64,000 nucleotides of DNA. Source: Candidatus Reidiella endopervernicosa (GTDB taxonomy: Bacteria; Pseudomonadota; Gammaproteobacteria; GCF-013343005). Shown here in pieces: positions 1 to 64,000 of the stretch. A program made the translations under genes and the position numbers. The stretch is from the NCBI RefSeq assembly GCF_013343005.1, contig NZ_CP054491.1:62001-126000 (forward strand), written 5' to 3'. Position 1 is the stretch's first letter; each line of letters starts with the position of its first letter. The notes beneath the pieces were generated by a model. It had not been told where the DNA came from and ran no database searches. It saw only the letters and a program-made list of their open reading frames with translations.

Positions 1-1
1 G

Positions 2-106
2 CTCGACACTCTCTCAATGGGCATGTCGAGTGACCTTGAGGCGGCCATCGCCGAGGGTGCAACTTATGTCAGGATCGGCAGCGCCATTTTTGGCGCACGA
101 AATTAA
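2..106 (+). CDS. yggS: YggS-family PLP homeostasis protein, C-terminal end (partial)
   Basis: The first bases of the window are open from base 2 to a TAA at 104-106. The reading frame ends in [20 protein letters not shown] followed by [11 protein letters not shown]. This is the conserved C-terminal signature of the YggS/PROSC family, cytosolic PLP-binding proteins that buffer pyridoxal phosphate (family knowledge). Only about 34 residues of a usual ~230 are present, because the gene starts before the window. It lies 76 bp upstream of proC on the same strand, and yggS-proC-yggT-yggU is a very common gammaproteobacterial order, which supports the call. Confidence 0.9.
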
Positions 107-182
107 TCACATAGCTTGTCGTCACGCCTAGGCGCGGTATGCTTACTTGAAATCGAATCGATAGCACCCCATCTGGAGAGCC

Positions 183-1010
183 ATGAAGAACACAACTGTA
201 GGTTTTATCGGCGGCGGCAACATGGCGCGCAGCCTGATCGGCGGGCTGATTGCCGACGGTTTCGATCCCGACCAGATTTGGGTCGCAGATCCCGATCCGG
301 GCCAGCGTGAAACAATTCGCGCCAACTATCCGATCCATAGTAGCGACAACAATCTCGATGTAATCGAAGCTGCCGATGTGATTCTACTGTCGGTTAAACC
401 GCAACTGCTCAAAACCGTCTGCGAAGGGTTGAGCGAAGCGGTGCAGCGACGTAAACCGCTGCTGATTTCGATCGCCGCCGGTGTTCGCGAAGGGGATATC
501 GATCGCTGGCTCGGTGGCAGCACCGCACTGGTACGCACTATGCCCAACACCCCGGCACTGGTGCAGAGTGGCGCTACCGCGCTGCACGCCAACGCCGCGG
601 TCAGCAGCGGGCAACGAGATCAGGCCGAATCGATCATGCGTGCCGTCGGCCTCACCCTCTGGGTTGAGGATGAGGCGCAGATGGATGCGGTCACCGCCCT
701 CTCCGGCAGCGGACCGGCCTACCTGTTCCTGGTGATGGAGGCGATGGAAGCGGCAGGCATCGAGCTAGGCCTGTCACAAAAAAACGCCCAGCTTCTGACT
801 CTGCAGACCGCCTTTGGTGCCGCCAAGATGGCCCTGGAGAGCAGCGACGATGCCGCCACCCTGCGTGAACGCGTTACCTCACCCGGAGGCACCACCGAAC
901 AGGCCCTGAAGAGCCTTGAACAGGCAGAGCTTCGGAAGGCCTTTAAGGATGCTCTCAGTGCCGCACGCCACCGCGCCACTGAGCTGGCCGAGCAGTTCGG
1001 AGCCGAGTAA
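183..1010 (+). CDS. proC: Pyrroline-5-carboxylate reductase
   Basis: ProC reduces pyrroline-5-carboxylate to L-proline with NAD(P)H, the last step of proline synthesis, in the cytosol. The 275-residue product has the usual family length. It opens with the Rossmann motif GFIGGGNMA (residues ~7-15), then VKPQ, RTMPNTPA and SGSGPAY in the middle, and ends with the ProC signature VTSPGGTTEQAL. The ATG at 183 is the first start in frame and follows a GGAGAG ribosome site. The stop overlaps the start of yggT as TAATG, so the two are probably translationally coupled. Confidence 0.97.
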   Translation: MKNTTVGFIGGGNMARSLIGGLIADGFDPDQIWVADPDPGQRETIRANYPIHSSDNNLDVIEAADVILLSVKPQLLKTVCEGLSEAVQRRKPLLISIAAGVREGDIDRWLGGSTALVRTMPNTPALVQSGATALHANAAVSSGQRDQAESIMRAVGLTLWVEDEAQMDAVTALSGSGPAYLFLVMEAMEAAGIELGLSQKNAQLLTLQTAFGAAKMALESSDDAATLRERVTSPGGTTEQALKSLEQAELRKAFKDALSAARHRATELAEQFGAE

Positions 1011-1612
1011 TGCCCTATCTCAGCAACGCCGGTACCTTTCTAATCAGCACCCTGTTTGGGGTAGTGATTCTCGCCGTCATGATGCGTTTTCTGTTGCAGC
1101 TAATTCGCGCCGACTACTACAACCCCTTTTCCCAGTTTCTGGTCAAGGTAACCAACCCGATACTGGTCCCCATCAGGCGCATCATTCCCGGCCTGTGGGG
1201 CATCGACATGGCCAGCGTAACGTTGATGGTGACGCTGCAGTTTGTTGAGCTGCTGCTGACCATGTTGATCCTGGGTTACAGCGCTAACGTGATTGGCCTG
1301 CTACTGCTCACCGTTGAGGGATTACTCCGACTCGCCTACTACATCTTCCTCTTCTCGATCATTATCCAGGTGATCGCCAGCTGGCTGCAGCAGGGTGGAT
1401 ACAATCCGGTGATGATCCTGCTGCACCAGATCAACGAACCACTGCTGGGTCGCGCACGGCGCATGATTCCACCCGTTTCGGGACTCGACCTCTCACCACT
1501 ACTGGTGCTGGCAGCACTGCACCTCATCTCACTTCTGCTACTCGATCCGCTAAGAGATTTTGGTTTCAGCCTGGCGCTAGGACAACAGCTCGCCATGCCG
1601 CTACCACACTAA
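1010..1612 (+). CDS. yggT: YggT family integral membrane protein
   Basis: A 200-residue hydrophobic protein containing two YggT repeats, each a pair of membrane helices followed by a short conserved segment (NPILVPIRRIIPG near residue 50 and NEPLLGRARRMIPP near 145). The family sits in the cytoplasmic membrane; roles in osmotic stress and cell-division-linked processes have been proposed, but no reaction is established. It starts on the A of the proC stop (TAATG) and its own stop overlaps the next gene in the same way, so proC-yggT-yggU form one translationally coupled set. Confidence 0.93.
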   Translation: MPYLSNAGTFLISTLFGVVILAVMMRFLLQLIRADYYNPFSQFLVKVTNPILVPIRRIIPGLWGIDMASVTLMVTLQFVELLLTMLILGYSANVIGLLLLTVEGLLRLAYYIFLFSIIIQVIASWLQQGGYNPVMILLHQINEPLLGRARRMIPPVSGLDLSPLLVLAALHLISLLLLDPLRDFGFSLALGQQLAMPLPH

Positions 1613-1902
1613 TGACCGATCAACCCAGCTGGTTGACCCGTGAGGGGAGTGATTTGATTCTCAGACTGCGCATTCAACCGCGCGCCAGTCGCGACGAGGT
1701 GATTGGTCAGCATGGTGATGCACTTAAAGTCCGAATCACCGCGCCACCGGTCGATGGCAAGGCAAACAATCACCTGATCAAACTTTTTTCCCAGCTGTTC
1801 AAGGTGGCCAAAGGGGAGATCGAATTACTCAGCGGAGAGAGTGGTCGCGACAAACGAATTCGCATCCGCTCACCCCGCCAGATGCCGCCGTTTATCCCTT
1901 AA
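1612..1902 (+). CDS. yggU: DUF167 / YggU family protein
   Basis: A 96-residue protein of the small YggU (DUF167) family, whose function is unknown although structures exist. The family signature is plain: LRIQPRASRDEVIG near residue 20, then TAPPVDGKANNHLIK near 45 and a GESGRDKRIRI segment near 80. The start codon overlaps the yggT stop (TAATG). It ends the yggS-proC-yggT-yggU cluster. A TATAAT hexamer 48 bp past the stop (1950-1955), without a convincing -35 partner, could serve the next gene. Confidence 0.93.
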   Translation: MTDQPSWLTREGSDLILRLRIQPRASRDEVIGQHGDALKVRITAPPVDGKANNHLIKLFSQLFKVAKGEIELLSGESGRDKRIRIRSPRQMPPFIP

Positions 1903-2034
1903 CTACACTGTGAGACAGATCCCGGTATTCGCCAATCAGCCACTTATACTATAATCGCAGATCGGGGCAGCGCTTTTTCAGTGCTAAGCTACTGACAGAA
2001 CAATAATTTCACGGAAACGAGTAGACTCAATCTC

Positions 2035-3969
2035 ATGGCAACAGCAGAAGATCAACTCAGAAAACAGGTAGAGGCCTTCGATCACTGGAAGAGCGATCTC
2101 ATCGAGGCGATCAAGGATTACCAGAAGTGGCTCGACCGCAATGAGCTGGGGGGTCCCGATGTCGATCTGCGCATCTACGACACACTCGAGTCACTACGCA
2201 AAGACCACCTGACCATCGCCTTTGTTGCCGAGTTCTCACGCGGCAAGACTGAGCTGATCAACGCCATCTTCTTTGCCGATTTCCAGCGCCGCCTGCTCCC
2301 CTCCGAGGCGGGCCGTACCACTATGTGCCCCACCGAACTCTTCTATGACCAGGATGAGAAGGGCGCCTATATCAAACTGCTCCCTATCGAGACACGCCTG
2401 CAGGAGACCAGCCTTGCCGAATTCAAGCTGGATAAGATGCAGTGGGTCTCGACTGCACTCGACACCAACGATCCCGAGCAGGTCGCCGAAGCGCTCAAAC
2501 AGGTGATTCGCACCAAGCGCGTCACACTCGATGAGGCGAAAAAACTCGGTATGTACAACGAGGAGTGGCTCACCCAGGAGGAACGTAAGAATCCACCTGA
2601 TCACCTCGAAATTCCGATGTGGCGCCACGCCCTGATCAGCTTCCCTCATCCGCTGCTCAAGCAGGGATTGGTAATTCTCGACACCCCTGGACTCAACGCT
2701 CTCGGCACGGAGCCGGAGTTGACCGTCAATATGCTGCCCTCGGCGCAAGCGGTGCTATTCATCCTCGCTGCCGACACCGGCGTCACCAAGAGTGATCTCG
2801 ATGTCTGGCAGCTCTACATCACTGGCGTGCGCAACAGCCATCCCAAGGGGCTGCTGGTCGTACTCAACAAGACCGATACCCTCTGGGATGAACTCAAGGG
2901 TGAACCTGCCATTCAGGCCAGCATCAAGCAACAGTGCGACACCACTGCCGAGACACTAAAGATTGATGCCGACTCTATCTTCCCTCTCTCGGCCCACAAG
3001 GGTCTGCTAGGCAAGATCCGCGACGATCATGAACTACTCCAGCGCAGCCAGCTGCTGACGCTGGAGAATCACATCGCCGAGTCGGTACTACCCGACAAAC
3101 AGCGCATCGTGCAGGAGAGCGTTGCGGGTGAGATCGGTGGCATGGTCAACGAAAGCCGTCAGACCGTTGAAACCCGCATCAATAACACTCGCAAGCAGCT
3201 CGAAGAGCTGCACGCCATCAGTGGCAAAAACTCCGAGGTCATCGCTCACCTGATGAGCAAGACCCGCGACGAGCAGGCCGACTACCTGAAGAATGTTGAG
3301 AATTTCCAGGCCAGCCGCCGCATCCTGGCTCGTCAGGCCAAGTCCCTGCTCGACACCCTGAGCGTCGACTCCCTCGACACCCTGATCGCAGAGACCCGTC
3401 AGGAGATGGTCGACAGCTGGACCACCGTCGGCATGAAAAAAGGCATGAAGACGCTATTTGAGGGCGCCCACGACACTATGGAGCGTGCTGGCGAACAGGC
3501 CGAACAGACACGCCGTCTAATCATGTCTATCTACAAGAAGTTCAACGAAGAGCATGGACTGCCCGTCGGCAACCCGAAGATGTTCTCCGTGAGCCGCTAC
3601 AAGGGCGATCTCGACAAGCTCTACGAAGAGGCGGAGGTATTCCGCAACAGCCCGGTCACCACCCTCACCGAACAGAGCTTTGTGGTGAAGAAGTTCTTTA
3701 TTTCGCTGGTTAGCCACGCCCGCAACCTCTTCTTCAAGGCGAACCAGCAAGCCGACAACTGGCTCAAAGAGGTGATGAACCCGCTGGTCAATCAGATCAA
3801 GGAGCACAAGGCGTCGATGGAGAAACGTCTCGAGACGCTACGTAAGATTAACGAATCGCGTGAGACGGTTGAGGCGAAGATCAGCGAGCTTGAGGCGCAC
3901 CTGAAAGAGCTGGTCCAGCAGTATGAGGAGCTTTCGCAGTTGCTCGTCACCTTCCAGCCCCCCGAATAG
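2035..3969 (+). CDS. Dynamin-like GTPase
   Basis: A 644-residue dynamin-superfamily GTPase. The P-loop reads AEFSRGKT (residues ~65-72); the first Gly of the usual GEFSxGKS is Ala here. A G2-like RTTMCPT follows, then the G3 box ILDTPG (~214-219) and the G4 box LNKTD (~277-281). The second half is Glu/Lys/Gln-rich and looks like the long helical stalk of bacterial dynamin-like proteins, without an obvious transmembrane pair. Such proteins remodel or protect membranes, but the job of this subfamily is not known. It stands alone between yggU and metX. The start is the ATG at 2035; no strong ribosome site is seen. Confidence 0.85.
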   Translation: MATAEDQLRKQVEAFDHWKSDLIEAIKDYQKWLDRNELGGPDVDLRIYDTLESLRKDHLTIAFVAEFSRGKTELINAIFFADFQRRLLPSEAGRTTMCPTELFYDQDEKGAYIKLLPIETRLQETSLAEFKLDKMQWVSTALDTNDPEQVAEALKQVIRTKRVTLDEAKKLGMYNEEWLTQEERKNPPDHLEIPMWRHALISFPHPLLKQGLVILDTPGLNALGTEPELTVNMLPSAQAVLFILAADTGVTKSDLDVWQLYITGVRNSHPKGLLVVLNKTDTLWDELKGEPAIQASIKQQCDTTAETLKIDADSIFPLSAHKGLLGKIRDDHELLQRSQLLTLENHIAESVLPDKQRIVQESVAGEIGGMVNESRQTVETRINNTRKQLEELHAISGKNSEVIAHLMSKTRDEQADYLKNVENFQASRRILARQAKSLLDTLSVDSLDTLIAETRQEMVDSWTTVGMKKGMKTLFEGAHDTMERAGEQAEQTRRLIMSIYKKFNEEHGLPVGNPKMFSVSRYKGDLDKLYEEAEVFRNSPVTTLTEQSFVVKKFFISLVSHARNLFFKANQQADNWLKEVMNPLVNQIKEHKASMEKRLETLRKINESRETVEAKISELEAHLKELVQQYEELSQLLVTFQPPE

Positions 3970-4060
3970 CAGCGCATGCAGTAGCGCTTGGTTTAGAGCG
4001 AGTGCTCACATAGAATCAGCGGTCGATCAAAACGACACCGAAGCAAGGTAATAGAACGCA

Positions 4061-5160
4061 ATGCCAGACACGATCCCGGCCGACTCCATCGGTCTGGTCA
4101 CCCCACAGACGCACCACTTCAGTCAGCCACTCGAGCTTGCCTGCGGTAAGACGCTGGGCGAATACTCGCTGGTCTATGAAACCTACGGCACGCTCAACAG
4201 CTCTGCCAGTAATGCGATCCTGATCTGCCACGCACTCTCGGGTGACCAGCACGCCGCTGGTTACAACTCGATGGATGATCGCAAACCGGGCTGGTGGGAA
4301 TCGGCAATTGGACCGGGAAAACCGATCGATACCGACCGTTTCTTTGTCGTCTGCTCTAATAATCTTGGCGGCTGCAAAGGCTCAACAGGCCCCACCACCA
4401 CCAACCCGGAAACCGGCAGACCCTACGGCCCCGACTTTCCCATCGTCACCGTTGAGGACTGGGTCAATAGTCAGGCACGACTCGGTGATGTACTCGGTAT
4501 TGAGCGCTGGAGCGCAGTGATTGGTGGTAGCCTGGGCGGCATGCAGGTACTGCAGTGGGCAATCGACTACCCGGAGCGTATCAGCCACGCCATCGTCATC
4601 GCCGCAGCCCCAACTTCCGGCACTAGAGGACATCGCTTCAATAGGGTCAGCAGGCGATCATGTCAGATCCCGACTCTCGGACGGGACCTACAGCGATATC
4701 GGGTACCGCCGCGGCGCATGCTGGACGCATGCTGGGGCACATCACCTACCTCTCTGACGACTCGATGCGCGCCAAGTTCGGGCGAGAACTCGCGAGGACA
4801 GAAACATCGGCTTTGATGCAATTTCGAGGTGAGAGCATCGCGTATCAGGACGTCTTTGTCGACCGATTTGATGCCCACCTACTGTGATGACGGACTCGAC
4901 TCATTGACACGTACCCGCCAGCGAGCACACGCAATCTGGCACGCAGCACTGGCAAGGTACATCACAATTCTATGGTGATCGCCTTCACCAGCGACTGGCG
5001 CTTCTCACCAGAGCGTTCGCGTGAGATCGTGCGTGCGCTACTCGATGGCAACAAACAGGTAAGCTACGCTGTGATCGGGGCAACATGGCAGACGCATTCT
5101 GCGTAGATCAGACCCTTTGGACCGATCTTCACGCCCACATGGACGCATCATGAAAGGCAG
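4061..5160 (+). pseudogene. metX: Homoserine O-acyltransferase, broken by multiple frameshifts
   Basis: MetX acylates homoserine at the start of methionine synthesis. The frame is intact from ATG 4061 to about 4615 and carries [12 protein letters not shown], the nucleophile elbow [12 protein letters not shown] and an intact N-terminal alpha/beta-hydrolase core. Beyond that, family segments continue only in alternating frames: [16 protein letters not shown]-like near 4730, VDRFDAH near 4858, FTSDWRFSPERSREIVRALL near 4985-5045, and a degraded His/Asp end. Several small deletions and insertions are needed to rejoin them. The gene is either a fresh pseudogene or a badly sequenced intact gene; the high similarity kept in every frame favours the second. 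Confidence 0.8.
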
Positions 5161-5766
5161 CGCAATCACGACCCTTCCGCCCGACCTGAGATCAATCACG
5201 ACTGGGTCACACGGCCAAGGTGCTGCGACCTGCTTTGGAGACGGCACTTCTCAGCGATCTGCGCAACGCCACCAGGAGCGGTTATGGGCTTGAGATCGAT
5301 GAGAAGAACATCGCCACCTGTATTCGCGCCGGCGTCAATGTCATCCACACCGATCTCGATGCAGGGCTGGCCGATTTTGAGGCCGACACCTTCGACTACG
5401 TGATCATGACGCAGACCCTACAGGCAATGCACTTCCCTGAGCGGCTGCTCGATGAGATGCTGCGTGTCGGTCGTCAGGGTATCGTCACCTTCCCCAACTT
5501 CGGCCACTGGCGAACGTATCATCCGACTGGGCGGTCATATGCCGGTCACCCGCACCCTGCCCAGCGAGTGGTACGACACACCCAACATACATCTCTGCAC
5601 CAATGCCGATTTCGAACGTCTTTGTGAGCAGAAGGGGATCGAAATCCTCGAACGTAGCGTGGTCAACCGCAAACACAATAAAACCCTGCTCGCTCACTCC
5701 CAACCTTGGGTAGATCGGCTTCCATTCACCACCCTACATCTCGACCTGCAGGGGTTGACCATTTGA
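5161..5766 (+). pseudogene. metW: Methionine biosynthesis methyltransferase-like MetW, frameshifted
   Basis: MetW is a small class I SAM-methyltransferase-like partner of MetX. Recognisable segments are a scrambled GAKVLDLGCGDG region (about 5205-5240), SGYGLEID-like at 5280, NVIHTDLDAGLADFE, FDYVIMTQTLQAMHFPERLL and FPNFGHWR in one frame up to about 5510. Then GGHMPVTRTLPSEWYDTPNI and ILERSVVN follow in another frame to a TGA at 5764-5766. The start codon and the SAM-binding glycine loop are damaged. It follows metX directly, the usual metXW order, so both genes share the same damaged stretch. Confidence 0.8.
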
Positions 5767-5916
5767 GTAACTGCCTATACTTGACTACAATAAAAACAGA
5801 CCGTGGTATGGAGGCTATCTTGGACCAACCGACAGGCTGCTGAAATGTAAGCTGCTTCTAGCTCGTTGCGTTCGTCACTTTCATCAACTCGCAGCTGGGC
5901 CGAACCGACCTCGACG
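5531..5916 (+). repeat. Tandem duplication, first unit (metW tail plus start of next gene)
   Basis: This unit runs from the metW C-terminus (GCGGTCATAT at 5531), through the intergenic spacer, to a degraded copy of the first ~100 bases of the downstream PhnD-like gene (GTATGGAGGCTATCTTGG at 5806). The same series repeats directly after it. Here the metW part is the better preserved and the phnD-like part is riddled with indels. The unit length is about 386 bases by eye. Confidence 0.75.
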
Positions 5917-6340
5917 GCGGTCATATCGGATCACCCGCACCCTGCGTGATGGGACGACACACCCAACATACATCTCTGCACCATTGCCGATTTCGAACGT
6001 CTTTGTGAGCAGAAGGGGATCGAAACGAACGTACGTCTCAACCTGCAACACACAAACCCTGCTCGCTCGCAGTTGATCGCAACCTTTTGTGATGGCCGTC
6101 CACCGATCAACGCCTCTACATCCAGTCGTGTCTCTAGCACATGACCATTTGGGTTTAAACTGCCCTATACTTTGTCTGACAATAAAAAAAACAACCAGTG
6201 GTATGGAGGCTATCTTGGGACCAACCCGTATAGGCTTAAGGAAGTGGTTAACGCTGCTTCTAGCCCTGCTCTGCGTTTCGCACTTCTCATCAACATACGC
6301 AGCTGAGAGTGCCGAACACGACTCTGAACGACCGATCATA
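5917..6340 (+). repeat. Tandem duplication, second unit
   Basis: The second unit begins with GCGGTCATAT at 5917 and repeats the metW tail, including a long shared stretch around 5961-6030 that matches 5581-5655. It then repeats the spacer and runs into the intact start of the PhnD-like gene at 6203. In this unit the metW part is degraded and the downstream gene intact, the mirror image of the first unit. Apart from this duplication the 436 bases between metW and the next gene hold nothing recognisable. Confidence 0.75.
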
Positions 6341-7084
6341 TTTGGTATTACACCCTTTATGAGCCCCATTGCGTTGATGCAACGATTCACAGCGCTACGC
6401 AACCACCTCAGCCACACCTTGAAACGACAGGTACTGATCGAAACTGCCAGTAGCTTCGATGAGTTCATTAAGCGCACCGCACAACGACGCTACGATCTTG
6501 TCTTTACCTCACCCACCTTCTCTCTGCTCGCAGTTGATAGCGGTTACTACCGCATGGCCGCCACGCCGATCAACGCCGTCTCTGCACAGGTCGTAGTCTC
6601 CTACCCTGCGCCCTATCGAACCATCGAGGATCTGGCTGAACTACGTGTCGCCACACCTCCCGCACAGGGCTTCATCTCACTGGCAGGAAAGGAGCTATTT
6701 ACACAGAACGGTGTAACCGGCAACAAGAGTCCCACATATATTCCCTTCAGGACACATAACGCCGCCTATCAGGCGGTGCTTGGCGGCGAGGCGGACGCAG
6801 CAATCATCTCCAACTACGTACTCAAAAAAGTCCACCACAGTGGCATTCCGCTCAGAGTGATTGAATTTAGTCGACAATTTCCTGGAATGGGTGTGCTCGT
6901 CGCCAACAGCAACGATGACAGGACCAATCGGCTCTTCGTCGAGACCATGATCTCACTGCAACGCTCACAGAATGGTCAACAGATCCTACAGAAGATTGCC
7001 TTCCCAGGATTTCGTACGGCCTCGATCGAGGAGTTTGAACCCGCTCGCGCATTCATGCCCAATCTCAAGAAGGGACTGCATTGA
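6203..7084 (+). CDS. PhnD-like periplasmic substrate-binding protein
   Basis: A secreted binding protein of the phosphate/phosphite/phosphonate (PhnD/PtxB) type, about 293 residues. From ATG 6203 it has a basic N-terminus and a hydrophobic stretch WLTLLLALLCVS ending near AYAAES-like cleavage residues (~33). After that come FGITPFMSP, RYDLVFTSPTFS and the GEADAAIISNYVL segment, all typical of this fold. The ligand is not predictable. The open frame reaches back to 6089, but that region is duplicated spacer, so 6203 is chosen. No ABC transporter genes follow; instead its stop overlaps a membrane c-di-GMP protein, so it probably acts as that receptor's ligand-sensing partner. Confidence 0.85.
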   Translation: MEAILGPTRIGLRKWLTLLLALLCVSHFSSTYAAESAEHDSERPIIFGITPFMSPIALMQRFTALRNHLSHTLKRQVLIETASSFDEFIKRTAQRRYDLVFTSPTFSLLAVDSGYYRMAATPINAVSAQVVVSYPAPYRTIEDLAELRVATPPAQGFISLAGKELFTQNGVTGNKSPTYIPFRTHNAAYQAVLGGEADAAIISNYVLKKVHHSGIPLRVIEFSRQFPGMGVLVANSNDDRTNRLFVETMISLQRSQNGQQILQKIAFPGFRTASIEEFEPARAFMPNLKKGLH

Positions 7085-8346
7085 TGCAACTACGCTTTGC
7101 GTCCCGCATCATCCTTAGCGTAGTCATCATCGAGGCGCTGATGCTCTCTCTACTGGTCTGGAACAGCGTACGACTGATCAACACCAGTCACGCCGAACTC
7201 ATGGAACAGTCACTCAATGAGAAGGCCGAACTGCTCGCCAACTCTCTGGCTCCAGGGCTGATCACACTCGACCGTGCGCTGCTCATCGATGCGCTCGCAC
7301 CACTGAAGAAAAATCCGACCCTGCTCTACGCCACCGTCTACGGTCTCGACAACCGGGTACTGGCGCACATCGGCACCAAGATAGAGAAACGCTCCGACCT
7401 TTCACATAGCCACCACGACCTGAGTTTCATTGAAGCCACCGAAGATGGTGTTTTCGACCTCTCCCACCCGGTCGTCGTTTCGGGTCAACCGCTCGGCAGC
7501 CTGCACATCGGCTACTCAACCAAACTGGTCGTGGCCCTGACCAAACAGACTCGCTTCCAAAACACCGCTATTGCTGCTGCCGCGCTACTCTTCTCAATCA
7601 TGGTGACGGTAGCCATCGGCCTCTTTCTGACCCGTAGCCTGCGCCAACTAAAACAGGGATCCGAAGCACTACAACGCGGTGACCTGGATCATCGTATCGA
7701 GATCAATCGTAGCGATGAGATTGGCGATGTTGCCAACTCCTTTAACCAGCTCGCCAACCACCTCGATGCCACACAGAAAGAGTTGGAGCTGGAACACACC
7801 AAGCTGCTGCGTCAAACCGCACATCTCAACAACCTGCTCAATGGTGTTAATGCCGTTATCTGGGAGGCAGAGCCGGAATCGGGCTGCTTCACCTACGTCA
7901 GCAACGAGGCGAAGAACCTTCTCGGACTACCGATAGAGCGCTGGTACCACCCCGACTTTTTCCACAAGCATGCCCACCCCGATGACCTGCAGTGTGTGAT
8001 CGAATCAGTTACGGACAACAGCAGCGCCACTGGCCGCTTTAGCATCGACTTCCGCCTCTACGATGAGAGTGGCCACACCATCTGGGCACGCATGATCAGC
8101 ACCAGTGAATATAACGATCAGAACGAACTGGTACTGCGTGGATTATTACTCGACATCTCCGAGCAGAAGGCCTCCCGGGGAGTCGCTATTTTTGCGAAAG
8201 TTTGTTTTGGGCATCCAAGCCCAAGCAAGCGGCAAATACTTAACGCGACCGTTTATGCCTACGGCTCCCCGACCGTCCTGCGTTCGTTGCGTAATCACCT
8301 CTTCGCGGCTCTACACAACTCCCTCAGTGACTCTACGCCGACATAA
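7084..8346 (+). CDS. Membrane HAMP-PAS sensor, N-terminal part of a GGDEF-EAL protein cut by a repeat
   Basis: This is the 5' part of one long gene whose catalytic half lies at 8460-9800. It has a transmembrane helix (~residues 6-28), a periplasmic domain of ~130 residues, a second helix (~160-182), a HAMP domain (RSLRQLKQGSEALQRGDLDH) and a PAS/PAC domain ending at LLLDISEQKAS. From 8176 the frame enters the 284 bp repeat and ends at a stop at 8344-8346, adding about 56 residues that are not native. The ATG at 7084 overlaps the stop of the PhnD-like gene (TGATG); a TTG at 7081 is also possible. The true protein would continue EERIVYLAEHDSLTGL after the repeat. Confidence 0.85.
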   Translation: MQLRFASRIILSVVIIEALMLSLLVWNSVRLINTSHAELMEQSLNEKAELLANSLAPGLITLDRALLIDALAPLKKNPTLLYATVYGLDNRVLAHIGTKIEKRSDLSHSHHDLSFIEATEDGVFDLSHPVVVSGQPLGSLHIGYSTKLVVALTKQTRFQNTAIAAAALLFSIMVTVAIGLFLTRSLRQLKQGSEALQRGDLDHRIEINRSDEIGDVANSFNQLANHLDATQKELELEHTKLLRQTAHLNNLLNGVNAVIWEAEPESGCFTYVSNEAKNLLGLPIERWYHPDFFHKHAHPDDLQCVIESVTDNSSATGRFSIDFRLYDESGHTIWARMISTSEYNDQNELVLRGLLLDISEQKASRGVAIFAKVCFGHPSPSKRQILNATVYAYGSPTVLRSLRNHLFAALHNSLSDSTPT

Positions 8347-8459
8347 AGCCGCTGCTGCATCTTCTCCGTCGTTCGCTCACGCTCTCAACTACGAATAGGC
8401 AGACGACGTCGACTATCGCGGACTAACCGCCTTCGCTTCGCTATCCATGGCGGTCAGCG
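8176..8459 (+). repeat. 284 bp interspersed repeat, copy 1 (inside a c-di-GMP gene)
   Basis: The sequence runs from CGGGGAGTCGC to GGCGGTCAGCG. Near-identical copies lie at 30008-30291 (same orientation, also 284 bp) and 51303-51581 (opposite orientation). It sits between the PAS and GGDEF domains. Taking out exactly these 284 bases joins the codons for EQKAS to EERIVYLAEHD in frame. No terminal inverted repeats, transposase or clear target duplication are seen. Short inverted repeats inside it include GGGC/GCCC near the left end, GCGGCT/AGCCGC in the middle and ACCGCC/GGCGGT at the right end. Short open frames within it are shared by all copies and are probably not genes. Confidence 0.92.
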
Positions 8460-9800
8460 GAGGAACGCATCGTCTATCTTGCCGAACACGACTCACTCAC
8501 CGGCCTGATCAATCGTCGCCGTTTCCAGACTATTCTTGACCAGCATATCGCCTACGCCGAGCGCTACGCGCACAGCGGCGGCCTGCTCTTCATCGATCTC
8601 GATCAGTTCAAATATATCAATGACACCTACGGCCACCACTCCGGTGACGAGTACCTGACTCAGGTCGCTAAACGCCTGCAGCGCACTCTTCGCAATACCG
8701 ATGTGCTCGGTCGTCTTGGTGGTGATGAGTTCGGCGTTATCCTGCCACGCGTTGAAGAGGGCGAGGCGGAGCAGGTAGCAACCAACCTGCTCGAGGCACT
8801 CACCGGCGAGGAGCTGATTCACGGCGAACACGCCTCACGCGTCAGTGCCAGCATCGGTATCGCACTGTTCCCAGAGCAGGGCACCCTACCCAGTGAACTA
8901 TTGGCCCGTGCCGATACCGCCATGTACGCCGCCAAGGAGCTCGGCCGCAATCGCTACCATATCTACTGCGAACAGGATGTTCGGCTGGCTCGTATGCACG
9001 ACAAGGTACGCTGGGAGGATCGTATTCACCAGGCGCTGGAGAATGATCGTTTTGTGCTTCACTACCAGCCAATTGTCAATCTGAAGAGCGGTGCGATCAG
9101 CCACTACGAAGCGCTTCTACGCATGCTCGATGACGACGACACACTCATACCGCCCGGCGCCTTCCTCGACACCGCAGAACGTTTTGGTCTGATACGCGAT
9201 ATCGACCGTTGGGTAGTAGAGCAGACCATTCGCACCCAGGGTGTGAGTGAGAAGCGTGGCGAACCGGTTAAACTGGCGATTAACCTCTCGGGTCGCAACT
9301 TCGGTGATAACGACTTCCTGGAGCTGGTGCGCAACACCATCACCATCTCAAACGCCGATCCGCACGCCATCATCTTTGAGGTCACAGAGACGGTGGCGGT
9401 TGAGAATCTCGATAAGGCGCGCAGCTTCATTAACGACCTGCGCGAGCTCGGCTGTAGCTTTGCTCTGGATGATTTCGGTGTTGGCTTCGCCTCGTTCCAC
9501 TACCTGAAAAATCTCAATGTCGACTACATCAAGATCGACGGCAGCTTTGTGCGCAACTTACATCAGGACAGCACCGATCAGGTCTTTATCCGAGCCATCC
9601 ACGATGTTGCTCGCAGTCTCAACATGACAGCGATCGCTGAGTTCATTGAAAACGATGAGATCCTCGCGATACTTCAGGAGATCGGGATCGATATGGGACA
9701 GGGCTACTACCTCAGCCGACCACAGGCCGATTTTTTGCCGGTGCAAACCATTAAGGGGATCAGCGGCAAAGCCACCCTCAGTCAGGAGGTTGCAGGCTAA
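8460..9800 (+). CDS. Diguanylate cyclase/phosphodiesterase (GGDEF-EAL), catalytic part of the split gene
   Basis: The 3' part of the gene starting at 7084, in a frame shifted by the 284 bp repeat. It opens with EERIVYLAEHDSLTGLINRR, a normal GGDEF entry. The active site is an intact RLGGDEF, with an RNTD inhibitory site five residues before it. An EAL domain follows with YEALLR, NLSGRNF, DDFGVGFAS and KIDGSFVRN, so both cyclase and phosphodiesterase signatures look intact. As the DNA stands, translation would need an internal start such as ATG 8703, which lies at the GGDEF motif and would lose most of that domain. The last bases overlap a convergent gene. Confidence 0.85.
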   Translation, partial: EERIVYLAEHDSLTGLINRRRFQTILDQHIAYAERYAHSGGLLFIDLDQFKYINDTYGHHSGDEYLTQVAKRLQRTLRNTDVLGRLGGDEFGVILPRVEEGEAEQVATNLLEALTGEELIHGEHASRVSASIGIALFPEQGTLPSELLARADTAMYAAKELGRNRYHIYCEQDVRLARMHDKVRWEDRIHQALENDRFVLHYQPIVNLKSGAISHYEALLRMLDDDDTLIPPGAFLDTAERFGLIRDIDRWVVEQTIRTQGVSEKRGEPVKLAINLSGRNFGDNDFLELVRNTITISNADPHAIIFEVTETVAVENLDKARSFINDLRELGCSFALDDFGVGFASFHYLKNLNVDYIKIDGSFVRNLHQDSTDQVFIRAIHDVARSLNMTAIAEFIENDEILAILQEIGIDMGQGYYLSRPQADFLPVQTIKGISGKATLSQEVAG

Positions 9801-10495
9801 CTGGGATACCAGCCGCGTAACGCCAGAGCCAGCATGTAAAAGCCGAAAACCAGCACCATCACACCCGCCGCCCGCCGTACCCAGAGATGGCGTGCCCACT
9901 GTGTCAGCCGTGTTGCCACCAATCCCATCGCCAGCAGATTCGGCAGGGTACCAAGGCCGAAGGCCAACATCAGCAGTGCTCCCGAGATAATATCGCCAGA
10001 GGTCATGGCAAAGATCAGAGCATTGTAGACCAGCCCGCACGGCAGCCAGCCCCATAACATACCGAGCAGCAGCGCCTGTCGAGGTGTGCGAACAGGTAGG
10101 AAACGTCGTCCGATCGGCTCGATCCGATGCCACAGTACACCACCGAGCTTCTCGATCCGCGTCACGCCATACCACCAGCCCCCCAGATAGAGGCCAATGC
10201 CCAGCATGAATAACGCCGCTACCAGCTGTAGCAGCAGTTGCACCTGTCGTAGCTCTCCGAGCTGTGAGGCCACCATACCGATCGCGCCAAACAGAGCGCC
10301 CGCAATGACATAGCTGGTAATACGGCCAGCGTTATAGGCCAGCAGTAGCGGCATCATACGGCCGGCACTGTTGTGACGCTCAGCATCCAGACCAAAGGTC
10401 AGCGCACCAACAATGCCACCACACATTCCCACGCAGTGGACGCCACCCAGCAGACCAATGGTGAAGAGGGTGACTAAGGTAATCTCAAGTGACAT
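9797..10495 (-). CDS. Sulfite exporter TauE/SafE-like (DsbD_2) membrane protein
   Basis: A 232-residue polytopic membrane protein. It starts with LGGVHCVGMCGGIVGAL, the Cys/Gly-rich first helix typical of the CcoS-neighbour / DsbD_2 branch of the sulfite-exporter-like family, and contains GWLPCGLVYNAL in the second half. About six hydrophobic helices are visible. Members are often found beside cbb3 oxidase maturation genes and are suggested to handle copper or thiols, but no such neighbours are present here, so the substrate is open. It converges with the EAL gene with a four-base overlap. Confidence 0.8.
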   Translation of the reverse strand: MSLEITLVTLFTIGLLGGVHCVGMCGGIVGALTFGLDAERHNSAGRMMPLLLAYNAGRITSYVIAGALFGAIGMVASQLGELRQVQLLLQLVAALFMLGIGLYLGGWWYGVTRIEKLGGVLWHRIEPIGRRFLPVRTPRQALLLGMLWGWLPCGLVYNALIFAMTSGDIISGALLMLAFGLGTLPNLLAMGLVATRLTQWARHLWVRRAAGVMVLVFGFYMLALALRGWYPS

Positions 10496-10649
10496 CGATA
10501 TCCCGCATCGTTAATGAGTTGTCGCGGCAAGCATACCGGTAGCAGCCAGCCACACCAACCACGCCAGATCCAATTTAGACTGTTTTTAATAACACAAAGA
10601 ACCCGCTATCATCGGGATATTAAATACCATAATAACCACATAAGTATTA

Positions 10650-10913
10650 ATGACTAACCCCTACACTCTTATTATTACCACCTCGCTGCTGACCGGACTG
10701 CTCGCCGGCTTCATCATGCACCGCTCCAGCTTCTGCGTGACCGCTATGTTCCGCGACATATTTCTGTTCAAAGATGGTTACATGATGCGCATGCTACTGA
10801 TTCTGGTCGTTGCAAGCATGCTGCTATTTCAACTCGGCAACAGCAGTGGTTTACTCACCGCAAACCCCTTCCCACTACTCGGCAAACCCTCACTCGCCAC
10901 CCTCATCGCATGA
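10650..10913 (+). pseudogene. YeeE/YedE (sulfur-transport family) protein, truncated N-terminus
   Basis: Only 87 residues of a protein family usually several times longer. The segment GFIMHRSSFCVTAMFRDIFL carries the conserved RSxFC-x5-RD signature of YeeE/YedE (thiosulfate-uptake/sulfur transport) membrane proteins, and the piece shows two or three membrane helices. After GKPSLATLIA the frame stops, and the next bases code, in another frame, for the tail of an EAL protein. The gene therefore looks like the stub of a deletion. The start ATG 10650 lies after an AT-rich stretch that may be its old promoter. Confidence 0.7.
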
Positions 10914-11004
10914 TATCGGCTGTAACCGCTTCCAGGGCTTTCACTTCAGCCGTCCTACTGATGCCGAGGCCTTCGAACAGTACTGGCATCGTTACGCCAG
11001 ATAA
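10912..11004 (+). pseudogene. EAL-domain protein, C-terminal remnant
   Basis: Thirty codons in frame before the TAA at 11002-11004 read DIGCNRFQGFHFSRP then EAFEQYWHRY. This is the standard end of EAL c-di-GMP phosphodiesterases (GCxxxQGFxFSRP). It abuts the truncated YeeE gene directly and has no start of its own, so it marks the far side of a deletion or a chimeric join. Confidence 0.7.
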
Positions 11005-11093
11005 CGATCCATGCGCCGTTTTAAATAAACGTCGCCGCCCGTTATGCTAGGCGTAGCCTGAAACAACAAAAACAACAGGGAATCGAGATCACT

Positions 11094-11639
11094 ATGCTGA
11101 ACAACAACGCCTACGAATACGGTGCCATCTCAAAACTACTTCACTGGATCATGGCACTGGCGATCATCGCACTCATCGGTGTCGGCCTCTATATGACCGG
11201 ACTCGACAGGGACGACACCACTCGGCAGATGATCTACGGGCAGCACAAGGCTGTCGGCGTCGTGATTCTTCTGCTTCTGATTGCCCGCATCATCTGGCTA
11301 AAGATCAGCCCGGCACCGCCTCTTCCGGTCAACTTCTCGCGTGGCGAGAGCGCGCTCATCAACGCACTCCAGGGGCTACTCTATCTGCTGCTCATCCTAC
11401 TTCCAGTCAGCGGTTATCTGATGTCAACGGCGGCAGGTTACCCGATCAACCTGTTTGATCTCTATGAACTGCCACAGCTAATAGGCAAGAATAAGGAGAT
11501 CGCCAACGCCGCCAAACAGGCACACCACATCATGGGCACCGCAATTATGGTGCTGGTGACTCTGCACATCCTCGGCGCGCTCAAACACCGCATCACCGCC
11601 AAAGGGAGTGCGCGCGACATTCTCAAGCGCATGCTCTAA
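11094..11639 (+). CDS. Cytochrome b561 family protein
   Basis: A 181-residue di-haem membrane protein of the bacterial cytochrome b561 (CybB) type, with four hydrophobic helices. Candidate haem-binding histidines are in LLHWIMAL (helix 1), GQHKAVG (helix 2), QAHHIMG and LVTLHILGALKH (helices 3-4). Related CybB proteins move electrons between quinol and a partner such as superoxide. A ribosome site AGGGAATCG-like precedes ATG 11094. A small lipoprotein gene follows after 46 bp, and the two may share a transcript ending in the terminator at 11875. Confidence 0.88.
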   Translation: MLNNNAYEYGAISKLLHWIMALAIIALIGVGLYMTGLDRDDTTRQMIYGQHKAVGVVILLLLIARIIWLKISPAPPLPVNFSRGESALINALQGLLYLLLILLPVSGYLMSTAAGYPINLFDLYELPQLIGKNKEIANAAKQAHHIMGTAIMVLVTLHILGALKHRITAKGSARDILKRML

Positions 11640-11685
11640 ACAGACGACTCAATCAGCAACGATTTCACTCACAAGGAGAATCACA

Positions 11686-11856
11686 ATGACTAAAATCATC
11701 CGTAATATCTCAGCACTCGCCGCACTGCTCTTTATCATCACCGCCTGCTCTCCCGAGGTTGGCAGCGATGCCTGGTGTAAGCAGATGAAAGAGAAGCCCA
11801 AGGGTGAGTGGAGCGCAAACGAAGCCGGTGAATACACCAAGAACTGCATCCTCTAA
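11686..11856 (+). CDS. Small lipoprotein, DUF3012 family
   Basis: A 56-residue protein beginning MTKIIRNISALAALLFIITA followed by the lipobox-like ITAC|SPEVGS, so the mature protein would be a lipid-anchored peptide of about 36 residues. The mature part, with WCKQMKEKPKGEWSANEAGEY, matches my memory of DUF3012, a small family of unknown function. An AAGGAG ribosome site lies 8 bases before ATG 11686. A frame open from 11608 overlaps cytochrome b561 and is not chosen. Confidence 0.8.
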   Translation: MTKIIRNISALAALLFIITACSPEVGSDAWCKQMKEKPKGEWSANEAGEYTKNCIL

Positions 11857-11874
11857 AAAAGAGTCACACCCTAT

Positions 11875-11913
11875 AAAAAAACGCCACGCCGTTCGCACGG
11901 TATGGCGTTTTTT
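11875..11913 (+). terminator. Rho-independent terminator
   Basis: AAAAAACGCCA and TGGCGTTTTTT form a long stem around an inner CCGT-TCGC-ACGG hairpin, ending in a run of T. It lies 18 bases after the small lipoprotein stop. The A run on the other arm could also serve the minus-strand gene ending at 11951. Confidence 0.85.
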
Positions 11914-11950
11914 AGTTCGCAAGAATACCCCAGCGCGAGGAGCCCCCACT

Positions 11951-14089
11951 TCAGGTCGTCAGTCGACGATAGATATCAGAGACCTTTAGCGGCAGCTGAC
12001 GCACATCATCCACCACCGTAAATGAGGCTGGTCCGTAGAGATGGGGCAGGTAGTCGCGCGCCTGCTCATCAATGGTGATGCAGTAGGGGTGGATGCCACT
12101 ACGGCGCGCCTCGATCAGTGCCCGGCGTGTATCTTCAATGCCATACTCACCGCGATAGTCGTTGTAGTCATCGGGCTTGCCATCGGAGAGGGTAATCAAG
12201 ATTCGAGTACGCGCATCGACCTCGTTGAGCAGCTGACTGAGATGACGAATGGCGAAACCCATACGGGTATAGTCCTGCGGTTCAATACCACTGATACGCG
12301 CCTGCACCGTCTCATTGTAAGGCTCATCGAAACGTTTGATTCGAAACAGCTCGCAACGCTTGCGCGACATACCCGAAAAGCCGTAAATGGCGTAACGATC
12401 GCCGAGCGATTCAAGCGCCTCACTGAGCAGCAGTAGTGACTCACGCTCTGCATCGTTGATCCAGCCCTTGGTCGAGCCGCTCATATCGACCATTAACATC
12501 ACCGCGATATTTCGATCGGCACGGTGCATGCGAGTAAAGAGTCGATCACTCATCTCACTGCCATCCTGCGCATCAGCGAGTGCCTCAACCAGCGCATCGA
12601 TATCGACATCCTCGCCATCGACCTGTCGTTTGAGCAGCCGATCTTCATCGCGCATCGCCTCAAAGGTCTTACGTAACTGTTTGATCATGCCGCTGTATCG
12701 CGCCATCGTCTCGGCTACAAACTCATCCTCGACCGGCTTCACCTCACGCTCACGCACCGCACACCAGTTCTTTCGATAGTGTTGTCGCTTGTAGTCCCAC
12801 TCGTGATAGATGAAGGCCCCCTCCTCGTGATAGGTTCCCTGCCACACTGCATCAGGATCGGCCTCCTCCTCACGATAGAAACCTGGATCGTATTCACCAG
12901 GACCGGCGGCAACCAGATACTCATCGGGAATCTCGCCCAGGTCGAGCATGATCGAACTGACCAGCGCCTTCACATCTTCGGGTGGTGCGACCGGATGATC
13001 ATCAATCGTTAGCTCAAAGCTCTCCAGCTGATGTGACACTTGATCTTCGGGTAGCTCAATGTCGAAACGTTTCGGCTTCTCAGAGCAGTCTCGACCCTCC
13101 TCACCCTCTTCGCCCTCCTCCACCTCTCGTGAGATTTCACCGAGGCGTATGCGCAGTAGCGCTTTCTCACGTTCGATTCGCGCCGCAGCAACGGTGGCCA
13201 CCTCTGCGGCATCGATCACTCCCTGATAGCAGACCGGTTGCAGCGGCGGTAGCGCATAACACTGTTCGACCAGTGCCACCGACTCGGCAACCGTCGCGTC
13301 AGCAACGGAGAGCAAATCGCGAATCCCCTGCCACTGCGGCGGCAGCTCCAGTTCACCCAATGCCGTTTTCAGCGCGACCATCTGACGTGCCACGCCAGGC
13401 AGCTCCCGCTCGATATAACTATCGAGCCGCAGTCGTTCAAGCGAGGCGAAGCAGGCGATGGCATGACCAAGATCGTCGTAGCCACTTAGCTGCTCGGTCA
13501 ACGGTTGGCGGAAGGTGCCGAACCGTGTCTGCGCCCAGAGATAGACCGCCGTCGCCTTGAGCAGCTGATAGTTCTGCTCGGCTGTCACCATGCGTGAGGT
13601 CACATTAGGCAGGAACAGTGTTTCGCTATCGGTATAGGCCTCGACACCGCCCGGTTTGAGTTTGAGTCGGCGACCACTCAACCCCTGGATAAAGTGCAGC
13701 AGCACACTCTCATTCTGTTCCAGCAGCGCTCCAACTCGACGCTCACGGTGCCGTTCGACATAGGCCGCGCCCTGCTCGATCACTTCAATAGCTGCACGCA
13801 GCCCGGAGCTGTCGTAGGTATCGACCGCATCGAGCGCCCACGCCTCGATCACCTCACGATCCATCACATCGATCAGCGAGGCGACCTGCTCGAGAAACTG
13901 AAAGGCGATCTGAATATTGGTACTGGCGATTCGCCCGACCCAGTCGAGCAGAAAGCGCTGCTCTTCCTGGGGGAGCTGGGCGACGGCGTTGGCCGCCCCC
14001 TCGGGATGGATAAAGGTGAACTCCACCTCGAGCAGCTCGTTGAGCTGCTCGAGTATCGTCTCAACCGAGAGTGCGCTGTTCTGACTCAC
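11951..14089 (-). CDS. cbbO: CbbO/NorD-type VWA-domain protein
   Basis: A 712-residue protein with a C-terminal von Willebrand A domain. The MIDAS motif is LMVDMSGSTKG near residue 530, followed by GFSGM and an ITLSDGKPDDYNDY segment. The N-terminal two thirds is helical with an acidic EEGEEGEEG stretch. It pairs with the AAA+ protein just upstream, as in CbbQO (activators of RuBisCO) and NorQD (nitric oxide reductase assembly). No RuBisCO or nor genes are in the window, so CbbO is favoured only because the organism looks autotrophic. It starts with GTG at 14089, 29 bp after the cbbQ stop. Confidence 0.8.
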   Translation of the reverse strand: MSQNSALSVETILEQLNELLEVEFTFIHPEGAANAVAQLPQEEQRFLLDWVGRIASTNIQIAFQFLEQVASLIDVMDREVIEAWALDAVDTYDSSGLRAAIEVIEQGAAYVERHRERRVGALLEQNESVLLHFIQGLSGRRLKLKPGGVEAYTDSETLFLPNVTSRMVTAEQNYQLLKATAVYLWAQTRFGTFRQPLTEQLSGYDDLGHAIACFASLERLRLDSYIERELPGVARQMVALKTALGELELPPQWQGIRDLLSVADATVAESVALVEQCYALPPLQPVCYQGVIDAAEVATVAAARIEREKALLRIRLGEISREVEEGEEGEEGRDCSEKPKRFDIELPEDQVSHQLESFELTIDDHPVAPPEDVKALVSSIMLDLGEIPDEYLVAAGPGEYDPGFYREEEADPDAVWQGTYHEEGAFIYHEWDYKRQHYRKNWCAVREREVKPVEDEFVAETMARYSGMIKQLRKTFEAMRDEDRLLKRQVDGEDVDIDALVEALADAQDGSEMSDRLFTRMHRADRNIAVMLMVDMSGSTKGWINDAERESLLLLSEALESLGDRYAIYGFSGMSRKRCELFRIKRFDEPYNETVQARISGIEPQDYTRMGFAIRHLSQLLNEVDARTRILITLSDGKPDDYNDYRGEYGIEDTRRALIEARRSGIHPYCITIDEQARDYLPHLYGPASFTVVDDVRQLPLKVSDIYRRLTT

Positions 14090-14118
14090 AATGACTCAAT
14101 AGATGACGAAAAGTGGCA

Positions 14119-14931
14119 TCAGAAAAGCGAGGCAGAGAGTTCGTTGACCGCGGCCAGCATCTCGGCATCATCGGTCAGTGCCTGTGCAATCGAACCCTCA
14201 CAGGCGACCACCGGATCGATACCGGCAGCAATCAGCTTCGCCGCGTGCACCAGCAGACGGGTACTCGCCCCCTCCTCCAGACCGCTCCCTTTCAGGTTAC
14301 GAGTCATGTGGGCGAACTTGACCAGCTGTGTTGCCAGCGCTGCATCGACCCCCGACTCCTTGACCACAATGCGCTGCTCCAGTTCGGAGTCTGGATAGTC
14401 GAATTCGAGCGCGACAAAGCGCTGGCGGGTACTCTGTTTTAGATCCTTGAGCACACTCTGATAACCGGGGTTGTATGAGATCGAGAGGGCGAAATTGCCA
14501 TCGGCCTCAAGCTGTACACCAAGTTTCTCCATCGGCAATACACGACGATCATCGGCGAGCGGGTGGATCACCACCATCGTATCCTTACGTGCCTCGACGA
14601 TCTCATCGAGATAGCAGATCGCACCCGCACGTACCGCGCGTGCCAACGGCCCATCGATCCAAGTGGTCTCACCGCCCTTGATCAGGTAACGACCTACCAG
14701 ATCGGAGGCGGTCAAATCGTCGTGACAGGAGACGGTGATCAGCGGTCGCTGCAGACGCCACGCCATATACTCCATAAAGCGCGTCTTACCGCAGCCGGTT
14801 GGCCCCTTCAGCAGCACCGGCAGGTGGTTACGATAGGCGGCCTCGAAGACCTCTATCTCCTGCGCCACTGGCTCGTAGTAGGGCTCGTTTTCGATAAGGG
14901 TAAGGGTTGATTCCGTCTGCTGATCCGACAC
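14119..14931 (-). CDS. cbbQ: CbbQ/NorQ-type AAA+ ATPase
   Basis: A 270-residue MoxR-type AAA+ ATPase. Walker A is GPTGCGKT (residues 43-50), Walker B is ICYLDEI (~105-111) and the sensor region reads [13 protein letters not shown] (~147-159), followed by STRQRFVAL with the arginine finger. CbbQ hexamers work with CbbO to eject inhibitory sugar phosphates from RuBisCO; NorQ is a close relative. It starts with GTG 14931 and is followed by its VWA partner. It lies about 110 bp downstream of the MMPL transporter gene on the same strand and may have its own promoter there. Confidence 0.85.
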
Positions 14932-15040
14932 GTGCGCTATCCGCTTGAGTAAAGTGGCTCGATTAAACCCGTTTCACCACCTCATTAAAACCCGTCGGGC
15001 CAAGGGGTATAGGCTACAGGACGGCAGCGACGGCCAGTAG

Positions 15041-17788
15041 TCAGTCCTGCGAGCTCTGCTGCTTTGCCTGCGATTCCATCACATCGACCAACCGCTCGCC
15101 AAGGATGCAACTGATATTGAAATTGATCTTGGCCACGATGTTGGGGAAGTACTTCAGATCCTTGCCGATCTTCTCAAAGTCGAAGCGCAGCATGTGCAGA
15201 TCACTCGCTGCGCGCACCCCGGCGGTGCGGGTCGTCTCGCGTACAAAGCCGATCTCACCAAACACCTCGCCCGGTTTGAGCTGTGCCACGCACTGCTCAT
15301 CTCCACCGACACGCCGTAGCACCTCCGCTTCACCCGAGAGGATCAGATACATGCTGCGCCCGACATCGCCCTGGCGAATCACCATCTCGCCCTCGGTAAA
15401 GTCGTGCATCTCGGAGATCAGGATCGCCTTGCGGATCTGATACTCACTCATACCCTTGAACAGCGGGCTCCCCTGCAGCACCTCCTTTGAGGCCGAGAGA
15501 CCGATAATCTGGTGCAGAGCCACCACGCGTACACGGGTCATGATGATCGGTGTGATCAGCAGATTGGCGAAGATCGAGAAGAGCATGGTCAACGCCGAGA
15601 GGGCACCAAACTGGGCGATCAGGGTGAAGTTGGAGAGCAGTAGCACACCGAAACCGAGCGAGAGCGCCAGGCTGGTGGTGACCACCGGGGTCGCCTCCAT
15701 TTTCACCGTTTGGCGTACCGCCTCCTCGTAGTCGGAGGTGCGGCGACAGAGCTCGTTGTAACGCGAAAAGAGGTGAATGGTGCCATCGACCGCGATACCG
15801 ATCGCAATCACCGCCACCATCGCGGTACCGGGATTGAGCGGGATATCGAACAGCCCCATCACACCAAACATCAACACGATCGGAATCATCGCCGGGATCA
15901 GTGCGATCACACCACCCATGAAGGAGGTGAACATCGTCGACATGATCAGGAAGATGGCGATCAGCAGCAGACCAAGCGATTTAACCTGCGCACTCATCAG
16001 CAGCTCGGCCGACTCATTGATCATCAGGTTCTCACCCACCACATAGGCCTTGATATCACCGCCGGCAATATCCTCCGCCACCGCCTCCAACTCCTTGATA
16101 CTGCGGTTGAGCGTGGCCGAATCACTGACATTGTGGCGCACCACAATGTTGGTACGCCGGAAATCGTTGCTCACATAGCTACGTAGATCGTTACGGTGGA
16201 AGAAGAGCAGATATTGGGCCACCAATTCGCGTGTATTGGGTACTACCCGATACTCCTCGTCGCCGCGATGGAATTCTCTATTGACCAGACTCAGCTGATC
16301 GGCCAGAGAAACGCTTCGATCAAACACCCCCTGTTCCTCGATAAACTCCTGTATCTCTGTCAGACGGCGTAGATTTTTCGGCTCGAGAAAGGCGCGTTCA
16401 TCCTTCGATTCAAGAGTGACGAAGAAGAGCTTGATACCGGAGAGGTCCTGCTGCACCCGATTTACATCCTGGATCAGTGGCCGATCGCTGTGGAAGTAGG
16501 TGAGCGGATCATTGGTCACGTGTAGCTGTGAGGCGTGGTAGATAAAGAAGGCACATAGCAGCGTGGTCAGTACCAGAATGGCACTGGAGAAACGCTGTTG
16601 GGAGAAACCAAACAGTCGTACCACCACACCCGGTAGACCACCGACTCGACCACTCTCATCGTTCACCGAACTACCGCGTGGTCCGATACGGTCGAGCAGC
16701 ATCGGCACCATCAACACCGTGATCACACCGTTGGCGAGAATCGCTACTGCCGAGGCGATGGCGAAATCCTGGATCAAGCCAATACCGTTGAAAATGTTAC
16801 TGACAAAACCGAGCGAGGTGGTGAGGATGGTCAACAGCAGCGGCACGCCCATATGGCGCATCATAAAACGTGTCGCCGCCCGTCGATCCCCTCGACTCTC
16901 TGACACACCCTGGAAGTAGGCCGCCATCATGTGGGTATCTTCGGTCGAACCGATAACCACCACCAGTGATGGGATCATTGCGCTAAGAATGTTGATCGGA
17001 ATATCAGACCACCCCATCAGACCGAAGGCCCAGACCAGGCTCAATATCGAGGTGATCACCGGAATAATTGCCGCCATAAAACTGCGTAGCAGCAGTACGA
17101 TGGTAACGATCAGCAGCCCCATTGAGAGCGGTGCCAGCAGCACCAGGTCATCGTAGAGACTCGCCTGCATCTCGGCATTGATACGTGGCGGTCCGACCTG
17201 GAACAACTCGTCAAACTCGCCCTTCCAATTGTTTACGATCTGCTCCAGCGCACCATTTACACGATGATCGAAGCCGCGCTCATCGGGCGGCGCCTTCACG
17301 CTCACCATCAGCGCCACCACTCGACCATCGTTGGAGAGATAGTTGCCGAGGATCAGCGGGTTATAGCTGGCATTCTCGTAGGCGCTGCGCGCATCCTCCT
17401 CACTCTCGGGCGCCTCGGCGATCAACAGACGCGAATCGATCGCCCCATCGCTGTCGCGAATCGAGCGCAGGGTGAAGAGATCCTCAACCCGTTCAACAAA
17501 ATCGAGCGACTCCAGCGCACGGTGGAGACGTTCCAGCGAGGCGAGCTTTTCAGGCGTCCAGAGCTGTACATCACGCACATAGATCAGCGAACGGTTATCG
17601 GAGCCGAACTCCGCCGCCACCTGGTCATACATCATCTTCTTCGGATCGTTGGCCGCGATCAGACTGCTAAAGTCGGTTTCGACTCGCAGTTTTTGTAACC
17701 CCAATGCACTGACCGCTGTGACCAACACCAGAAATAGCAGTGATGCCATGCGGTAGTTAACACCGACCATCAGTAATCTGTTGAACAC
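15041..17788 (-). CDS. MMPL/RND-family exporter with C-terminal cyclic-nucleotide-binding domain
   Basis: A 915-residue inner-membrane exporter. It has an N-terminal helix, a periplasmic domain, a first block of five or six helices, a second periplasmic domain and a second helix block, the usual MMPL (hopanoid/lipid exporter) plan. Asp-containing helix 4 segments such as AIGIAVDGTIHLFSRY are visible. From about residue 780 a cNMP-binding domain follows: LFKGMSEYQIRKA, VIRQGDVGRSMYLILSGEAE, and PGEVFGEIGF. That cytoplasmic domain suggests control by a nucleotide or an allosteric role. It is the last gene of the pqiABC-LolA-like run, 14 bp after the previous stop. Confidence 0.85.
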   Translation of the reverse strand: MFNRLLMVGVNYRMASLLFLVLVTAVSALGLQKLRVETDFSSLIAANDPKKMMYDQVAAEFGSDNRSLIYVRDVQLWTPEKLASLERLHRALESLDFVERVEDLFTLRSIRDSDGAIDSRLLIAEAPESEEDARSAYENASYNPLILGNYLSNDGRVVALMVSVKAPPDERGFDHRVNGALEQIVNNWKGEFDELFQVGPPRINAEMQASLYDDLVLLAPLSMGLLIVTIVLLLRSFMAAIIPVITSILSLVWAFGLMGWSDIPINILSAMIPSLVVVIGSTEDTHMMAAYFQGVSESRGDRRAATRFMMRHMGVPLLLTILTTSLGFVSNIFNGIGLIQDFAIASAVAILANGVITVLMVPMLLDRIGPRGSSVNDESGRVGGLPGVVVRLFGFSQQRFSSAILVLTTLLCAFFIYHASQLHVTNDPLTYFHSDRPLIQDVNRVQQDLSGIKLFFVTLESKDERAFLEPKNLRRLTEIQEFIEEQGVFDRSVSLADQLSLVNREFHRGDEEYRVVPNTRELVAQYLLFFHRNDLRSYVSNDFRRTNIVVRHNVSDSATLNRSIKELEAVAEDIAGGDIKAYVVGENLMINESAELLMSAQVKSLGLLLIAIFLIMSTMFTSFMGGVIALIPAMIPIVLMFGVMGLFDIPLNPGTAMVAVIAIGIAVDGTIHLFSRYNELCRRTSDYEEAVRQTVKMEATPVVTTSLALSLGFGVLLLSNFTLIAQFGALSALTMLFSIFANLLITPIIMTRVRVVALHQIIGLSASKEVLQGSPLFKGMSEYQIRKAILISEMHDFTEGEMVIRQGDVGRSMYLILSGEAEVLRRVGGDEQCVAQLKPGEVFGEIGFVRETTRTAGVRAASDLHMLRFDFEKIGKDLKYFPNIVAKINFNISCILGERLVDVMESQAKQQSSQD

Positions 17789-17802
17789 TCTGCGCTCCCT
17801 AT

Positions 17803-18705
17803 CTACTCAACGGGTTCTGAACCCGGTTCGTTATTATTCTGTTCGCTCGCACTATTGCTCGTTTCATCTGTGGCAGCCGGCTGCGTCAGATCAGCACCGG
17901 GTAGATGACGATTCTCCAATACCCATGCGTCTTCAAAATGAGTCTCGGGTACATAGTCGATGGAGAAGATGCGGTGATCGATCTTGATCAATGAGCGATG
18001 CTGCTTGCGAAAGTTTTCCATCAGGATCATGTTCGAGCGCCACATCTTTCCATCAACCTGACGTATATCGTGGCGCGTCTCGCGCTTGAAGAGCCGTTCA
18101 TGGCGATCGTAGTAGTCGATCCGTATCGGAAACAGATTCTCCTTACGGATAAAGAGTCGTCGCATACCGTATCCGGTCGCCAACGCGATCGCCTGCCCCT
18201 TCGGCGTCGCCTCCACCACGAAGTGTTCAATATCATCGATGACCAGATCATCCTCGCGCCGGTAGTGATAATCCTCAATCACCTCGGGGGTAAGATCACG
18301 CACAGTAAAGTCGGAACCGAGGAAGGTCGCACCACGACTATGTGCGGCACTCTCTTTGAGCTGCGCACCGTAGGCTGGCAGGTAAAGATCGTTCTCCACC
18401 TTTCCATCGGGGAACCGACGCAGGCGTAGCGCCACTCCGGCAATCTCGCGCGGGTAGTCGAATACCAGCAGATGGTTAAGCTGACCATCATCCTCGATGC
18501 GGGTAAATCGGCGCATCCGGCGCACATTGCGACTGCCGTTGGCATCAACCAGGATCATGCTCTGGCGTTCAAAGGTGTAGGGGAAGTGGTCGTGACGCTC
18601 ACGGGCACCCTGCATGATCTCCGCCCCACTCGGCTCAGCCGCATAGAGCAGACCACTGCTGGTGAACACCAACAGCAGTAGCGCAAGCAGTGGCCGCACG
18701 CTCAC
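17803..18705 (-). CDS. Outer-membrane lipoprotein-sorting (LolA-like) protein
   Basis: A 300-residue secreted protein with a signal peptide (LLALLLLVFTSSGLLYAAEP) and a LolA/LppX-like fold of the type annotated outer membrane lipoprotein-sorting protein. Segments RFTRIEDDG, FLGSDFTVRDL, and RKENLFPIRIDYYD are characteristic. The last 30 residues are low-complexity (Asn/Ser/Glu). Proteins of this group often sit beside MMPL exporters and are thought to carry lipids through the periplasm. It starts with GTG at 18705, 30 bp after pqiC and 14 bp before the MMPL gene, so it belongs to the same transcript. Confidence 0.85.
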   Translation of the reverse strand: MSVRPLLALLLLVFTSSGLLYAAEPSGAEIMQGARERHDHFPYTFERQSMILVDANGSRNVRRMRRFTRIEDDGQLNHLLVFDYPREIAGVALRLRRFPDGKVENDLYLPAYGAQLKESAAHSRGATFLGSDFTVRDLTPEVIEDYHYRREDDLVIDDIEHFVVEATPKGQAIALATGYGMRRLFIRKENLFPIRIDYYDRHERLFKRETRHDIRQVDGKMWRSNMILMENFRKQHRSLIKIDHRIFSIDYVPETHFEDAWVLENRHLPGADLTQPAATDETSNSASEQNNNEPGSEPVE

Positions 18706-18735
18706 GTGACGGCCACCCCGGCAGCCTGGCTGGTG

Positions 18736-19335
18736 TTAATCTGCGTCCGCAATGATCGCATTGGCGATCTCTCTACTCATAGCGGAGAAGACCCGACTCA
18801 TCTGCGCCACCGTGCCCTCGTAATCCTCTTCGGAGAGCAGTACCGGGCTCTTATGGCTGGTGAAGCGAGTCTCGATCTCGCTACCGTCACCACTGATCAG
18901 ACGCCACTGTGCGGTGATGGCGACCTGTCCATCGGCCTCACGTTCAAACGACATCACCTCTACATCGATACGCACATCGAGCCTTCCGCTCGGCTGCTGC
19001 GGCGCAATATAGAGGTGCGGTGTCTCGAGCATGATGGAGAGGTTTTTGGCCAGCACGCGGATCATATCCTTGCGCAGATTACCGCCCCATTGATGATGTT
19101 CGGCCATCGCCAGGCGATTACCGGAGTGGCGCGTCACCAGCTGCGGTCGATCGAGATATTGCGGCAGGCGCAGAGAACCCACCTGCAGCACCCGCTGTTT
19201 GTTAACCACCTCACTGGCTGCCTCAGCCGGTGCAGCATTGATCACGTAGTAGCGATGCGGCAGCGTCGATCCGCCGCAGCCAACCAGCGCTGCCAGCAAC
19301 AGGCCCAACAGGCTATTTCTGTAGAAACTAGACAT
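18736..19335 (-). CDS. pqiC: PqiC-like outer-membrane lipoprotein (DUF330/ABC-type transport auxiliary)
   Basis: About 199 residues with a lipoprotein signal: hydrophobic LLGLLLAALVGCGG near residues 8-21. The body has HRYYVIN, VLQVGSLRLPQYLDRPQLVT, and HQWGGNLRKDMIRVLAKNL, hallmarks of PqiC/YmbA. PqiC is the outer-membrane partner of the PqiB tunnel in MCE lipid transport. The ATG at 19335 follows a GGGAGAT ribosome site; a GTG at 19356 is in frame but less likely. It follows pqiB by about 25 bp. Confidence 0.88.
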   Translation of the reverse strand: MSSFYRNSLLGLLLAALVGCGGSTLPHRYYVINAAPAEAASEVVNKQRVLQVGSLRLPQYLDRPQLVTRHSGNRLAMAEHHQWGGNLRKDMIRVLAKNLSIMLETPHLYIAPQQPSGRLDVRIDVEVMSFEREADGQVAITAQWRLISGDGSEIETRFTSHKSPVLLSEEDYEGTVAQMSRVFSAMSREIANAIIADAD

Positions 19336-19361
19336 TGTTATCTCCCAGCGGATCACGGTGA

Positions 19362-21065
19362 CTACTCCGTTCTCCCTTTACCAAACAGTACCGACTGCGG
19401 ATCACGCTCCAGCAGGTCGACCAGGATACGAATCGAGCGTGCCATCTCTGCCAGCTCTTCGGCCATCTGATCGACACGATAAAGGGTCGGTGAACCCGGT
19501 TTGACCACGCCATCGACATGCTCAATCGTCACTTCAAGCTTCTTCATTGCATCGCGTGCAGCGACGATGGTCTGATCGAGATTGCCGACCATCGGCTCGG
19601 CGTGCTTATCGATCTTTTGCAACAAGCCACGCAGTATTTCCAGTGCGGTCTTGGCATCGGAAACCACACCGCCAACCTCATCGGAGTTGATCAACTTGTT
19701 CGCACCGGCCAGGGTCTGCTCCAGCTCACTGGCGATCGACTCAAGATCGAGCTGCTCGAACTTGACCAGAATACCCTTCACCGATGCGGCGATCTCATCG
19801 AACTCACCCGGCAGGGTTGGCAGCTCGGCCACCTTACCGCCCTCACCTGAGAGCTTGAGGGGTGAACCGGGGAACATGTCGAGCTCAACAAAGAGCTGGC
19901 CGGTCAGCAGACTGCCAGTCTGCAGTCGTGCCCGCAGGCCCCGTTCGACCAGTGTCTGCAACATCTGTATCGGCGTGGAGGCCTCACCACCACGCTCGAT
20001 GACCCGTTCCGGTTCAATCTCAATGGTGACCGGAATGTGGAAGGTGGCGTCGTTAGTGTCGAACTCAAGTCGTACATCGATCACCGAGCCGACCTTGATT
20101 CCCTTGAACTCAACTGGCGCACCGATTGCCAGCCCACGCACCGAGCGGTCGAAGAAGAGCACAAAGCGCACCTTCTTCGTATAGGCATACTCCTCAATCT
20201 TGTCGAAACCACCAAAGAGGGTGAAGACCAGTCCGTCGAGCCCCTCCTCCATCACCTCGCCACCATCGGGTGTGTCGAAGGCGATGCCGCCATAGAGCAG
20301 TGACGTGAGTGATTCGGTTCGCACGCGGAAACCGGAGGCGTCGGCCGAAATATCGAGGCCACTCACATTCCAGAAGCGGGTATTGCCATGTATCAGCTTG
20401 TCGAAGGGGGCCTTGATAAAGGCGTGGATAAAGACGCTGCGTTTGTCGTTGGCCAGCTCGTAACCGAGCACCTCGCCCGCCTCGAGACCCTGGTAGTAGA
20501 CCGGCGAGCCCTGGCCAATGGAGCCGAGCTTCTCGGTGACCAGCACCACCTTCTTGCCCTCATCTCCCTCGCGCACTACCGGTGGATTCTCTAGACCGAT
20601 AAAGTGGCGTCGGTCGGCACCGCGTCCCGGCTCGATCTCTATGTAGGCACCAGAGACCAGGGTACCGAGCCCGGAGACACCGCGCATATCGAGACGTGGC
20701 CGCACCACCCAGAAGCGGGTATCACGTTTCAGGAATGAGGCCGCCTCCTTGGAAAGATTGGCGGTGAGTGTCACTTGAGAGAAGTCGTCACTAAACTGCA
20801 GCGACTCGACCAGACCGATCTGCACATTTTTATATTTGATCAGCGTCTTGCCCGGCTCGATTCCCTCAGCCGTCTCAAAGGAGATGGTGATCTGTGGTCC
20901 CTGATCGGTGAGTGTCTTCACCACCAGCCAGCCGCCGATCAGCGCCGCAATCAACGGCACCAACCAGACCACCGAGAGACCCGTACGCTGTTTTATCTTT
21001 GGGCTGGGCGCGCCCTGCGCTCCTTCGCGCTCGCTACTCAAGCTCTTTTCTCCCACTTCGCTCAT
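19362..21065 (-). CDS. pqiB: PqiB-like MCE-domain protein
   Basis: A 567-residue membrane-anchored protein with one N-terminal helix (VVWLVPLIAALIGGWLVV) and three consecutive MCE repeats: ITISFETAEGIEPGKTLIKY near 60, GSPVYYQGLEAGEVLGYEL near 180, and GAPVEFKGIKVGSVIDVRLE near 310. It ends in a long helical region. PqiB homologues form a hexameric syringe-like tunnel that crosses the periplasm and carries lipids between membranes. ATG 21065 (with a GTG at 21068 just before) lies inside the end of pqiA, so the two overlap by 32 bases and are coupled. Confidence 0.92.
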   Translation of the reverse strand: MSEVGEKSLSSEREGAQGAPSPKIKQRTGLSVVWLVPLIAALIGGWLVVKTLTDQGPQITISFETAEGIEPGKTLIKYKNVQIGLVESLQFSDDFSQVTLTANLSKEAASFLKRDTRFWVVRPRLDMRGVSGLGTLVSGAYIEIEPGRGADRRHFIGLENPPVVREGDEGKKVVLVTEKLGSIGQGSPVYYQGLEAGEVLGYELANDKRSVFIHAFIKAPFDKLIHGNTRFWNVSGLDISADASGFRVRTESLTSLLYGGIAFDTPDGGEVMEEGLDGLVFTLFGGFDKIEEYAYTKKVRFVLFFDRSVRGLAIGAPVEFKGIKVGSVIDVRLEFDTNDATFHIPVTIEIEPERVIERGGEASTPIQMLQTLVERGLRARLQTGSLLTGQLFVELDMFPGSPLKLSGEGGKVAELPTLPGEFDEIAASVKGILVKFEQLDLESIASELEQTLAGANKLINSDEVGGVVSDAKTALEILRGLLQKIDKHAEPMVGNLDQTIVAARDAMKKLEVTIEHVDGVVKPGSPTLYRVDQMAEELAEMARSIRILVDLLERDPQSVLFGKGRTE

Positions 21066-22302
21066 CACTATCCCATATCAGTCGTGGATCGAAACTCTGC
21101 GCCGCCACAATCGTCACCACCACCACCGCTGCAAAAAAGTTCACCCCGACCTCGGGGCTGATGGTCGAAAGTGCGTCGAGATCGACCAGTGCCGCCAGTA
21201 CCGCCACCAGAAAGACATCGACCATCGACCAGCTGCCAACCGCCTCGGTAAGACGGTAGAGCGTAGTGCGATCCCGCAGTCGCCACAGCGAACCGCGCTG
21301 CACCGTCACCAGCAGTAACGTAAGCACGATCAGTTTCAATCCAGGCACTACTATACTGGCAAAAAAGACCAGTAGCGCGAGCGGCCACATACCACTCTCG
21401 ATCAGCTTCACCACACCACCCAGAATCGTACTCGAATCACTGCTGCCGAGCTGAGTAATGGTCATCACCGGGTAGACATTAGCCGGAATAAACAGAATGG
21501 TTGCAGTCGCAATCAGCGCCCAGGTACGCGCCACACTCTCACGCTTACGACTATGGAGCTGGCTGCCGCAGCGCTGACAATGCTCATGATGCTCATCCTC
21601 TGCCGGCCCTTCACTCAGCAGCCCGCAGATATGGCAGTGCAATAGCCCATGCTCACTGGCGCTGCCGCTCAACACTCGTTCTCCCACATCGTGACCGACC
21701 AGCGGCCAGATCACCGACTCATCGTGGATATAACGTGCCATAGTCGTCACCAGCAGCAGCGCGGCAAAGGCGTAGAGCGCTACACCGGGAATCACCGTTG
21801 CCATATCGAGCAGCTTCACAAACGAGACCAACACGCCGAGCATGAAGACACCGAGCAGACTCCAGGGCGCCACAACACGAACCACCCGATAGACCTGCGA
21901 CATCCACGGTGGCCGATACCCGAGTCGAATCGGCAATAGAATGTAGACCATGCCGCCGATAGTCATCAGCGGGAAGAGCACACTGGTAAGAAAGACCAGC
22001 ACCCCCAGCCCCTCCATCCCGGCGCTGAAAAACTTAAAAGAGGCGGAGGCAAGTAGCATCTGCTCTCCACGACCACCAAATTCGAGGGAGAGGAAAGGGA
22101 ACAGGTTGGCGATTAGAAACAGCAGCAGTGCCGCAAGCTGTAGCGCCAGCATCTTGTCGAGACCGTTTGGAATATGGCGATAGAGCTCGGCACCACAGCG
22201 GGTGCAGTGGGCGCGACCGTGGTGCGGCACCTCACAGATCTCATGCAGGAGATCGCACTCATGACAGGCGACCAGACCGGATTTTAGATTTTCGTTATGC
22301 AC
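21034..22302 (-). CDS. pqiA: PqiA-like inner-membrane protein
   Basis: A 422-residue protein with two PqiA domains in tandem. Each begins with a cytoplasmic zinc-ribbon: CHECDLLHE plus CTRCGAEL near residue 15, and CHICGLLSE plus CQRCGSQL near 225. Each is followed by four membrane helices. This is the normal PqiA layout and length. PqiA is the inner-membrane component that works with PqiB and PqiC. It is the first gene of the minus-strand pqiABC-LolA-like-MMPL series and faces away from qmoA, with which it shares a 465 bp spacer. Confidence 0.92.
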   Translation of the reverse strand: MHNENLKSGLVACHECDLLHEICEVPHHGRAHCTRCGAELYRHIPNGLDKMLALQLAALLLFLIANLFPFLSLEFGGRGEQMLLASASFKFFSAGMEGLGVLVFLTSVLFPLMTIGGMVYILLPIRLGYRPPWMSQVYRVVRVVAPWSLLGVFMLGVLVSFVKLLDMATVIPGVALYAFAALLLVTTMARYIHDESVIWPLVGHDVGERVLSGSASEHGLLHCHICGLLSEGPAEDEHHEHCQRCGSQLHSRKRESVARTWALIATATILFIPANVYPVMTITQLGSSDSSTILGGVVKLIESGMWPLALLVFFASIVVPGLKLIVLTLLLVTVQRGSLWRLRDRTTLYRLTEAVGSWSMVDVFLVAVLAALVDLDALSTISPEVGVNFFAAVVVVTIVAAQSFDPRLIWDSDERSGRKELE

Positions 22303-22767
22303 ACTGTCACTACAAGCCGTGGAATTTTTTGATTATTGTTCTCAGTTCGCTCTAAAACCTAACGGAGCGACCGGCACTCTGCAACACCTGAGCGAGAATC
22401 ATACCCCACCCCAGCGGAGATGCTGCAACGCACCTTATATATATGCACCAGCACAACCCTGCCGAAGTAGCTACCCCACCCAAAGAGCGGGAATAACCAC
22501 GCGCCAAAGTTGGTTAATAATCAATACCCTAGTAGCGCGTAGCTATATAGCCAATCTATTTCTCTATTGGAAAATTCGATACCTCTTTTCATCTCAGAAG
22601 CTGGCACCCCATGTAGAGACGGAGTATCGTTCACGGTTCGTGATTCTGGGGATCAGCGTGTCTTTTCACCAACGGACCGCAGATTCCCGGCGCAGTGTCT
22701 TTAGGTCAACAGATCTACCTGGCACTGCATCCAATCATTTTCAAATCATCCGGAACGGAGGAATACC
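22303..22767. other. Intergenic region between pqiA and qmoA (divergent promoters expected)
   Basis: A 465 bp stretch with no supported gene. It must hold promoters for the divergent pqi and qmo operons, but no clear -35/-10 pair was found. It contains a perfect 10-base palindrome GCTATATAGC at 22542-22551 in an AT-rich patch, and a strong ribosome site (ACGGAGGA) just before qmoA. Confidence 0.4.
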
Positions 22768-24051
22768 ATGTCGGAGGTCATCGCAACCAACCAGACCATA
22801 CTGGTCGTGGGTGGCGGTATCAGCGGCCTGACGGCGGCCCTTGAAGCGGCCGAGTGCGGCAAGCAGGTTATCCTGCTAGAGAAAAAGCCCACCGTCGGCG
22901 GTCGTGTCAGCCAGCTATACAAATACTTCCCTAAACTCTGCTACCCCACCTGTGGTGTGGAGATTCAGCTGCGTCGCCTCAAGGCGAACAAGAATCTTCG
23001 TCTCATCACCATGGCGGACGTAGAGTCAGTAGCAGGGGAAGCAGGTAACTACACTGTTACCGTCAAGGTCGCCCCACGCTACGTCAACGAAAACTGCACT
23101 GCCTGTGGCGCCTGTGGCGACGCGGTCGAGGCAGAGTTCGACGACGATCACAACTACGGCATGAAGAAGCGTAAGGGTGCTTACCTCACCCATAACCACG
23201 CCTATCCTCAGCGCTATACACTCGACCCTGCCATCATCGGTACCGATGATGGCAACAAGGCCAAAGAGGCGTGTAAGTACGACGCCGTTGACCTTGAGAT
23301 GCGGGAAGAGAGCCTTGAGCTGAACGTCGGAGCAGTCATCTGGGCAACCGGATGGAAGCCATACGATGCGAACAAGATCCAGCCCTACGGCTACGATCGT
23401 TTCGAGAACGTTATCACCAACGTTGAGCTCGAGCGCATGATGGTTCCTGAAGGCCCGACTGGCGGCAAGATCCTGCGTCCTTCAGATGGTGCCGAGGCGA
23501 AGAAAATCGCCTTTATCCAGTGCGCCGGTTCTCGTGACCACAACCACCTCAAGCACTGCTCGCGCATCTGCTGCATGGCCTCTCTAAAGCAGACCACCTA
23601 CGTGGCCGAGCAGCAGAATGATGCCAAGTCGACCATCTACTACATCGACATCCGCGCCATTGACCGTCTCGACGACTTCCATCGTGCGGTTAAGGACGAT
23701 GAGAACGTCAGCTTCGTCAAATCCAAGGTTGCCAACATTGTTCGCAACAAGGAGAACGACAATCTGAAGCTGCGCGGTGTAGACACCGAGGGTTACCACC
23801 GCTACGAGACCGAGCACGATCTCGTGGTACTGGCGACCGGTATGGAATCGACTGTCCCTGAGGGAATCTTCCCTGTAGAGACCAAGATCAACGAACACGG
23901 TTTCCTTGAGCTTGACGAGGCCAACGGTGGCATCTTCGGCGCAGGTTGCTCTTCGGATGCACTTGACGTCAACCGTGCCGCCCAGAACGCCACAGCCGCT
24001 GCGCTGCGTGCGATTCAGGTCGTCAACAAAGCTGCTGGAACGGAGGGTTAA
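22768..24051 (+). CDS. qmoA: QmoA, HdrA-like flavoprotein subunit
   Basis: QmoA is a FAD protein of the cytoplasmic quinone-interacting complex that exchanges electrons with APS reductase. The 427-residue product has the FAD dinucleotide fold ILVVGGGISGLTAALEAAE at residues ~10-28, the HdrA-like CYPTCGVEIQLRRL, a Cys cluster NCTACGACGDAVE, and the CSRICCMASLKQ and VLATGME segments seen in QmoA/HdrA. A GGAGGA ribosome site precedes ATG 22768. qmoB follows after three bases, so the genes are one operon. In a sulfur oxidiser it would accept electrons from AprBA and pass them on toward the quinone pool. Confidence 0.95.
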   Translation: MSEVIATNQTILVVGGGISGLTAALEAAECGKQVILLEKKPTVGGRVSQLYKYFPKLCYPTCGVEIQLRRLKANKNLRLITMADVESVAGEAGNYTVTVKVAPRYVNENCTACGACGDAVEAEFDDDHNYGMKKRKGAYLTHNHAYPQRYTLDPAIIGTDDGNKAKEACKYDAVDLEMREESLELNVGAVIWATGWKPYDANKIQPYGYDRFENVITNVELERMMVPEGPTGGKILRPSDGAEAKKIAFIQCAGSRDHNHLKHCSRICCMASLKQTTYVAEQQNDAKSTIYYIDIRAIDRLDDFHRAVKDDENVSFVKSKVANIVRNKENDNLKLRGVDTEGYHRYETEHDLVVLATGMESTVPEGIFPVETKINEHGFLELDEANGGIFGAGCSSDALDVNRAAQNATAAALRAIQVVNKAAGTEG

Positions 24052-24054
24052 ACA

Positions 24055-26307
24055 GTGTCTGATATGAAGATCGGAGCATATATCTGTCAGGGCTGTGAGC
24101 TGGGCGATCGCCTGGACTCTGGCCAGCTGGCAACCACCGCCACGCGCGATGGTAAGGCGGCACTCGCCAAGGAGCATCCCTTCCTCTGTAATGCAGAGGG
24201 CGTAGCGATGATCCAGAACGACATCGACAATGAGGGTGTTAACCACCTTGTTATCGGTGCCTGTTCACGTCGTGCCAAGACTGAAGCATTCAACTTTGAA
24301 AACGTCACCATCTCTCGTGCTAACCTGCGTGAGGGTGTCATCTGGGTTCGTCCCGATACCGACGAGGCTCGTGAGCTGACTCAGGAGATGGCCGACGACT
24401 ACATTCGCATGGCCTGTGCCGAGTCGAAGAGCATGAAGATCCCTGCAGCCAGCGGTGAGCAAGAGCTGACCCGCGAGCTGCTGGTTGTCGGTGGCGGAAT
24501 TTCCGGCATGACCGCAGCCATCGAAGCATCGAAGGCTGGCTACAAGGTCGACCTGATCGAGAAAAGTGGCGCACTCGGTGGTGTCGCTGGCCAGCTGGTC
24601 AAGCGCGTTCCTGCCAAGGCCCCTTATAATGAAATGGCCGATACCGGTATCGCAGAGATGGCCGCCGCCATTGAGGCAGACGGCAACATCAGCGTTCACC
24701 TCAACAGCAGCGTTACCAAAACCTCGGGTGCACCGGGTCGTTTTGAGGTTGAGGTTTCAACCGAGAGCGGCGCGACCAACACCGTTACCACCGGCTCTAT
24801 CATCCAGGCGACCGGCTTCAATACCTATGACATCAACAAGCTCCCTGAACTTGGTGGTGGCCAGAGCCCCGACGTTGTCGATCAGCTCACCTTTGAGAAG
24901 CTGGTTAAAGAGGCCAACGGTGGCGCTATCAAGCGTCCTTCCGACGGCAAAGAGATCAGCAACGCTGTCTTTGTACAGTGTGCCGGTCAGCGCAGCGAGA
25001 AAGAGGGTCACCTCCCTTACTGTTCTGGTCACTGCTGTCTGACCTCGATCAAACAGGCTCGTTACGCCAAAGAGGCGGGTGCCGATGCAACCGTTATCTT
25101 CACCGATCTGCGCACCCCGGGTGCCGGTGGTGAGGACTTCTACCGCGGCGGTCAGGAGGCAGGTGTCTCCTTCTCCAAGGGCGAGGTCTCTGAAGTTGTT
25201 TCAGCAGGCGGCGGTCTTGAGGTTAAGTACAAGGATATGATCCTCAATGAGGATTGCACCATCGGTGCCGATATCGTTGTCCTGGCTACCGGCATGGTGC
25301 CTAACAATGGACCTGATCCGTATCTGGCACAGGACCTGAAGGCGGCTGAAGAGGCTGAAGATGAGTCACTGGTTGCCGAGCTACAGGCGAAGGTTGAGGT
25401 TGCTCCACCTTCGGTTCTGAACCTCGACTACCGTCAGGGTACTGACCTGCCGCACCTCAAGCACGGTTTCTCTGATTCGCACTTTATCTGCTTCCCTTAC
25501 GAGACCCGTCGTACCGGCATCTATGCTGCCGGTCCTGTACGTCGTCCAATGGATATGCAGCAGGCGCAGGAAGATGCTACCGGTGCCGCACTGAAGGCGA
25601 TTCAGGCCTGCGAGAACGCCTCACAGGGTCGCGCAGCGCACCCTCGCTCTGGTGACCTCAGCTTCCCAACCTTCCGTATCGAAGGTTGTACCCAGTGTAA
25701 GCGCTGTACCGTTGAGTGCCCCTTCGGCGCCATCAACGAGGACGAGAAGGGCTACCCGCAGTACAACGAGTCACGCTGCCGCCGTTGCGGTACCTGCATG
25801 GGTGCCTGCCCGGTTCGCGTTATCTCCTTCGAGAACTACTCGGTCGAGACCGTCGGTCAGCAGCTCAAGAACGTTGATATGCCTGACGAGTTCGACGAGA
25901 AGCCACGTATCCTGGTCCTCGCCTGTGAGAACGATGCCTACCCAGCACTGGACATGGCCGCAATGAACCGTACCGAGTACAGCTCATTTGCCCGTGTTAT
26001 CCCGGTTCGCTGCCTCGGCTCGGTCAACACCATCTGGGTGACCGACGCACTCAACAGCGGCTACGACGGCATCATGCTGATGGGTTGTCAGAAGGGCGAC
26101 AACTATCAGTGTCACTTCGTTAAGGGTTCTGAGATGGCTCACTATCGTATGAGCAAGATCGACGACACACTCCAGTCGCTCAACCTGGAGCAGGAGCGTG
26201 TTGCCACCTACGAAGTATCGATCACCGATACCCAGCGCATCCCTCAGTTGATCAACGAGATGGAAGAGACCATCGAGAAGATCGGCATGAGCCCGTTCAA
26301 GTTCTAA
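24055..26307 (+). CDS. qmoB: QmoB, HdrA/MvhD-like flavo-iron-sulfur subunit
   Basis: A 750-residue protein, the usual QmoB length. It opens with a Cys-containing IGAYICQGCELGD segment, then a FAD domain (LLVVGGGISGMTAAIEAS near residue 142), a CSGHCCLTSIKQ segment, two ferredoxin clusters (CTQCKRCTVECPFGA near 545 and CRRCGTCMGACPVRV near 575) and a C-terminal MvhD-like domain (VLACENDAYPAL, MLMGCQKGDNYQCHFVKGSE). It starts with GTG 24055 after GGAGGG. It works with QmoA and the HdrCB pair encoded next. Confidence 0.95.
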   Translation: MSDMKIGAYICQGCELGDRLDSGQLATTATRDGKAALAKEHPFLCNAEGVAMIQNDIDNEGVNHLVIGACSRRAKTEAFNFENVTISRANLREGVIWVRPDTDEARELTQEMADDYIRMACAESKSMKIPAASGEQELTRELLVVGGGISGMTAAIEASKAGYKVDLIEKSGALGGVAGQLVKRVPAKAPYNEMADTGIAEMAAAIEADGNISVHLNSSVTKTSGAPGRFEVEVSTESGATNTVTTGSIIQATGFNTYDINKLPELGGGQSPDVVDQLTFEKLVKEANGGAIKRPSDGKEISNAVFVQCAGQRSEKEGHLPYCSGHCCLTSIKQARYAKEAGADATVIFTDLRTPGAGGEDFYRGGQEAGVSFSKGEVSEVVSAGGGLEVKYKDMILNEDCTIGADIVVLATGMVPNNGPDPYLAQDLKAAEEAEDESLVAELQAKVEVAPPSVLNLDYRQGTDLPHLKHGFSDSHFICFPYETRRTGIYAAGPVRRPMDMQQAQEDATGAALKAIQACENASQGRAAHPRSGDLSFPTFRIEGCTQCKRCTVECPFGAINEDEKGYPQYNESRCRRCGTCMGACPVRVISFENYSVETVGQQLKNVDMPDEFDEKPRILVLACENDAYPALDMAAMNRTEYSSFARVIPVRCLGSVNTIWVTDALNSGYDGIMLMGCQKGDNYQCHFVKGSEMAHYRMSKIDDTLQSLNLEQERVATYEVSITDTQRIPQLINEMEETIEKIGMSPFKF

Positions 26308-26319
26308 AGGAGAGAGATC

Positions 26320-26946
26320 ATGAGTGACATGAATACCGCGATGGTAGAGAAATATCGCAGCTCCTTCCTCAAAGAAGTTGAGGCGAATGTCGAGGAAGGT
26401 GACTGGGTCAAGATGTGCATGCAGTGCGGCGTCTGCTCGGGCTCATGCCCGATGGAGAACAACTGGGAGCATCCGCCCCAGGAGCTCTTCATGATGATCC
26501 GCGCCAACAAGCGTGAAGAGGTGCTTTCTAGCTCCTCCATGTGGATGTGTACATCCTGTTACAACTGTATCGCTCGCTGCCCACGCGGCCTGCCGATCAC
26601 CCACATCATGCACGGCCTGGCACACTACGGTAAGCGTCTCGGCCTCGCTCCCAAGGAGCAACCGACCGTTAAGTTCTCCCAGCTCTTCTGGGACAACCTG
26701 ACCAAGACAGGACGCGTCAACGAGCTCAAGCTCGGCCTATCCCTCTATTTCATGAACGGCTTTGGTGAAGGTATCAAGACCGCTCTGAAGATGAAGGATG
26801 TTGGTCTTGGCATGATGAAGACAGGCCGTCTGAACCCATTCGAAATCTTTGGTGGCCACAGCTGCAAGGGCGCCAGCGACATCAAGAAGATGCTCGCCAA
26901 GGCCAAAGAGATCGAAGAGAGTAACACTGCCGAGTTCAAAGGCTGA
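26320..26946 (+). CDS. hdrC: HdrC-like iron-sulfur protein of the Qmo complex
   Basis: A 208-residue soluble protein with two [4Fe-4S] motifs: CMQCGVCSGSCPM (~residues 31-43) and CTSCYNCIARCPRG (~76-89). It corresponds to the N-terminal HdrC-like part of QmoC, but the cytochrome b membrane domain of canonical QmoC is missing and no membrane helix is seen. Such split HdrC-HdrB pairs replace QmoC in some sulfur oxidisers and Gram-positive sulfate reducers. A GGAGAGAG ribosome site precedes the ATG; it lies 12 bp after qmoB and 13 bp before hdrB. Confidence 0.9.
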   Translation: MSDMNTAMVEKYRSSFLKEVEANVEEGDWVKMCMQCGVCSGSCPMENNWEHPPQELFMMIRANKREEVLSSSSMWMCTSCYNCIARCPRGLPITHIMHGLAHYGKRLGLAPKEQPTVKFSQLFWDNLTKTGRVNELKLGLSLYFMNGFGEGIKTALKMKDVGLGMMKTGRLNPFEIFGGHSCKGASDIKKMLAKAKEIEESNTAEFKG

Positions 26947-26959
26947 GGAGAGATAGAAA

Positions 26960-27862
26960 ATGGCTAAATACGAATATTCCTTCTACCCGGGCTGTTCATC
27001 ACAGTCCAAGGCCTCCTCGGTCAACTACCAGAAGTCTACCCAGACCATCTGTGAGGAGCTCGACATCCAGCTCAACGACATTCCAGACTGGAACTGTTGT
27101 GGTGCTTCAATCGGTTACGGCGGTGGTGGTGAGCTGCCCCGTATCAGCCTCTCAGCGCGTAACATCGCACAGTCTCAGCAGGCCCACGGCCAGCAGGACA
27201 TCGTTGCGACCTGTGCCGCTTGCTGGCTGGCTACCCGCGAGGCTAAAGAGCGCATCGAGGATAGCGAGAAGGTACGCACGGGCGTCAACGCTGCCCTCGG
27301 CGAGATCGGTATCGAAATCGCTACCGAGATGCCTAAGACCCGCCACATGGTTGAAGTGCTGATCGAAGACGTTGGCTATAACGAGATCGCTGAGAAGGTT
27401 AAACGCCCTCTCGAGGGCCTCAAGATCGCCGGATACGTCGGCTGTCAGACCAACCGTCCGTTCGGTATCGATGGTGAGTCTTACGAGAATCCCAAGTATC
27501 TCGATAAGATGATCGAAACCGTTGGTGCAGACGCCGTAGTCAACTACGACAAGAAGGTCTCTTGCTGTGGTGGCGCGCTGATGTTCTCAGAGCCTCAGAA
27601 GTCACAGGCACTGGTCAAGGACATCATCGAGTCGGCCTACGATGGCGGTGCTGACATGATCGTCACCCCCTGCCCCGTCTGCCAGATGAACGTTGAGGTC
27701 TACCAGGGTCAGATCAACAAGGACCACGGCACCAACTTCAACATCCCGGTCGTCTACTACTCCACCCTGATGTCAGTCGCCTTCGGCCGCAACGCCAAGG
27801 ATGCTGCTCTCGATGGACAGATGATCCGCGCCAAGCAGCTGGAAGATATTGCCAACAAGTAA
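26960..27862 (+). CDS. hdrB: HdrB-like CCG-domain protein of the Qmo complex
   Basis: A 300-residue protein with two Cys-rich CCG domains that in HdrB bind noncubane [4Fe-4S] clusters. The first has YPGCSSQSKA, WNCCGAS and CAACW; the second has GYVGCQTNRP, VSCCGGAL and TPCPVCQMN. It completes the qmoAB-hdrCB operon, which ends at the terminator just after it. With HdrC it is expected to replace the electron-transfer role of QmoC. How electrons reach the membrane from this soluble pair is not shown by the window. Confidence 0.92.
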   Translation: MAKYEYSFYPGCSSQSKASSVNYQKSTQTICEELDIQLNDIPDWNCCGASIGYGGGGELPRISLSARNIAQSQQAHGQQDIVATCAACWLATREAKERIEDSEKVRTGVNAALGEIGIEIATEMPKTRHMVEVLIEDVGYNEIAEKVKRPLEGLKIAGYVGCQTNRPFGIDGESYENPKYLDKMIETVGADAVVNYDKKVSCCGGALMFSEPQKSQALVKDIIESAYDGGADMIVTPCPVCQMNVEVYQGQINKDHGTNFNIPVVYYSTLMSVAFGRNAKDAALDGQMIRAKQLEDIANK

Positions 27863-27884
27863 CAGCGGCACTATCTAGCAGCAC

Positions 27885-27914
27885 AAAAAAGCCCCTCCTC
27901 GGAGGGGCTTTTTT
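27885..27914 (+). terminator. Rho-independent terminator of qmoAB-hdrCB
   Basis: GCCCCTCC and GGAGGGGC form a perfect 8 bp stem with a two-base centre, flanked by six A and six T. It begins 23 bases after the hdrB stop. Confidence 0.93.
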
Positions 27915-28073
27915 ATTTGGGCCATTAGTAGGTTCTCGTGTGTAAAAGTTAATGCCCGCAAGGTGACTTCCCGTGTTATCCGATGGACATGAAACCACTT
28001 TGCAGAAATATGTACACTAACGTAGCACGCTCAGCCCCCCGTGATCGCCATCGTCTGGCGTCTACCCGTACCA

Positions 28074-28520
28074 TCACCGCTTAGTTTTTTCATTCCAACC
28101 ACCCCATGGGTCGACACCTTTTGCAGGGCGCCGCACTACCCGCTGATCTCGTTCAGCTGCTTTTTTTGCACGCTTCTCTTGCAACCGCACAGCATCTTCC
28201 AAACTTAGCTCTTTAGGCTCACCCGGTGATTGGCCTTCTGGAATAACCCGCTCCCTTGGGGGCAGCAAAAACTGTTCAGAAGACGCTCTAGGTAAGTTTT
28301 TATAATCATACAAATAGAAGGCTTCTACTTTTTCACGCGCCCAATCCGTTTTTTTCAGAAACTTCACACTGGACTCAATACTTGGATTTGTCTTAAAACA
28401 GTTGATATTTAAATAGGCAAAGAGAATCTCAAAACCGTACTGATCAATTATCTCAGTCAATACACTTTTCAAACCAACCCCGTGCAGGGGGTTACTCTTG
28501 TAATTGATCTCATTACTCAT
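28074..28520 (-). CDS. VF530-family (DUF2132) protein with basic C-terminal tail
   Basis: The first ~75 residues carry the VF530 family signature: NPLHGVGLKSVLTEIIDQYG, then ILFAYLNINCFKTNPSIESS and KFLKKTDWAREKVEAFYLY. VF530 is a small double-stranded-DNA-binding family of unknown role. This version adds ~70 residues rich in Lys, Arg and Glu (EKRAKKAAERDQRVVRRP), roughly doubling the usual length. It stands alone on the minus strand, and base use in this region is more AT-rich than in the sulfur genes nearby. Confidence 0.8.
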   Translation of the reverse strand: MSNEINYKSNPLHGVGLKSVLTEIIDQYGFEILFAYLNINCFKTNPSIESSVKFLKKTDWAREKVEAFYLYDYKNLPRASSEQFLLPPRERVIPEGQSPGEPKELSLEDAVRLQEKRAKKAAERDQRVVRRPAKGVDPWGGWNEKTKR

Positions 28521-28664
28521 AGGAATATCAGCTCAATGGGTGTTAAATAGTGGCATTATACTCCCAATAGAACAGGTAAAATGCAGCATTACCCGTTCAT
28601 GGCATAGCACGAGAACAACAGAACGAACTAATGTGAACCACCAACATCCCCCATGGGCTTATTG

Positions 28665-29011
28665 TTAGGCATTAACTGACAAACCTTCGTATGCGCCACA
28701 TTCCGGCATCCATCCCTCAATATTAAGATTGTTCCTATAGCTTTCCTCAAGAGTGCTTATCGTACTTTCTTCTGGTTTGTGCGTTAAAACATCAGAGCCG
28801 ATAATTTGTTTTGCCTGTTTATGAAACTCTCGAAACATAGTCCAGACCATCATCTCACCCATGCATCAGTTTTTGGGTCGGCCTTATTCTCAACTACGCA
28901 GCAAGCTTTATCTAACATAGGGAAATAATTTATCACCCACTGCTTATTGAGTTTCTTTAACAGCCTTATATTTAACAACTCAAAACACTTCTTCCAACTC
29001 AATTCACTCAA
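28665..29011 (-). pseudogene. Unrecognised small gene, probably frameshifted
   Basis: An intact frame at 28665-28862 gives 65 residues (EMMVWTMFREFHKQAKQ, then GWMPECGAYEGLSVNA). In the next frame, from about 29011 down to 28856, another open stretch reads SWKKCFELLN, NKQWVINYFPMLDKAC and NKADPKTDAWV. Adding one base at the junction gives a continuous AWVEMMVWTM. I read this as one small gene with one missing base. No start codon or family could be assigned. Confidence 0.35.
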
Positions 29012-29059
29012 TTACTTGTTTATCCGAGATGTCTGCAAAGCCGCTACATATGGCCAAAT

Positions 29060-29084
29060 AAAAAAGCCCCTCAATGAGGGGCTC
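29060..29084 (-). terminator. Rho-independent terminator (minus strand)
   Basis: GCCCCTCA and TGAGGGGC form a perfect stem at 29066-29082. Read on the minus strand it is followed by TTTTTTATTT, and it lies about 33 bases past the stop of the TauD-like gene. Confidence 0.85.
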
Positions 29085-29116
29085 TTTCTATCTAACCGAG
29101 TAACGGCACCGTTACA

Positions 29117-30130
29117 TCAAAGCGCGTATATATCTGAGATGCTGGTACCAGCCAGACGATCAAAATAGCGCGCACGGTAATAGTGGCGCTTATGATCCGC
29201 ATCGTCACTGAACGCTGCGCGGTCATGCAGTACATTATTACTCACAAGCCCCATCCCTGACTCCAAACGACCTCGGTAGATATAGGGTGAGTCACTATTC
29301 AGCAGCTCTTCGAGAAAGGCCAACGCCTCACGACTAACCTCGTCATCTGCCCACATGACATTATTGACACGGATTGTGTAGCGCATATGCAGATCACCCG
29401 ATGGCATGATACTAAATACCGGCCCCGGCTCTTCTTGACGCGCCACAGTACCACCTTCATCGATTCGGGCCGGAATGGTCATCGCATTTGCCCCCATCAA
29501 GGCTCGGATATATTCAGGGTTCTTTTCACGCAGCAGAATATAGGCGATCTCATGATCCATTAGCGCGTTCTCACCGCCACTCGCAGCCTGTTGGGTAACG
29601 TGAAGGTTCAGCGCATGAATCTGTTTTGATGCCTGATTGTAATAACCATCGGTATGCCAGTTAATCGCACGATTACTGAAGGGGATGTAATCCTGTCGAA
29701 CACCATCACCTCGAACCGTCAGCGAGGTAAGGCCAGACTCGTCAGCAAGCCAGTTTTTATTCAGATACTGCAACCCGAAACGACGCGCCATGGTCAACGG
29801 AATTTCAGGATCGGTATCGGTACCCGTGTTACTGACATAGAGCGCCATATTCGCTTTTTGGCAGCGAGAGAGCAGCGCCGCATGTTCACTCTCAGTGAGC
29901 TTGCGTGGATCATTGATTTCAACCAACAGATCACCCAACCCCTTGGGATAGCCCTCTAGCTTCTGATCACGCCAGCGTTGGTAGAGATCATCATTATCGA
30001 GACTAATCGGGGAGTCGCTATTTTTGCGGAAGCATGTTTTGGGCATCCAAGCCCAAGCAAGCGGCAAATACTTAACGCGACCGTTTATGCCTACGGCGCC
30101 CCGACCGTCCTGCGTACGTTGCGTAATCAC
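29117..30130 (-). CDS. TauD/TfdA-family Fe(II)/2-oxoglutarate dioxygenase, 5' end displaced by a repeat
   Basis: About 297 native residues of a TauD-like dioxygenase. The iron-binding HxD lies in NWHTDGYYN and the distal His is probably in LHDRAAF; the substrate is unknown. The native sequence begins at ISLDNDDLYQRW (base 30007 downward). Everything upstream of that in this frame (~40 residues, including PKTCFRKNSD) is translated from the antisense of the 284 bp repeat and is not native. The original start is probably the small piece at 30292-30334. Whether any protein is made now is unclear. It has its own terminator at 29060. Confidence 0.8.
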   Translation of the reverse strand: MITQRTQDGRGAVGINGRVKYLPLAWAWMPKTCFRKNSDSPISLDNDDLYQRWRDQKLEGYPKGLGDLLVEINDPRKLTESEHAALLSRCQKANMALYVSNTGTDTDPEIPLTMARRFGLQYLNKNWLADESGLTSLTVRGDGVRQDYIPFSNRAINWHTDGYYNQASKQIHALNLHVTQQAASGGENALMDHEIAYILLREKNPEYIRALMGANAMTIPARIDEGGTVARQEEPGPVFSIMPSGDLHMRYTIRVNNVMWADDEVSREALAFLEELLNSDSPYIYRGRLESGMGLVSNNVLHDRAAFSDDADHKRHYYRARYFDRLAGTSISDIYAL

Positions 30131-30291
30131 CTCTTCGCGGCTCTACACAACTCCCTCAGTGACTCTACGCCGACATAAAGCCGCTGCTGCATCTTCTTCG
30201 TCGTTCGCTCGCGCTCTCAACTACGAATAGGCAGACGGCGTCGACTATCGGGGACTAACCGCCTTCGCTTCGCTATCCATGGCGGTCAGCG
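30008..30291 (+). repeat. 284 bp interspersed repeat, copy 2 (inside a dioxygenase gene)
   Basis: The same length and orientation as copy 1 at 8176-8459, with only scattered base differences: CGGGGAGTCGC at the left end and GGCGGTCAGCG at the right. It separates the first ~14 codons of a minus-strand TauD-like gene from the rest. Excision of 282 rather than 284 bases (leaving CG) rejoins the gene in frame, so either a two-base CG was duplicated or a small error is present. Confidence 0.92.
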
Positions 30292-30334
30292 AAGGAGTGG
30301 ATGCGCTATCAAACTTCTTCTGCGTGCTGACCAT
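30292..30334 (-). pseudogene. Displaced 5' end of the TauD-like gene
   Basis: On the minus strand an ATG at 30334, preceded by an AAGAGG ribosome site, starts VSTQKKFDSASTP. This runs straight into the end of the repeat. Joined to the frame at 30007 it gives a natural N-terminus (FDSASTP-S-ISLDNDDLYQRW). It is therefore taken as the original start of the dioxygenase gene. Confidence 0.6.
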
Positions 30335-30715
30335 ATTGAACCTCTTGAGCTTTTCGCTAGTAACCGTACGGATGGAAAATGCCCTAGAAACTAAATGATC
30401 AGTCCAACCCAGTAATTGATCTAACGCAACAACATCTCGAATACAGAGACCCCTACCCTTTACGCACGCCCTGACTACTCACTAAGAAGGTCATTCGTCC
30501 CCTTTCTTGGTGGTACCAATAGGGGGATTATTTAACTATCACCTACTTTAATTATTGTCTTCAAAACGTTGCGACATTGCTCACTCTCATTCTACGCAGC
30601 CCATCACCTAAACCACTCCCTCTATAAATCACACTCTGTATAATGAACCACTCATTTTTTCTTACGCCCTACAAAAGGTTGGCGAAGCACAGGAACCACC
30701 TGGCACTCATCTCTT
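30335..30715. other. Intergenic region upstream of the ThDP-enzyme operon
   Basis: A 381 bp gene-free, AT-rich stretch. It holds a TATAAT hexamer at 30639-30644, 72 bases before the start of the ThDP-enzyme gene, with only a poor -35 (CTCCCT at 17 bp spacing). No terminator or repeat was seen. Confidence 0.35.
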
Positions 30716-32383
30716 ATGAAGATTAAAGTCAGTGAACTGATTGTTAGATATCTGGAGCGCCTCGGTATAGAGGTGATCTTTGGCATGCCGGGTGCGCACA
30801 TCCTGCCTGTCTACGACGCTCTCTATACCTCTGATATCGAGAGTGTATTAGTTAAACACGAGCAGGGTGCGGCCTTCATGGCCGGCGGTTATGCACGGGA
30901 CTCCGGCAAGGTCTCCGCCTGTATCGCCACTGCTGGCCCGGGTGCAACCAACCTGGTTACCGGCATCGCCAACGCCTATGCCGATAAGCAGCCCATTCTT
31001 GTGATTACTGGAGAGACGCCGACCCATATCTTTGGCAAGGGCGGGCTGCAGGAGAGTTCGGGCGAAGGCGGCAGCATCGATCAGGTCTCGCTATTTAAGG
31101 GCATCACCCGCTACAACCGCATTATCGAACGCACCGACTATCTGGCACAGGTACTGACCCAGGCAACCAAGCGACTGCTCTCACCCTGCCCTGGGCCGGT
31201 GCTACTCAGCTTTCCCTATAACGTGCAGAAGGAGCTGGTCAATGACTCTATTCTCGATCAGATCAAGTTTGACCGCCCTGCCCACACTGTCTACGAGGAG
31301 TCTCCGCAGGTCGATACACTAACCGACCTGATTGTGAGTGCAGACAACCCTGTCATCGTTGCCGGTTATGGTGCGATCAGTGCAAATGCTCACGATGAGA
31401 TATCTCGACTTAGTGAACAGCTGAAAATCCCCGTCACTACCAGCCTCAAGGCGAAGGGCATTATCAGCGAGCAGTCTCCGCTCTCACTCGGCAGCCTCGG
31501 TGTCACTTCCAGTGGTCATGCGTATAAGTACATTACTGAGAAGGCAGACCTGATTGTAGTGCTGGGCGCTGGATTCAATGAACGCACCAGCTACCTCTGG
31601 GACGAAAAACTTCTCAAGGGGTGCAAGATCGCCCAGGTCGATAGCGACCAGGAGCAGCTAGAGAAGGTCTTTACTGCCGAGGTCGCGATCAATGGTGATA
31701 TCAAGACCACCTTAACTGGCGTACTCAACAAACTTGCCCAGCGCGGCATCTACTGCGAGACCAGCGGCCTACGTGAGCAGAGCATCGTACAGCTCAAGGA
31801 CTCCTCAGAGAAGAGCTACTCTGTCTTCCAATCAGGCTTCTCACTGGTTGAGCACTTCTTCTCCCAGCTCGAGTCGCATTTTCCGACGGATGCCGTGGTC
31901 TTTGATGACAACATCATCTTCGCGCAGAACTTCTTCAATGTGACCAGCGCCAACCGCTACTACCCCAACTCCGGCATCTCTTCACTCGGCCATGCGATCC
32001 CCGCTGCCATCGGAGCTAGCTTCTATCGAGAGGTGCCGATGTTCGCCATTCTTGGCGATGGTGGTTTCCAGATGTGCTGCATGGAGATCATGACAGCGGT
32101 GAACTACAACAAGCCGCTCAACATCGTGATGTTCAACAACGAGAGCATGGGACTGATTCGCAAGAATCAGCACCAGCAGTATGAACAGCGCTTTATCAAT
32201 TGCGACTTTAACAATCCCGACTACGCCTACCTCGCTCGCTCCTTTGGTATTAACCATCAGCGAATTGAGCAGAACAGCGATATCGACGCACTGTTTAGCA
32301 CCACCGATCTTCGCGGAACGATTAACCTGATCGAGATCGTGATCGACAAGAACGTCTTTCCCAACTACTCATCGAGACGTTAA
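30716..32383 (+). CDS. ThDP-dependent acetolactate-synthase-like enzyme
   Basis: A 555-residue enzyme of the thiamine-diphosphate family that includes acetolactate synthase and 2-oxoacid decarboxylases. The catalytic Glu is in VKHEQGAAFMAGGYAR (~residues 46-61) and TAGPGATNLVTG follows. The metal/ThDP motif GDGGFQMC ends in NNES (~448-478). No carboligase regulatory subunit (IlvH/N) gene lies nearby; a glycosyltransferase-like and a sulfotransferase-like gene follow instead. This argues against branched-chain amino acid synthesis and for making a modified building block, but the substrate cannot be read from sequence. It is first in a three-gene operon. Confidence 0.82.
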   Translation: MKIKVSELIVRYLERLGIEVIFGMPGAHILPVYDALYTSDIESVLVKHEQGAAFMAGGYARDSGKVSACIATAGPGATNLVTGIANAYADKQPILVITGETPTHIFGKGGLQESSGEGGSIDQVSLFKGITRYNRIIERTDYLAQVLTQATKRLLSPCPGPVLLSFPYNVQKELVNDSILDQIKFDRPAHTVYEESPQVDTLTDLIVSADNPVIVAGYGAISANAHDEISRLSEQLKIPVTTSLKAKGIISEQSPLSLGSLGVTSSGHAYKYITEKADLIVVLGAGFNERTSYLWDEKLLKGCKIAQVDSDQEQLEKVFTAEVAINGDIKTTLTGVLNKLAQRGIYCETSGLREQSIVQLKDSSEKSYSVFQSGFSLVEHFFSQLESHFPTDAVVFDDNIIFAQNFFNVTSANRYYPNSGISSLGHAIPAAIGASFYREVPMFAILGDGGFQMCCMEIMTAVNYNKPLNIVMFNNESMGLIRKNQHQQYEQRFINCDFNNPDYAYLARSFGINHQRIEQNSDIDALFSTTDLRGTINLIEIVIDKNVFPNYSSRR

Positions 32384-32395
32384 CGGCTTTGCATC

Positions 32396-34237
32396 ATGGG
32401 TGAACTCGACCTCAGTGCACTGCGCACACTCTCTGTGCAGTTTGAATCCGTCACCGTACTCAGTCACGCACTGGCTCTGGCTGAGTCGATCAAACTCACC
32501 CAGACAGAATCAATCTCAGCAACGATAGAGGCATTATCTTCGTCACTCGAACCACTCGAAGCTGCCATCTGGGACACAACACCTAACGACACATTAATAG
32601 CTAGCTACCATAAGCTATTTCAGCTACTCGAACAGCTCATTGCAATTCGGGGTGACGACCATCGCCACCACTTTGTTATCACCATTCCCGTCGCTGATCG
32701 ACCACAACACCTGCGCAACTGCCTGGGGAGTATTCATGCCCTCTGTAGCCTCTATCACTACGGCGGCAAACATGAGGGGCATTACAACAAGCTCACAGTC
32801 GTCATTGCCGATGACAGTCGCGAGCAGGACTCGATTGATGAGCATCAAAAGATTGCCGAACAGTATAACCAGCTAGGCATTACAACGATCTATTTCGGAC
32901 AGACTGAGCAGCAATCAACGCTTGCAAATATGTCAGAACATGAGCGTGTCGCTCTGATCAATGTTGTCGGTGCCAACACACCCGACGCCTTCTTCCATAA
33001 GGGCGCCTCGATCACGCGGAACATCGCTTACCTGAAGCTTAATGAACTGGCGCTGCAACTGGAGAAACCGCTCTTCTACTTCATTGATAGCGATCAGGAG
33101 TTCAAGGTCACCGTTGAGCAGGCGGAGGGGGAGCGGCCACTCTATGCCATCAACTATCTCTATCAGCTAGATCGCATCTTTAGCGAAACCGATGCCACCA
33201 TCCTCACCGGCAAGGTGGTCGGTGATCCGCCCGTTTCACCCTCAGTGATGGCCGGTAATTTTCTCGAGGATCTAATCGCCTCACTCCATCAACTCTCAAT
33301 ACGGAATCCTTCAGATAGCTGCACCTTCCATGATGAGCTACAGCGGGCCGATGATGCTGCCTATCATGACATGGCTGACCTGTTCGGCTTTAAACCTGCG
33401 GCCGATAGCTACCGCTACTACTGCACTCTGAAGGGTGAGCACGACCACAGCGACTGCCTTAACGACTTCAGTGACAAGCTCAACCGCTTCTTCGATGGTG
33501 AGCACCCAACACGCAAAAGTCTCTACGAGTTCGAACCACTGTTTGAAAGCATCAAACCTGCCAGAACAATCTATACCGGCAACTACATCTTCAAGCCACA
33601 GGCATTAGAGTGGTTTATCCCCTTTGCCACGCTTAAGCTGCGCATGGCAGGCCCCACACTTGGACGCATGCTCAAGGCCTCAATCGACACTCAATTCGTC
33701 TCAGCCAATCTACCGATGCTGCACAAACGCACAGTAGATGAATTGGGTGAGTCTGAGTTTCGCCCCGGCATTGATCGCAACGATCAGCGCGTCGACCTGT
33801 CTGCTGAATTTGAACGGCAGTTCTTCGGTGACGTAATGCTCTTCACTATGGAGGCTCTTTGCAAGCAGGGCTTTCCAGACACGCCCGTATTGCCCAAGAT
33901 AATTGGTGAGCAGATAGAACAGACTGGCGCCCATATGCAGTCGCTATACACCACAAAACATCAACAAATCATTCATCGTATTGAACAGCTAAAGGCGCTT
34001 ACACACGATCCAGCCCACTGGTGGAACGACCAGCCCAACACAGCCACGCTGAGCAACATGACGCGATTCATCGACAATATCGATCATAACTTCGGAACTA
34101 ACGCCGAAGGTTATCGATTAATTAACGACACCCGCCATCTTCACCAACGTTACAAAGAGATTCAGATAGCGCTGAGCGGCTATGAGTGGGACAGAATCAG
34201 CTGGCGCTCCGCACTCGAAGGGCTTGCTAGCACATGA
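32396..34237 (+). CDS. Glycosyltransferase-like protein of unknown specificity
   Basis: A 613-residue protein that I recognise only by fold. After a ~95-residue helical N-terminus comes a GT-A-like core: HFVITIPVADRPQHLRNCL near 98, TVVIADDSRE near 130, and YFIDSDQEFKV near 228, where DSDQ may be the metal-binding DxD. Conserved-looking GAS(I)TRNIAYLKL precedes it and TGNYIFKP lies at about 395. No membrane helix or signal peptide is seen, so it is probably cytosolic. It starts 12 bp after the ThDP gene and its stop overlaps the next start by four bases. Confidence 0.6.
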   Translation: MGELDLSALRTLSVQFESVTVLSHALALAESIKLTQTESISATIEALSSSLEPLEAAIWDTTPNDTLIASYHKLFQLLEQLIAIRGDDHRHHFVITIPVADRPQHLRNCLGSIHALCSLYHYGGKHEGHYNKLTVVIADDSREQDSIDEHQKIAEQYNQLGITTIYFGQTEQQSTLANMSEHERVALINVVGANTPDAFFHKGASITRNIAYLKLNELALQLEKPLFYFIDSDQEFKVTVEQAEGERPLYAINYLYQLDRIFSETDATILTGKVVGDPPVSPSVMAGNFLEDLIASLHQLSIRNPSDSCTFHDELQRADDAAYHDMADLFGFKPAADSYRYYCTLKGEHDHSDCLNDFSDKLNRFFDGEHPTRKSLYEFEPLFESIKPARTIYTGNYIFKPQALEWFIPFATLKLRMAGPTLGRMLKASIDTQFVSANLPMLHKRTVDELGESEFRPGIDRNDQRVDLSAEFERQFFGDVMLFTMEALCKQGFPDTPVLPKIIGEQIEQTGAHMQSLYTTKHQQIIHRIEQLKALTHDPAHWWNDQPNTATLSNMTRFIDNIDHNFGTNAEGYRLINDTRHLHQRYKEIQIALSGYEWDRISWRSALEGLAST

Positions 34238-34770
34238 ATATCTTTGTGCTCAATACAGGCCGCTGTGGCTCGACCACCTTCATTAAGGCATGCGGCCACA
34301 TCAGAAACTACAGCTCTGACCACGAGTCCCGTTCACAGCTGATCGGAGATCAACGCCTCGCCTATAGTGACAACCATATTGAAGCCGACAATCGCCTCTC
34401 ATGGATTCTGGGCCGACTCGATAAACGCTATGGTGATGAGGCCTTCTATGTCCACCTGAGCCGTAATATCGATGCGACAGCTTCCAGCTTCGCCAAACGA
34501 GAGAGCTACGGCATTATGAAGGCGTATCGCGAAGGAGTCCTGCTTGAAGGGAGAAACGAACAGCAATCGCACGATATTGCACACGACTACATCGAGACCA
34601 TTGAGAGCAATATCGAGCTTTTCCTCAAGGACAAATCAAAACGCATGGCATTTAGACTCGAGAACGCCAAAGAGGATTTCAAAACGTTCTGGGAGCGTAT
34701 CGGCGCAGAAGGGAATCTCGATGCGGCGCTGGCCGAGTGGGATATCAGCCATAACGCTTCAGGTGAATAA
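34234..34770 (+). CDS. Sulfotransferase-like protein
   Basis: A 178-residue protein with the PAPS-binding loop of sulfotransferases at the very start: FVLNTGRCGSTTFIKA (residues 4-19). The second motif, YVHLSRN near 71, resembles the 3'-phosphate-binding segment. The length is short for the superfamily but matches small bacterial members. If active it would transfer sulfate from PAPS, or be a nucleotide-binding relative. It starts inside the stop of the glycosyltransferase-like gene (ATGA). Its stop directly abuts that of the convergent methyltransferase-like gene, with no space for a terminator. Confidence 0.72.
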   Translation: MNIFVLNTGRCGSTTFIKACGHIRNYSSDHESRSQLIGDQRLAYSDNHIEADNRLSWILGRLDKRYGDEAFYVHLSRNIDATASSFAKRESYGIMKAYREGVLLEGRNEQQSHDIAHDYIETIESNIELFLKDKSKRMAFRLENAKEDFKTFWERIGAEGNLDAALAEWDISHNASGE

Positions 34771-35512
34771 CTACTTCCTGATCACCACCACCGAACAGCC
34801 GCGTTCGGTTTTCAGGTAACGATGTTCCAGCTTTGGATAGAGCCGTTTCCACATCTCAATTATCTCCAGCTCATCCTCTCGCGCCGCATCATCCATATAG
34901 ATAACACAACCGTCGGCCAGCTTGTCGTAGAGCAGCGGTAACGCGGGAAAACGTGAATAGCGCTGAATAAAGCCTGGCGGACCATCGATCACCAACATAT
35001 CGATTGATGCTTCAGGATATCTGCCTGTGCATACCATTGATATGGGTCTCCTCCGACATCGGACGTCTCAAGCGGTGCATCAATCACATCAGCATATTCA
35101 CTCAGTTCGTAGCGCGCGATCTCACTACGACTCTTCTCCGCATAATCTGCACCGTTTTCCAGACTGTAGAGATGACCAACCCCATTCATCTGACAACAGC
35201 GCGCCAGCATCAACGAGGTCAACCCACTACTGCACTCAAAGATAACCGCTGGTTTGACTGCCAGCGCATGATTTACGATCAGCTGTAAAAGTCGGGAGCG
35301 GCCGACCACGATTTTGTATAGGGCAGTCCACGGCGAAGATCGAGGCGATCACGCAGTGAATTGTAAGCCTCAAGCTGCGAAAAGAGGTTAATCCGTTCTT
35401 CTTCGATCTTGTTATCCAGCTTATCGTGCACTCGCTCCAGCCGACGCAACAGATGGATCACTAGCACTAAAACCAGCAGTAACAGTGAGACGAGTAATAT
35501 TTCGATAGACAT
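34771..35512 (-). pseudogene. Membrane-anchored class I SAM methyltransferase-like gene with two frameshifts
   Basis: Three successive frames make one gene. From ATG 35512: SIEILLVSLLLLVLVLVIHL (a membrane anchor), a coiled-coil-like stretch, and LPYTKSWSAAPDF. Then, from about 35288: LQLIVNHALAVKPAVIFECS followed by SGLTSLMLARC (a Rossmann methyltransferase start). From about 35030: SIDMLVIDGPPGFIQRYSRF and VIYMDDAARED. One missing T in CTTTTA near 35288 and one missing base near 35025 explain both breaks. The gene may be intact in the organism. Substrate unknown. Confidence 0.65.
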
Positions 35513-35610
35513 GATTTTCTGTGTCACCCAACAAAGACTTGTCCTATTGTATCTGCGACTGTGGGTGAGAGGAATGTATCGCACCAATCCTGTTAATTAA
35601 TATCCAGGTA

Positions 35611-35636
35611 ATAAAAGCCGCCCCAAAGGGCGGCTC
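35611..35636 (-). terminator. Rho-independent terminator (minus strand)
   Basis: AGCCGCCC and GGGCGGCT form a perfect stem around CAAA, followed on the minus strand by TTTTAT. It lies about 28 bases past the stop of the YkgJ-type gene. Confidence 0.85.
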
Positions 35637-35663
35637 TTTGTCAGCCTGGAAACACCGCGTTGA

Positions 35664-36560
35664 TTAGAGCGTCTCTTTTTCCGCCTGCTCCTGCTTGGCG
35701 CGATGGATCTCAGCCTCAGCCTCGCGACGCAGCTCCCAGGTCTCTTTACGCTCTTCAGTTCGCTTGTCAGCAGCACCCTCTTTAAGCGGAATACTCTGCT
35801 CGCCAAACAGCACCTGCGCGAGGAACTTGAAGCCGAAGTGCATCAACGCAACATCATCCTCGTTGAGTCTCTTCATCTCTTCGTCACTGATATCAAACAT
35901 AGTCGTAAACGAAGGCGCATTAACAAACTCACGGAATTTATCGTGGTTGTAACAGGCCATAAAGAAGAGCGAAAGGCTCTGTGGCGAAGGCTTTCCGATA
36001 GTTGGACCGGAAGAGAGCTTCTTCAACAGCAGCTGACGCCATGGGCGCGCCTCCTCATCAAAGACCTCAACACCCTGATCCTTGCGGTAGTCACCAATAG
36101 TGATCTTGCGATCCTCTCTGTGACCATGGCAGTGCTCCTCTTCAACCAGCACATAACCCGTACGGTCGGTGTACTCCTTCTCGTTACGCTTGGAGAGCAG
36201 ACCAACCGGGTAGTAACGACAACTGGTGGGGCGATCTTCGTAGACGGTACAACCATCAACCTCGTCCATAAAGAGACAGACCGGTGCATCTTCCTGAGTG
36301 CGCATCTTGATACCGGGAACGCCGTGGCGATCAAACTCGAACGGTGCGGTATATTTCTTCAGAAACTCCTCAGAGCTCATGCCGAGTCGATTCTTTAGAC
36401 GCACGATATCGTAGGGAGTCAGGGTGATATCGATCTGGCGGCAACAGGCATTCCAGCAATCAACACCCTTGTGGCATCTGAAACTTATTTCAGAATCAGG
36501 GCTGTATTCAACCGGAGCAACCGGGCTTGTATCAAATGGGGAATCTTCGATGAGACTCAT
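35664..36560 (-). CDS. YkgJ-type Cys-cluster (zinc/iron-chelating) protein
   Basis: A 298-residue protein (from ATG 36560; the frame is open to 36635, but MSLIEDSPF is the likely start). It has the YkgJ/FliB-type cysteine cluster: FRCHKGVDCWNACCRQIDIT near 28, then APVCLFM, DGCTVYEDRPTSCRYYPVG near 100, and EEHCHGH. The family is predicted to bind zinc or an iron-sulfur cluster, and its role is unsettled. The C-terminal 40 residues are a charged helix. It lies downstream of aprBA on the same strand but behind the apr terminator, so it probably has its own promoter in the 340 bp gap. Confidence 0.8.
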   Translation of the reverse strand: MSLIEDSPFDTSPVAPVEYSPDSEISFRCHKGVDCWNACCRQIDITLTPYDIVRLKNRLGMSSEEFLKKYTAPFEFDRHGVPGIKMRTQEDAPVCLFMDEVDGCTVYEDRPTSCRYYPVGLLSKRNEKEYTDRTGYVLVEEEHCHGHREDRKITIGDYRKDQGVEVFDEEARPWRQLLLKKLSSGPTIGKPSPQSLSLFFMACYNHDKFREFVNAPSFTTMFDISDEEMKRLNEDDVALMHFGFKFLAQVLFGEQSIPLKEGAADKRTEERKETWELRREAEAEIHRAKQEQAEKETL

Positions 36561-36898
36561 AACTAGACCTCGAACAACTTGCGGAAATTCTATTAATACT
36601 CTTTTCGTCTGATAGCGGCGTTGTGCGGTACGCACTTCCTCGCCTGTCGAACTGATATGCCTCAGTCGCTGCGCTTCGTACGCCTTACTCTCAAACGAAA
36701 ATCCTAATTACTAGCGATTTCCTTTAAACAAATGGCCGACCAGAAAGGTCCACCATGGAACGGAATCTGTGATTATAACCCCTCGGAGGGTCATAACTCT
36801 ATGTTTCTATAACCCTTTCTTTTTAAAGGCATAGAAATAAAAAATCCGGGCACCTTTCGGTACCCGGACTTTTTCGTCATTTGCGACTCAAGTAATGC
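36561..36898. other. Gap between aprA and the YkgJ-type gene
   Basis: These 338 bases hold the apr terminator at 36838-36874 and no supported gene. A weaker inverted repeat lies near 36773-36795 (TATAACCC / GGGTCATA). No promoter could be fixed by eye. Confidence 0.35.
36838..36874 (-). terminator. Rho-independent terminator of aprBA
   Basis: TCCGGGCACC and GGTACCCGGA pair around TTTC with one mismatch. The minus strand continues into a T run (A run at 36838-36844), about 25 bases after the aprA stop. A T run on the plus side too means it could work in both directions. Confidence 0.88.
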
Positions 36899-38878
36899 TT
36901 ACTTGAACAGCTTAGACTTATCTACGAGATCAACGTGAGCGCGCTTGAAGCAGGTCCACTTACCAGTCTCTTTGTCATAGATAGAGTTAACGAAGCAGTG
37001 CCAGTTCTCTTCGTCGACAAAGTTCTTGTCTGCACGATAGTAGAAACCAGGGTAACGAGACTCCTGACGGAACTCGATGTGCTTCAGGTGAGCTTCTGCA
37101 GTCAGGATGCGGTGATAGTTCTCCCAAGCACGTAGCAGCTCGTGCAGGTCCTTAGCACGCAGCTTCTCAGAGTCTTCCTTCAGCATGTCCAGCTTCTCAC
37201 CAGCAACCTTCATCATGTGCTCGTTGGTGGTGTAGTAGGTAGCAACACCAGCAACGTACTCATCCATGATCTTCTGCAGACGGAACTGCAGCATCTTAGG
37301 AGTGATGTAGTTAGGGTTAACGTCGATAGCGGTTGAGTAATCCTTGTGCTCAAGGAAGGTCTTAACCGGACGCAGAATCTCATTCACCAGATCCTCAGTA
37401 GAGGTGTCCAGCTCAGGAGTGAAGTCTGCATTGTCCAGGCAGTACTTGACCATTGCCTTGGCTGCCATACGGCCCTCGGCGTGTGAGCCAGAGGAGAACT
37501 TATGACCAGATGCGCCAACGCCGTCACCTGCGGTGAACAGACCCTTAACGGTGGTCATTCCACGGTAGCCCCAGTTCCAGCCTGAAGGCAGGTGGTCAGG
37601 AACGCCAGCCTCGGTCTCGTCGGTAGGCGCGCCTACGTCGGTAGGACCAGAGGTCCAGATGCCGCAGCAACCAGAGTGTGAACCGAGGAGGTAGGGTTCG
37701 GTAGGCATCAGCTCTGAGTTCTTCTTCTCAGGCTCGATGTTCTCACCAACCCAGATACCACACTGGCCAACACACATGTCGAGGAAGTCTTCCCATGCCT
37801 CTGCCTCAAGGTGCTTAACCTCACGAGGAGAGAGAGTCTCACGCAGGTTGCCCAGCGCGGTGACGGTGTCCATCCAGATAGGACCACGGCCTTCCTTCAT
37901 CTCCTTGAGCATAAGGTGATTACGCAGACATGAAGCAGGAACAGCAGCCTGACCGTAAGGAGGATAGTCGTCGAGCATCTCCTTGTTGCGGGTCATGTAG
38001 GTCTCGCCGATAGCGTTGGTAGCCTGTGACTTAAACAGCAGGAACCATGCGCCAACAGGACCGTAACCGTCCTTAAAGCGGGTCGGTACGAAGCGGTTCT
38101 CCATCAGGGTCAGCTCAGCGCCTGCCTCAGCAGCCATTGAGTAGGTAGAACCAGCGTTCCATACAGGGTACCAGGCACGACCGGTGCCCTCACCAACTGA
38201 ACGTGGGCGGAAGATGTTTACACAACCACCAGCGGCCAGCAGGATAGCCTTTGCCTTGAAGACGTATACCTTGTGCTCACGTACGGAGAAGCCAGCAGCG
38301 CCAGCGATACGGCTAGGATCGTTCTTGTCGTTAATCAGCTTAACGATGAAGACACGCTCCTGAATGCGGTCCATACCGAGTGCCTTCTTAGCAGCCTCAG
38401 CAACGATCCACTTGTATGACTCACCGTTGATCATGATCTGCCACTTACCAGAACGTACTGGCTTGCCGCCGTCCTTAAGTGAAGTCATACCCTTAGAACC
38501 GTCATGACGCTCACCGTTCTCGTCGGTCTTCCAGATTGGCAGACCCCACTCTTCGAACAGGTGAACCGACTCATCAACGTGACGACCGAGGTCGTACGCG
38601 AGGTCATCACGGGTGATACCCATCAGATCGTTAGAGACCATGCGAGCGTAGTCCGCAGGATCCTGCTCAGAACCGATGTAGGTGTTGATTGCTGAAAGAC
38701 CCTGTGCAACCGCGCCAGAGCGGTCCATAGCTGCCTTATCGACCAGCTTGATGTTCAGGTTAGTGCCTTCAGCCCACTTCATGATTTCGTAAGCGGCGCC
38801 ACAGTTAGCCATACCGCCACCAATCATTAGGACGTCTACTGTTTCTTCAACGACCTCAGGATTTCCAAATTCTGCCAT
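36899..38878 (-). CDS. aprA: Adenylylsulfate (APS) reductase, alpha subunit
   Basis: AprA is the FAD-containing catalytic subunit that interconverts sulfite plus AMP and APS in the cytoplasm; in a sulfur oxidiser it runs toward APS. The 659-residue product has the FAD fold VLMIGGGMANCGAAYEI near residue 18, VDKAAMDRSGAVAQGLSAIN, an active-site region ENRFVPTRFKDGYGPVGAWF, and the HSGCCGIWTSGP and GVGASGHKFSSGSHAEGR segments diagnostic of AprA. It follows aprB by 35 bp with a GAGGAA ribosome site. Electron acceptor is probably QmoAB-HdrCB encoded 9 kb away. Confidence 0.97.
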   Translation of the reverse strand: MAEFGNPEVVEETVDVLMIGGGMANCGAAYEIMKWAEGTNLNIKLVDKAAMDRSGAVAQGLSAINTYIGSEQDPADYARMVSNDLMGITRDDLAYDLGRHVDESVHLFEEWGLPIWKTDENGERHDGSKGMTSLKDGGKPVRSGKWQIMINGESYKWIVAEAAKKALGMDRIQERVFIVKLINDKNDPSRIAGAAGFSVREHKVYVFKAKAILLAAGGCVNIFRPRSVGEGTGRAWYPVWNAGSTYSMAAEAGAELTLMENRFVPTRFKDGYGPVGAWFLLFKSQATNAIGETYMTRNKEMLDDYPPYGQAAVPASCLRNHLMLKEMKEGRGPIWMDTVTALGNLRETLSPREVKHLEAEAWEDFLDMCVGQCGIWVGENIEPEKKNSELMPTEPYLLGSHSGCCGIWTSGPTDVGAPTDETEAGVPDHLPSGWNWGYRGMTTVKGLFTAGDGVGASGHKFSSGSHAEGRMAAKAMVKYCLDNADFTPELDTSTEDLVNEILRPVKTFLEHKDYSTAIDVNPNYITPKMLQFRLQKIMDEYVAGVATYYTTNEHMMKVAGEKLDMLKEDSEKLRAKDLHELLRAWENYHRILTAEAHLKHIEFRQESRYPGFYYRADKNFVDEENWHCFVNSIYDKETGKWTCFKRAHVDLVDKSKLFK

Positions 38879-38913
38879 TTCTAAATTCCTCTTGTAGATT
38901 TGTTCGACGCGGC

Positions 38914-39387
38914 TTACTTACAGATCAGCTCGCTGGGATCGCCAGCGCGGTAGCCATTCTGCTCGTTGTGATTGAAGAAGCCGGGCTCTTCGATCTTAGA
39001 CATGTCAGCGTCAGCCTTGCCGCCGTAAGGATCGATAGAACCTTCAGGGGTCGTACGGATCGGGAACTTAAAGCGCTTCATGGTGCCGTTACGGAACTTG
39101 ATGGTCCACATAATGGAATCAGAACCACGCAGTGGCTGTACTGAACCACCAAGAGGAACAACGTCAGCGTAGTGACGAGCTTCGATTGCCTGCTGTGGGC
39201 AAATCTTAACGCAGGAGTAGCACTCCCAGCACTGCTCAGGTTCCTGATTGAAAGACTTCATTGCGTGGCCGGTTTCAGAACCGTCCATATCGAGTTTCAT
39301 CAGGTTGTGCGGGCAGATGTACATGCAAGCGGTCTTATCCTGACCCTTGCAGCCATCGCATTTATCGGTACGTACGAATGTAGGCAT
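38914..39387 (-). CDS. aprB: Adenylylsulfate (APS) reductase, beta subunit
   Basis: A 157-residue iron-sulfur protein with two [4Fe-4S] motifs: CDGCKGQDKTACMYICP (~residues 10-26, with the long second spacing typical of AprB) and CWECYSCVKICPQ (~53-65). The C-terminal half has the beta-sheet region and tail that clamps AprA. It carries electrons between the AprA flavin and the Qmo complex. It is the first gene of aprBA, with a CGGAGAATA ribosome site. It lies divergent from soeABC across a 483 bp spacer. Confidence 0.97.
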   Translation of the reverse strand: MPTFVRTDKCDGCKGQDKTACMYICPHNLMKLDMDGSETGHAMKSFNQEPEQCWECYSCVKICPQQAIEARHYADVVPLGGSVQPLRGSDSIMWTIKFRNGTMKRFKFPIRTTPEGSIDPYGGKADADMSKIEEPGFFNHNEQNGYRAGDPSELICK

Positions 39388-39870
39388 GTTTTATTCTCCG
39401 TTGAACTGCAGTTTTATACACCCATCTAACAGGCGGCCCCGAAAGATGGACTCTAGAGTCTTATAAAGACTTAAATTCTTGTGTGACCAATCACTGCTTC
39501 TGATCGCACCGCTGTGGCCATAACTTCAACCTTCAGCGCATCACCAAGCTGTTCAAGTTGCTGTCTGTCGTAAGGCGTAGACGCAATGACCCGGCTTGTG
39601 GAGGGTGTCTACCATAATGATTCAGGGGGGGAAATCCAAACAGTATTATCTTTAGCTGCCATAAGGCGGCTTTATTCTTACTCCTTTATATATGGAAGGG
39701 CGATAACTCCTTATTACCAAATGTATTTCTCGGTCCAGCCGTATACCCCATATGGGATATACGCATATTAGTATATTGTGATATTTTACAGCGATCATCA
39801 TCTGTGGGGCGAACTATTCACAGCGATGCGTTATTTTCCTAGCAACAACTCAGGCAATCGAGACTCCCCT
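39388..39870. other. Divergent promoter region between aprBA and soeABC
   Basis: A 483 bp stretch with no supported gene. The right half is very AT-rich and contains the inverted repeat at 39741-39762. A frame open from 39778 into soeA is counted as leader, because the conserved SoeA sequence starts after 39871. No -35/-10 pair could be fixed. Confidence 0.45.
39741..39762. promoter_or_regulatory. 22 bp inverted repeat, candidate operator upstream of soeA
   Basis: The two 11-base arms GTATACCCCAT and ATGGGATATAC mirror each other with one mismatched pair, centred on CATATG. It lies about 110-130 bases before the soeA start in the aprBA-soeABC divergent region. The length and symmetry fit a dimeric regulator site. 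No regulator can be named. Confidence 0.45.
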
Positions 39871-42771
39871 ATGTCATCAACCACTCAGCAAGCTGTGGCC
39901 GAAGGCCGTACTGAGGTTAAAAACACCACCTGCTACATGTGCGCCTGTCGCTGCGGTATCCGTGTCCATCTGCGCGATGGACAGGTTCGTTACATCCAGG
40001 GCAATCCTGACCATCCTCTTAATAAGGGTGTGATCTGCGCCAAGGGTTCATCAGGCATCATGAAGCAGTACTCTCCAGCACGCCTGACCAAGCCACTTAA
40101 ACGCAAGGCGGGCTCTGAACGCGGAGCGGGGGAGTTTGAAGAGATCAGCTGGGAAGAGGCCTTTAGCACCCTAGAAGAGCGCCTCGGCGATATCCGCGCC
40201 ACCGACCCGAAGAAGTTTGCGCTATTTACCGGCCGCGACCAGATGCAGGCGCTCACTGGTCTATTCGCCAAGAACTTCGGTACTCCAAACTACGCCGCAC
40301 ACGGCGGTTTCTGCTCGGTCAACATGGCCGCTGGCATGATCTATACCATCGGCGGCTCCTTCTGGGAGTTTGGTGGACCCGATCTGGAGCGCTCCAAACT
40401 ATTCGTGATGATCGGCACCGCCGAGGATCACCACTCCAACCCGATGAAGATTGAGCTTGCGAAGTTCAAACGTAACGGCGGCCGTTTTATCTCGATCAAC
40501 CCGGTCCGAACCGGTTACTCGGCCATCGCCGATGAGTGGATTCCGATCAAACCCGGCACCGATGGCGCACTGCTGCTGGCACTCAACCACGAGATCATCA
40601 ATCAGGGGCTCTACGATCGCGACTTCCTGATCCAGTACTCCAACTCCGCAGAGCTGGTCAACATGGATGAGAACTCGAGCGAATACGGTATGTTCGTTCG
40701 ATTTGAGGTTCCACCCGAAGAGGGCTGTTTCGATCCACAGAACAAGCTGTGGTGGGATCGTGAACTTAATAAACCGATCTCGACCCACACCCCGGGTGCC
40801 GATCCCTATCTGCGTGGCGAGTTTAAGCTCTCCGATGGCACCCCGGTCAAACCTGCCTTTGAACTGCTAGCCGAGCGTGTAGAGCAGTACACACCGGAGT
40901 GGGCCGCCGATATCACCGGCATCCCTGCCGAGACAATCCGTCGCCTCGCCCACGAGATGGGTATCACCGCCCGTGATGAGAAGATCGAGCTGCCGATTGC
41001 CTGGACCGATGTGTGGGACAACGAGCACGACACCATCACCGGCAACCCTGTCAGCTTCCACGCCATGCGCGGACTGGCAGCACACTCTAACGGCTTCCAG
41101 ACCATCCGTGCGATGTCGATCCTGATGTCGATCCTCGGCACGATCGATCGGCCCGGCGGCTTCCGTCACAAGGCGCCCTTCCCACGTCCGATCCCACCCT
41201 GCCCGAAGACCCCAACGGGTCCCGAGGCAGTTAAGCCCAACACCCCGCTTGATGGTATGCCGCTGGGCTGGCCCGCCGATCCGGACGATCTTTTTGTTGA
41301 TGATAAGGGTGAGCCGGTACGACTCGACAAGGGTTTCTCCTGGGAGCACCCACTCTCGGTACACGGCCTGATGCACAACGCCATCACCAACGCCTGGCGC
41401 GGCGACCCCTACAAGGTCGACACCCTGATGCTGTTCATGGCCAACATGGCGTGGAACTCATCGATGAATACCGATGAAGTGCGCAAGATGCTCAACGACA
41501 AGGATGAGGATGGTGAGTACAAGATCCCCTTCTTGGTGGTGGCCGACGCCTTCCAGTCTGAGACGGTTGCCTTTGCCGATCTGGTGTTGCCCGATACCAC
41601 CTACCTTGAGCGTCACGATGTGATGTCGATGCTTGATCGTCCGATTTCCGAATATGACGGACCAGTCGACTCGGTGCGTGTACCGGTAGTGCCGCCGATG
41701 GGCGACAGCAAACCGTTCCAGGAGGTGCTGATCGAACTCGGATCACGCCTCAAGCTGCCACCGTTTGTTAATGACGACGGCTCACGCAAGTATCGCGACT
41801 ACCCCGATTTTGTCACCAATTTCGAAACCGCACCCGGTTCGGGCATCGGTTTCCTCAGCGGCTGGCGCGGCCAGTCGGGTGAGAAGAGCATGAAGGGTGA
41901 GGCCAATCCGAAGCAGTGGGAGATGTACGAGAAGAACAACTGCGTCTACCACCATCATCTGCCGAAGTCCTACCAGTACATGCGTAACTGGAACCAGGGC
42001 TATCTGCAGTGGGCACAGTCACACAGCCTGACCCGCTATGACGAGCCGATCAACATCCATATCTACTCCGAGGTGTTGCAGAAGTTCCGCCTTGCTGCAC
42101 AGGGCAAGAGCCAGGGCAAACAGCCACCCGATCATCTGCGCAAACGCATCGAGACCCACTTCGATCCACTGCCGTTCTACTCGGAGCCGCTCGAGGCGCA
42201 GCTCTCGGATAAACATAAATATCCGCTTAACGCGATCACTCAGCGTCCGATGGCGATGTACCACTCGTGGGACAGCCAGAACGCCTGGCTGCGTCAGATC
42301 CACACCTACAATTTCCTCTACATCAACCCAGTGACGGCAAAATCTGCCGGTATTGAGGATGGTGGCTGGATGTGGGTCGAGTCGATGCACGGCAAGGTAC
42401 GCTGCATGGCGCGCTACAGCGAGAGCACCGAGCCGGGCACCGTCTGGACCTGGAACGCTGTCGGCAAGGCGTCTGGCGCCTGGAATCTAGACGGCAAGGC
42501 CAACGAGTCAAAGCAGGGCTTCCTGATGAATCACCTGATCAGCGAGGAGCTGCCAAGCTGCGAGGCGGGTGCCAACATTTCCAACTCCGACCCGGTCACC
42601 GGGCAGGCAGGTTGGTACGATGTGCAGGTTCGTGTCTATCCCACCGATCCAGGTGAGAAGCAGGAGACCTTCCCACAGTACGCCACCATGCCTTCCGCAC
42701 CCGGCACGCCGATGCGCCGCAAGATGCAAAACTATTTCGCCGGCCTGTTCCGCAAGGGAGAGTTCAAATGA
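39871..42771 (+). CDS. soeA: SoeA-type molybdopterin oxidoreductase (sulfite dehydrogenase catalytic subunit)
   Basis: A ~966-residue molybdenum enzyme of the DMSO-reductase family. An N-terminal [4Fe-4S] motif CYMCACRCGIRV is completed by a Cys in KGVICAKGSSG. Molybdopterin-binding segments follow (FISINPVRTGYSAIADEWIP, VLPDTTYLERHDV, and ALNAITQRP-like near the end). There is no Tat signal, so it acts in the cytoplasm, as SoeA of purple sulfur bacteria does when oxidising sulfite to sulfate. The subunit set soeA-soeB-soeC supports this over other family members. Start chosen at ATG 39871; ATG 39825 and the open frame from 39778 are alternatives with no better ribosome site. Confidence 0.88.
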   Translation: MSSTTQQAVAEGRTEVKNTTCYMCACRCGIRVHLRDGQVRYIQGNPDHPLNKGVICAKGSSGIMKQYSPARLTKPLKRKAGSERGAGEFEEISWEEAFSTLEERLGDIRATDPKKFALFTGRDQMQALTGLFAKNFGTPNYAAHGGFCSVNMAAGMIYTIGGSFWEFGGPDLERSKLFVMIGTAEDHHSNPMKIELAKFKRNGGRFISINPVRTGYSAIADEWIPIKPGTDGALLLALNHEIINQGLYDRDFLIQYSNSAELVNMDENSSEYGMFVRFEVPPEEGCFDPQNKLWWDRELNKPISTHTPGADPYLRGEFKLSDGTPVKPAFELLAERVEQYTPEWAADITGIPAETIRRLAHEMGITARDEKIELPIAWTDVWDNEHDTITGNPVSFHAMRGLAAHSNGFQTIRAMSILMSILGTIDRPGGFRHKAPFPRPIPPCPKTPTGPEAVKPNTPLDGMPLGWPADPDDLFVDDKGEPVRLDKGFSWEHPLSVHGLMHNAITNAWRGDPYKVDTLMLFMANMAWNSSMNTDEVRKMLNDKDEDGEYKIPFLVVADAFQSETVAFADLVLPDTTYLERHDVMSMLDRPISEYDGPVDSVRVPVVPPMGDSKPFQEVLIELGSRLKLPPFVNDDGSRKYRDYPDFVTNFETAPGSGIGFLSGWRGQSGEKSMKGEANPKQWEMYEKNNCVYHHHLPKSYQYMRNWNQGYLQWAQSHSLTRYDEPINIHIYSEVLQKFRLAAQGKSQGKQPPDHLRKRIETHFDPLPFYSEPLEAQLSDKHKYPLNAITQRPMAMYHSWDSQNAWLRQIHTYNFLYINPVTAKSAGIEDGGWMWVESMHGKVRCMARYSESTEPGTVWTWNAVGKASGAWNLDGKANESKQGFLMNHLISEELPSCEAGANISNSDPVTGQAGWYDVQVRVYPTDPGEKQETFPQYATMPSAPGTPMRRKMQNYFAGLFRKGEFK

Positions 42772-43493
42772 GCCAGTTAGCCCTCGTTATCGACCTGAAT
42801 GTCTGCGTCGGCTGCCACGCCTGTGTCACCAGCTGCAAACAGTGGAACACCTCCGGCGACGCCGGTCCGATGTTCGATGACAACCCTTATGATAAGGACC
42901 CGACCGGCACCTTCTTCAACCGTGTACAGACCTACGAAATCGGTCAGTTCCCACGCACCGAGACGCTGCACTTCCCGAAGAGCTGCCTCCACTGTGAGGA
43001 TGCACCCTGTGTACCGGTCTGCCCGACCGGCGCCAGCTTCAAGCGCGAGGATGACGGCATCGTACTGGTCGACTACGACAAGTGCATCGGCTGTAAATAC
43101 TGCTCCTGGGCCTGCCCCTACGGTGCGCGTGAGTTCGACAAGCACCAGAAGGTGATGAAGAAGTGCACCCTCTGTGTCGATCGTATCTACGACGAGTCAC
43201 TGCCCGAGTCGATGCGCAAGCCCGCCTGCGTGCTCGCCTGCCCAACCTCGGCACGCCTCTTCGGCGATGTACACGACCCCGACTCCGAGGTCTCGGTCAC
43301 CATTCGTGAACAGGGCGGCTACCAGCTGATGCCCGAATGGGGCACCAAGCCCTCCAACCACTACCTGCCACGGCGCAAGACCAAGATGCACATCCATGAG
43401 GATGAGCTGGTCCGTGCCGACAATCCGCTCAAGAAGGAGGACATCCGTCATGAGATCAGCGACGACGTCACCCTCGACGACTGGATGATGTAA
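42768..43493 (+). CDS. soeB: SoeB-type iron-sulfur subunit
   Basis: A 241-residue ferredoxin-like electron-transfer subunit with four [4Fe-4S] motifs in the DmsB/NrfC arrangement: CVGCHACVTSCK near 12, CLHCEDAPCVPVCPTGA near 72, CIGCKYCSWACPYGA near 104, and CTLCVDR plus CVLACPTSA near 130-150. It passes electrons from SoeA to the membrane subunit. It overlaps the soeA stop by four bases (ATGA) and is followed by soeC after 17 bp. Confidence 0.92.
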   Translation: MSQLALVIDLNVCVGCHACVTSCKQWNTSGDAGPMFDDNPYDKDPTGTFFNRVQTYEIGQFPRTETLHFPKSCLHCEDAPCVPVCPTGASFKREDDGIVLVDYDKCIGCKYCSWACPYGAREFDKHQKVMKKCTLCVDRIYDESLPESMRKPACVLACPTSARLFGDVHDPDSEVSVTIREQGGYQLMPEWGTKPSNHYLPRRKTKMHIHEDELVRADNPLKKEDIRHEISDDVTLDDWMM

Positions 43494-43510
43494 ATCAGGA
43501 GATCCGACAG

Positions 43511-44491
43511 ATGCATCCCACATTTTCAGTAATCTTCCTCACCACCCTGATCGGTGTCGGCCAGGGCCTGTTCCTGGCGATTTTCACCGAACAGAGTTAC
43601 TCAACCGTCAACCTGCTTCCGGCACAGGAGAGCAGCTTCTACGTCACCGGTAGCCTGCTCGCCCTCGCCTTCATGGTCGGCGGCCTGTTTGCCGCGGTCT
43701 TCCACCTCGGCAAACCGAGCTATTTCATCACCCGCGCCTGGCGTGGAGTCACGCAGTGGCGCACCTCCTGGCTGTCGCGTGAATTGATCGCCCTGCCGCT
43801 GGTGATGGGGCTGATGTTCCTCTACATGGTCTTCCACTACTTCGGCTGGGATGCCGACATCTTCGGTAGCGCAGAGACCAAGGGGCAGCTGACTCTGGTG
43901 ATCGGCGGCCTCGGCAGCGCTGCTGTATTTATCCTGTTTGTCGCCACCGGCATGATCTACGCCAGCCTCAAGTTCCTGCAGGAGTGGAACTGCTCGCTGA
44001 CGGTGTTCAACTACATCCTCTTCGGTGGCGCCTCCGGCTTCACCCTCGCCGCTGCCTACAGCGCCTTTGCTGCACCTGAGCTGGTCGCCTTCTACGCTAG
44101 CTGGGCGATGATCATCACCCTCGCCGCACTGGTCAGCCGCGCCATGAGCCTGTTCCGCAACGCACGTATCAAGTACAAGTCGACCCTGCAAACCGCCATC
44201 GGCGTACGCCACACCCAGATCCAGCAGAAGGCGATGGGCATGATGGGTGGCTCCTACAACACCCGCGAGTACTTCCACGGCAAGACCGCCATCTTCCTCA
44301 AGTCGATTAAGTGGATCTTCCTGGTACTGGTCTTCCCACTGCCACTGCTACTGCTCTGGCTCGGCATGGACGGCAATCCTCAGGCACTGGTACTCGCCTT
44401 CGCCATCCAGTACCTCGGCCTACTGTTTGAGCGCTGGTTCTTCTTCGCCCAGGCGAACCACCCGCAGAACCTCTACTACCAGACAGTCTAG
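43511..44491 (+). CDS. soeC: SoeC-type membrane anchor (DmsC family)
   Basis: A 326-residue polytopic protein with about eight membrane helices and the DmsC-type opening HPTFSVIFLTTLIGVGQGLF. Segments such as VFHLGKPSYFITRAWRGVTQ and SWLSRELIA are conserved in the DmsC/SoeC branch. It anchors SoeAB to the inner face of the membrane and should hand electrons to the quinone pool. A GGAGATCCG ribosome site precedes ATG 43511. It ends the operon, with a terminator 14 bases after the stop. Confidence 0.92.
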   Translation: MHPTFSVIFLTTLIGVGQGLFLAIFTEQSYSTVNLLPAQESSFYVTGSLLALAFMVGGLFAAVFHLGKPSYFITRAWRGVTQWRTSWLSRELIALPLVMGLMFLYMVFHYFGWDADIFGSAETKGQLTLVIGGLGSAAVFILFVATGMIYASLKFLQEWNCSLTVFNYILFGGASGFTLAAAYSAFAAPELVAFYASWAMIITLAALVSRAMSLFRNARIKYKSTLQTAIGVRHTQIQQKAMGMMGGSYNTREYFHGKTAIFLKSIKWIFLVLVFPLPLLLLWLGMDGNPQALVLAFAIQYLGLLFERWFFFAQANHPQNLYYQTV

Positions 44492-44504
44492 TCTGAGCAG
44501 CTCT

Positions 44505-44530
44505 AAAAAGGCGCCTTTGGGCGCCTTTTA
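44505..44530 (+). terminator. Rho-independent terminator of soeABC
   Basis: AAAAGGCGCC and GGCGCCTTTT pair around TTTG and run into a T-rich tail. It sits directly after soeC. Confidence 0.88.
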
Positions 44531-44793
44531 TTTATATAACCAACAACTTACCTATCAAAATTGGTTTCTATGACCCCATCATTTGGGCCTATTACCCAGA
44601 AAAAAGGGGGTGTTGTATAGTCGGCAGTTCTCTCGGCGGGGCTTCAGATCGATTTGATCCTGTGCACCAGATATTTCCGCGCCGCCGGGTCGACCACAAT
44701 TTAGTGCCATCGGGTATCAGCGTTCTCCACCCCATGGACATCGGTTACTGCCTCGCCCTGCGGGGTTTATATAAAAAACGAGAGGAAAGAAGC
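44531..44793. other. Leader region upstream of sat
   Basis: About 260 bases without a supported gene between the soeABC terminator and sat. A frame open from 44662 into sat exists, but the strong AGAGGAAAGAAGC ribosome site places the start at 44794, so this stretch is treated as promoter and untranslated leader. No named riboswitch was recognised. Confidence 0.4.
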
Positions 44794-45981
44794 ATGATCA
44801 AGCCAATCGGTTCCGACGAACTCAACCCGCTATTTGTCTACGACAGCGAAGAGCACCACAAGCTTATGCACGAGGCAGAGTCTCTGCCTTCTGTCACCAT
44901 CAGCTCACAGGCTGCAGGTAATGCCGTCATGATGGGTGCTGGTTATTTCAACCCGCTGAAGGGTTTCATGAACGTTGCTGATGCCATGGGCGCAGCCGAG
45001 AAACTGACCCTCACCGACGGTTCTTTCTTCCCCGTTCCTGTTCTCTGCCTGCTTGATAGCGTAGACAGCCTTAACGGCGCAACGCGTGTTGCCCTGCGTG
45101 ATCCCAACATGGAAGGCAACCCTGTGCTTGCCATCATGGACATCACCGCTACCGAGGAAGTGACTGACGCGCAGATGGCCACCATGACTCAGGAAGTCTA
45201 TGGCACTGACGATGCAGAGCACCCCGGTGTCGCTGCATTCAACGGCCAGGGTCGTATCGCAATCTCCGGTGACATTCAGGTTCTGCACTTCAGCTACTTC
45301 CAGGATGACTTCCCAGACACCTTCCGCACCGCGGTTGAGATTCGCAACGAGATCGCTGAGCGTGGCTGGAAGAAGGTTGTTGCCTTCCAGACCCGTAACC
45401 CAATGCACCTCGCTCACGAGGAGCTGTGCCACATGGCGATGGATCGTCTCGAGTGTGATGGCCTCGTAATCCACATGCTGCTCGGTAAGCTGAAGAAGGG
45501 TGATATCCCTGCTCCAGTTCGTGATGCTGCAATCCGTAAGATGGTTGAGCTCTACTTCCCACCCAACAGCGCAATGGTTACCGGTTACGGTTTCGATATG
45601 CTCTACGCCGGTCCTCGCGAGGCAGTACTGCACGCTTACTTCCGTCAGAACATGGGCTGCACCCACTTCATCGTTGGTCGTGACCACGCTGGTGTTGGTG
45701 ACCACTACGGCGCCTTCGATGCGCAGACCATCTTCCACGACAAGGTACCTGCTGGCGCAATGGAGATTGAGATCTTCGAAGCTGACCACACCGCCTACTC
45801 GAAGAAGCTCGACAAGGTAATGATGATGCGCGAAGCGCCTGATCACACCAAGGAAGACTTCGTACTGCTCTCCGGCACCAAGGTTCGTGAAATGCTCGGT
45901 AACGGCATCGCACCACCTAAAGAGTTCTCACGTCCTGAGGTAGCTCAGATTCTGATGGATTACTATCAGAGCCTAAGCTAA
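44794..45981 (+). CDS. sat: ATP sulfurylase (dissimilatory, homo-oligomeric type)
   Basis: Sat makes ATP and sulfate from APS and pyrophosphate in sulfur oxidisers, conserving energy by substrate-level phosphorylation. The 395-residue product has the active-site loop FQTRNPMHLAHEEL (residues ~196-209), GRDHAGVGDHYGAFDAQ near 302, and SGTKVREML near the C-terminus, which together identify the Sat/Met3 type rather than CysDN. ATG 44794 has a good ribosome site. It stands alone between two terminators, between soeABC and the kinase gene. Confidence 0.97.
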   Translation: MIKPIGSDELNPLFVYDSEEHHKLMHEAESLPSVTISSQAAGNAVMMGAGYFNPLKGFMNVADAMGAAEKLTLTDGSFFPVPVLCLLDSVDSLNGATRVALRDPNMEGNPVLAIMDITATEEVTDAQMATMTQEVYGTDDAEHPGVAAFNGQGRIAISGDIQVLHFSYFQDDFPDTFRTAVEIRNEIAERGWKKVVAFQTRNPMHLAHEELCHMAMDRLECDGLVIHMLLGKLKKGDIPAPVRDAAIRKMVELYFPPNSAMVTGYGFDMLYAGPREAVLHAYFRQNMGCTHFIVGRDHAGVGDHYGAFDAQTIFHDKVPAGAMEIEIFEADHTAYSKKLDKVMMMREAPDHTKEDFVLLSGTKVREMLGNGIAPPKEFSRPEVAQILMDYYQSLS

Positions 45982-46004
45982 GCCGCAGCATCCGCTACGG
46001 TAAT

Positions 46005-46039
46005 AAAAAAGGGGCGCACTTCGGTGCGCCCCTTTTTTT
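46005..46039 (+). terminator. Rho-independent terminator of sat
   Basis: GGGGCGCAC and GTGCGCCCC form a perfect 9 bp stem with a TTCG loop, flanked by A and T runs. It lies about 25 bases after the sat stop and faces a minus-strand gene, so it may be bidirectional. Confidence 0.93.
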
Positions 46040-46070
46040 GTGCCTGACCTCGGCAGCTAACGATCGATAG

Positions 46071-46940
46071 CTACTGCTCGCGTGCCGCCTCAATCGAGGC
46101 ATCCAACGACTCAAACAACGCCTGGATATCGATCGGCTTGGTCAGGTAACGGTAGAAACCCGCCTCCAAACCACGATCAATCGAGCTCTGCATCGCATCG
46201 GCACTCAGCGCTATAACAGGGGTGTTACAGAGTTTTTCAGATACCTTGATCCGTTCAAGCGCTTCCATTCCACTGATACCCGGCAGATTGATATCGAGAA
46301 TGATCACATCAGGTTGATGCGCCTCAGCCAGATCGAGCCCCAGCTCAGCTGTATGTGCCGTCATCAGATTGATGTTACCGCGACGCACCAATGCCGTATT
46401 CATTAGACGAATATTGGCCGGATTATCCTCAACGTAGAGCACACTGTACTTCTCGCACCACTCCGCCTGTGCTTCCTCATCTGAGTTGCTCACATCTTCA
46501 TGCTCATCAGCTAAGGACTCATCGAGAGGGAAGGAGACGGTAAACTGTGACCCCTCACCAGGCGTACTCTCACAACCGACCTCTCCGCCCATCATCTCCA
46601 CCAGCTGTTTGGTAATCACCAGACCAATACCGGTACCCTCCACCTCGGAGTTTTCTGCGCCAAGTCGATTAAAGGGGGTAAAGAGCGATTCGATCTGCTC
46701 AAAGGGTATGCCCTTGCCAGTATCACCCACTGTGAGACAGACCTGGTCACGACTATCACTGTCGCAACCACAACTCAGATTGATGTGACCACCCTCACGA
46801 TTATATTTCACTGCATTGGAGAGCAGATTGATCAACACCTGTTTGAGCCGTACTCGATCGGCACGTACCGATATCCGGGAACCACAGTTAAGCGTGTCGA
46901 TCAGTTTTATGCCGCGCTTCTCAGCCAGTGGACTAATCAA
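46071..46940 (-). CDS. Hybrid histidine kinase, C-terminal part (ATPase and receiver), frameshifted
   Basis: The 3' part of the kinase encoded at 46937-50693. It carries the HATPase_c domain (NLLSNAVKYNREGG, DTGKGIP, EGTGIGLVITKQLV) followed by a complete receiver domain (VLYVEDNPAN, VIILDINLPG with the phosphoacceptor Asp, TKPIDI). It starts at a TTG overlapping the previous stop by four bases. Because the break falls between the H box helix pair and the ATPase domain, and adding one T (CGTTGA to CGTTTGA) fuses KR to LISPLAEKRGIK in frame, I read it as a frameshift and not as a separate gene. Confidence 0.85.
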   Translation of the reverse strand: MISPLAEKRGIKLIDTLNCGSRISVRADRVRLKQVLINLLSNAVKYNREGGHINLSCGCDSDSRDQVCLTVGDTGKGIPFEQIESLFTPFNRLGAENSEVEGTGIGLVITKQLVEMMGGEVGCESTPGEGSQFTVSFPLDESLADEHEDVSNSDEEAQAEWCEKYSVLYVEDNPANIRLMNTALVRRGNINLMTAHTAELGLDLAEAHQPDVIILDINLPGISGMEALERIKVSEKLCNTPVIALSADAMQSSIDRGLEAGFYRYLTKPIDIQALFESLDASIEAAREQ

Positions 46941-49900
46941 CGTTTTGCCTCTTCCAACACATCGCGAATGACGACGCTCTCCATATTGAGTTCGATACGG
47001 CCCGCCTCAATTCGCGCCAGATCGAGCACTTCATTGATCAAATCAAGTAGGTGCCCACCGGCGGTTACTATCTCATTGACGTTATCGAGATGATCCTCGG
47101 AGAGCTGATCACTCTCCATCTCCAGTAACTGCGCAAAACCGAGGATCGCATTCATCGGTGTTCGCAGCTCGTGACTCATGCTGGAGAGGAACTCCGATTT
47201 GGCACGATTGGCCTGCTCCGCCTGCTCCTTGGCCAGATTGAGCTCCTGCTGTCTTGCCAGCTCGTCGGTGTAGTCATCGAAGATATTGAAAAGATATTGC
47301 GGCTTACCGTCGTCACCCGGTACGAAGCTGATATTTGAGAAGGTGACAAACTCACTTCCATCCTTACGCAACTCGGGCAGTAGACCGCTCCAACTCTTGC
47401 CTTGATCGATCGCAGCCACGATCTTCGGCCACATATTCTTATAGGTTTCATCTCCCATAAAGATCTGGAAGTGACGACCAATCACCTCCTCAGCCCGATA
47501 GCCGTGGTAAGCCTCATGCGCCTTGTTGATATAGATCAGCTTACCGTCACGATCCGCGATACCGATACCCTGCTTGGAGGTATCGAAGACCTGACGGAAG
47601 ACCTTCAGGCTCTGCTCCGCTTCCTTGCGATCAGTAATGTCACGAATCACGCCAATATAGCCGATCGTTTCGCCCTGCTGATTTTTGATCGCAGTCCCAA
47701 CTGTTTCACCAGGGAAGACATCCCCATCTTTTCGCTGGTAGGCAACCTCGTAGGGAAGGCGTGACTCGGTCGCACTCAAATTCAATCGCTGCTCGCCCTG
47801 CCGAATAAACTCCGCCTCACTCTCATAGAGTATCGAAGTCTTCTCTCCGACCACCTCATCGGCCTGATAACCGAACACTCGCGTCAAGGCTGGGTTACAC
47901 ATCTGTACCACACGATCTGGATTCGCATAGACCATCGCGTCAGGTATATCGCGGAACAGCGACTCAAACAGCACCTTCTGCCGTTCAAGCTCGATATCGG
48001 CACGTTTGCGATCGGTAATGTCCTGCACCGTACCAACCAGACTGATCGGGTTACCCTCTTTACCCATCACCGCCTCAGCCTCTTCGTGTACCCAGCGTAT
48101 CTCGCCATCGGGCATCACAATGCGGTGGTCGATACTGTGTTTCTTACCCTGCGCAAACGCCTTCTCTTCCGAACGCTTAATACACTCAACATCATCGGGG
48201 TGAATCGTCTCGAAGAAGTGCTCATAGGTCGGTTCAAACTCACTCGGAGAGCGGCCGAAGATTCTGAAAATCTCATCCGACCAGTGCAGATATCCGCTTT
48301 CAACATCCCACGACCAGTTACCAATATGGCCGATACGCTGCGCATCACGCAGACGCGCCTCACTCACCTGCAGCGCCTTCTCCGCCAGCTTGCGATCGGT
48401 AATATCGTGATAGGTACCGAGCACACCGATAATCTCGCCTTCACCATCCCGCAGCGGCACCTTGCTGGTCTCTACCCAGTTACGTGAGCCATCACTACGA
48501 TCTTGCTGCTCTTCGTAGTTAAGCTTCGACTCTTCGCTGGAGATGGTTATCGCATCATCAGCCCGGTAGAGCTCAGCCTGCTCCGGCCATGGCAACTCAA
48601 GGTCCGTCTTGCCGATAATATCTTTCGGGTGATTGATCCCAGCATCGGCAGCAAAGTGGTTATTACATCCCAGATAGACCGACTCGCGATCCTTCCAGAA
48701 GACACGCACGGGAATAGTATCGAGCACGCTCTGCATCATATTTCTCGATGTCTGCAGAGCAGTCTCGATCCGCTTTCTTTCTGTCACATTGCGCACGATG
48801 GCCACGAATCGTGTCGGCTCACCCTCGGGCGCAACTAGCTGCAACACAATATCGACCGGGATAAGCGACCCATCCTTGTGCTCATGGATCGTCTCGAAGG
48901 CAATCGAACTCTGTCCTCCCAGAAGCAGTGGTTCGATAAGCGACCTGAATTTTCTCTCATCGTAATCGGGCTTGATCGTCCAGGGGTGCATAGTGAGCAG
49001 CTCCTGCTCGCTGTAACCCACCTGATCGATCGCTCCCTGATTGACGTAGAAGAAGGTGAGCGACCCGGGGTCGATCATAAAGACACAATCCTGCGTCACA
49101 TCGAGCGTGGTCTTGAATCTGTTCAGCGCCTCTTCGGCCTCTTTACGAGCGGTTACATCCTGCACGACACCGAGCATCTTCAGCGCTTTACCCGCCCCGT
49201 CGCGCACCACATCACCCTTTTCAAGCAGCCAGTGAACTGTTCCGTCATCCCAAACGACCCGGTGCTCAATATTGTACTCCGCACCCTCTTCCACACGGGC
49301 ATTTACAGCACCGAGTACCGCATCACGATCATCGGGATGAATCGCATTGACGAAGTTTTCGTAGGTGGTATCAACGAGCCTGTTTTGGTAACCAAACAGA
49401 GGAGCAATGCGTTCTGACCAGTAGAGCTCACCACTTTCAATATTCCAGTCCCAGGTACCGATATTGGCAAAGGTCTGACTCCTATTGAGTCTTTCCTCAT
49501 TTTTCTGCAACTCTTCGTGCAACAGCTTTCGTTCGGTAATATCGGTTCGGATCGAGACGTACTGGTAAGGAACACCTCTCTCATCCATATAGGGAACGAT
49601 GGTCGAGTCAACCCAGTAGATAGCCCCATCTTTGGCACGATTACTCAGCTCACCATGCCACACTTTGCCGCTGGCAATGGTCTGCCACATATCGATGAAG
49701 AAGCTCTTTGAGTGCGTACCAGAGTTAACGACATTGTGGTTCTCACCAAGCAGCTCATCCAGGCTGTAGCCTGAGATCTGTACAAATTTCTCATTGGCAT
49801 AGGTAATCTTGCCACTACTGTCGGCAATACTGACGATCGAATGCTGATCGAGCGCAAACTTCTGGCGCTCCAGCTCACGCAGGTTGTTCTCGGCTCGTAC

Positions 49901-50425
49901 CTTCTGTCGACGCACTCGACCGGAGCGAACCAGCCATGCTCGCACGGTACGAATCAGGTGATAGGGATCGATCGGCTTATCAAGAAACTCCTCTCCGCCT
50001 CGGCTCATCGCCTCGAGACGCAAATTATCGTCACCATAACCGGCCACATAGAGAATTGGGGTATCGTCGAGATGGCGGAACTGTCGGATCACGCTGGCGC
50101 ACTCCATACCGTTACACTGCGGCATATTGAGATCCATCATGATCAGATCGGGCTGGAAAGATTCGATCGTCTCAAGTGCCCGAACTGGATTGGTTAGGTG
50201 CTTAACCTCCATACCAGCCTGCTCGAGAAAGGTGCGGTAGAGCGTCGCAATATTCGCATCATCATCGACAATCAGCACCCGGCCCGTTGAGTCACTCGCC
50301 TCCTGTGCAAAATCATCCAGCGCCTCAATCAGTCCAAGGCTATCAAGCGGTGTGGTCAGATATCGATTCACACCCGTCCGTGCGGCGGCAAGCCGTGACT
50401 CAGCATCACCTCGTGCAGAAATCAA
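46937..50425 (-). CDS. Hybrid sensor histidine kinase, central part (receiver, seven PAS, HisKA)
   Basis: A long soluble kinase body of 1162 residues. It has the second half of one receiver, a full receiver (VLIVDDDANI, LIMMDLNMPQCNG, LDKPIDP), then about seven PAS/PAC domains each ending in a DITERK-like motif (for example RTDITERK, VQDVTARK, YHDITDRK, IRDITDRK). The HisKA dimerisation domain has the phospho-His motif SSMSHELRTPMNAILGFAQL. No membrane helix is seen. It ends early at a frameshift before the ATPase domain. The adjacent Hpt gene suggests a phosphorelay. Target genes are unknown; the nap operon is its upstream neighbour. Confidence 0.85.
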   Translation of the reverse strand: MISARGDAESRLAAARTGVNRYLTTPLDSLGLIEALDDFAQEASDSTGRVLIVDDDANIATLYRTFLEQAGMEVKHLTNPVRALETIESFQPDLIMMDLNMPQCNGMECASVIRQFRHLDDTPILYVAGYGDDNLRLEAMSRGGEEFLDKPIDPYHLIRTVRAWLVRSGRVRRQKVRAENNLRELERQKFALDQHSIVSIADSSGKITYANEKFVQISGYSLDELLGENHNVVNSGTHSKSFFIDMWQTIASGKVWHGELSNRAKDGAIYWVDSTIVPYMDERGVPYQYVSIRTDITERKLLHEELQKNEERLNRSQTFANIGTWDWNIESGELYWSERIAPLFGYQNRLVDTTYENFVNAIHPDDRDAVLGAVNARVEEGAEYNIEHRVVWDDGTVHWLLEKGDVVRDGAGKALKMLGVVQDVTARKEAEEALNRFKTTLDVTQDCVFMIDPGSLTFFYVNQGAIDQVGYSEQELLTMHPWTIKPDYDERKFRSLIEPLLLGGQSSIAFETIHEHKDGSLIPVDIVLQLVAPEGEPTRFVAIVRNVTERKRIETALQTSRNMMQSVLDTIPVRVFWKDRESVYLGCNNHFAADAGINHPKDIIGKTDLELPWPEQAELYRADDAITISSEESKLNYEEQQDRSDGSRNWVETSKVPLRDGEGEIIGVLGTYHDITDRKLAEKALQVSEARLRDAQRIGHIGNWSWDVESGYLHWSDEIFRIFGRSPSEFEPTYEHFFETIHPDDVECIKRSEEKAFAQGKKHSIDHRIVMPDGEIRWVHEEAEAVMGKEGNPISLVGTVQDITDRKRADIELERQKVLFESLFRDIPDAMVYANPDRVVQMCNPALTRVFGYQADEVVGEKTSILYESEAEFIRQGEQRLNLSATESRLPYEVAYQRKDGDVFPGETVGTAIKNQQGETIGYIGVIRDITDRKEAEQSLKVFRQVFDTSKQGIGIADRDGKLIYINKAHEAYHGYRAEEVIGRHFQIFMGDETYKNMWPKIVAAIDQGKSWSGLLPELRKDGSEFVTFSNISFVPGDDGKPQYLFNIFDDYTDELARQQELNLAKEQAEQANRAKSEFLSSMSHELRTPMNAILGFAQLLEMESDQLSEDHLDNVNEIVTAGGHLLDLINEVLDLARIEAGRIELNMESVVIRDVLEEAKR

Positions 50426-50693
50426 AATTGAAGGGGCAGTTACCCGAACGGTTCAACTCGTCCATTGCCTCACAGTAGAGGCCCTCTTTTTCGGGTAGCT
50501 CAGCTAGCACCACGGCCAGTGGACGCTCAGATAGCAGCCATGCTTCCACAGCCTGGCCGCTCTCCATGACTATCACACGATATCCCTGTCGTTCCAGTTG
50601 TGCCGCGACTTCGTCTTCAAGCTTCTTTTCACCAGGAAGATTGATCAAGACAGTACGGCTCTCAGCATCGAAACGGGGTTGGTTTCGCTGCAT
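50406..50693 (-). CDS. Hybrid histidine kinase, N-terminal receiver-like part, frameshifted
   Basis: Starts at ATG 50693, 14 bases after the Hpt stop. It encodes the first half of a receiver-like domain (TVLINLPGEKKLEDEVAAQL, RPLAVVLAELPEKEG). The expected phosphoacceptor Asp is replaced (VVLAELP), so this receiver is probably not phosphorylated. The frame breaks near 50425: NRSGNCP should run on to ILISARGDAESRL of the next frame, which needs one base removed or two added. With the two downstream parts the intact kinase would be about 1540 residues. Confidence 0.65.
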   Translation of the reverse strand: MQRNQPRFDAESRTVLINLPGEKKLEDEVAAQLERQGYRVIVMESGQAVEAWLLSERPLAVVLAELPEKEGLYCEAMDELNRSGNCPFNFDFCTR

Positions 50694-50707
50694 GCCAACA
50701 AAATCTC

Positions 50708-51057
50708 TCAGAAGGGATCGTCATCGGAGCTGATGGAACTCTGCTTGAGGGAGTCTAGAATCAGGTCGACCTGCTCTCTTACATCTGTACTGACAGATCG
50801 CTGTTTAACGACAGTCTCTAACAGACGCTCAAAACCACGCGCGTAGGCACTCAGGTCGGAGAAACCGTAGGTAGCACCCGATCCAGCAAGGTTATGCAGC
50901 ATCAGCAGTAGTCGTTCGGCTAACGGCTCGTTCCAACTATCGGTGCAGAGCGCAGACCAGCACTGGCGCAACTCATCGAGCTTAACCGGCAACCCTCACG
51001 ATAGCTGGTCACCAGCTCGGAGAGACGTTCCTCTATTTTGTTATTCTTCTTTTCCAT
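50708..51057 (-). pseudogene. Hpt-domain phosphotransfer protein, one frameshift
   Basis: ATG 51057 opens EKKNNKIEERLSELVTSYRE; one missing T near 51000 then shifts the frame, after which LPVKLDELRQCWSALCTD and the Hpt motif LLLMLHNLAGSGATYGF continue to the stop at 50708. The His in LHNLAGSG is the expected phosphate carrier. About 116 residues when repaired, a normal size for a free-standing Hpt. It precedes the hybrid kinase directly, so the pair probably forms a multistep phosphorelay. Confidence 0.7.
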
Positions 51058-51275
51058 GATTTCAGCAATTAAGTGAGCATTTGGGCGGGGTGTCGCTATC
51101 AGTCCACCACCTCAACGGTTTTATAGGCACAATAGTACTACAGTAAAGAAGTTGGTTTTATGCCGAAACAATTGTTTACAGCCCTGAAAACGATCATTTT
51201 TATGCCAAATCGAGTCACTACCGCTTCATATCGCTGATTGGTTAACCAACAGTGTTAATCTTTGAAAAAGAGGCG

Positions 51276-51302
51276 AAAAAAGGGGCGCACACTGTGCACC
51301 CC
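51276..51302 (-). terminator. Rho-independent terminator, probably of the nap operon, separated from it by a repeat
   Basis: Read on the minus strand, a GGGGGTGCACA / TGTGCGCCCC hairpin is followed by six T (A run at 51276-51281). It directly abuts the end of repeat copy 3, which lies between it and the napC stop at 51606. Confidence 0.8.
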
Positions 51303-51581
51303 CGCTGACCGCCATGGATAGCGAAGCGAAGGCGGTTAGTCCGCGATAGTCGACGCCGTCTGCATATTCGTAGTTGAGAGCGCGAGCGGACGACGACGAA
51401 GATGCAGCAGCGGCTTTATGTCGGCGTAGAGTCACTGAGGGAGTTGTGTAGAGCCGCGAAGAGGTGATTACGCAACGAACGCAGGACGTCGGGCGCCGTA
51501 GGCATAAATGGTCGCGTTAAGTTTTGCTGTTTGCTTGGGCTTGGATGCCCAAAACAAACTTTCGCAAAATAGCGACTCCCG
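51303..51581 (-). repeat. 279 bp interspersed repeat, copy 3 (after napC)
   Basis: The reverse complement of the repeat at 8176 and 30008, with the same ends (CGGGAGTCGC on the minus strand at 51581, GGTCAGCG at 51303) and five fewer bases, spread over small internal gaps. It fills almost all the space between the napC stop and the terminator hairpin at 51276-51302. The internal short open frames (for example SVTLRRHKAAAASS) recur in the other copies. Confidence 0.9.
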
Positions 51582-51605
51582 ATTCGAACTAACAATGGAA
51601 CTCAA

Positions 51606-52205
51606 CTACTCCTCTTCACTCTCCTCAACGGCGAGCATCGGATGCTTGGCCACCGCCTCTTCCCAACCAGCAGGCAGACTGTGCGCGACACCCTTGTGGC
51701 AGTCGATACAGGTCTTGCTCGGCTCCAGGCCATCCTGCACCTCCCAGACATGCGGGTCATGGCGTTCGGCACTACGCTCCTCCTGCTTCTCGAGATTCAT
51801 CGAACCGAAGTTGTGGCAGTTACGACACTCGCGTGAATCGGTCTTCTTCATCCGCTCCCACTCGCTGACCGCCATGGTGAGTCGATACTCCTCAAACTTC
51901 TCCGGAGTATCGATGGTGCCCATCATCTTGTGCCAGAGCTCGTTAGACGCCTTGATCTTACGCACGATCTTATGCGTCCACTCCTTCGGCACGTGACAGT
52001 CGGGGCAGGTGGCCCGCACGCCGGTCCGGTTCGACCAGTGCACCGTCTCCTGCAGCTCCTGATAGACGTTCGCCTCCATCTCATGACAGGAGATACAGAA
52101 CTCCTCGGTATTGGTCAGTTCCAGCGACCAGTTAAATCCACCCCAACCGATGACACCGAGGATGATGCCGACAACCAGCGTGGCAAATGTTGATTTAGCA
52201 AGCAT
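51606..52205 (-). CDS. napC: NapC/NirT-type tetrahaem quinol dehydrogenase
   Basis: A 199-residue membrane-anchored c-type cytochrome. One N-terminal helix (FATLVVGIILGVIGWGGF) is followed by four CxxCH haem sites: CISCH, CPDCH, CRNCH, and CIDCH. NapC oxidises quinol and passes electrons to NapB/NapA in the periplasm. It is the last gene of napFDAGHBC; its stop is followed 24 bases later by repeat copy 3, beyond which the operon terminator lies. A conserved EMEANVYQEL and HW segment around the first haem fit the NapC branch. Confidence 0.95.
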   Translation of the reverse strand: MLAKSTFATLVVGIILGVIGWGGFNWSLELTNTEEFCISCHEMEANVYQELQETVHWSNRTGVRATCPDCHVPKEWTHKIVRKIKASNELWHKMMGTIDTPEKFEEYRLTMAVSEWERMKKTDSRECRNCHNFGSMNLEKQEERSAERHDPHVWEVQDGLEPSKTCIDCHKGVAHSLPAGWEEAVAKHPMLAVEESEEE

Positions 52206-52283
52206 GTTTACAACCTTAATTATGGATTATTGATTTAAAAACCGACCAGAGCGACGCTCGCCGCCCCGGCCGGGACATTACCG

Positions 52284-52715
52284 TTACTTCGCTCCGACAA
52301 ACTGGTTCTCAACCAGCGGATCGGCACTCTGCTGCGGCGCATGACACTGGTTACAGAAGTAGCGACGCGCCGAGACCTTCTTCAGCTTATTACCGTCACG
52401 GTCGAGGAAGTGGCTCTCGCCCGTCATCGGTGCCTTCTCCTTCTTGTAGTTGGCCGCGCTGTGGCAGCGCATGCAGGTGTTAGTCTTCAAGGTAATCTTA
52501 TCCTTATCAACCTTGTGCGGAATCATCGGCGGCTGCAGCTTGAAGCTACGCTCAAAGCCACCCTTCTGCGTTACCTGCTTACGCTTCTCATACGCCTTGG
52601 AGTCTGCATCCAGCTCCAGATCACCACGCAGTGACGTCACATCGGCGCTGGCACTGAACGGTATTGCCATCACGGCAAACATCCCCAGAACTGCGGTAAG
52701 TACGATTTTTTTCAT
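52284..52715 (-). CDS. napB: NapB dihaem electron-transfer subunit
   Basis: About 143 residues with a signal peptide (KKIVLTAVLGMFAVMAIPFS then ASA). Two haem sites, CMRCH and CNQCH, lie in the mature half together with PPMIPHKVDKDKI, conserved in NapB. It carries electrons from NapC to NapA in the periplasm. The frame is open further upstream to 52772, but ATG 52715 has a GGAGGTTGTC ribosome site and gives a proper signal peptide, so it is chosen. Confidence 0.93.
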   Translation of the reverse strand: MKKIVLTAVLGMFAVMAIPFSASADVTSLRGDLELDADSKAYEKRKQVTQKGGFERSFKLQPPMIPHKVDKDKITLKTNTCMRCHSAANYKKEKAPMTGESHFLDRDGNKLKKVSARRYFCNQCHAPQQSADPLVENQFVGAK

Positions 52716-52775
52716 GACAACCTCCACCATCAATTTAGATTTTTTCATCGTTTGATTTTTCCCTTGCAACACACA

Positions 52776-53675
52776 TCAGGCGTGCGTTGCCGAACCCTTA
52801 ATACCTTCGTTACCACTGACATTGTTGAAACGCATTCCGAAGTGGAAGACATCCTTGGCACAGATATCGATACAGCGACCACAGTTGGTGCAATCACCCG
52901 AGGTGATTACCGGACCGCCCCCCTTCGTCTCACCCCTGAGCGCAGGCTTGATCACCTGCGGTTCGGGACAGACGACGAAACACTCCATGCAGTCGTTGCA
53001 GGCCACACGTTGATCGGCCCGCACCCTCACCAGGCTGAGCTTACCGAGCAGTCCGTAGGTGGCACCCACCGGACAGAGGTGGCTGCACCAGCCTCTTCTG
53101 GCAACAAACAGATCGAAGAGGAAGATGGCCAGAACCACAGCCCACCCCATTCCCAGACCGAAGATGATGGTGCGATGGGTCATCGAGACCGGGTTGAAGA
53201 CCTCATAGGCCATACTCCCGGTCACAAATGCCATCACCACCACCATCGCCAGCATCCAGTAGCGCAGATTGCGCGACAGGTGGGTCGAGGGTTTGATCTC
53301 CAGCTTCTCCCGCAACCAGTTGGCTGCATCGGTCACCATATTGAGTGGACAGACCCAGGAGCAGAAGAGACGTCCACCTGCGAGCAGATAGAAGACAGTC
53401 ACGATTAACACTCCCGTGACCACCGTACTGACCGGCGTCAGGAAACCCGCCGCCAGCATCTGCAGAAACACCATCAGATCGGTCATCGGCACCGTATCCA
53501 GCAGCAGGCTGGATGAGAGGTTACCTTTGATGATCCAGACACCCGCCCAGGGACCAAGCATGAAGAGCAGCAGAATCGACAGCTGACTAAAACGCCTTAG
53601 CAACAACCATTTGTGCGCACCCAGCCAGCCCTTCTCGGCCAGCGCATCGGCCCCCAAACGTTGGTACTTAGCCAT
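52776..53675 (-). CDS. napH: NapH membrane ferredoxin-type quinol dehydrogenase
   Basis: A 299-residue membrane protein with four or five helices, a CxxxCP motif in LFCSWVCPLNMVTD, a second in GWCSHLCPVGATYG, and two [4Fe-4S] motifs at the C-terminus (CNDCMECFVVCPEP and CTNCGRCIDICAKD). NapH works with NapG as a second quinol-oxidising branch to NapA. Its start overlaps the napG stop by one base, so it is coupled to napG. Confidence 0.93.
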   Translation of the reverse strand: MAKYQRLGADALAEKGWLGAHKWLLLRRFSQLSILLLFMLGPWAGVWIIKGNLSSSLLLDTVPMTDLMVFLQMLAAGFLTPVSTVVTGVLIVTVFYLLAGGRLFCSWVCPLNMVTDAANWLREKLEIKPSTHLSRNLRYWMLAMVVVMAFVTGSMAYEVFNPVSMTHRTIIFGLGMGWAVVLAIFLFDLFVARRGWCSHLCPVGATYGLLGKLSLVRVRADQRVACNDCMECFVVCPEPQVIKPALRGETKGGGPVITSGDCTNCGRCIDICAKDVFHFGMRFNNVSGNEGIKGSATHA

Positions 53676-54535
53676 CAGTCACTCCCCCCGAAACCACTAT
53701 TGAGTGTATCGAGTGGATTACTACGCTCTTCGGTGATCAGCCCTTCCCCGCCGTGCTCGTAACGCACGCCTTCGGGCAGGTTGTAGCGGTGTTCCACATC
53801 CGGGGTGACCAGCGACTCGCCCGCACTCGCCTTCTCCTCCCAGCCGATCCGGTAGTGATCGCCCAGCTTCCCCTGAACCAGATGGTTAGGTAGAACCTTG
53901 ATGGCGGCCTCTTCCAGAATGCAGGCCCTCTCGCACAATCCACAGCCGGTACAGGCGTCGGAATGGACGACGGGAATAAAGAGTGCGTGCTTACCGGAAC
54001 GAACGTTGTGCTTACGCTCCAGCGTGATCGCCTTACCACGGATGGGACAGACGTTGTAACAGACCTCACAACGCAGCCCGAGAAAGGCGATACAGCTCTC
54101 CTGATCGGAGACCACCGCCAGTCCCATACGGGCCCTGTTGATATCGGTCAGCTCGTGATCCAGCGCCCCGGTCGGACAGACCGGCACACAGGGAATATCC
54201 TCACACATCTCGCAAGGACCGCTCCTGGCTGTGAAGTAGGGCGTGCCGGTGGTTACCTCTTCACCGATATCGGCCAACTTCAGAATGTCGTAGGGACAGT
54301 CACGAACACACAAACCACAGCGCGTGCAGGCTGCCAGGAACTCACCCTCGGGTAGCGCACCCGGAGGACGAATCGCCAGTGCCGGCAACGATCGGGCCTG
54401 TTGTGAATAGAGCCCGATACCCATACCGAACAGACCAACACCGCAAGCGGTCTTGGCCAAGTCGGCCAGGAAGCGACGGCGGCTAACCGCTTTGCCCTTC
54501 CCGTTCAGGTTATCGTTGTGATCGTGGTCACTCAT
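53675..54535 (-). CDS. napG: NapG periplasmic ferredoxin-type protein
   Basis: A 286-residue iron-sulfur protein exported by Tat: the signal has SRRRFLADLAKT followed by a hydrophobic stretch. Four [4Fe-4S] motifs follow: CTRCGLCVRDCPYDI, CEMCEDIPCVPVCPTGA, CEVCYNVCPIRG, and CTGCGLCERACILEE. NapG takes electrons from NapH and feeds the nitrate reductase. It lies between napA (40 bp upstream) and napH (one-base overlap). Confidence 0.94.
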   Translation of the reverse strand: MSDHDHNDNLNGKGKAVSRRRFLADLAKTACGVGLFGMGIGLYSQQARSLPALAIRPPGALPEGEFLAACTRCGLCVRDCPYDILKLADIGEEVTTGTPYFTARSGPCEMCEDIPCVPVCPTGALDHELTDINRARMGLAVVSDQESCIAFLGLRCEVCYNVCPIRGKAITLERKHNVRSGKHALFIPVVHSDACTGCGLCERACILEEAAIKVLPNHLVQGKLGDHYRIGWEEKASAGESLVTPDVEHRYNLPEGVRYEHGGEGLITEERSNPLDTLNSGFGGSD

Positions 54536-54575
54536 CTTCTATTTCATCTTCGCTTCTGTTGTCAGTGGACTCGGA

Positions 54576-57137
54576 CTACGCCTTCACCACCTTGACCGCA
54601 CACTTCTTGTAGTCGGTCTCTTTCGATAGTGGATCGGTCGCATCGAGGGTCACCTTGTTGATCAGACGACTGGCGTCGAACCACGGTACATAGACCAGCC
54701 CCTCGGGCGGACGGTTACGACCACGGGTCTCGACACGGGAGACGATCTCGCCACGACGGCTGACCACCTTCACCTTGGCGCCCTGACGCAGACGACGCTT
54801 CTTCGCATCCTTGGGATGCATGAAGACCACCGCATCGGGTACCGCCCGGTGCAGCTCGGGGACGCGTTGGGTCATCGAACCAGAGTGCCAGTGCTCCAGC
54901 ACACGGCCGGTGCTGAGCCACATGTCGTACTCTTTATCGGGGCTCTCTGCTGGCGGTTCATAAGGTGCGGAGATAATCGCCGCGCGCCCATCAGGCTTAC
55001 CGTAGAACTTGACGCCCTCACCCGCCTTAACGTGTGGATCGTAGCCTTCGCGGAAGCGCCACAGCGTCTCCTTGCCGTCGATTACCGGCCAGCGCATACC
55101 ACGCGCCTTGTGGTAGGCACCAAACTCGGCCATCTCGTGGCCCTTCTTCGGAATCCCCTCGACGGAGTTGAAGAGGCGATACTCCTCGAATAGCCCCTTC
55201 TGCGCGTAGAAACCAAAGTCTTTGGACTCATCATTGTCGTACTTGTTACCGCGATCATCGGTGACCTGCTCAGCTGGGAATTTATCGACCTGACCATTGG
55301 CGTAGAGCACATCGAAGAGGGTCTTGCCTGCAACCTCCGGTGCCTTGGCGATCAGCTCGGCCGGCCAGACATCCTCGACCTTGATGTACTTGGCAAACTC
55401 CATCACCTGCCACAGGTCAGACTTCGACTCACCCGGTGCAGCGGTCTGTTGACGCCAGAACTGGGTACGGCGTTCGGCATTACCGTAGGCACCCTCCTTC
55501 TCGATCCACATCGCCGTCGGCAGTACCAGGTCGGCGGCCTGGGCGGAGACGGTCGGGTAGGGGTCGGAGACGATGACGAAGTTATCGGGAGCTCGCCAAC
55601 CGGGGTAGGACTCCTCATTCAAGTTGGCCGCCGCCTGCATGTTGTTGTTACACATCACCCAGAAGACGTTCATGACCCCGTCCTTCAGTGCACGGTGCAT
55701 CGCCACCGCGTGGATCAGGTTTTTACCCATCGGCTTACCGCTGATATCGGGCTGATCGGCACCGTCGGATTTGCCGTTGGCACGCGGAATGGTGCCTGCT
55801 GGCAGTTTCCAGGTCTTCTCGGAAAATTTGCAGTGCGCATCCTTCTTCACCACCAGATCGGCGGGCAGGCGGTGGGTAAAGGTACCGACCTCGCGAGCGG
55901 TACCGCAGGCGGATGGCTGACCGGTGAGCGAGAAGGGGCTGTTGCCCGGCTCGGAGATCTTGCCCATCAGCAGATGGATGTTATAGACCAGACCGTTCAT
56001 CCAGACACCGCGGGTGTGCTGGTTCATGCCCATGGTCCAGTAGGAGGTGACCTTCTTGTTCGGATCGGCGTAGACCTTGGCCAGCTTGAGCAGCTTATCC
56101 TTCGGCACGCCCGACATCTCGCTCGCCTTCTCCAGAGTATAGGGGGCTACCGACTTGGCGTACTCCTCGAAGGAGATCTTGCTCTTACCACCGTTACCCG
56201 GATTCTTCGCCGCCTTCTCCTTGGGATGGGTCGCACGCAGACCGTATCCGATATCGGTAACCGCCTGGTGGAAGTTGACATGTTTGTCGAGGAACGCCTT
56301 GTTGTAGGCCTTATTCTGGATGATGTAGTTGGCGATGTAGTTACCGATCGCCAGATCGGTCTGTGGGGTGAAGACCATGCCGTTATCGGCCAGCTCGAAG
56401 CAGCGATGCTCGTAGGTTGAGAGCACATGTACCTCACACCCCTTCTTGGTCAGACGGGTATCGGTAAGGCGCGACCAGAGGATCGGGTGCATCTCCGCCA
56501 TGTTGGCACCCCACAGCACGAAGACATCGGCGTGCTCAAGGTCGTCATAGCAGCCCATCGGCTCATCGATGCCGAAGCCTCGCATGAAGGCACCAACCGC
56601 CGAGGCCATACAGTGACGAGCATTCGGCTCGAGGCTGTTGGAGCGGAAACCGGCCTTGATCAGCTTCTGTGCCGCATAGCCCTCCCAGACGGTCCACTGA
56701 CCGGAACCGAACATGCCGATACCCTTGGGACCCTTCTTACGCGCAGCGATGAACTTCTCCGCCATGATCTTAAACGCCTCGTCCCAGGAGACCGCCTCAA
56801 ACTTGCCATCTTTGGCGTATTTCCCACCCGTCTTACGCAGCATCGGCTGGGTGAGACGATCCTTTCCGTAGAGGATCTTCGGCAGGAAGTAACCCTTGAT
56901 GCAGTTGAGACCGCGGTTAACCGGGGCATCGGGATCACCCTGTGAGGCGACTACCTTGCCGCCCTTGGTGCCGATCAGCACGCTACAGCCGGTACCACAG
57001 TAGCGACAGGCCGCCTTGTCCCAGCGAATCCCATCATCCGCCGCTGCAAAGCTGACCCCTGGCAGGGAGACACCCGCTGCCGCTGCAGTTGCAGCTATCG
57101 CATTGTTTTTAATAAATTCTCGCCGTGTCTGTTTCAT
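54576..57137 (-). CDS. napA: Periplasmic nitrate reductase catalytic subunit NapA
   Basis: NapA reduces nitrate to nitrite at a molybdenum bis-MGD centre. The 853-residue product has a Tat signal ([20 protein letters not shown]), the [4Fe-4S] motif [13 protein letters not shown] completed by a Cys in GLNCIKGYF, and the Mo-ligand Cys in [14 protein letters not shown] near residue 183. [15 protein letters not shown] near the end binds the cofactor. Length and motifs match NapA and not NasA or NarB, because of the signal and context. Its start overlaps napD by four bases. Confidence 0.97.
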
Positions 57138-57406
57138 TGTACGACCTCCTCTAAATGCTCAACTTCTTCATTATTTTCATCTTCGTTATGGTGGTAAATC
57201 ATCGATGCGGATATAACGCCATCCACGTTTTGAAAACTCATCAAGGTATCGGCCATGAGACCCTCATCATCCTGCTCAAGGGTCACCACCAGCTGCCCAT
57301 CATCGTTAATCGCGTGTACTTCAACGCCTTCGAGATGCTGCAGCCGCTCCTTTACCGGCACGATATTTTCTGGTCTGGCATGCACCAGAACGCCACAGAT
57401 ATTCAT
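57134..57406 (-). CDS. napD: NapD chaperone for the NapA Tat signal
   Basis: A 90-residue cytosolic chaperone with the ferredoxin-like NapD fold: [37 protein letters not shown], and [13 protein letters not shown]. NapD binds the NapA twin-arginine signal during cofactor loading. ATG 57406 follows a GGAGGAGAG ribosome site and overlaps the napF stop (ATGA). The frame is open to 57514 but the upstream part lies inside napF. The acidic tail ([15 protein letters not shown]) is longer than in many relatives. Confidence 0.93.
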
Positions 57407-57942
57407 GCACTCTCCTCCAGTTGTGATTTTTGTTGAGATAGTTGATTCGTCCCCTGCTGAACCGAGAGAGCCGCTACCGGACAGGGCGCCACACAGGCGC
57501 CACAACCGCTGCACGCCTGCTGATCGAGTTCAGGAATAGAGACACCACCGATGCGTGGTCGAAATGTAATGGCGCGCTCATCACACTGTTCGCCGCAGCT
57601 GCGGCATACAACGCCTCGCATCGCCAGACACGCATCGGAAATCGTTGCCTTAAGCTGCCACGGCTGCGCATGAGCTGCGAAGGCCTGGGGCTGGAGCGCG
57701 CCGGTTTTGCAGCGCTCGACACACTCGCCGCAGAAGGTGCACTCACCACGCTTGAAATTGATCTTGGGGAAACCTGACTCGGTTTCGATAATCGACTCAG
57801 GGCACTGCTTTCTACAGTCATCACAACGGCTGCAGAGATCGACAAATAACGTCTCTTCCACTGCCCAGGGTGGGCGCACAGGCACCGAACGACCGGAGAG
57901 ATCGCCCCTGAGAAATGCCCGTCGGTTTATTGCCCTTCCCAT
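57403..57942 (-). CDS. napF: NapF ferredoxin-type accessory protein
   Basis: About 179 residues with a NapF-like start (NRRAFLRGDLSG) and [4Fe-4S] motifs CSRCDDCRKQCPESI, CTFCGECVERCKTGA, and CSGCGACVAPCPVAA, plus an extra Cys pattern CRSCGEQCDERA. NapF is cytosolic and helps mature or activate NapA. It is the first gene of napFDAGHBC. ATG 57942 is preferred over 57960 because a GGTGGCGG-like site precedes it and the family starts with RAxNRRxFL. Confidence 0.92.
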   Translation of the reverse strand: MGRAINRRAFLRGDLSGRSVPVRPPWAVEETLFVDLCSRCDDCRKQCPESIIETESGFPKINFKRGECTFCGECVERCKTGALQPQAFAAHAQPWQLKATISDACLAMRGVVCRSCGEQCDERAITFRPRIGGVSIPELDQQACSGCGACVAPCPVAALSVQQGTNQLSQQKSQLEESA

Positions 57943-58607
57943 ACCGCCACCTACCACCATAGAGACGCGGTTAACTTATGCTTCCTGCTCAATGGAAGCT
58001 TCCTGATCTGAACGCAGATTCTTTGGTTCGATAGCAGTACTGCTGACCAACAAATAGCGCCTAAAGCTCACCACATCGGCGGGCACCAACCTCGCCTCTT
58101 AATACCCACGTTTTGTACGTTATATGACAAACCTAGTCTCGAAAATGGAGAAGATCAAGGCCACCGAACACTTATAACTAGCTGTTGAACAAGAGATTTA
58201 CCCAATAGAAACAGTCGGGATTAGAGTGGATATAAATAATTTTTGATGTCACACAGATAACTATCCGCTGTCGAGACGCACATTCAACTCAATGAAACCA
58301 GACCGACTGATCACTGGCCTCAACAGCCAGCTTTAGGTAGCGACCATTGATAGCCCACAACTGGCCAACAAACACATAGATTTGAATCAAAGCAACGTAT
58401 CGAAACAGGGGCGTTTTATAGGTAGCTGGAGAGCAACAGCTATCACCCTGTGTGCAGCTCAAAACAGGCGTAATAACCATCCATACATCCCCGAGATGGG
58501 TTTAGGAAACTAAGCATGGAAGGCGAGCTGAAGAATCAGCTCGCCTGTGATCGATGTTATTTGATCAGGGAGATCAAGAGGTAGCAGCTAACCAGATATT
58601 AAGCGTA
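57943..58607. other. Intergenic region upstream of napF and downstream of the Crp/Fnr gene
   Basis: A 665 bp stretch without a supported gene, AT-rich in the middle. It should contain the nap promoter; I found no full Fnr box (TTGAT-N4-ATCAA). A TTGAT and an ATCAA occur at 58561-58577 but with the wrong spacing. A perfect hairpin lies at 58521-58546. A 63-codon minus-strand frame at 58289-58480 has no recognisable features. Confidence 0.45.
58521..58546 (-). terminator. Perfect 11 bp hairpin after the Crp/Fnr gene
   Basis: AGGCGAGCTGA and TCAGCTCGCCT pair exactly around AGAA. It lies 62 bases after the Crp/Fnr stop. There is no proper T run on either side, so it may be a terminator of weak type or an mRNA 3' end structure. 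Confidence 0.45.
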
Positions 58608-59303
58608 TCAGTCGTCAATATCGGTCATGCTGCGCAGGGCGTGGATGTCGCACAGCACAATGTCATTACCCTGCACCTCAATCAGACCGCGATCTCTCAA
58701 ACGATGCAGTATTCTGGAGAGGGTCTCGGGCTGTATTGAAAGCTTGGAGGCGATCAGGTTTTTGGTCGCTGGCAGATGAATGCTGGTGCTCTCGGCAATA
58801 TTTACCGGTAGCTGTTGCAGCAGATAGATCACCAGACGATAGGTCGCATTCCGCAGCGAGAGACTGTCGATCTCGTTGAGAAACTGATGCAGGCGGCGAC
58901 TCAGAGTTGCCATCATGCGGAAACTGGTCTCAGGCGAGTCGCGGAGCAGCGAAACAAAGGCGTGGGCGTCGAACGAGAGCACCTCTGATATATCCACCGA
59001 CTCTGCATGCAGCGGGTAGGCGGCATCCCCTCCCATAAACATCAGCGCCTCAGCGAAGATCTGGCCCGAGCTGACCAACTCAACCACCTTCTCATCGCCA
59101 TCGGGCGAGGTACGAAACAGCTTTACCAGACCACGACGCAAAAAGTAGAAACTCTGTACCGGCTCCCCCTGACTAAACAGACGCTCGCCCTTGGCCAACT
59201 GGTGGCAGTGCATACCCTGCATTACCCTGGCAAATTGATCATCCAATAGCGCGCCAAACAGCGGCGTACGTCGGATTTCGGTGCTGATCTCTTCTTGGGT
59301 CAT
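58608..59303 (-). CDS. Crp/Fnr-family transcriptional regulator (Dnr-like)
   Basis: A 231-residue regulator with an N-terminal cyclic-nucleotide-fold sensor (LAKGERLFSQGEPVQSFYFL, GQIFAEALMF), a dimer helix and a C-terminal helix-turn-helix in IHLPATKNLIASKLSIQPET then LSRILHRL. It has no N-terminal four-Cys cluster, so it is unlike true FNR and closer to Dnr/NarR types that respond to nitrogen oxides (family inference). A GGAGGGAGATGG ribosome site precedes the ATG. It sits between nap and moaA, divergent from moaA, and is the best candidate for controlling both. Confidence 0.9.
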   Translation of the reverse strand: MTQEEISTEIRRTPLFGALLDDQFARVMQGMHCHQLAKGERLFSQGEPVQSFYFLRRGLVKLFRTSPDGDEKVVELVSSGQIFAEALMFMGGDAAYPLHAESVDISEVLSFDAHAFVSLLRDSPETSFRMMATLSRRLHQFLNEIDSLSLRNATYRLVIYLLQQLPVNIAESTSIHLPATKNLIASKLSIQPETLSRILHRLRDRGLIEVQGNDIVLCDIHALRSMTDIDD

Positions 59304-59323
59304 ATCGCCATCTCCCTCCGCCC

Positions 59324-59337
59324 TTGACCAAGATCAG
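59324..59337. promoter_or_regulatory. Fnr/Dnr-like box between the Crp/Fnr gene and moaA
   Basis: TTGACCAAGATCAG matches the TTGAT-N4-ATCAA Fnr/Dnr box at 8 of 10 fixed positions. It lies 21 bases before the start codon of the Crp/Fnr gene, which would suit autorepression, and about 150 bases before moaA. Confidence 0.45.
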
Positions 59338-59486
59338 TGCAACTGACCGGGGCGTCAATTAGAAATTGTAGTTGATGGACATTGTACGGACTTGACCGGA
59401 TTGAGTCATGCACAATAGACATGACGTAGAGTGGGGAAATAACCCCTTTGGGTTATTGCCGAAATCGCTTAATAGAACTAGATTTG

Positions 59487-60476
59487 ATGACTATGAGCCG
59501 ATCACTAAAAGACCCATTTGGCAGAGAGATCGAATATCTGCGCCTCTCGGTAACTGACCGTTGCGACCTACGCTGTTTCTACTGCATGCCGAAGGGTTTT
59601 GACGACTACCAGGAGTCTGTCGACTCGCTCACTTTTGATGAGATTGAACGCGTCGTTGCTGCCTTTGGCGAGCTCGGCGTGAAGCGCATTCGTCTTACTG
59701 GCGGTGAGCCACTGGTACGCAAAGATGTGACCCAGCTGGCCGGTCGTCTGGCAAAGCTGAATGGCATTGAGGATCTCTCCCTTTCGACCAACGCCACCCG
59801 GCTCTCAAAACACGCCGACGAGCTGCACAATGCCGGCGTCAGCCGTATCAATGTCAGTCTCGACACCCTCGATCCACACCGTTTTCGTGAGATCACCGGC
59901 GGCAAGCTGGAAAAAGTGATCAACGGTCTGATGGCGGCCAAAGAGGCGGGGTTTTTCCCGATCAAGATCAACATGGTGGCGATGAAAGGCGTCAACGATG
60001 ACGAGTTCGAGCAGATGGTCGAATTCTGTATCGAACACGACTTCACCCTGCGCTTTATCGAAACCATGCCGATGGGAGCCACCGGCTTTGGAGCCAAGGA
60101 TCACTATCTCGACCTGCTAAGCGTCGAGCGCCGCCTCGGTGAACGTTTTGAGCTACTGCCCGGCGTAATGCCCGGTGGTGGTCCTGCACGCTACGTACAG
60201 GTCTCCGGTACCGATCTACGCATCGGTTTTATCACCCCGATCTCACAGCACTTCTGCGAGAGCTGTAACCGCATCCGCCTCTCTGCCGATGGCAACCTCT
60301 ACCTCTGCCTCGGGCAGGACCACAGCTACGCCCTGCGCCCACTACTGCGCGGAGGTATTAGCGATGACGGCCTTAAAGAGGCGATCTTCGAAGCGATCGC
60401 GCTTAAACCAGAGCGTCACGAATTTAACGAGAAGCCGAATCAAGTGGTCCGCTTTATGTCGATGACTGGCGGCTGA
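59487..60476 (+). CDS. moaA: GTP 3',8-cyclase MoaA (molybdenum cofactor synthesis)
   Basis: MoaA is the radical-SAM enzyme that starts molybdopterin synthesis from GTP. The 329-residue product has the radical-SAM motif CDLRCFYC (~residue 27), the SAM-binding RLTGGEPLVRKDV, the second cluster in FCESCNRIRL with a later Cys in LYLCLGQ, and the C-terminal Gly-Gly (MTGG) needed for activity. ATG 59487 is chosen, with ATG 59493 as an alternative; the open frame from 59448 has no family match. The cofactor would be needed by NapA and SoeA. Confidence 0.95.
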   Translation: MTMSRSLKDPFGREIEYLRLSVTDRCDLRCFYCMPKGFDDYQESVDSLTFDEIERVVAAFGELGVKRIRLTGGEPLVRKDVTQLAGRLAKLNGIEDLSLSTNATRLSKHADELHNAGVSRINVSLDTLDPHRFREITGGKLEKVINGLMAAKEAGFFPIKINMVAMKGVNDDEFEQMVEFCIEHDFTLRFIETMPMGATGFGAKDHYLDLLSVERRLGERFELLPGVMPGGGPARYVQVSGTDLRIGFITPISQHFCESCNRIRLSADGNLYLCLGQDHSYALRPLLRGGISDDGLKEAIFEAIALKPERHEFNEKPNQVVRFMSMTGG

Positions 60477-60529
60477 TCGACCCTCTTCCTGTTATAGTCC
60501 CCACATCGTTTCAATCAGTAGGGTAATCC

Positions 60530-61021
60530 GTGTCACGCAGTGAAACACTTACCGGTCTGGGCCGACTCATTCGCAGTCAGCGCTGGGCCGCACTCGCTAC
60601 GCTGCAGAAAGATGGCACACCACTCGCCTCAATGGTCGCCTACGCCTTCGATGACAACTTCAGCCAACTCTATCTCCACCTGAGCCAACTCGCCGCTCAC
60701 ACCGGCAACCTGCTTGAACGCCCAACCATCTCACTCGTAATCAGCGAACCTGATGATGGGCGAAAGGATCCGCAAACGCTGGCACGCCTCACCCTCAATG
60801 GTGAAGTCACCGCCGTTAAACCCGACTCACAGACATACACTCTCGGCAAGGCTCGCTACCTTGGCCAGCTACCTGAGTCTGAACAGCTATTTGAGTTTGG
60901 TGATTTTGCGCTCTACGCCTTCCAATCTGTCGATGTGCGCTATGTCGGTGGGTTTGCGCGTGCCTGGAGTTTCAATCAGAGTGATCTAGAACAGGCCGCA
61001 CAACTAAGCAAAATAAAGTAA
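60530..61021 (+). CDS. Pyridoxamine-5'-phosphate-oxidase-like (HugZ-type) protein
   Basis: A 163-residue protein with the split-barrel flavin-binding fold: RWAALATLQKDGTPLASMVA near residue 18, SQLAAHTGNLLERPTISLVI near 52, and ARLTLNGEVTAV. It ends with FGDFALYAFQSVDVRYVGGF, as in HugZ-like haem-utilisation and general PPOX proteins. FMN or haem binding is likely but substrate is unknown. It starts with GTG 60530, 53 bp after moaA, and may be in the same transcript. Confidence 0.8.
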   Translation: MSRSETLTGLGRLIRSQRWAALATLQKDGTPLASMVAYAFDDNFSQLYLHLSQLAAHTGNLLERPTISLVISEPDDGRKDPQTLARLTLNGEVTAVKPDSQTYTLGKARYLGQLPESEQLFEFGDFALYAFQSVDVRYVGGFARAWSFNQSDLEQAAQLSKIK

Positions 61022-61083
61022 TTCAATCTGAGAGCCATACTCCCCGATTCCGTTCCACTCCATCCGGGTTACCCTCTAGCCTG

Positions 61084-61650
61084 TTACCTATTACCTGCTG
61101 TCTTAGAGCCATGCTGCCGACAGTACTCGTACATCACTATCGAGGCAGCGACACTGACGTTAAGACTCTGCGTCTCACCGACCTGCGGGATGGTGAGGCA
61201 TTCAATCCCGGCGTAGCTACTACGGTCAAAGCTGATCCCCATCTCCTCATGACCGAAGATGAAGGCGCTCTTCTCAGGCAATGCCACCTCACCCAGTGGC
61301 TGACACCCCTCTCCCAGATCGAGGGTAAAGAGCTGATAACCACGTTCATGGAGATTCTCGAAGCAGCTATCAAAGCTATCGTGAAATTTTGCCGGGACCT
61401 TCTTAAACGCCCCCTTGCCCGCAGCGGGGTCGAAGGGACCGATATCGATCATATGGATCTCATGGGCACCAAACGCCTCGGCGCTTCGAAAGATCTTCGG
61501 TACGCTGAATCCAGGTTTGAGATGGTCGAGTACCAGCGCCATCTGATGGATGCCCGGTTCAGCCAGACGGTTGCGATCACGCTGTTCTCGATAGCGCCGT
61601 AGCGCCTGATTGCGCATCTCTTTACGTAGCTTGCTGTCACTTCTTCTCAC
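61084..61650 (-). CDS. TrmH/SpoU-family RNA 2'-O-methyltransferase
   Basis: A 188-residue SPOUT enzyme with the three family motifs: KIFRSAEAFGAHEIH (motif 1), FIFGHEEMGIS (motif 2) and IPQVGETQSLNVSVAASIV (motif 3 with the knot). It transfers a methyl group from SAM to a ribose in tRNA or rRNA. The basic N-terminal 30 residues would bind RNA. The exact site is not predictable from sequence. Its start overlaps the stop of the TauE/SafE gene by four bases, so the two are coupled. Confidence 0.85.
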   Translation of the reverse strand: MRRSDSKLRKEMRNQALRRYREQRDRNRLAEPGIHQMALVLDHLKPGFSVPKIFRSAEAFGAHEIHMIDIGPFDPAAGKGAFKKVPAKFHDSFDSCFENLHERGYQLFTLDLGEGCQPLGEVALPEKSAFIFGHEEMGISFDRSSYAGIECLTIPQVGETQSLNVSVAASIVMYEYCRQHGSKTAGNR

Positions 61651-62432
61651 GAGAGCGCTCCAAACAACATGCGCAGACCCAGCCCGGTGAGAAACAGCGC
61701 AAAGACCCGTTTTAGCAGGACACCAGGCAGGGCATGGGCAATTCGCGCCCCCAGCGGCGCAAATAGCACGCTGGTCAGCACCACCCCCAACAGGGCCGGT
61801 AGGTAGATATAACCGAGACTGTACTCAGGCAATCCCACCTCACCCCAACCACGCCAGGCAAAACCGGCCGTACCGCCAACGGCAATCGGTAGACCGACAG
61901 CGGCAGCGGTTGCCACCGCCTGCTGCATCTTCACGTTGCACCAGACCAGAAAGGGGACGGTCATGGTGCCGCCACCGATGCCAACCACGGCTGAGACACT
62001 ACCGATGAGACCACCTGCCGTGCTCATTGCACCACTACCAGGAATTCCACGATGAGCATCAGGGCGAAGGCCAAAACCCATCTGCGCTGCCACACTCAGC
62101 TCAAAGATGGCGAAGACCAGACGCAACGAATCACCCGCCATCAGATCGGCAATGACCGAACCGATCAGCGCACCGACCACAATCCCCGGCGTCAGCCGCC
62201 AGAACAGCTGCCAGAGCACCGCGCCGCGGCGATGGTGGGCATAGACCGATGAGATCGAGGTGAAGATGATGGTGGCCAGTGAAGTACCAATAGCCAGATG
62301 CATGGCGTGGGCGAAATTGTGATCGGCGAAGAGCAGCGCCAGCACCGGCACGATCACCAGCCCGCCGCCGACACCCAGCAGACCGGCCAGCAGACCCGCT
62401 GCCGCGCCCAGCAGTAACAGCGTGATCAACAT
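61647..62432 (-). CDS. TauE/SafE-family sulfite exporter-like permease
   Basis: A 261-residue membrane protein with about eight helices and the family repeats GLLAGLLGVGGGLVIVPVL near residue 15 and SAVVGIGGGTMTVPFLVWCN near 140. TauE/SafE proteins move sulfite, sulfoacetate or related anions across the inner membrane. In a sulfur oxidiser it could export sulfite or sulfate-like anions, but substrate is inferred only from the family. It lies between the SoxW-like gene and the TrmH-type gene, on the same strand. Confidence 0.85.
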   Translation of the reverse strand: MLITLLLLGAAAGLLAGLLGVGGGLVIVPVLALLFADHNFAHAMHLAIGTSLATIIFTSISSVYAHHRRGAVLWQLFWRLTPGIVVGALIGSVIADLMAGDSLRLVFAIFELSVAAQMGFGLRPDAHRGIPGSGAMSTAGGLIGSVSAVVGIGGGTMTVPFLVWCNVKMQQAVATAAAVGLPIAVGGTAGFAWRGWGEVGLPEYSLGYIYLPALLGVVLTSVLFAPLGARIAHALPGVLLKRVFALFLTGLGLRMLFGALS

Positions 62433-62480
62433 TTGAGGCTCAGTGAATCGTTCTTATCAAACAACGATGAGCGTGTTGAA

Positions 62481-63511
62481 CTATTTCCAAAGATCGACCT
62501 CAATCCCCTGCTCGTGCAGTTGATCCGCCCGCCCCTGCACGAAGCGCTGGAATTCCGGTTCACTGTTATAGGCACCACTGGAGACGTAAAGCATCGCCGA
62601 CTCAACATGAAAGGCACGCAGATAGGCCTCAGTACGGAACGTCTCACTGCCAGTACTATCGAAAAAGAGCAGACTCGGGGTGAACTGCACATTCATCTGC
62701 TTGGCCCAGTTACGCGCCGTGGTGCGTTTGCCATCGGGCGTGATCAGCGGATCGTTCGACCAGATATCGACCAGCGCCACATCGAAATAGGCCATCGCCT
62801 GCTGCAACGGCTTGCGTTTGAGCGTATCTCCATGCAGCTCATCACAGGTCGCACACTGCTTCTGCTCAAAAAGACCAGCAGTGGTTTGTCACCCGCCTTG
62901 CGCTGCAGATCAAGCGTCGGCTGCAGATATCCCGGTTCGAGATGCAACTTACCGCTGGCCGGTTGTGGCGCAAGTCTGGCGTAGTAGTCGCGGAAGCTGC
63001 CGACCGACTCCTCTTTACCGGCCACATAATCGAGTGCAGCAAGCATCTTGTGCGGCGGGTAGAAGCCGTTGACCCGCAGCGCCACCTTACCCTGCTCGTC
63101 GAGGAACAGCAGGGTCGGGGTGAACTGCACCCGCAGCGATTTTGCAAACTGCTTCTCGGTGGTGACCTCTCCCTTGAGGCCGGTCACCTCCCGGTCACCC
63201 CAGAGGTTAATCGCAATCGCCTCAAAGCCGCTACGTGTCTTCTCGACGATCTCATGCTGGGCAAAGTTAACCCGCACCAGCCGCTCACAGTAGGGGCAGC
63301 CATCCTGATAGAAGTAGAGCATCACCCGCTTGCTCTCACTGCTCGCCTCTGCCACGTCTTCACGAATATCGAGAAACGACTGCTTGAACCAGGCCGGCCT
63401 ATCGACATAGCCGGGATTGACCATCCCCTCACCGAGCTGCTCATCTGCGGCAAAGAGCGGTGCTGACATGACCAGAAATAGAACGACGAACAGTTTTTGC
63501 ATTAAACGCAT
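62481..63511 (-). CDS. SoxW-like protein with two thioredoxin domains, one frameshift
   Basis: A secreted protein (signal KLFVVLFLVMSAPLFA) with two thioredoxin-like domains. The first has YQDGCPYCERLVR, a CPYC redox site near residue 72, and VQFTPTLLFLD. The second has QKQCATCDELHG, a CATC site, and VQFTPSLLFFD. The frame breaks near 62868: LLVF must be followed by FEQKQCATCDEL, which needs one T added to a five-T run. Unbroken parts are 62744-63511 and 62481-62807. SoxW-type proteins reduce periplasmic thiols of the Sox system; no sox genes are in the window. Confidence 0.82.
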
Positions 63512-63520
63512 GGCTTAACC

Positions 63521-64000
63521 TCAGCGAATCCAGACCGTCTTGGCGCTCACAAATTCACGAATGCCATGGTGCGACAGCTCACGACCATAACCCGATGCCT
63601 TGATACCGCCAAAGGGGAGGCGTGGATCGCTCTTCACCATTCCATTAACGAAGGTACAACCACTCTCAACCTGTCGCGCCAACGCCTCACCCCGTTCACT
63701 ATCCTCGGTCCAGATGCTACCGCCAAGACCAAAGCGTGAGTCGTTGGCGATACGCATTGCATCCGCCTCATCTCTGGCACGAATCACAATCGCTACCGGA
63801 CCAAAAAACTCTTCACTGTATGCACGCATACCGGGTTCAACACGGTCGAGTATCGAGGCGGCATAGAAGGAACCGGGACGTACCAGCGGCCGACAGCCGG
63901 TTATGGCCTCTGCACCACTGGCGAGCGAATCGCTCACCTGCTTATGCAGCTCGCTACGTAGATCAGCTCGTGCCATCGGCCCCAGCGTGGTCTTCTCATC
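63521..64000 (-). CDS. Aldehyde dehydrogenase (succinate-semialdehyde type), C-terminal part
   Basis: The gene runs off the right end of the window; 160 C-terminal residues are present. They start DEKTTLGPMARADLRSELHK and include EEFFGPVAIVIRA, the NDSRFGLGGSIWTED segment and GCTFVNGMVKSDPRLPFGG, then IKASGYGRELSHHGIREFV. These place it in the NAD(P)-dependent succinate-semialdehyde / related aldehyde dehydrogenase branch. The catalytic Cys would lie upstream, outside the window. It precedes the SoxW-like gene by only 9 bp on the same strand. Confidence 0.88.
   Translation of the reverse strand, partial: DEKTTLGPMARADLRSELHKQVSDSLASGAEAITGCRPLVRPGSFYAASILDRVEPGMRAYSEEFFGPVAIVIRARDEADAMRIANDSRFGLGGSIWTEDSERGEALARQVESGCTFVNGMVKSDPRLPFGGIKASGYGRELSHHGIREFVSAKTVWIR

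Follow-up and report, generated by a model that had tools for sequence, protein, structure and literature searches.

The window analysed here, a 64,000-nucleotide stretch of Candidatus Reidiella endopervernicosa (NZ_CP054491.1, positions 62,001 to 126,000), contains a HAMP-PAS-GGDEF-EAL gene that is interrupted by 284 bp (8176-8459), and the locus raises the question of whether this insert leaves the RNA or whether a mobile element has broken the gene. On the plus strand, the left ORF (7084-8175; periplasmic sensor region, HAMP and PAS, from the ORF list and Pfam) stops with ...DISEQKAS at a codon boundary, and base 8460 opens the codon GAG of EERIVYLAEHDSLTGL in the right part of the gene (8460-9800; GGDEF and EAL, from Pfam). 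Deleting 8176-8459 joined DISEQKAS exactly to EERIVYLAEHDSLTGL in a single open frame through HAMP, PAS, GGDEF and EAL, which confirmed the claim of an earlier, sequence-only reading that removal of 284 bp restores a GGDEF-EAL protein. Pfam identified HAMP (1.4e-14) and PAS_3 (7.2e-07) in the left half and GGDEF (7.8e-50) and EAL (1.5e-75) in the right half, and both enzymatic domains were intact, as that reading had also stated. As it stands, the locus comprises a fragment with the sensor region, HAMP and PAS, which reads on into a short tail as far as 8346, and a region for GGDEF and EAL that lacks a normal start.

Our study suggests that the gene is probably broken, not spliced, with its sensor half orphaned and separate from the GGDEF-EAL half, and an interrupted gene is the simplest state of this locus. 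The earlier proposal of a recent insertion into a once-intact gene is supported by the intact halves, the exact join and the exact empty sites found in relatives of another carrier of the element. Single-strand elements are able to excise exactly, so reversion of the gene is possible in principle, and precise excision of the insert at the DNA level would be compatible with the mechanism proposed below. Upstream of the gene, two short imperfect direct repeats were observed (5569-5655 with 5950-6036, and 5782-5823 with 6177-6218, at spacings of 381 and 395 bp) between a methyltransferase-like ORF (5220-5627) and a phosphonate-binding-protein gene (from 6089); this is a partial local duplication.

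A dispersed non-coding element

The insert belongs to a dispersed, non-coding repeat of ~285 bases, whose copies, about 360 in number, make up about 3 % of the 3.45-Mb genome. A 15-base pattern of the 3′ end returned 365 matches in the single contig of 3,446,950 bp (175 on one strand and 190 on the other), and the reversed control pattern returned none across the genome. One exact 15-base match (51863-51877) lies inside a NapC/NirT-type-looking cytochrome c gene, and the copy number is given as about 360 because at least this one of the 365 matches, lying as it does in a coding gene, arose by chance. BLAST sampling of whole copies within selected genome stretches produced 137 hits, 130 of them near full length (266-286 bp); nearly all partial hits ended at a stretch boundary, and mean pairwise identity among copies was 95 %. 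Two further copies occur in the window. The second (30008-30291, plus strand) lies antisense in another host gene, and removing 285 bp reopens a junction ORF of 358 residues, which, judged by eye, possibly encodes a TauD-like dioxygenase. The third (51303-51580, minus strand) has no long ORF across its junction.

The frame offset of 41 intragenic copies was consistent with a 285-bp unit in 27 cases and with 284 bp in 10, including the GGDEF-EAL copy; 4 fitted neither. By the family rule, the unit in the GGDEF-EAL gene is 285 bp (8175-8459, plus strand) and begins one base before the frame-restoring 284 bp, so that loss of this consensus unit would still leave the gene off frame by one. Either a boundary slip of one base or a one-base change in the host gene accounts for this difference. 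Two kinds of compound arrangement were also seen. A 973-bp composite of element, 408 bp and element occurs at two loci, in versions that are 98 % identical (C1:1513317-1514290 and C1:1663648-1664618; L030 and L006), with outer flanks that differ and both composites ending before NNNG; transposition or homologous recombination could have placed it at both. At C1:903177-903740 (L012), two copies lie head to tail with no spacer.

Relatives of the element were found in 43 (12 %) of the 369 genomes sampled from its class, several in high copy, when these were surveyed with a covariance model of the element right end (A2, R1). They also occur on plasmids of Methylobacter, Methylomonas and Methyloprofundus, in IMG/VR contigs and in named gammaproteobacterial metagenome assemblies. 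Our literature searches found no description of the family. At one locus (L265, JAKFXL010000012.1), two right ends, one of a full element and one a remnant, lie beside filamentous-phage-looking genes (Zot-like).

Ends, target site and orientation

Across the 130 near-full-length copies, the element begins with YC[G/C]GGGAGTCGCTA and ends with GGCGGTCAGCG. The left terminus of the sense strand in the GGDEF-EAL copy, CCGGGGAGTCGC (8175-8186, plus strand), is conserved, following a family pattern of seven bases and then GTCGC in the base counts of these copies and in other families. No terminal inverted repeats were found among the 130 copies, the ends YCSGGGAGTCGC and CAGCG being unlike. Outside the element, the sole strong signal was a G at position +4 to the right (125 of 130 copies, p=6e-68) followed by a non-G (128 of 130). 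The GGDEF-EAL copy is an example of this NNNG target, with GAGG directly after the insertion (8460-8463, plus strand), and NNNG likewise follows 43 of the 45 copies examined in other genomes, on plasmids and in viral contigs. A C-NNN motif at both cleavage sites initially seemed universal, but several families lack it at their left end. Carrier G248 has an element of 309 bp (CAAGCG...CAGCG), for which exact empty sites were identified in sister genomes, one chromosomal (L163 compared with L205) and one inside repeated sequence (L161 compared with L206, L207 and L212). Both of these independent sites showed a clean 309-bp insertion with zero duplication and zero deletion.

The orientation of copies followed the local GC skew, whose sign changes near 0.6 and 2.2 Mb. 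The sense strand was on the plus strand in 43 copies against 14 between 0 and 0.6 Mb, where skew is negative, and in 14 against 80 between 0.6 and 1.64 Mb, where it is positive (p=8e-14). Overall, the sense strand was on the C-rich strand in 123 of 151 copies (p=2e-15), and therefore the antisense strand sits in the lagging-strand template. Host-gene orientation does not explain this bias, because the genes that hold a copy are balanced between the strands (28 of 57 lie on the leading strand). G248 showed a matching lean by local skew, in 11 of 14 copies. Read on the antisense strand, the element starts with a hairpin, which the target (not C)-C-N-N-N immediately precedes; IS200/IS605 elements likewise keep their target directly ahead of the start hairpin. 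The orientation of IS200/IS605 elements is also known to recapitulate the direction of replication, by way of the lagging-strand template (PMC5371812).

Insertion without target duplication, hairpin ends and lagging-strand orientation together support a single-strand 'peel-and-paste' reading. We consider it reasonably probable that the insert is a non-autonomous, protein-free mobile DNA element moved via single-stranded DNA at the replication fork, in the manner of IS200/IS605 elements or of PATEs (palindrome-associated transposable elements). The active form would be single-stranded DNA. Recognizing the terminal hairpins by their shape, a trans-acting enzyme would peel off the strand 5′-CGCTG...GCGAC-3′ and insert it on the 3′ side of (not C)-C-N-N-N in the lagging-strand template while this is single-stranded. 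The GGDEF-EAL gene would have been struck by one such event. Against this model, a single frame offset fits no more than about two thirds of the informative intragenic copies, and known IS200/IS605 elements have a fixed target of 4-5 bp, which is much stricter than NNNG.

Two further explanations of the insert can be set against these data. Were it an intron that leaves the mRNA, with the full protein being made, the exact in-frame join and the intact downstream half would be expected, and removal at the RNA level had been entertained in the earlier reading. RNA splicing is argued against because copies lie on either strand of host genes: of the 57 clearly intragenic copies, 34 run in the direction of the reopened ORF and 23 against it. 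Neither the window nor the relatives gave an Rfam intron or ribozyme match, relaxed thresholds producing chance-level matches only, and the near-absence of G-U pairs in the terminal hairpin (below) also counts against removal from RNA. Exact joins are moreover explained by insertion at any site without target duplication, and we regard splicing as extremely improbable. A DDE-type MITE, which would have inverted repeats, duplicate its target and be amplified by a transposase encoded elsewhere, is very unlikely too: its short length, non-coding nature and high copy number would match, but the exact empty sites show no target duplication, terminal inverted repeats are lacking and the replication-strand bias is at odds with it.

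Hairpins and a possible role of RNA

Two hairpins were recognized near the ends of the GGDEF-EAL copy, both on the plus strand. The left subterminal hairpin (8200-8229), GTTTGTTTTGGGC paired with GCCCAAGCAAGC, has arms that vary between families in the alignments while their complementarity is kept. The right terminal hairpin (8426-8454) has the stem ACCGCC/GGCGGT, marked by compensatory changes, and is followed by the end CAGCG. In an alignment of 35 right ends made without regard to structure (A3), 94 % of the cells in the terminal stem were paired and 61 were doubly changed; the covariation score was 0.746, compared to 0.20 for shuffled and at most 0.14 for slid alignments. The covariation was almost purely Watson-Crick, with G-U in only 1 of 198 paired cells, a pattern that fits a hairpin of DNA better than a helix of RNA. 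When 20 whole elements were folded to a consensus, the result was better on the antisense strand (166 G-T against 26 A-C cells) than on the sense strand (25 against 45). This excess is suggestive of RNA on that strand and no more, given that the antisense strand is rich in G and was the one to which the fold had been fitted. Taken singly, the copy in the GGDEF-EAL gene did not fold significantly better than its shuffles, a point against the single-strand reading.

These observations bear on two explanations in which RNA is the acting molecule. A transcribed retroelement, inserted by a reverse transcriptase in trans through reverse splicing or target-primed reverse transcription, with the preference for the lagging-strand template seen in group II introns such as RmInt1, would account for the antisense G-T excess across the 20 families, as expected of RNA. 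Group II introns likewise move without target duplication and with a lagging-strand bias (PMC8914252). However, there was no Rfam match, the flanks have no shared sequence for 5′-exon pairing and the terminal hairpin is nearly pure Watson-Crick, and such a retroelement appears unlikely. Less likely again is a guide-RNA element with an omega-RNA-like scaffold, in which one flank would be the guide and the opposite motif the target-adjacent motif, and an RNA-guided nuclease would aid its keeping or spread. TnpB and IscB elements are laid out in this way, with a fixed motif beside one end and free sequence beside the other, and one relative, carried by a Methylobacter plasmid, has a TnpB gene next to it, but an IscB-type RRXRR domain was detected in only 1 of 18 carriers and the element's own genome has no match to the plasmid TnpB. 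We also give small weight, similar to that of the retroelement, to a new class of protein-free mobile element, in which an antisense, structured, guide-like RNA or ssDNA of ~285-310 nt would be served by a single-strand or RNA-guided enzyme needing only the +4 G.

Known systems and candidate enzymes

Four known systems come closest to the element. PATEs of Haloquadratum derive from IS605-type transposons and are transposase-less elements with near-terminal palindromes, no terminal inverted repeats and no target duplication (PMC3119063). The present element shares the lack of target-site duplication (at two exact empty sites), the lack of terminal inverted repeats and the palindromes near its ends, the terminal hairpin of which covaries; at 266-286 bp it is too short for a transposase, and it outnumbers coding transposons. 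By this analogy, it would work like a PATE. It differs in that no IS605-type parent sharing its ends was found at the sampled loci, its target is NNNG instead of a fixed 4-5 bp, and it occurs in gammaproteobacteria, with about 360 copies in one genome. IS200/IS605 elements such as IS608 and ISDra2 resemble it in target-duplication-free insertion, hairpin ends and replication-following orientation, whereas the present element has no internal tnpA or tnpB and conserves only one G and one non-G in a 5-bp target window. REPINs and REPs, with their RAYTs, are also short, non-coding, high-copy gammaproteobacterial repeats that are possibly HUH-mobilized (PMC3116915), and this genome holds a broken RAYT-like gene, but the element is 285-310 bp with two unlike ends and is not a pair of inverted REPs. 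HEARO and IscB omega-RNA units share with it a motif at one end only and a structured unit of ~300 nt; in contrast to these, nearly all carriers of the element are without an RRXRR protein, and the element has no Rfam match.

No consistent mobilizing enzyme was found in surveys of carriers for IscB, Y1, IS91-type Y2 and one RAYT subfamily, which weighs against the single-strand model. Y1_Tnp matches occurred in 14 of 18 carriers and in 7 of 12 non-carriers, and Y1 transposase genes were absent from carriers G023, G328, G143 and G253. The sole clear Y1 gene of the element's own genome (C1:3163757-3164092; L028, L180) is RAYT-like and frameshifted, with an element copy near its 3′ end. Among specific candidates, IscB was set aside as a general partner given the single RRXRR-bearing carrier, as was the TnpB adjoining the Methylobacter plasmid relative, given its lack of a match in this genome. 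The IS91-type Y2 transposase was absent from G000, G248, G369 and G023, and a RAYT subfamily common to five carriers was absent from G000 and G023 and occurred in many non-carriers (present in 21 of 43 carriers compared to 66 of 326 other genomes). An IS4 transposase beside a G248 copy was rejected as a parent, the element being located inside the transposase gene. At loci where the element has no left end, no adjoining transposase was recognized by eye, and no coding parent with matching ends was found among the sampled loci of this genome and its relatives. At one G248 locus (L203, C1 near 667786), a RAYT-family transposase gene adjoins an integron-integrase-looking tyrosine recombinase.

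The GGDEF-EAL locus carries a caution, in that an exact in-frame interruption does not count as evidence of splicing when the insert leaves no target duplication. The enzyme of the element, once found, could provide a nearly sequence-free tool for scarless DNA insertion. Widespread in the class (12 % of sampled genomes), without a match to any Rfam model, accounting for about 3 % of one genome, scar-free and fork-following, this element family would make a good natural system for the study of replication-coupled transposition.
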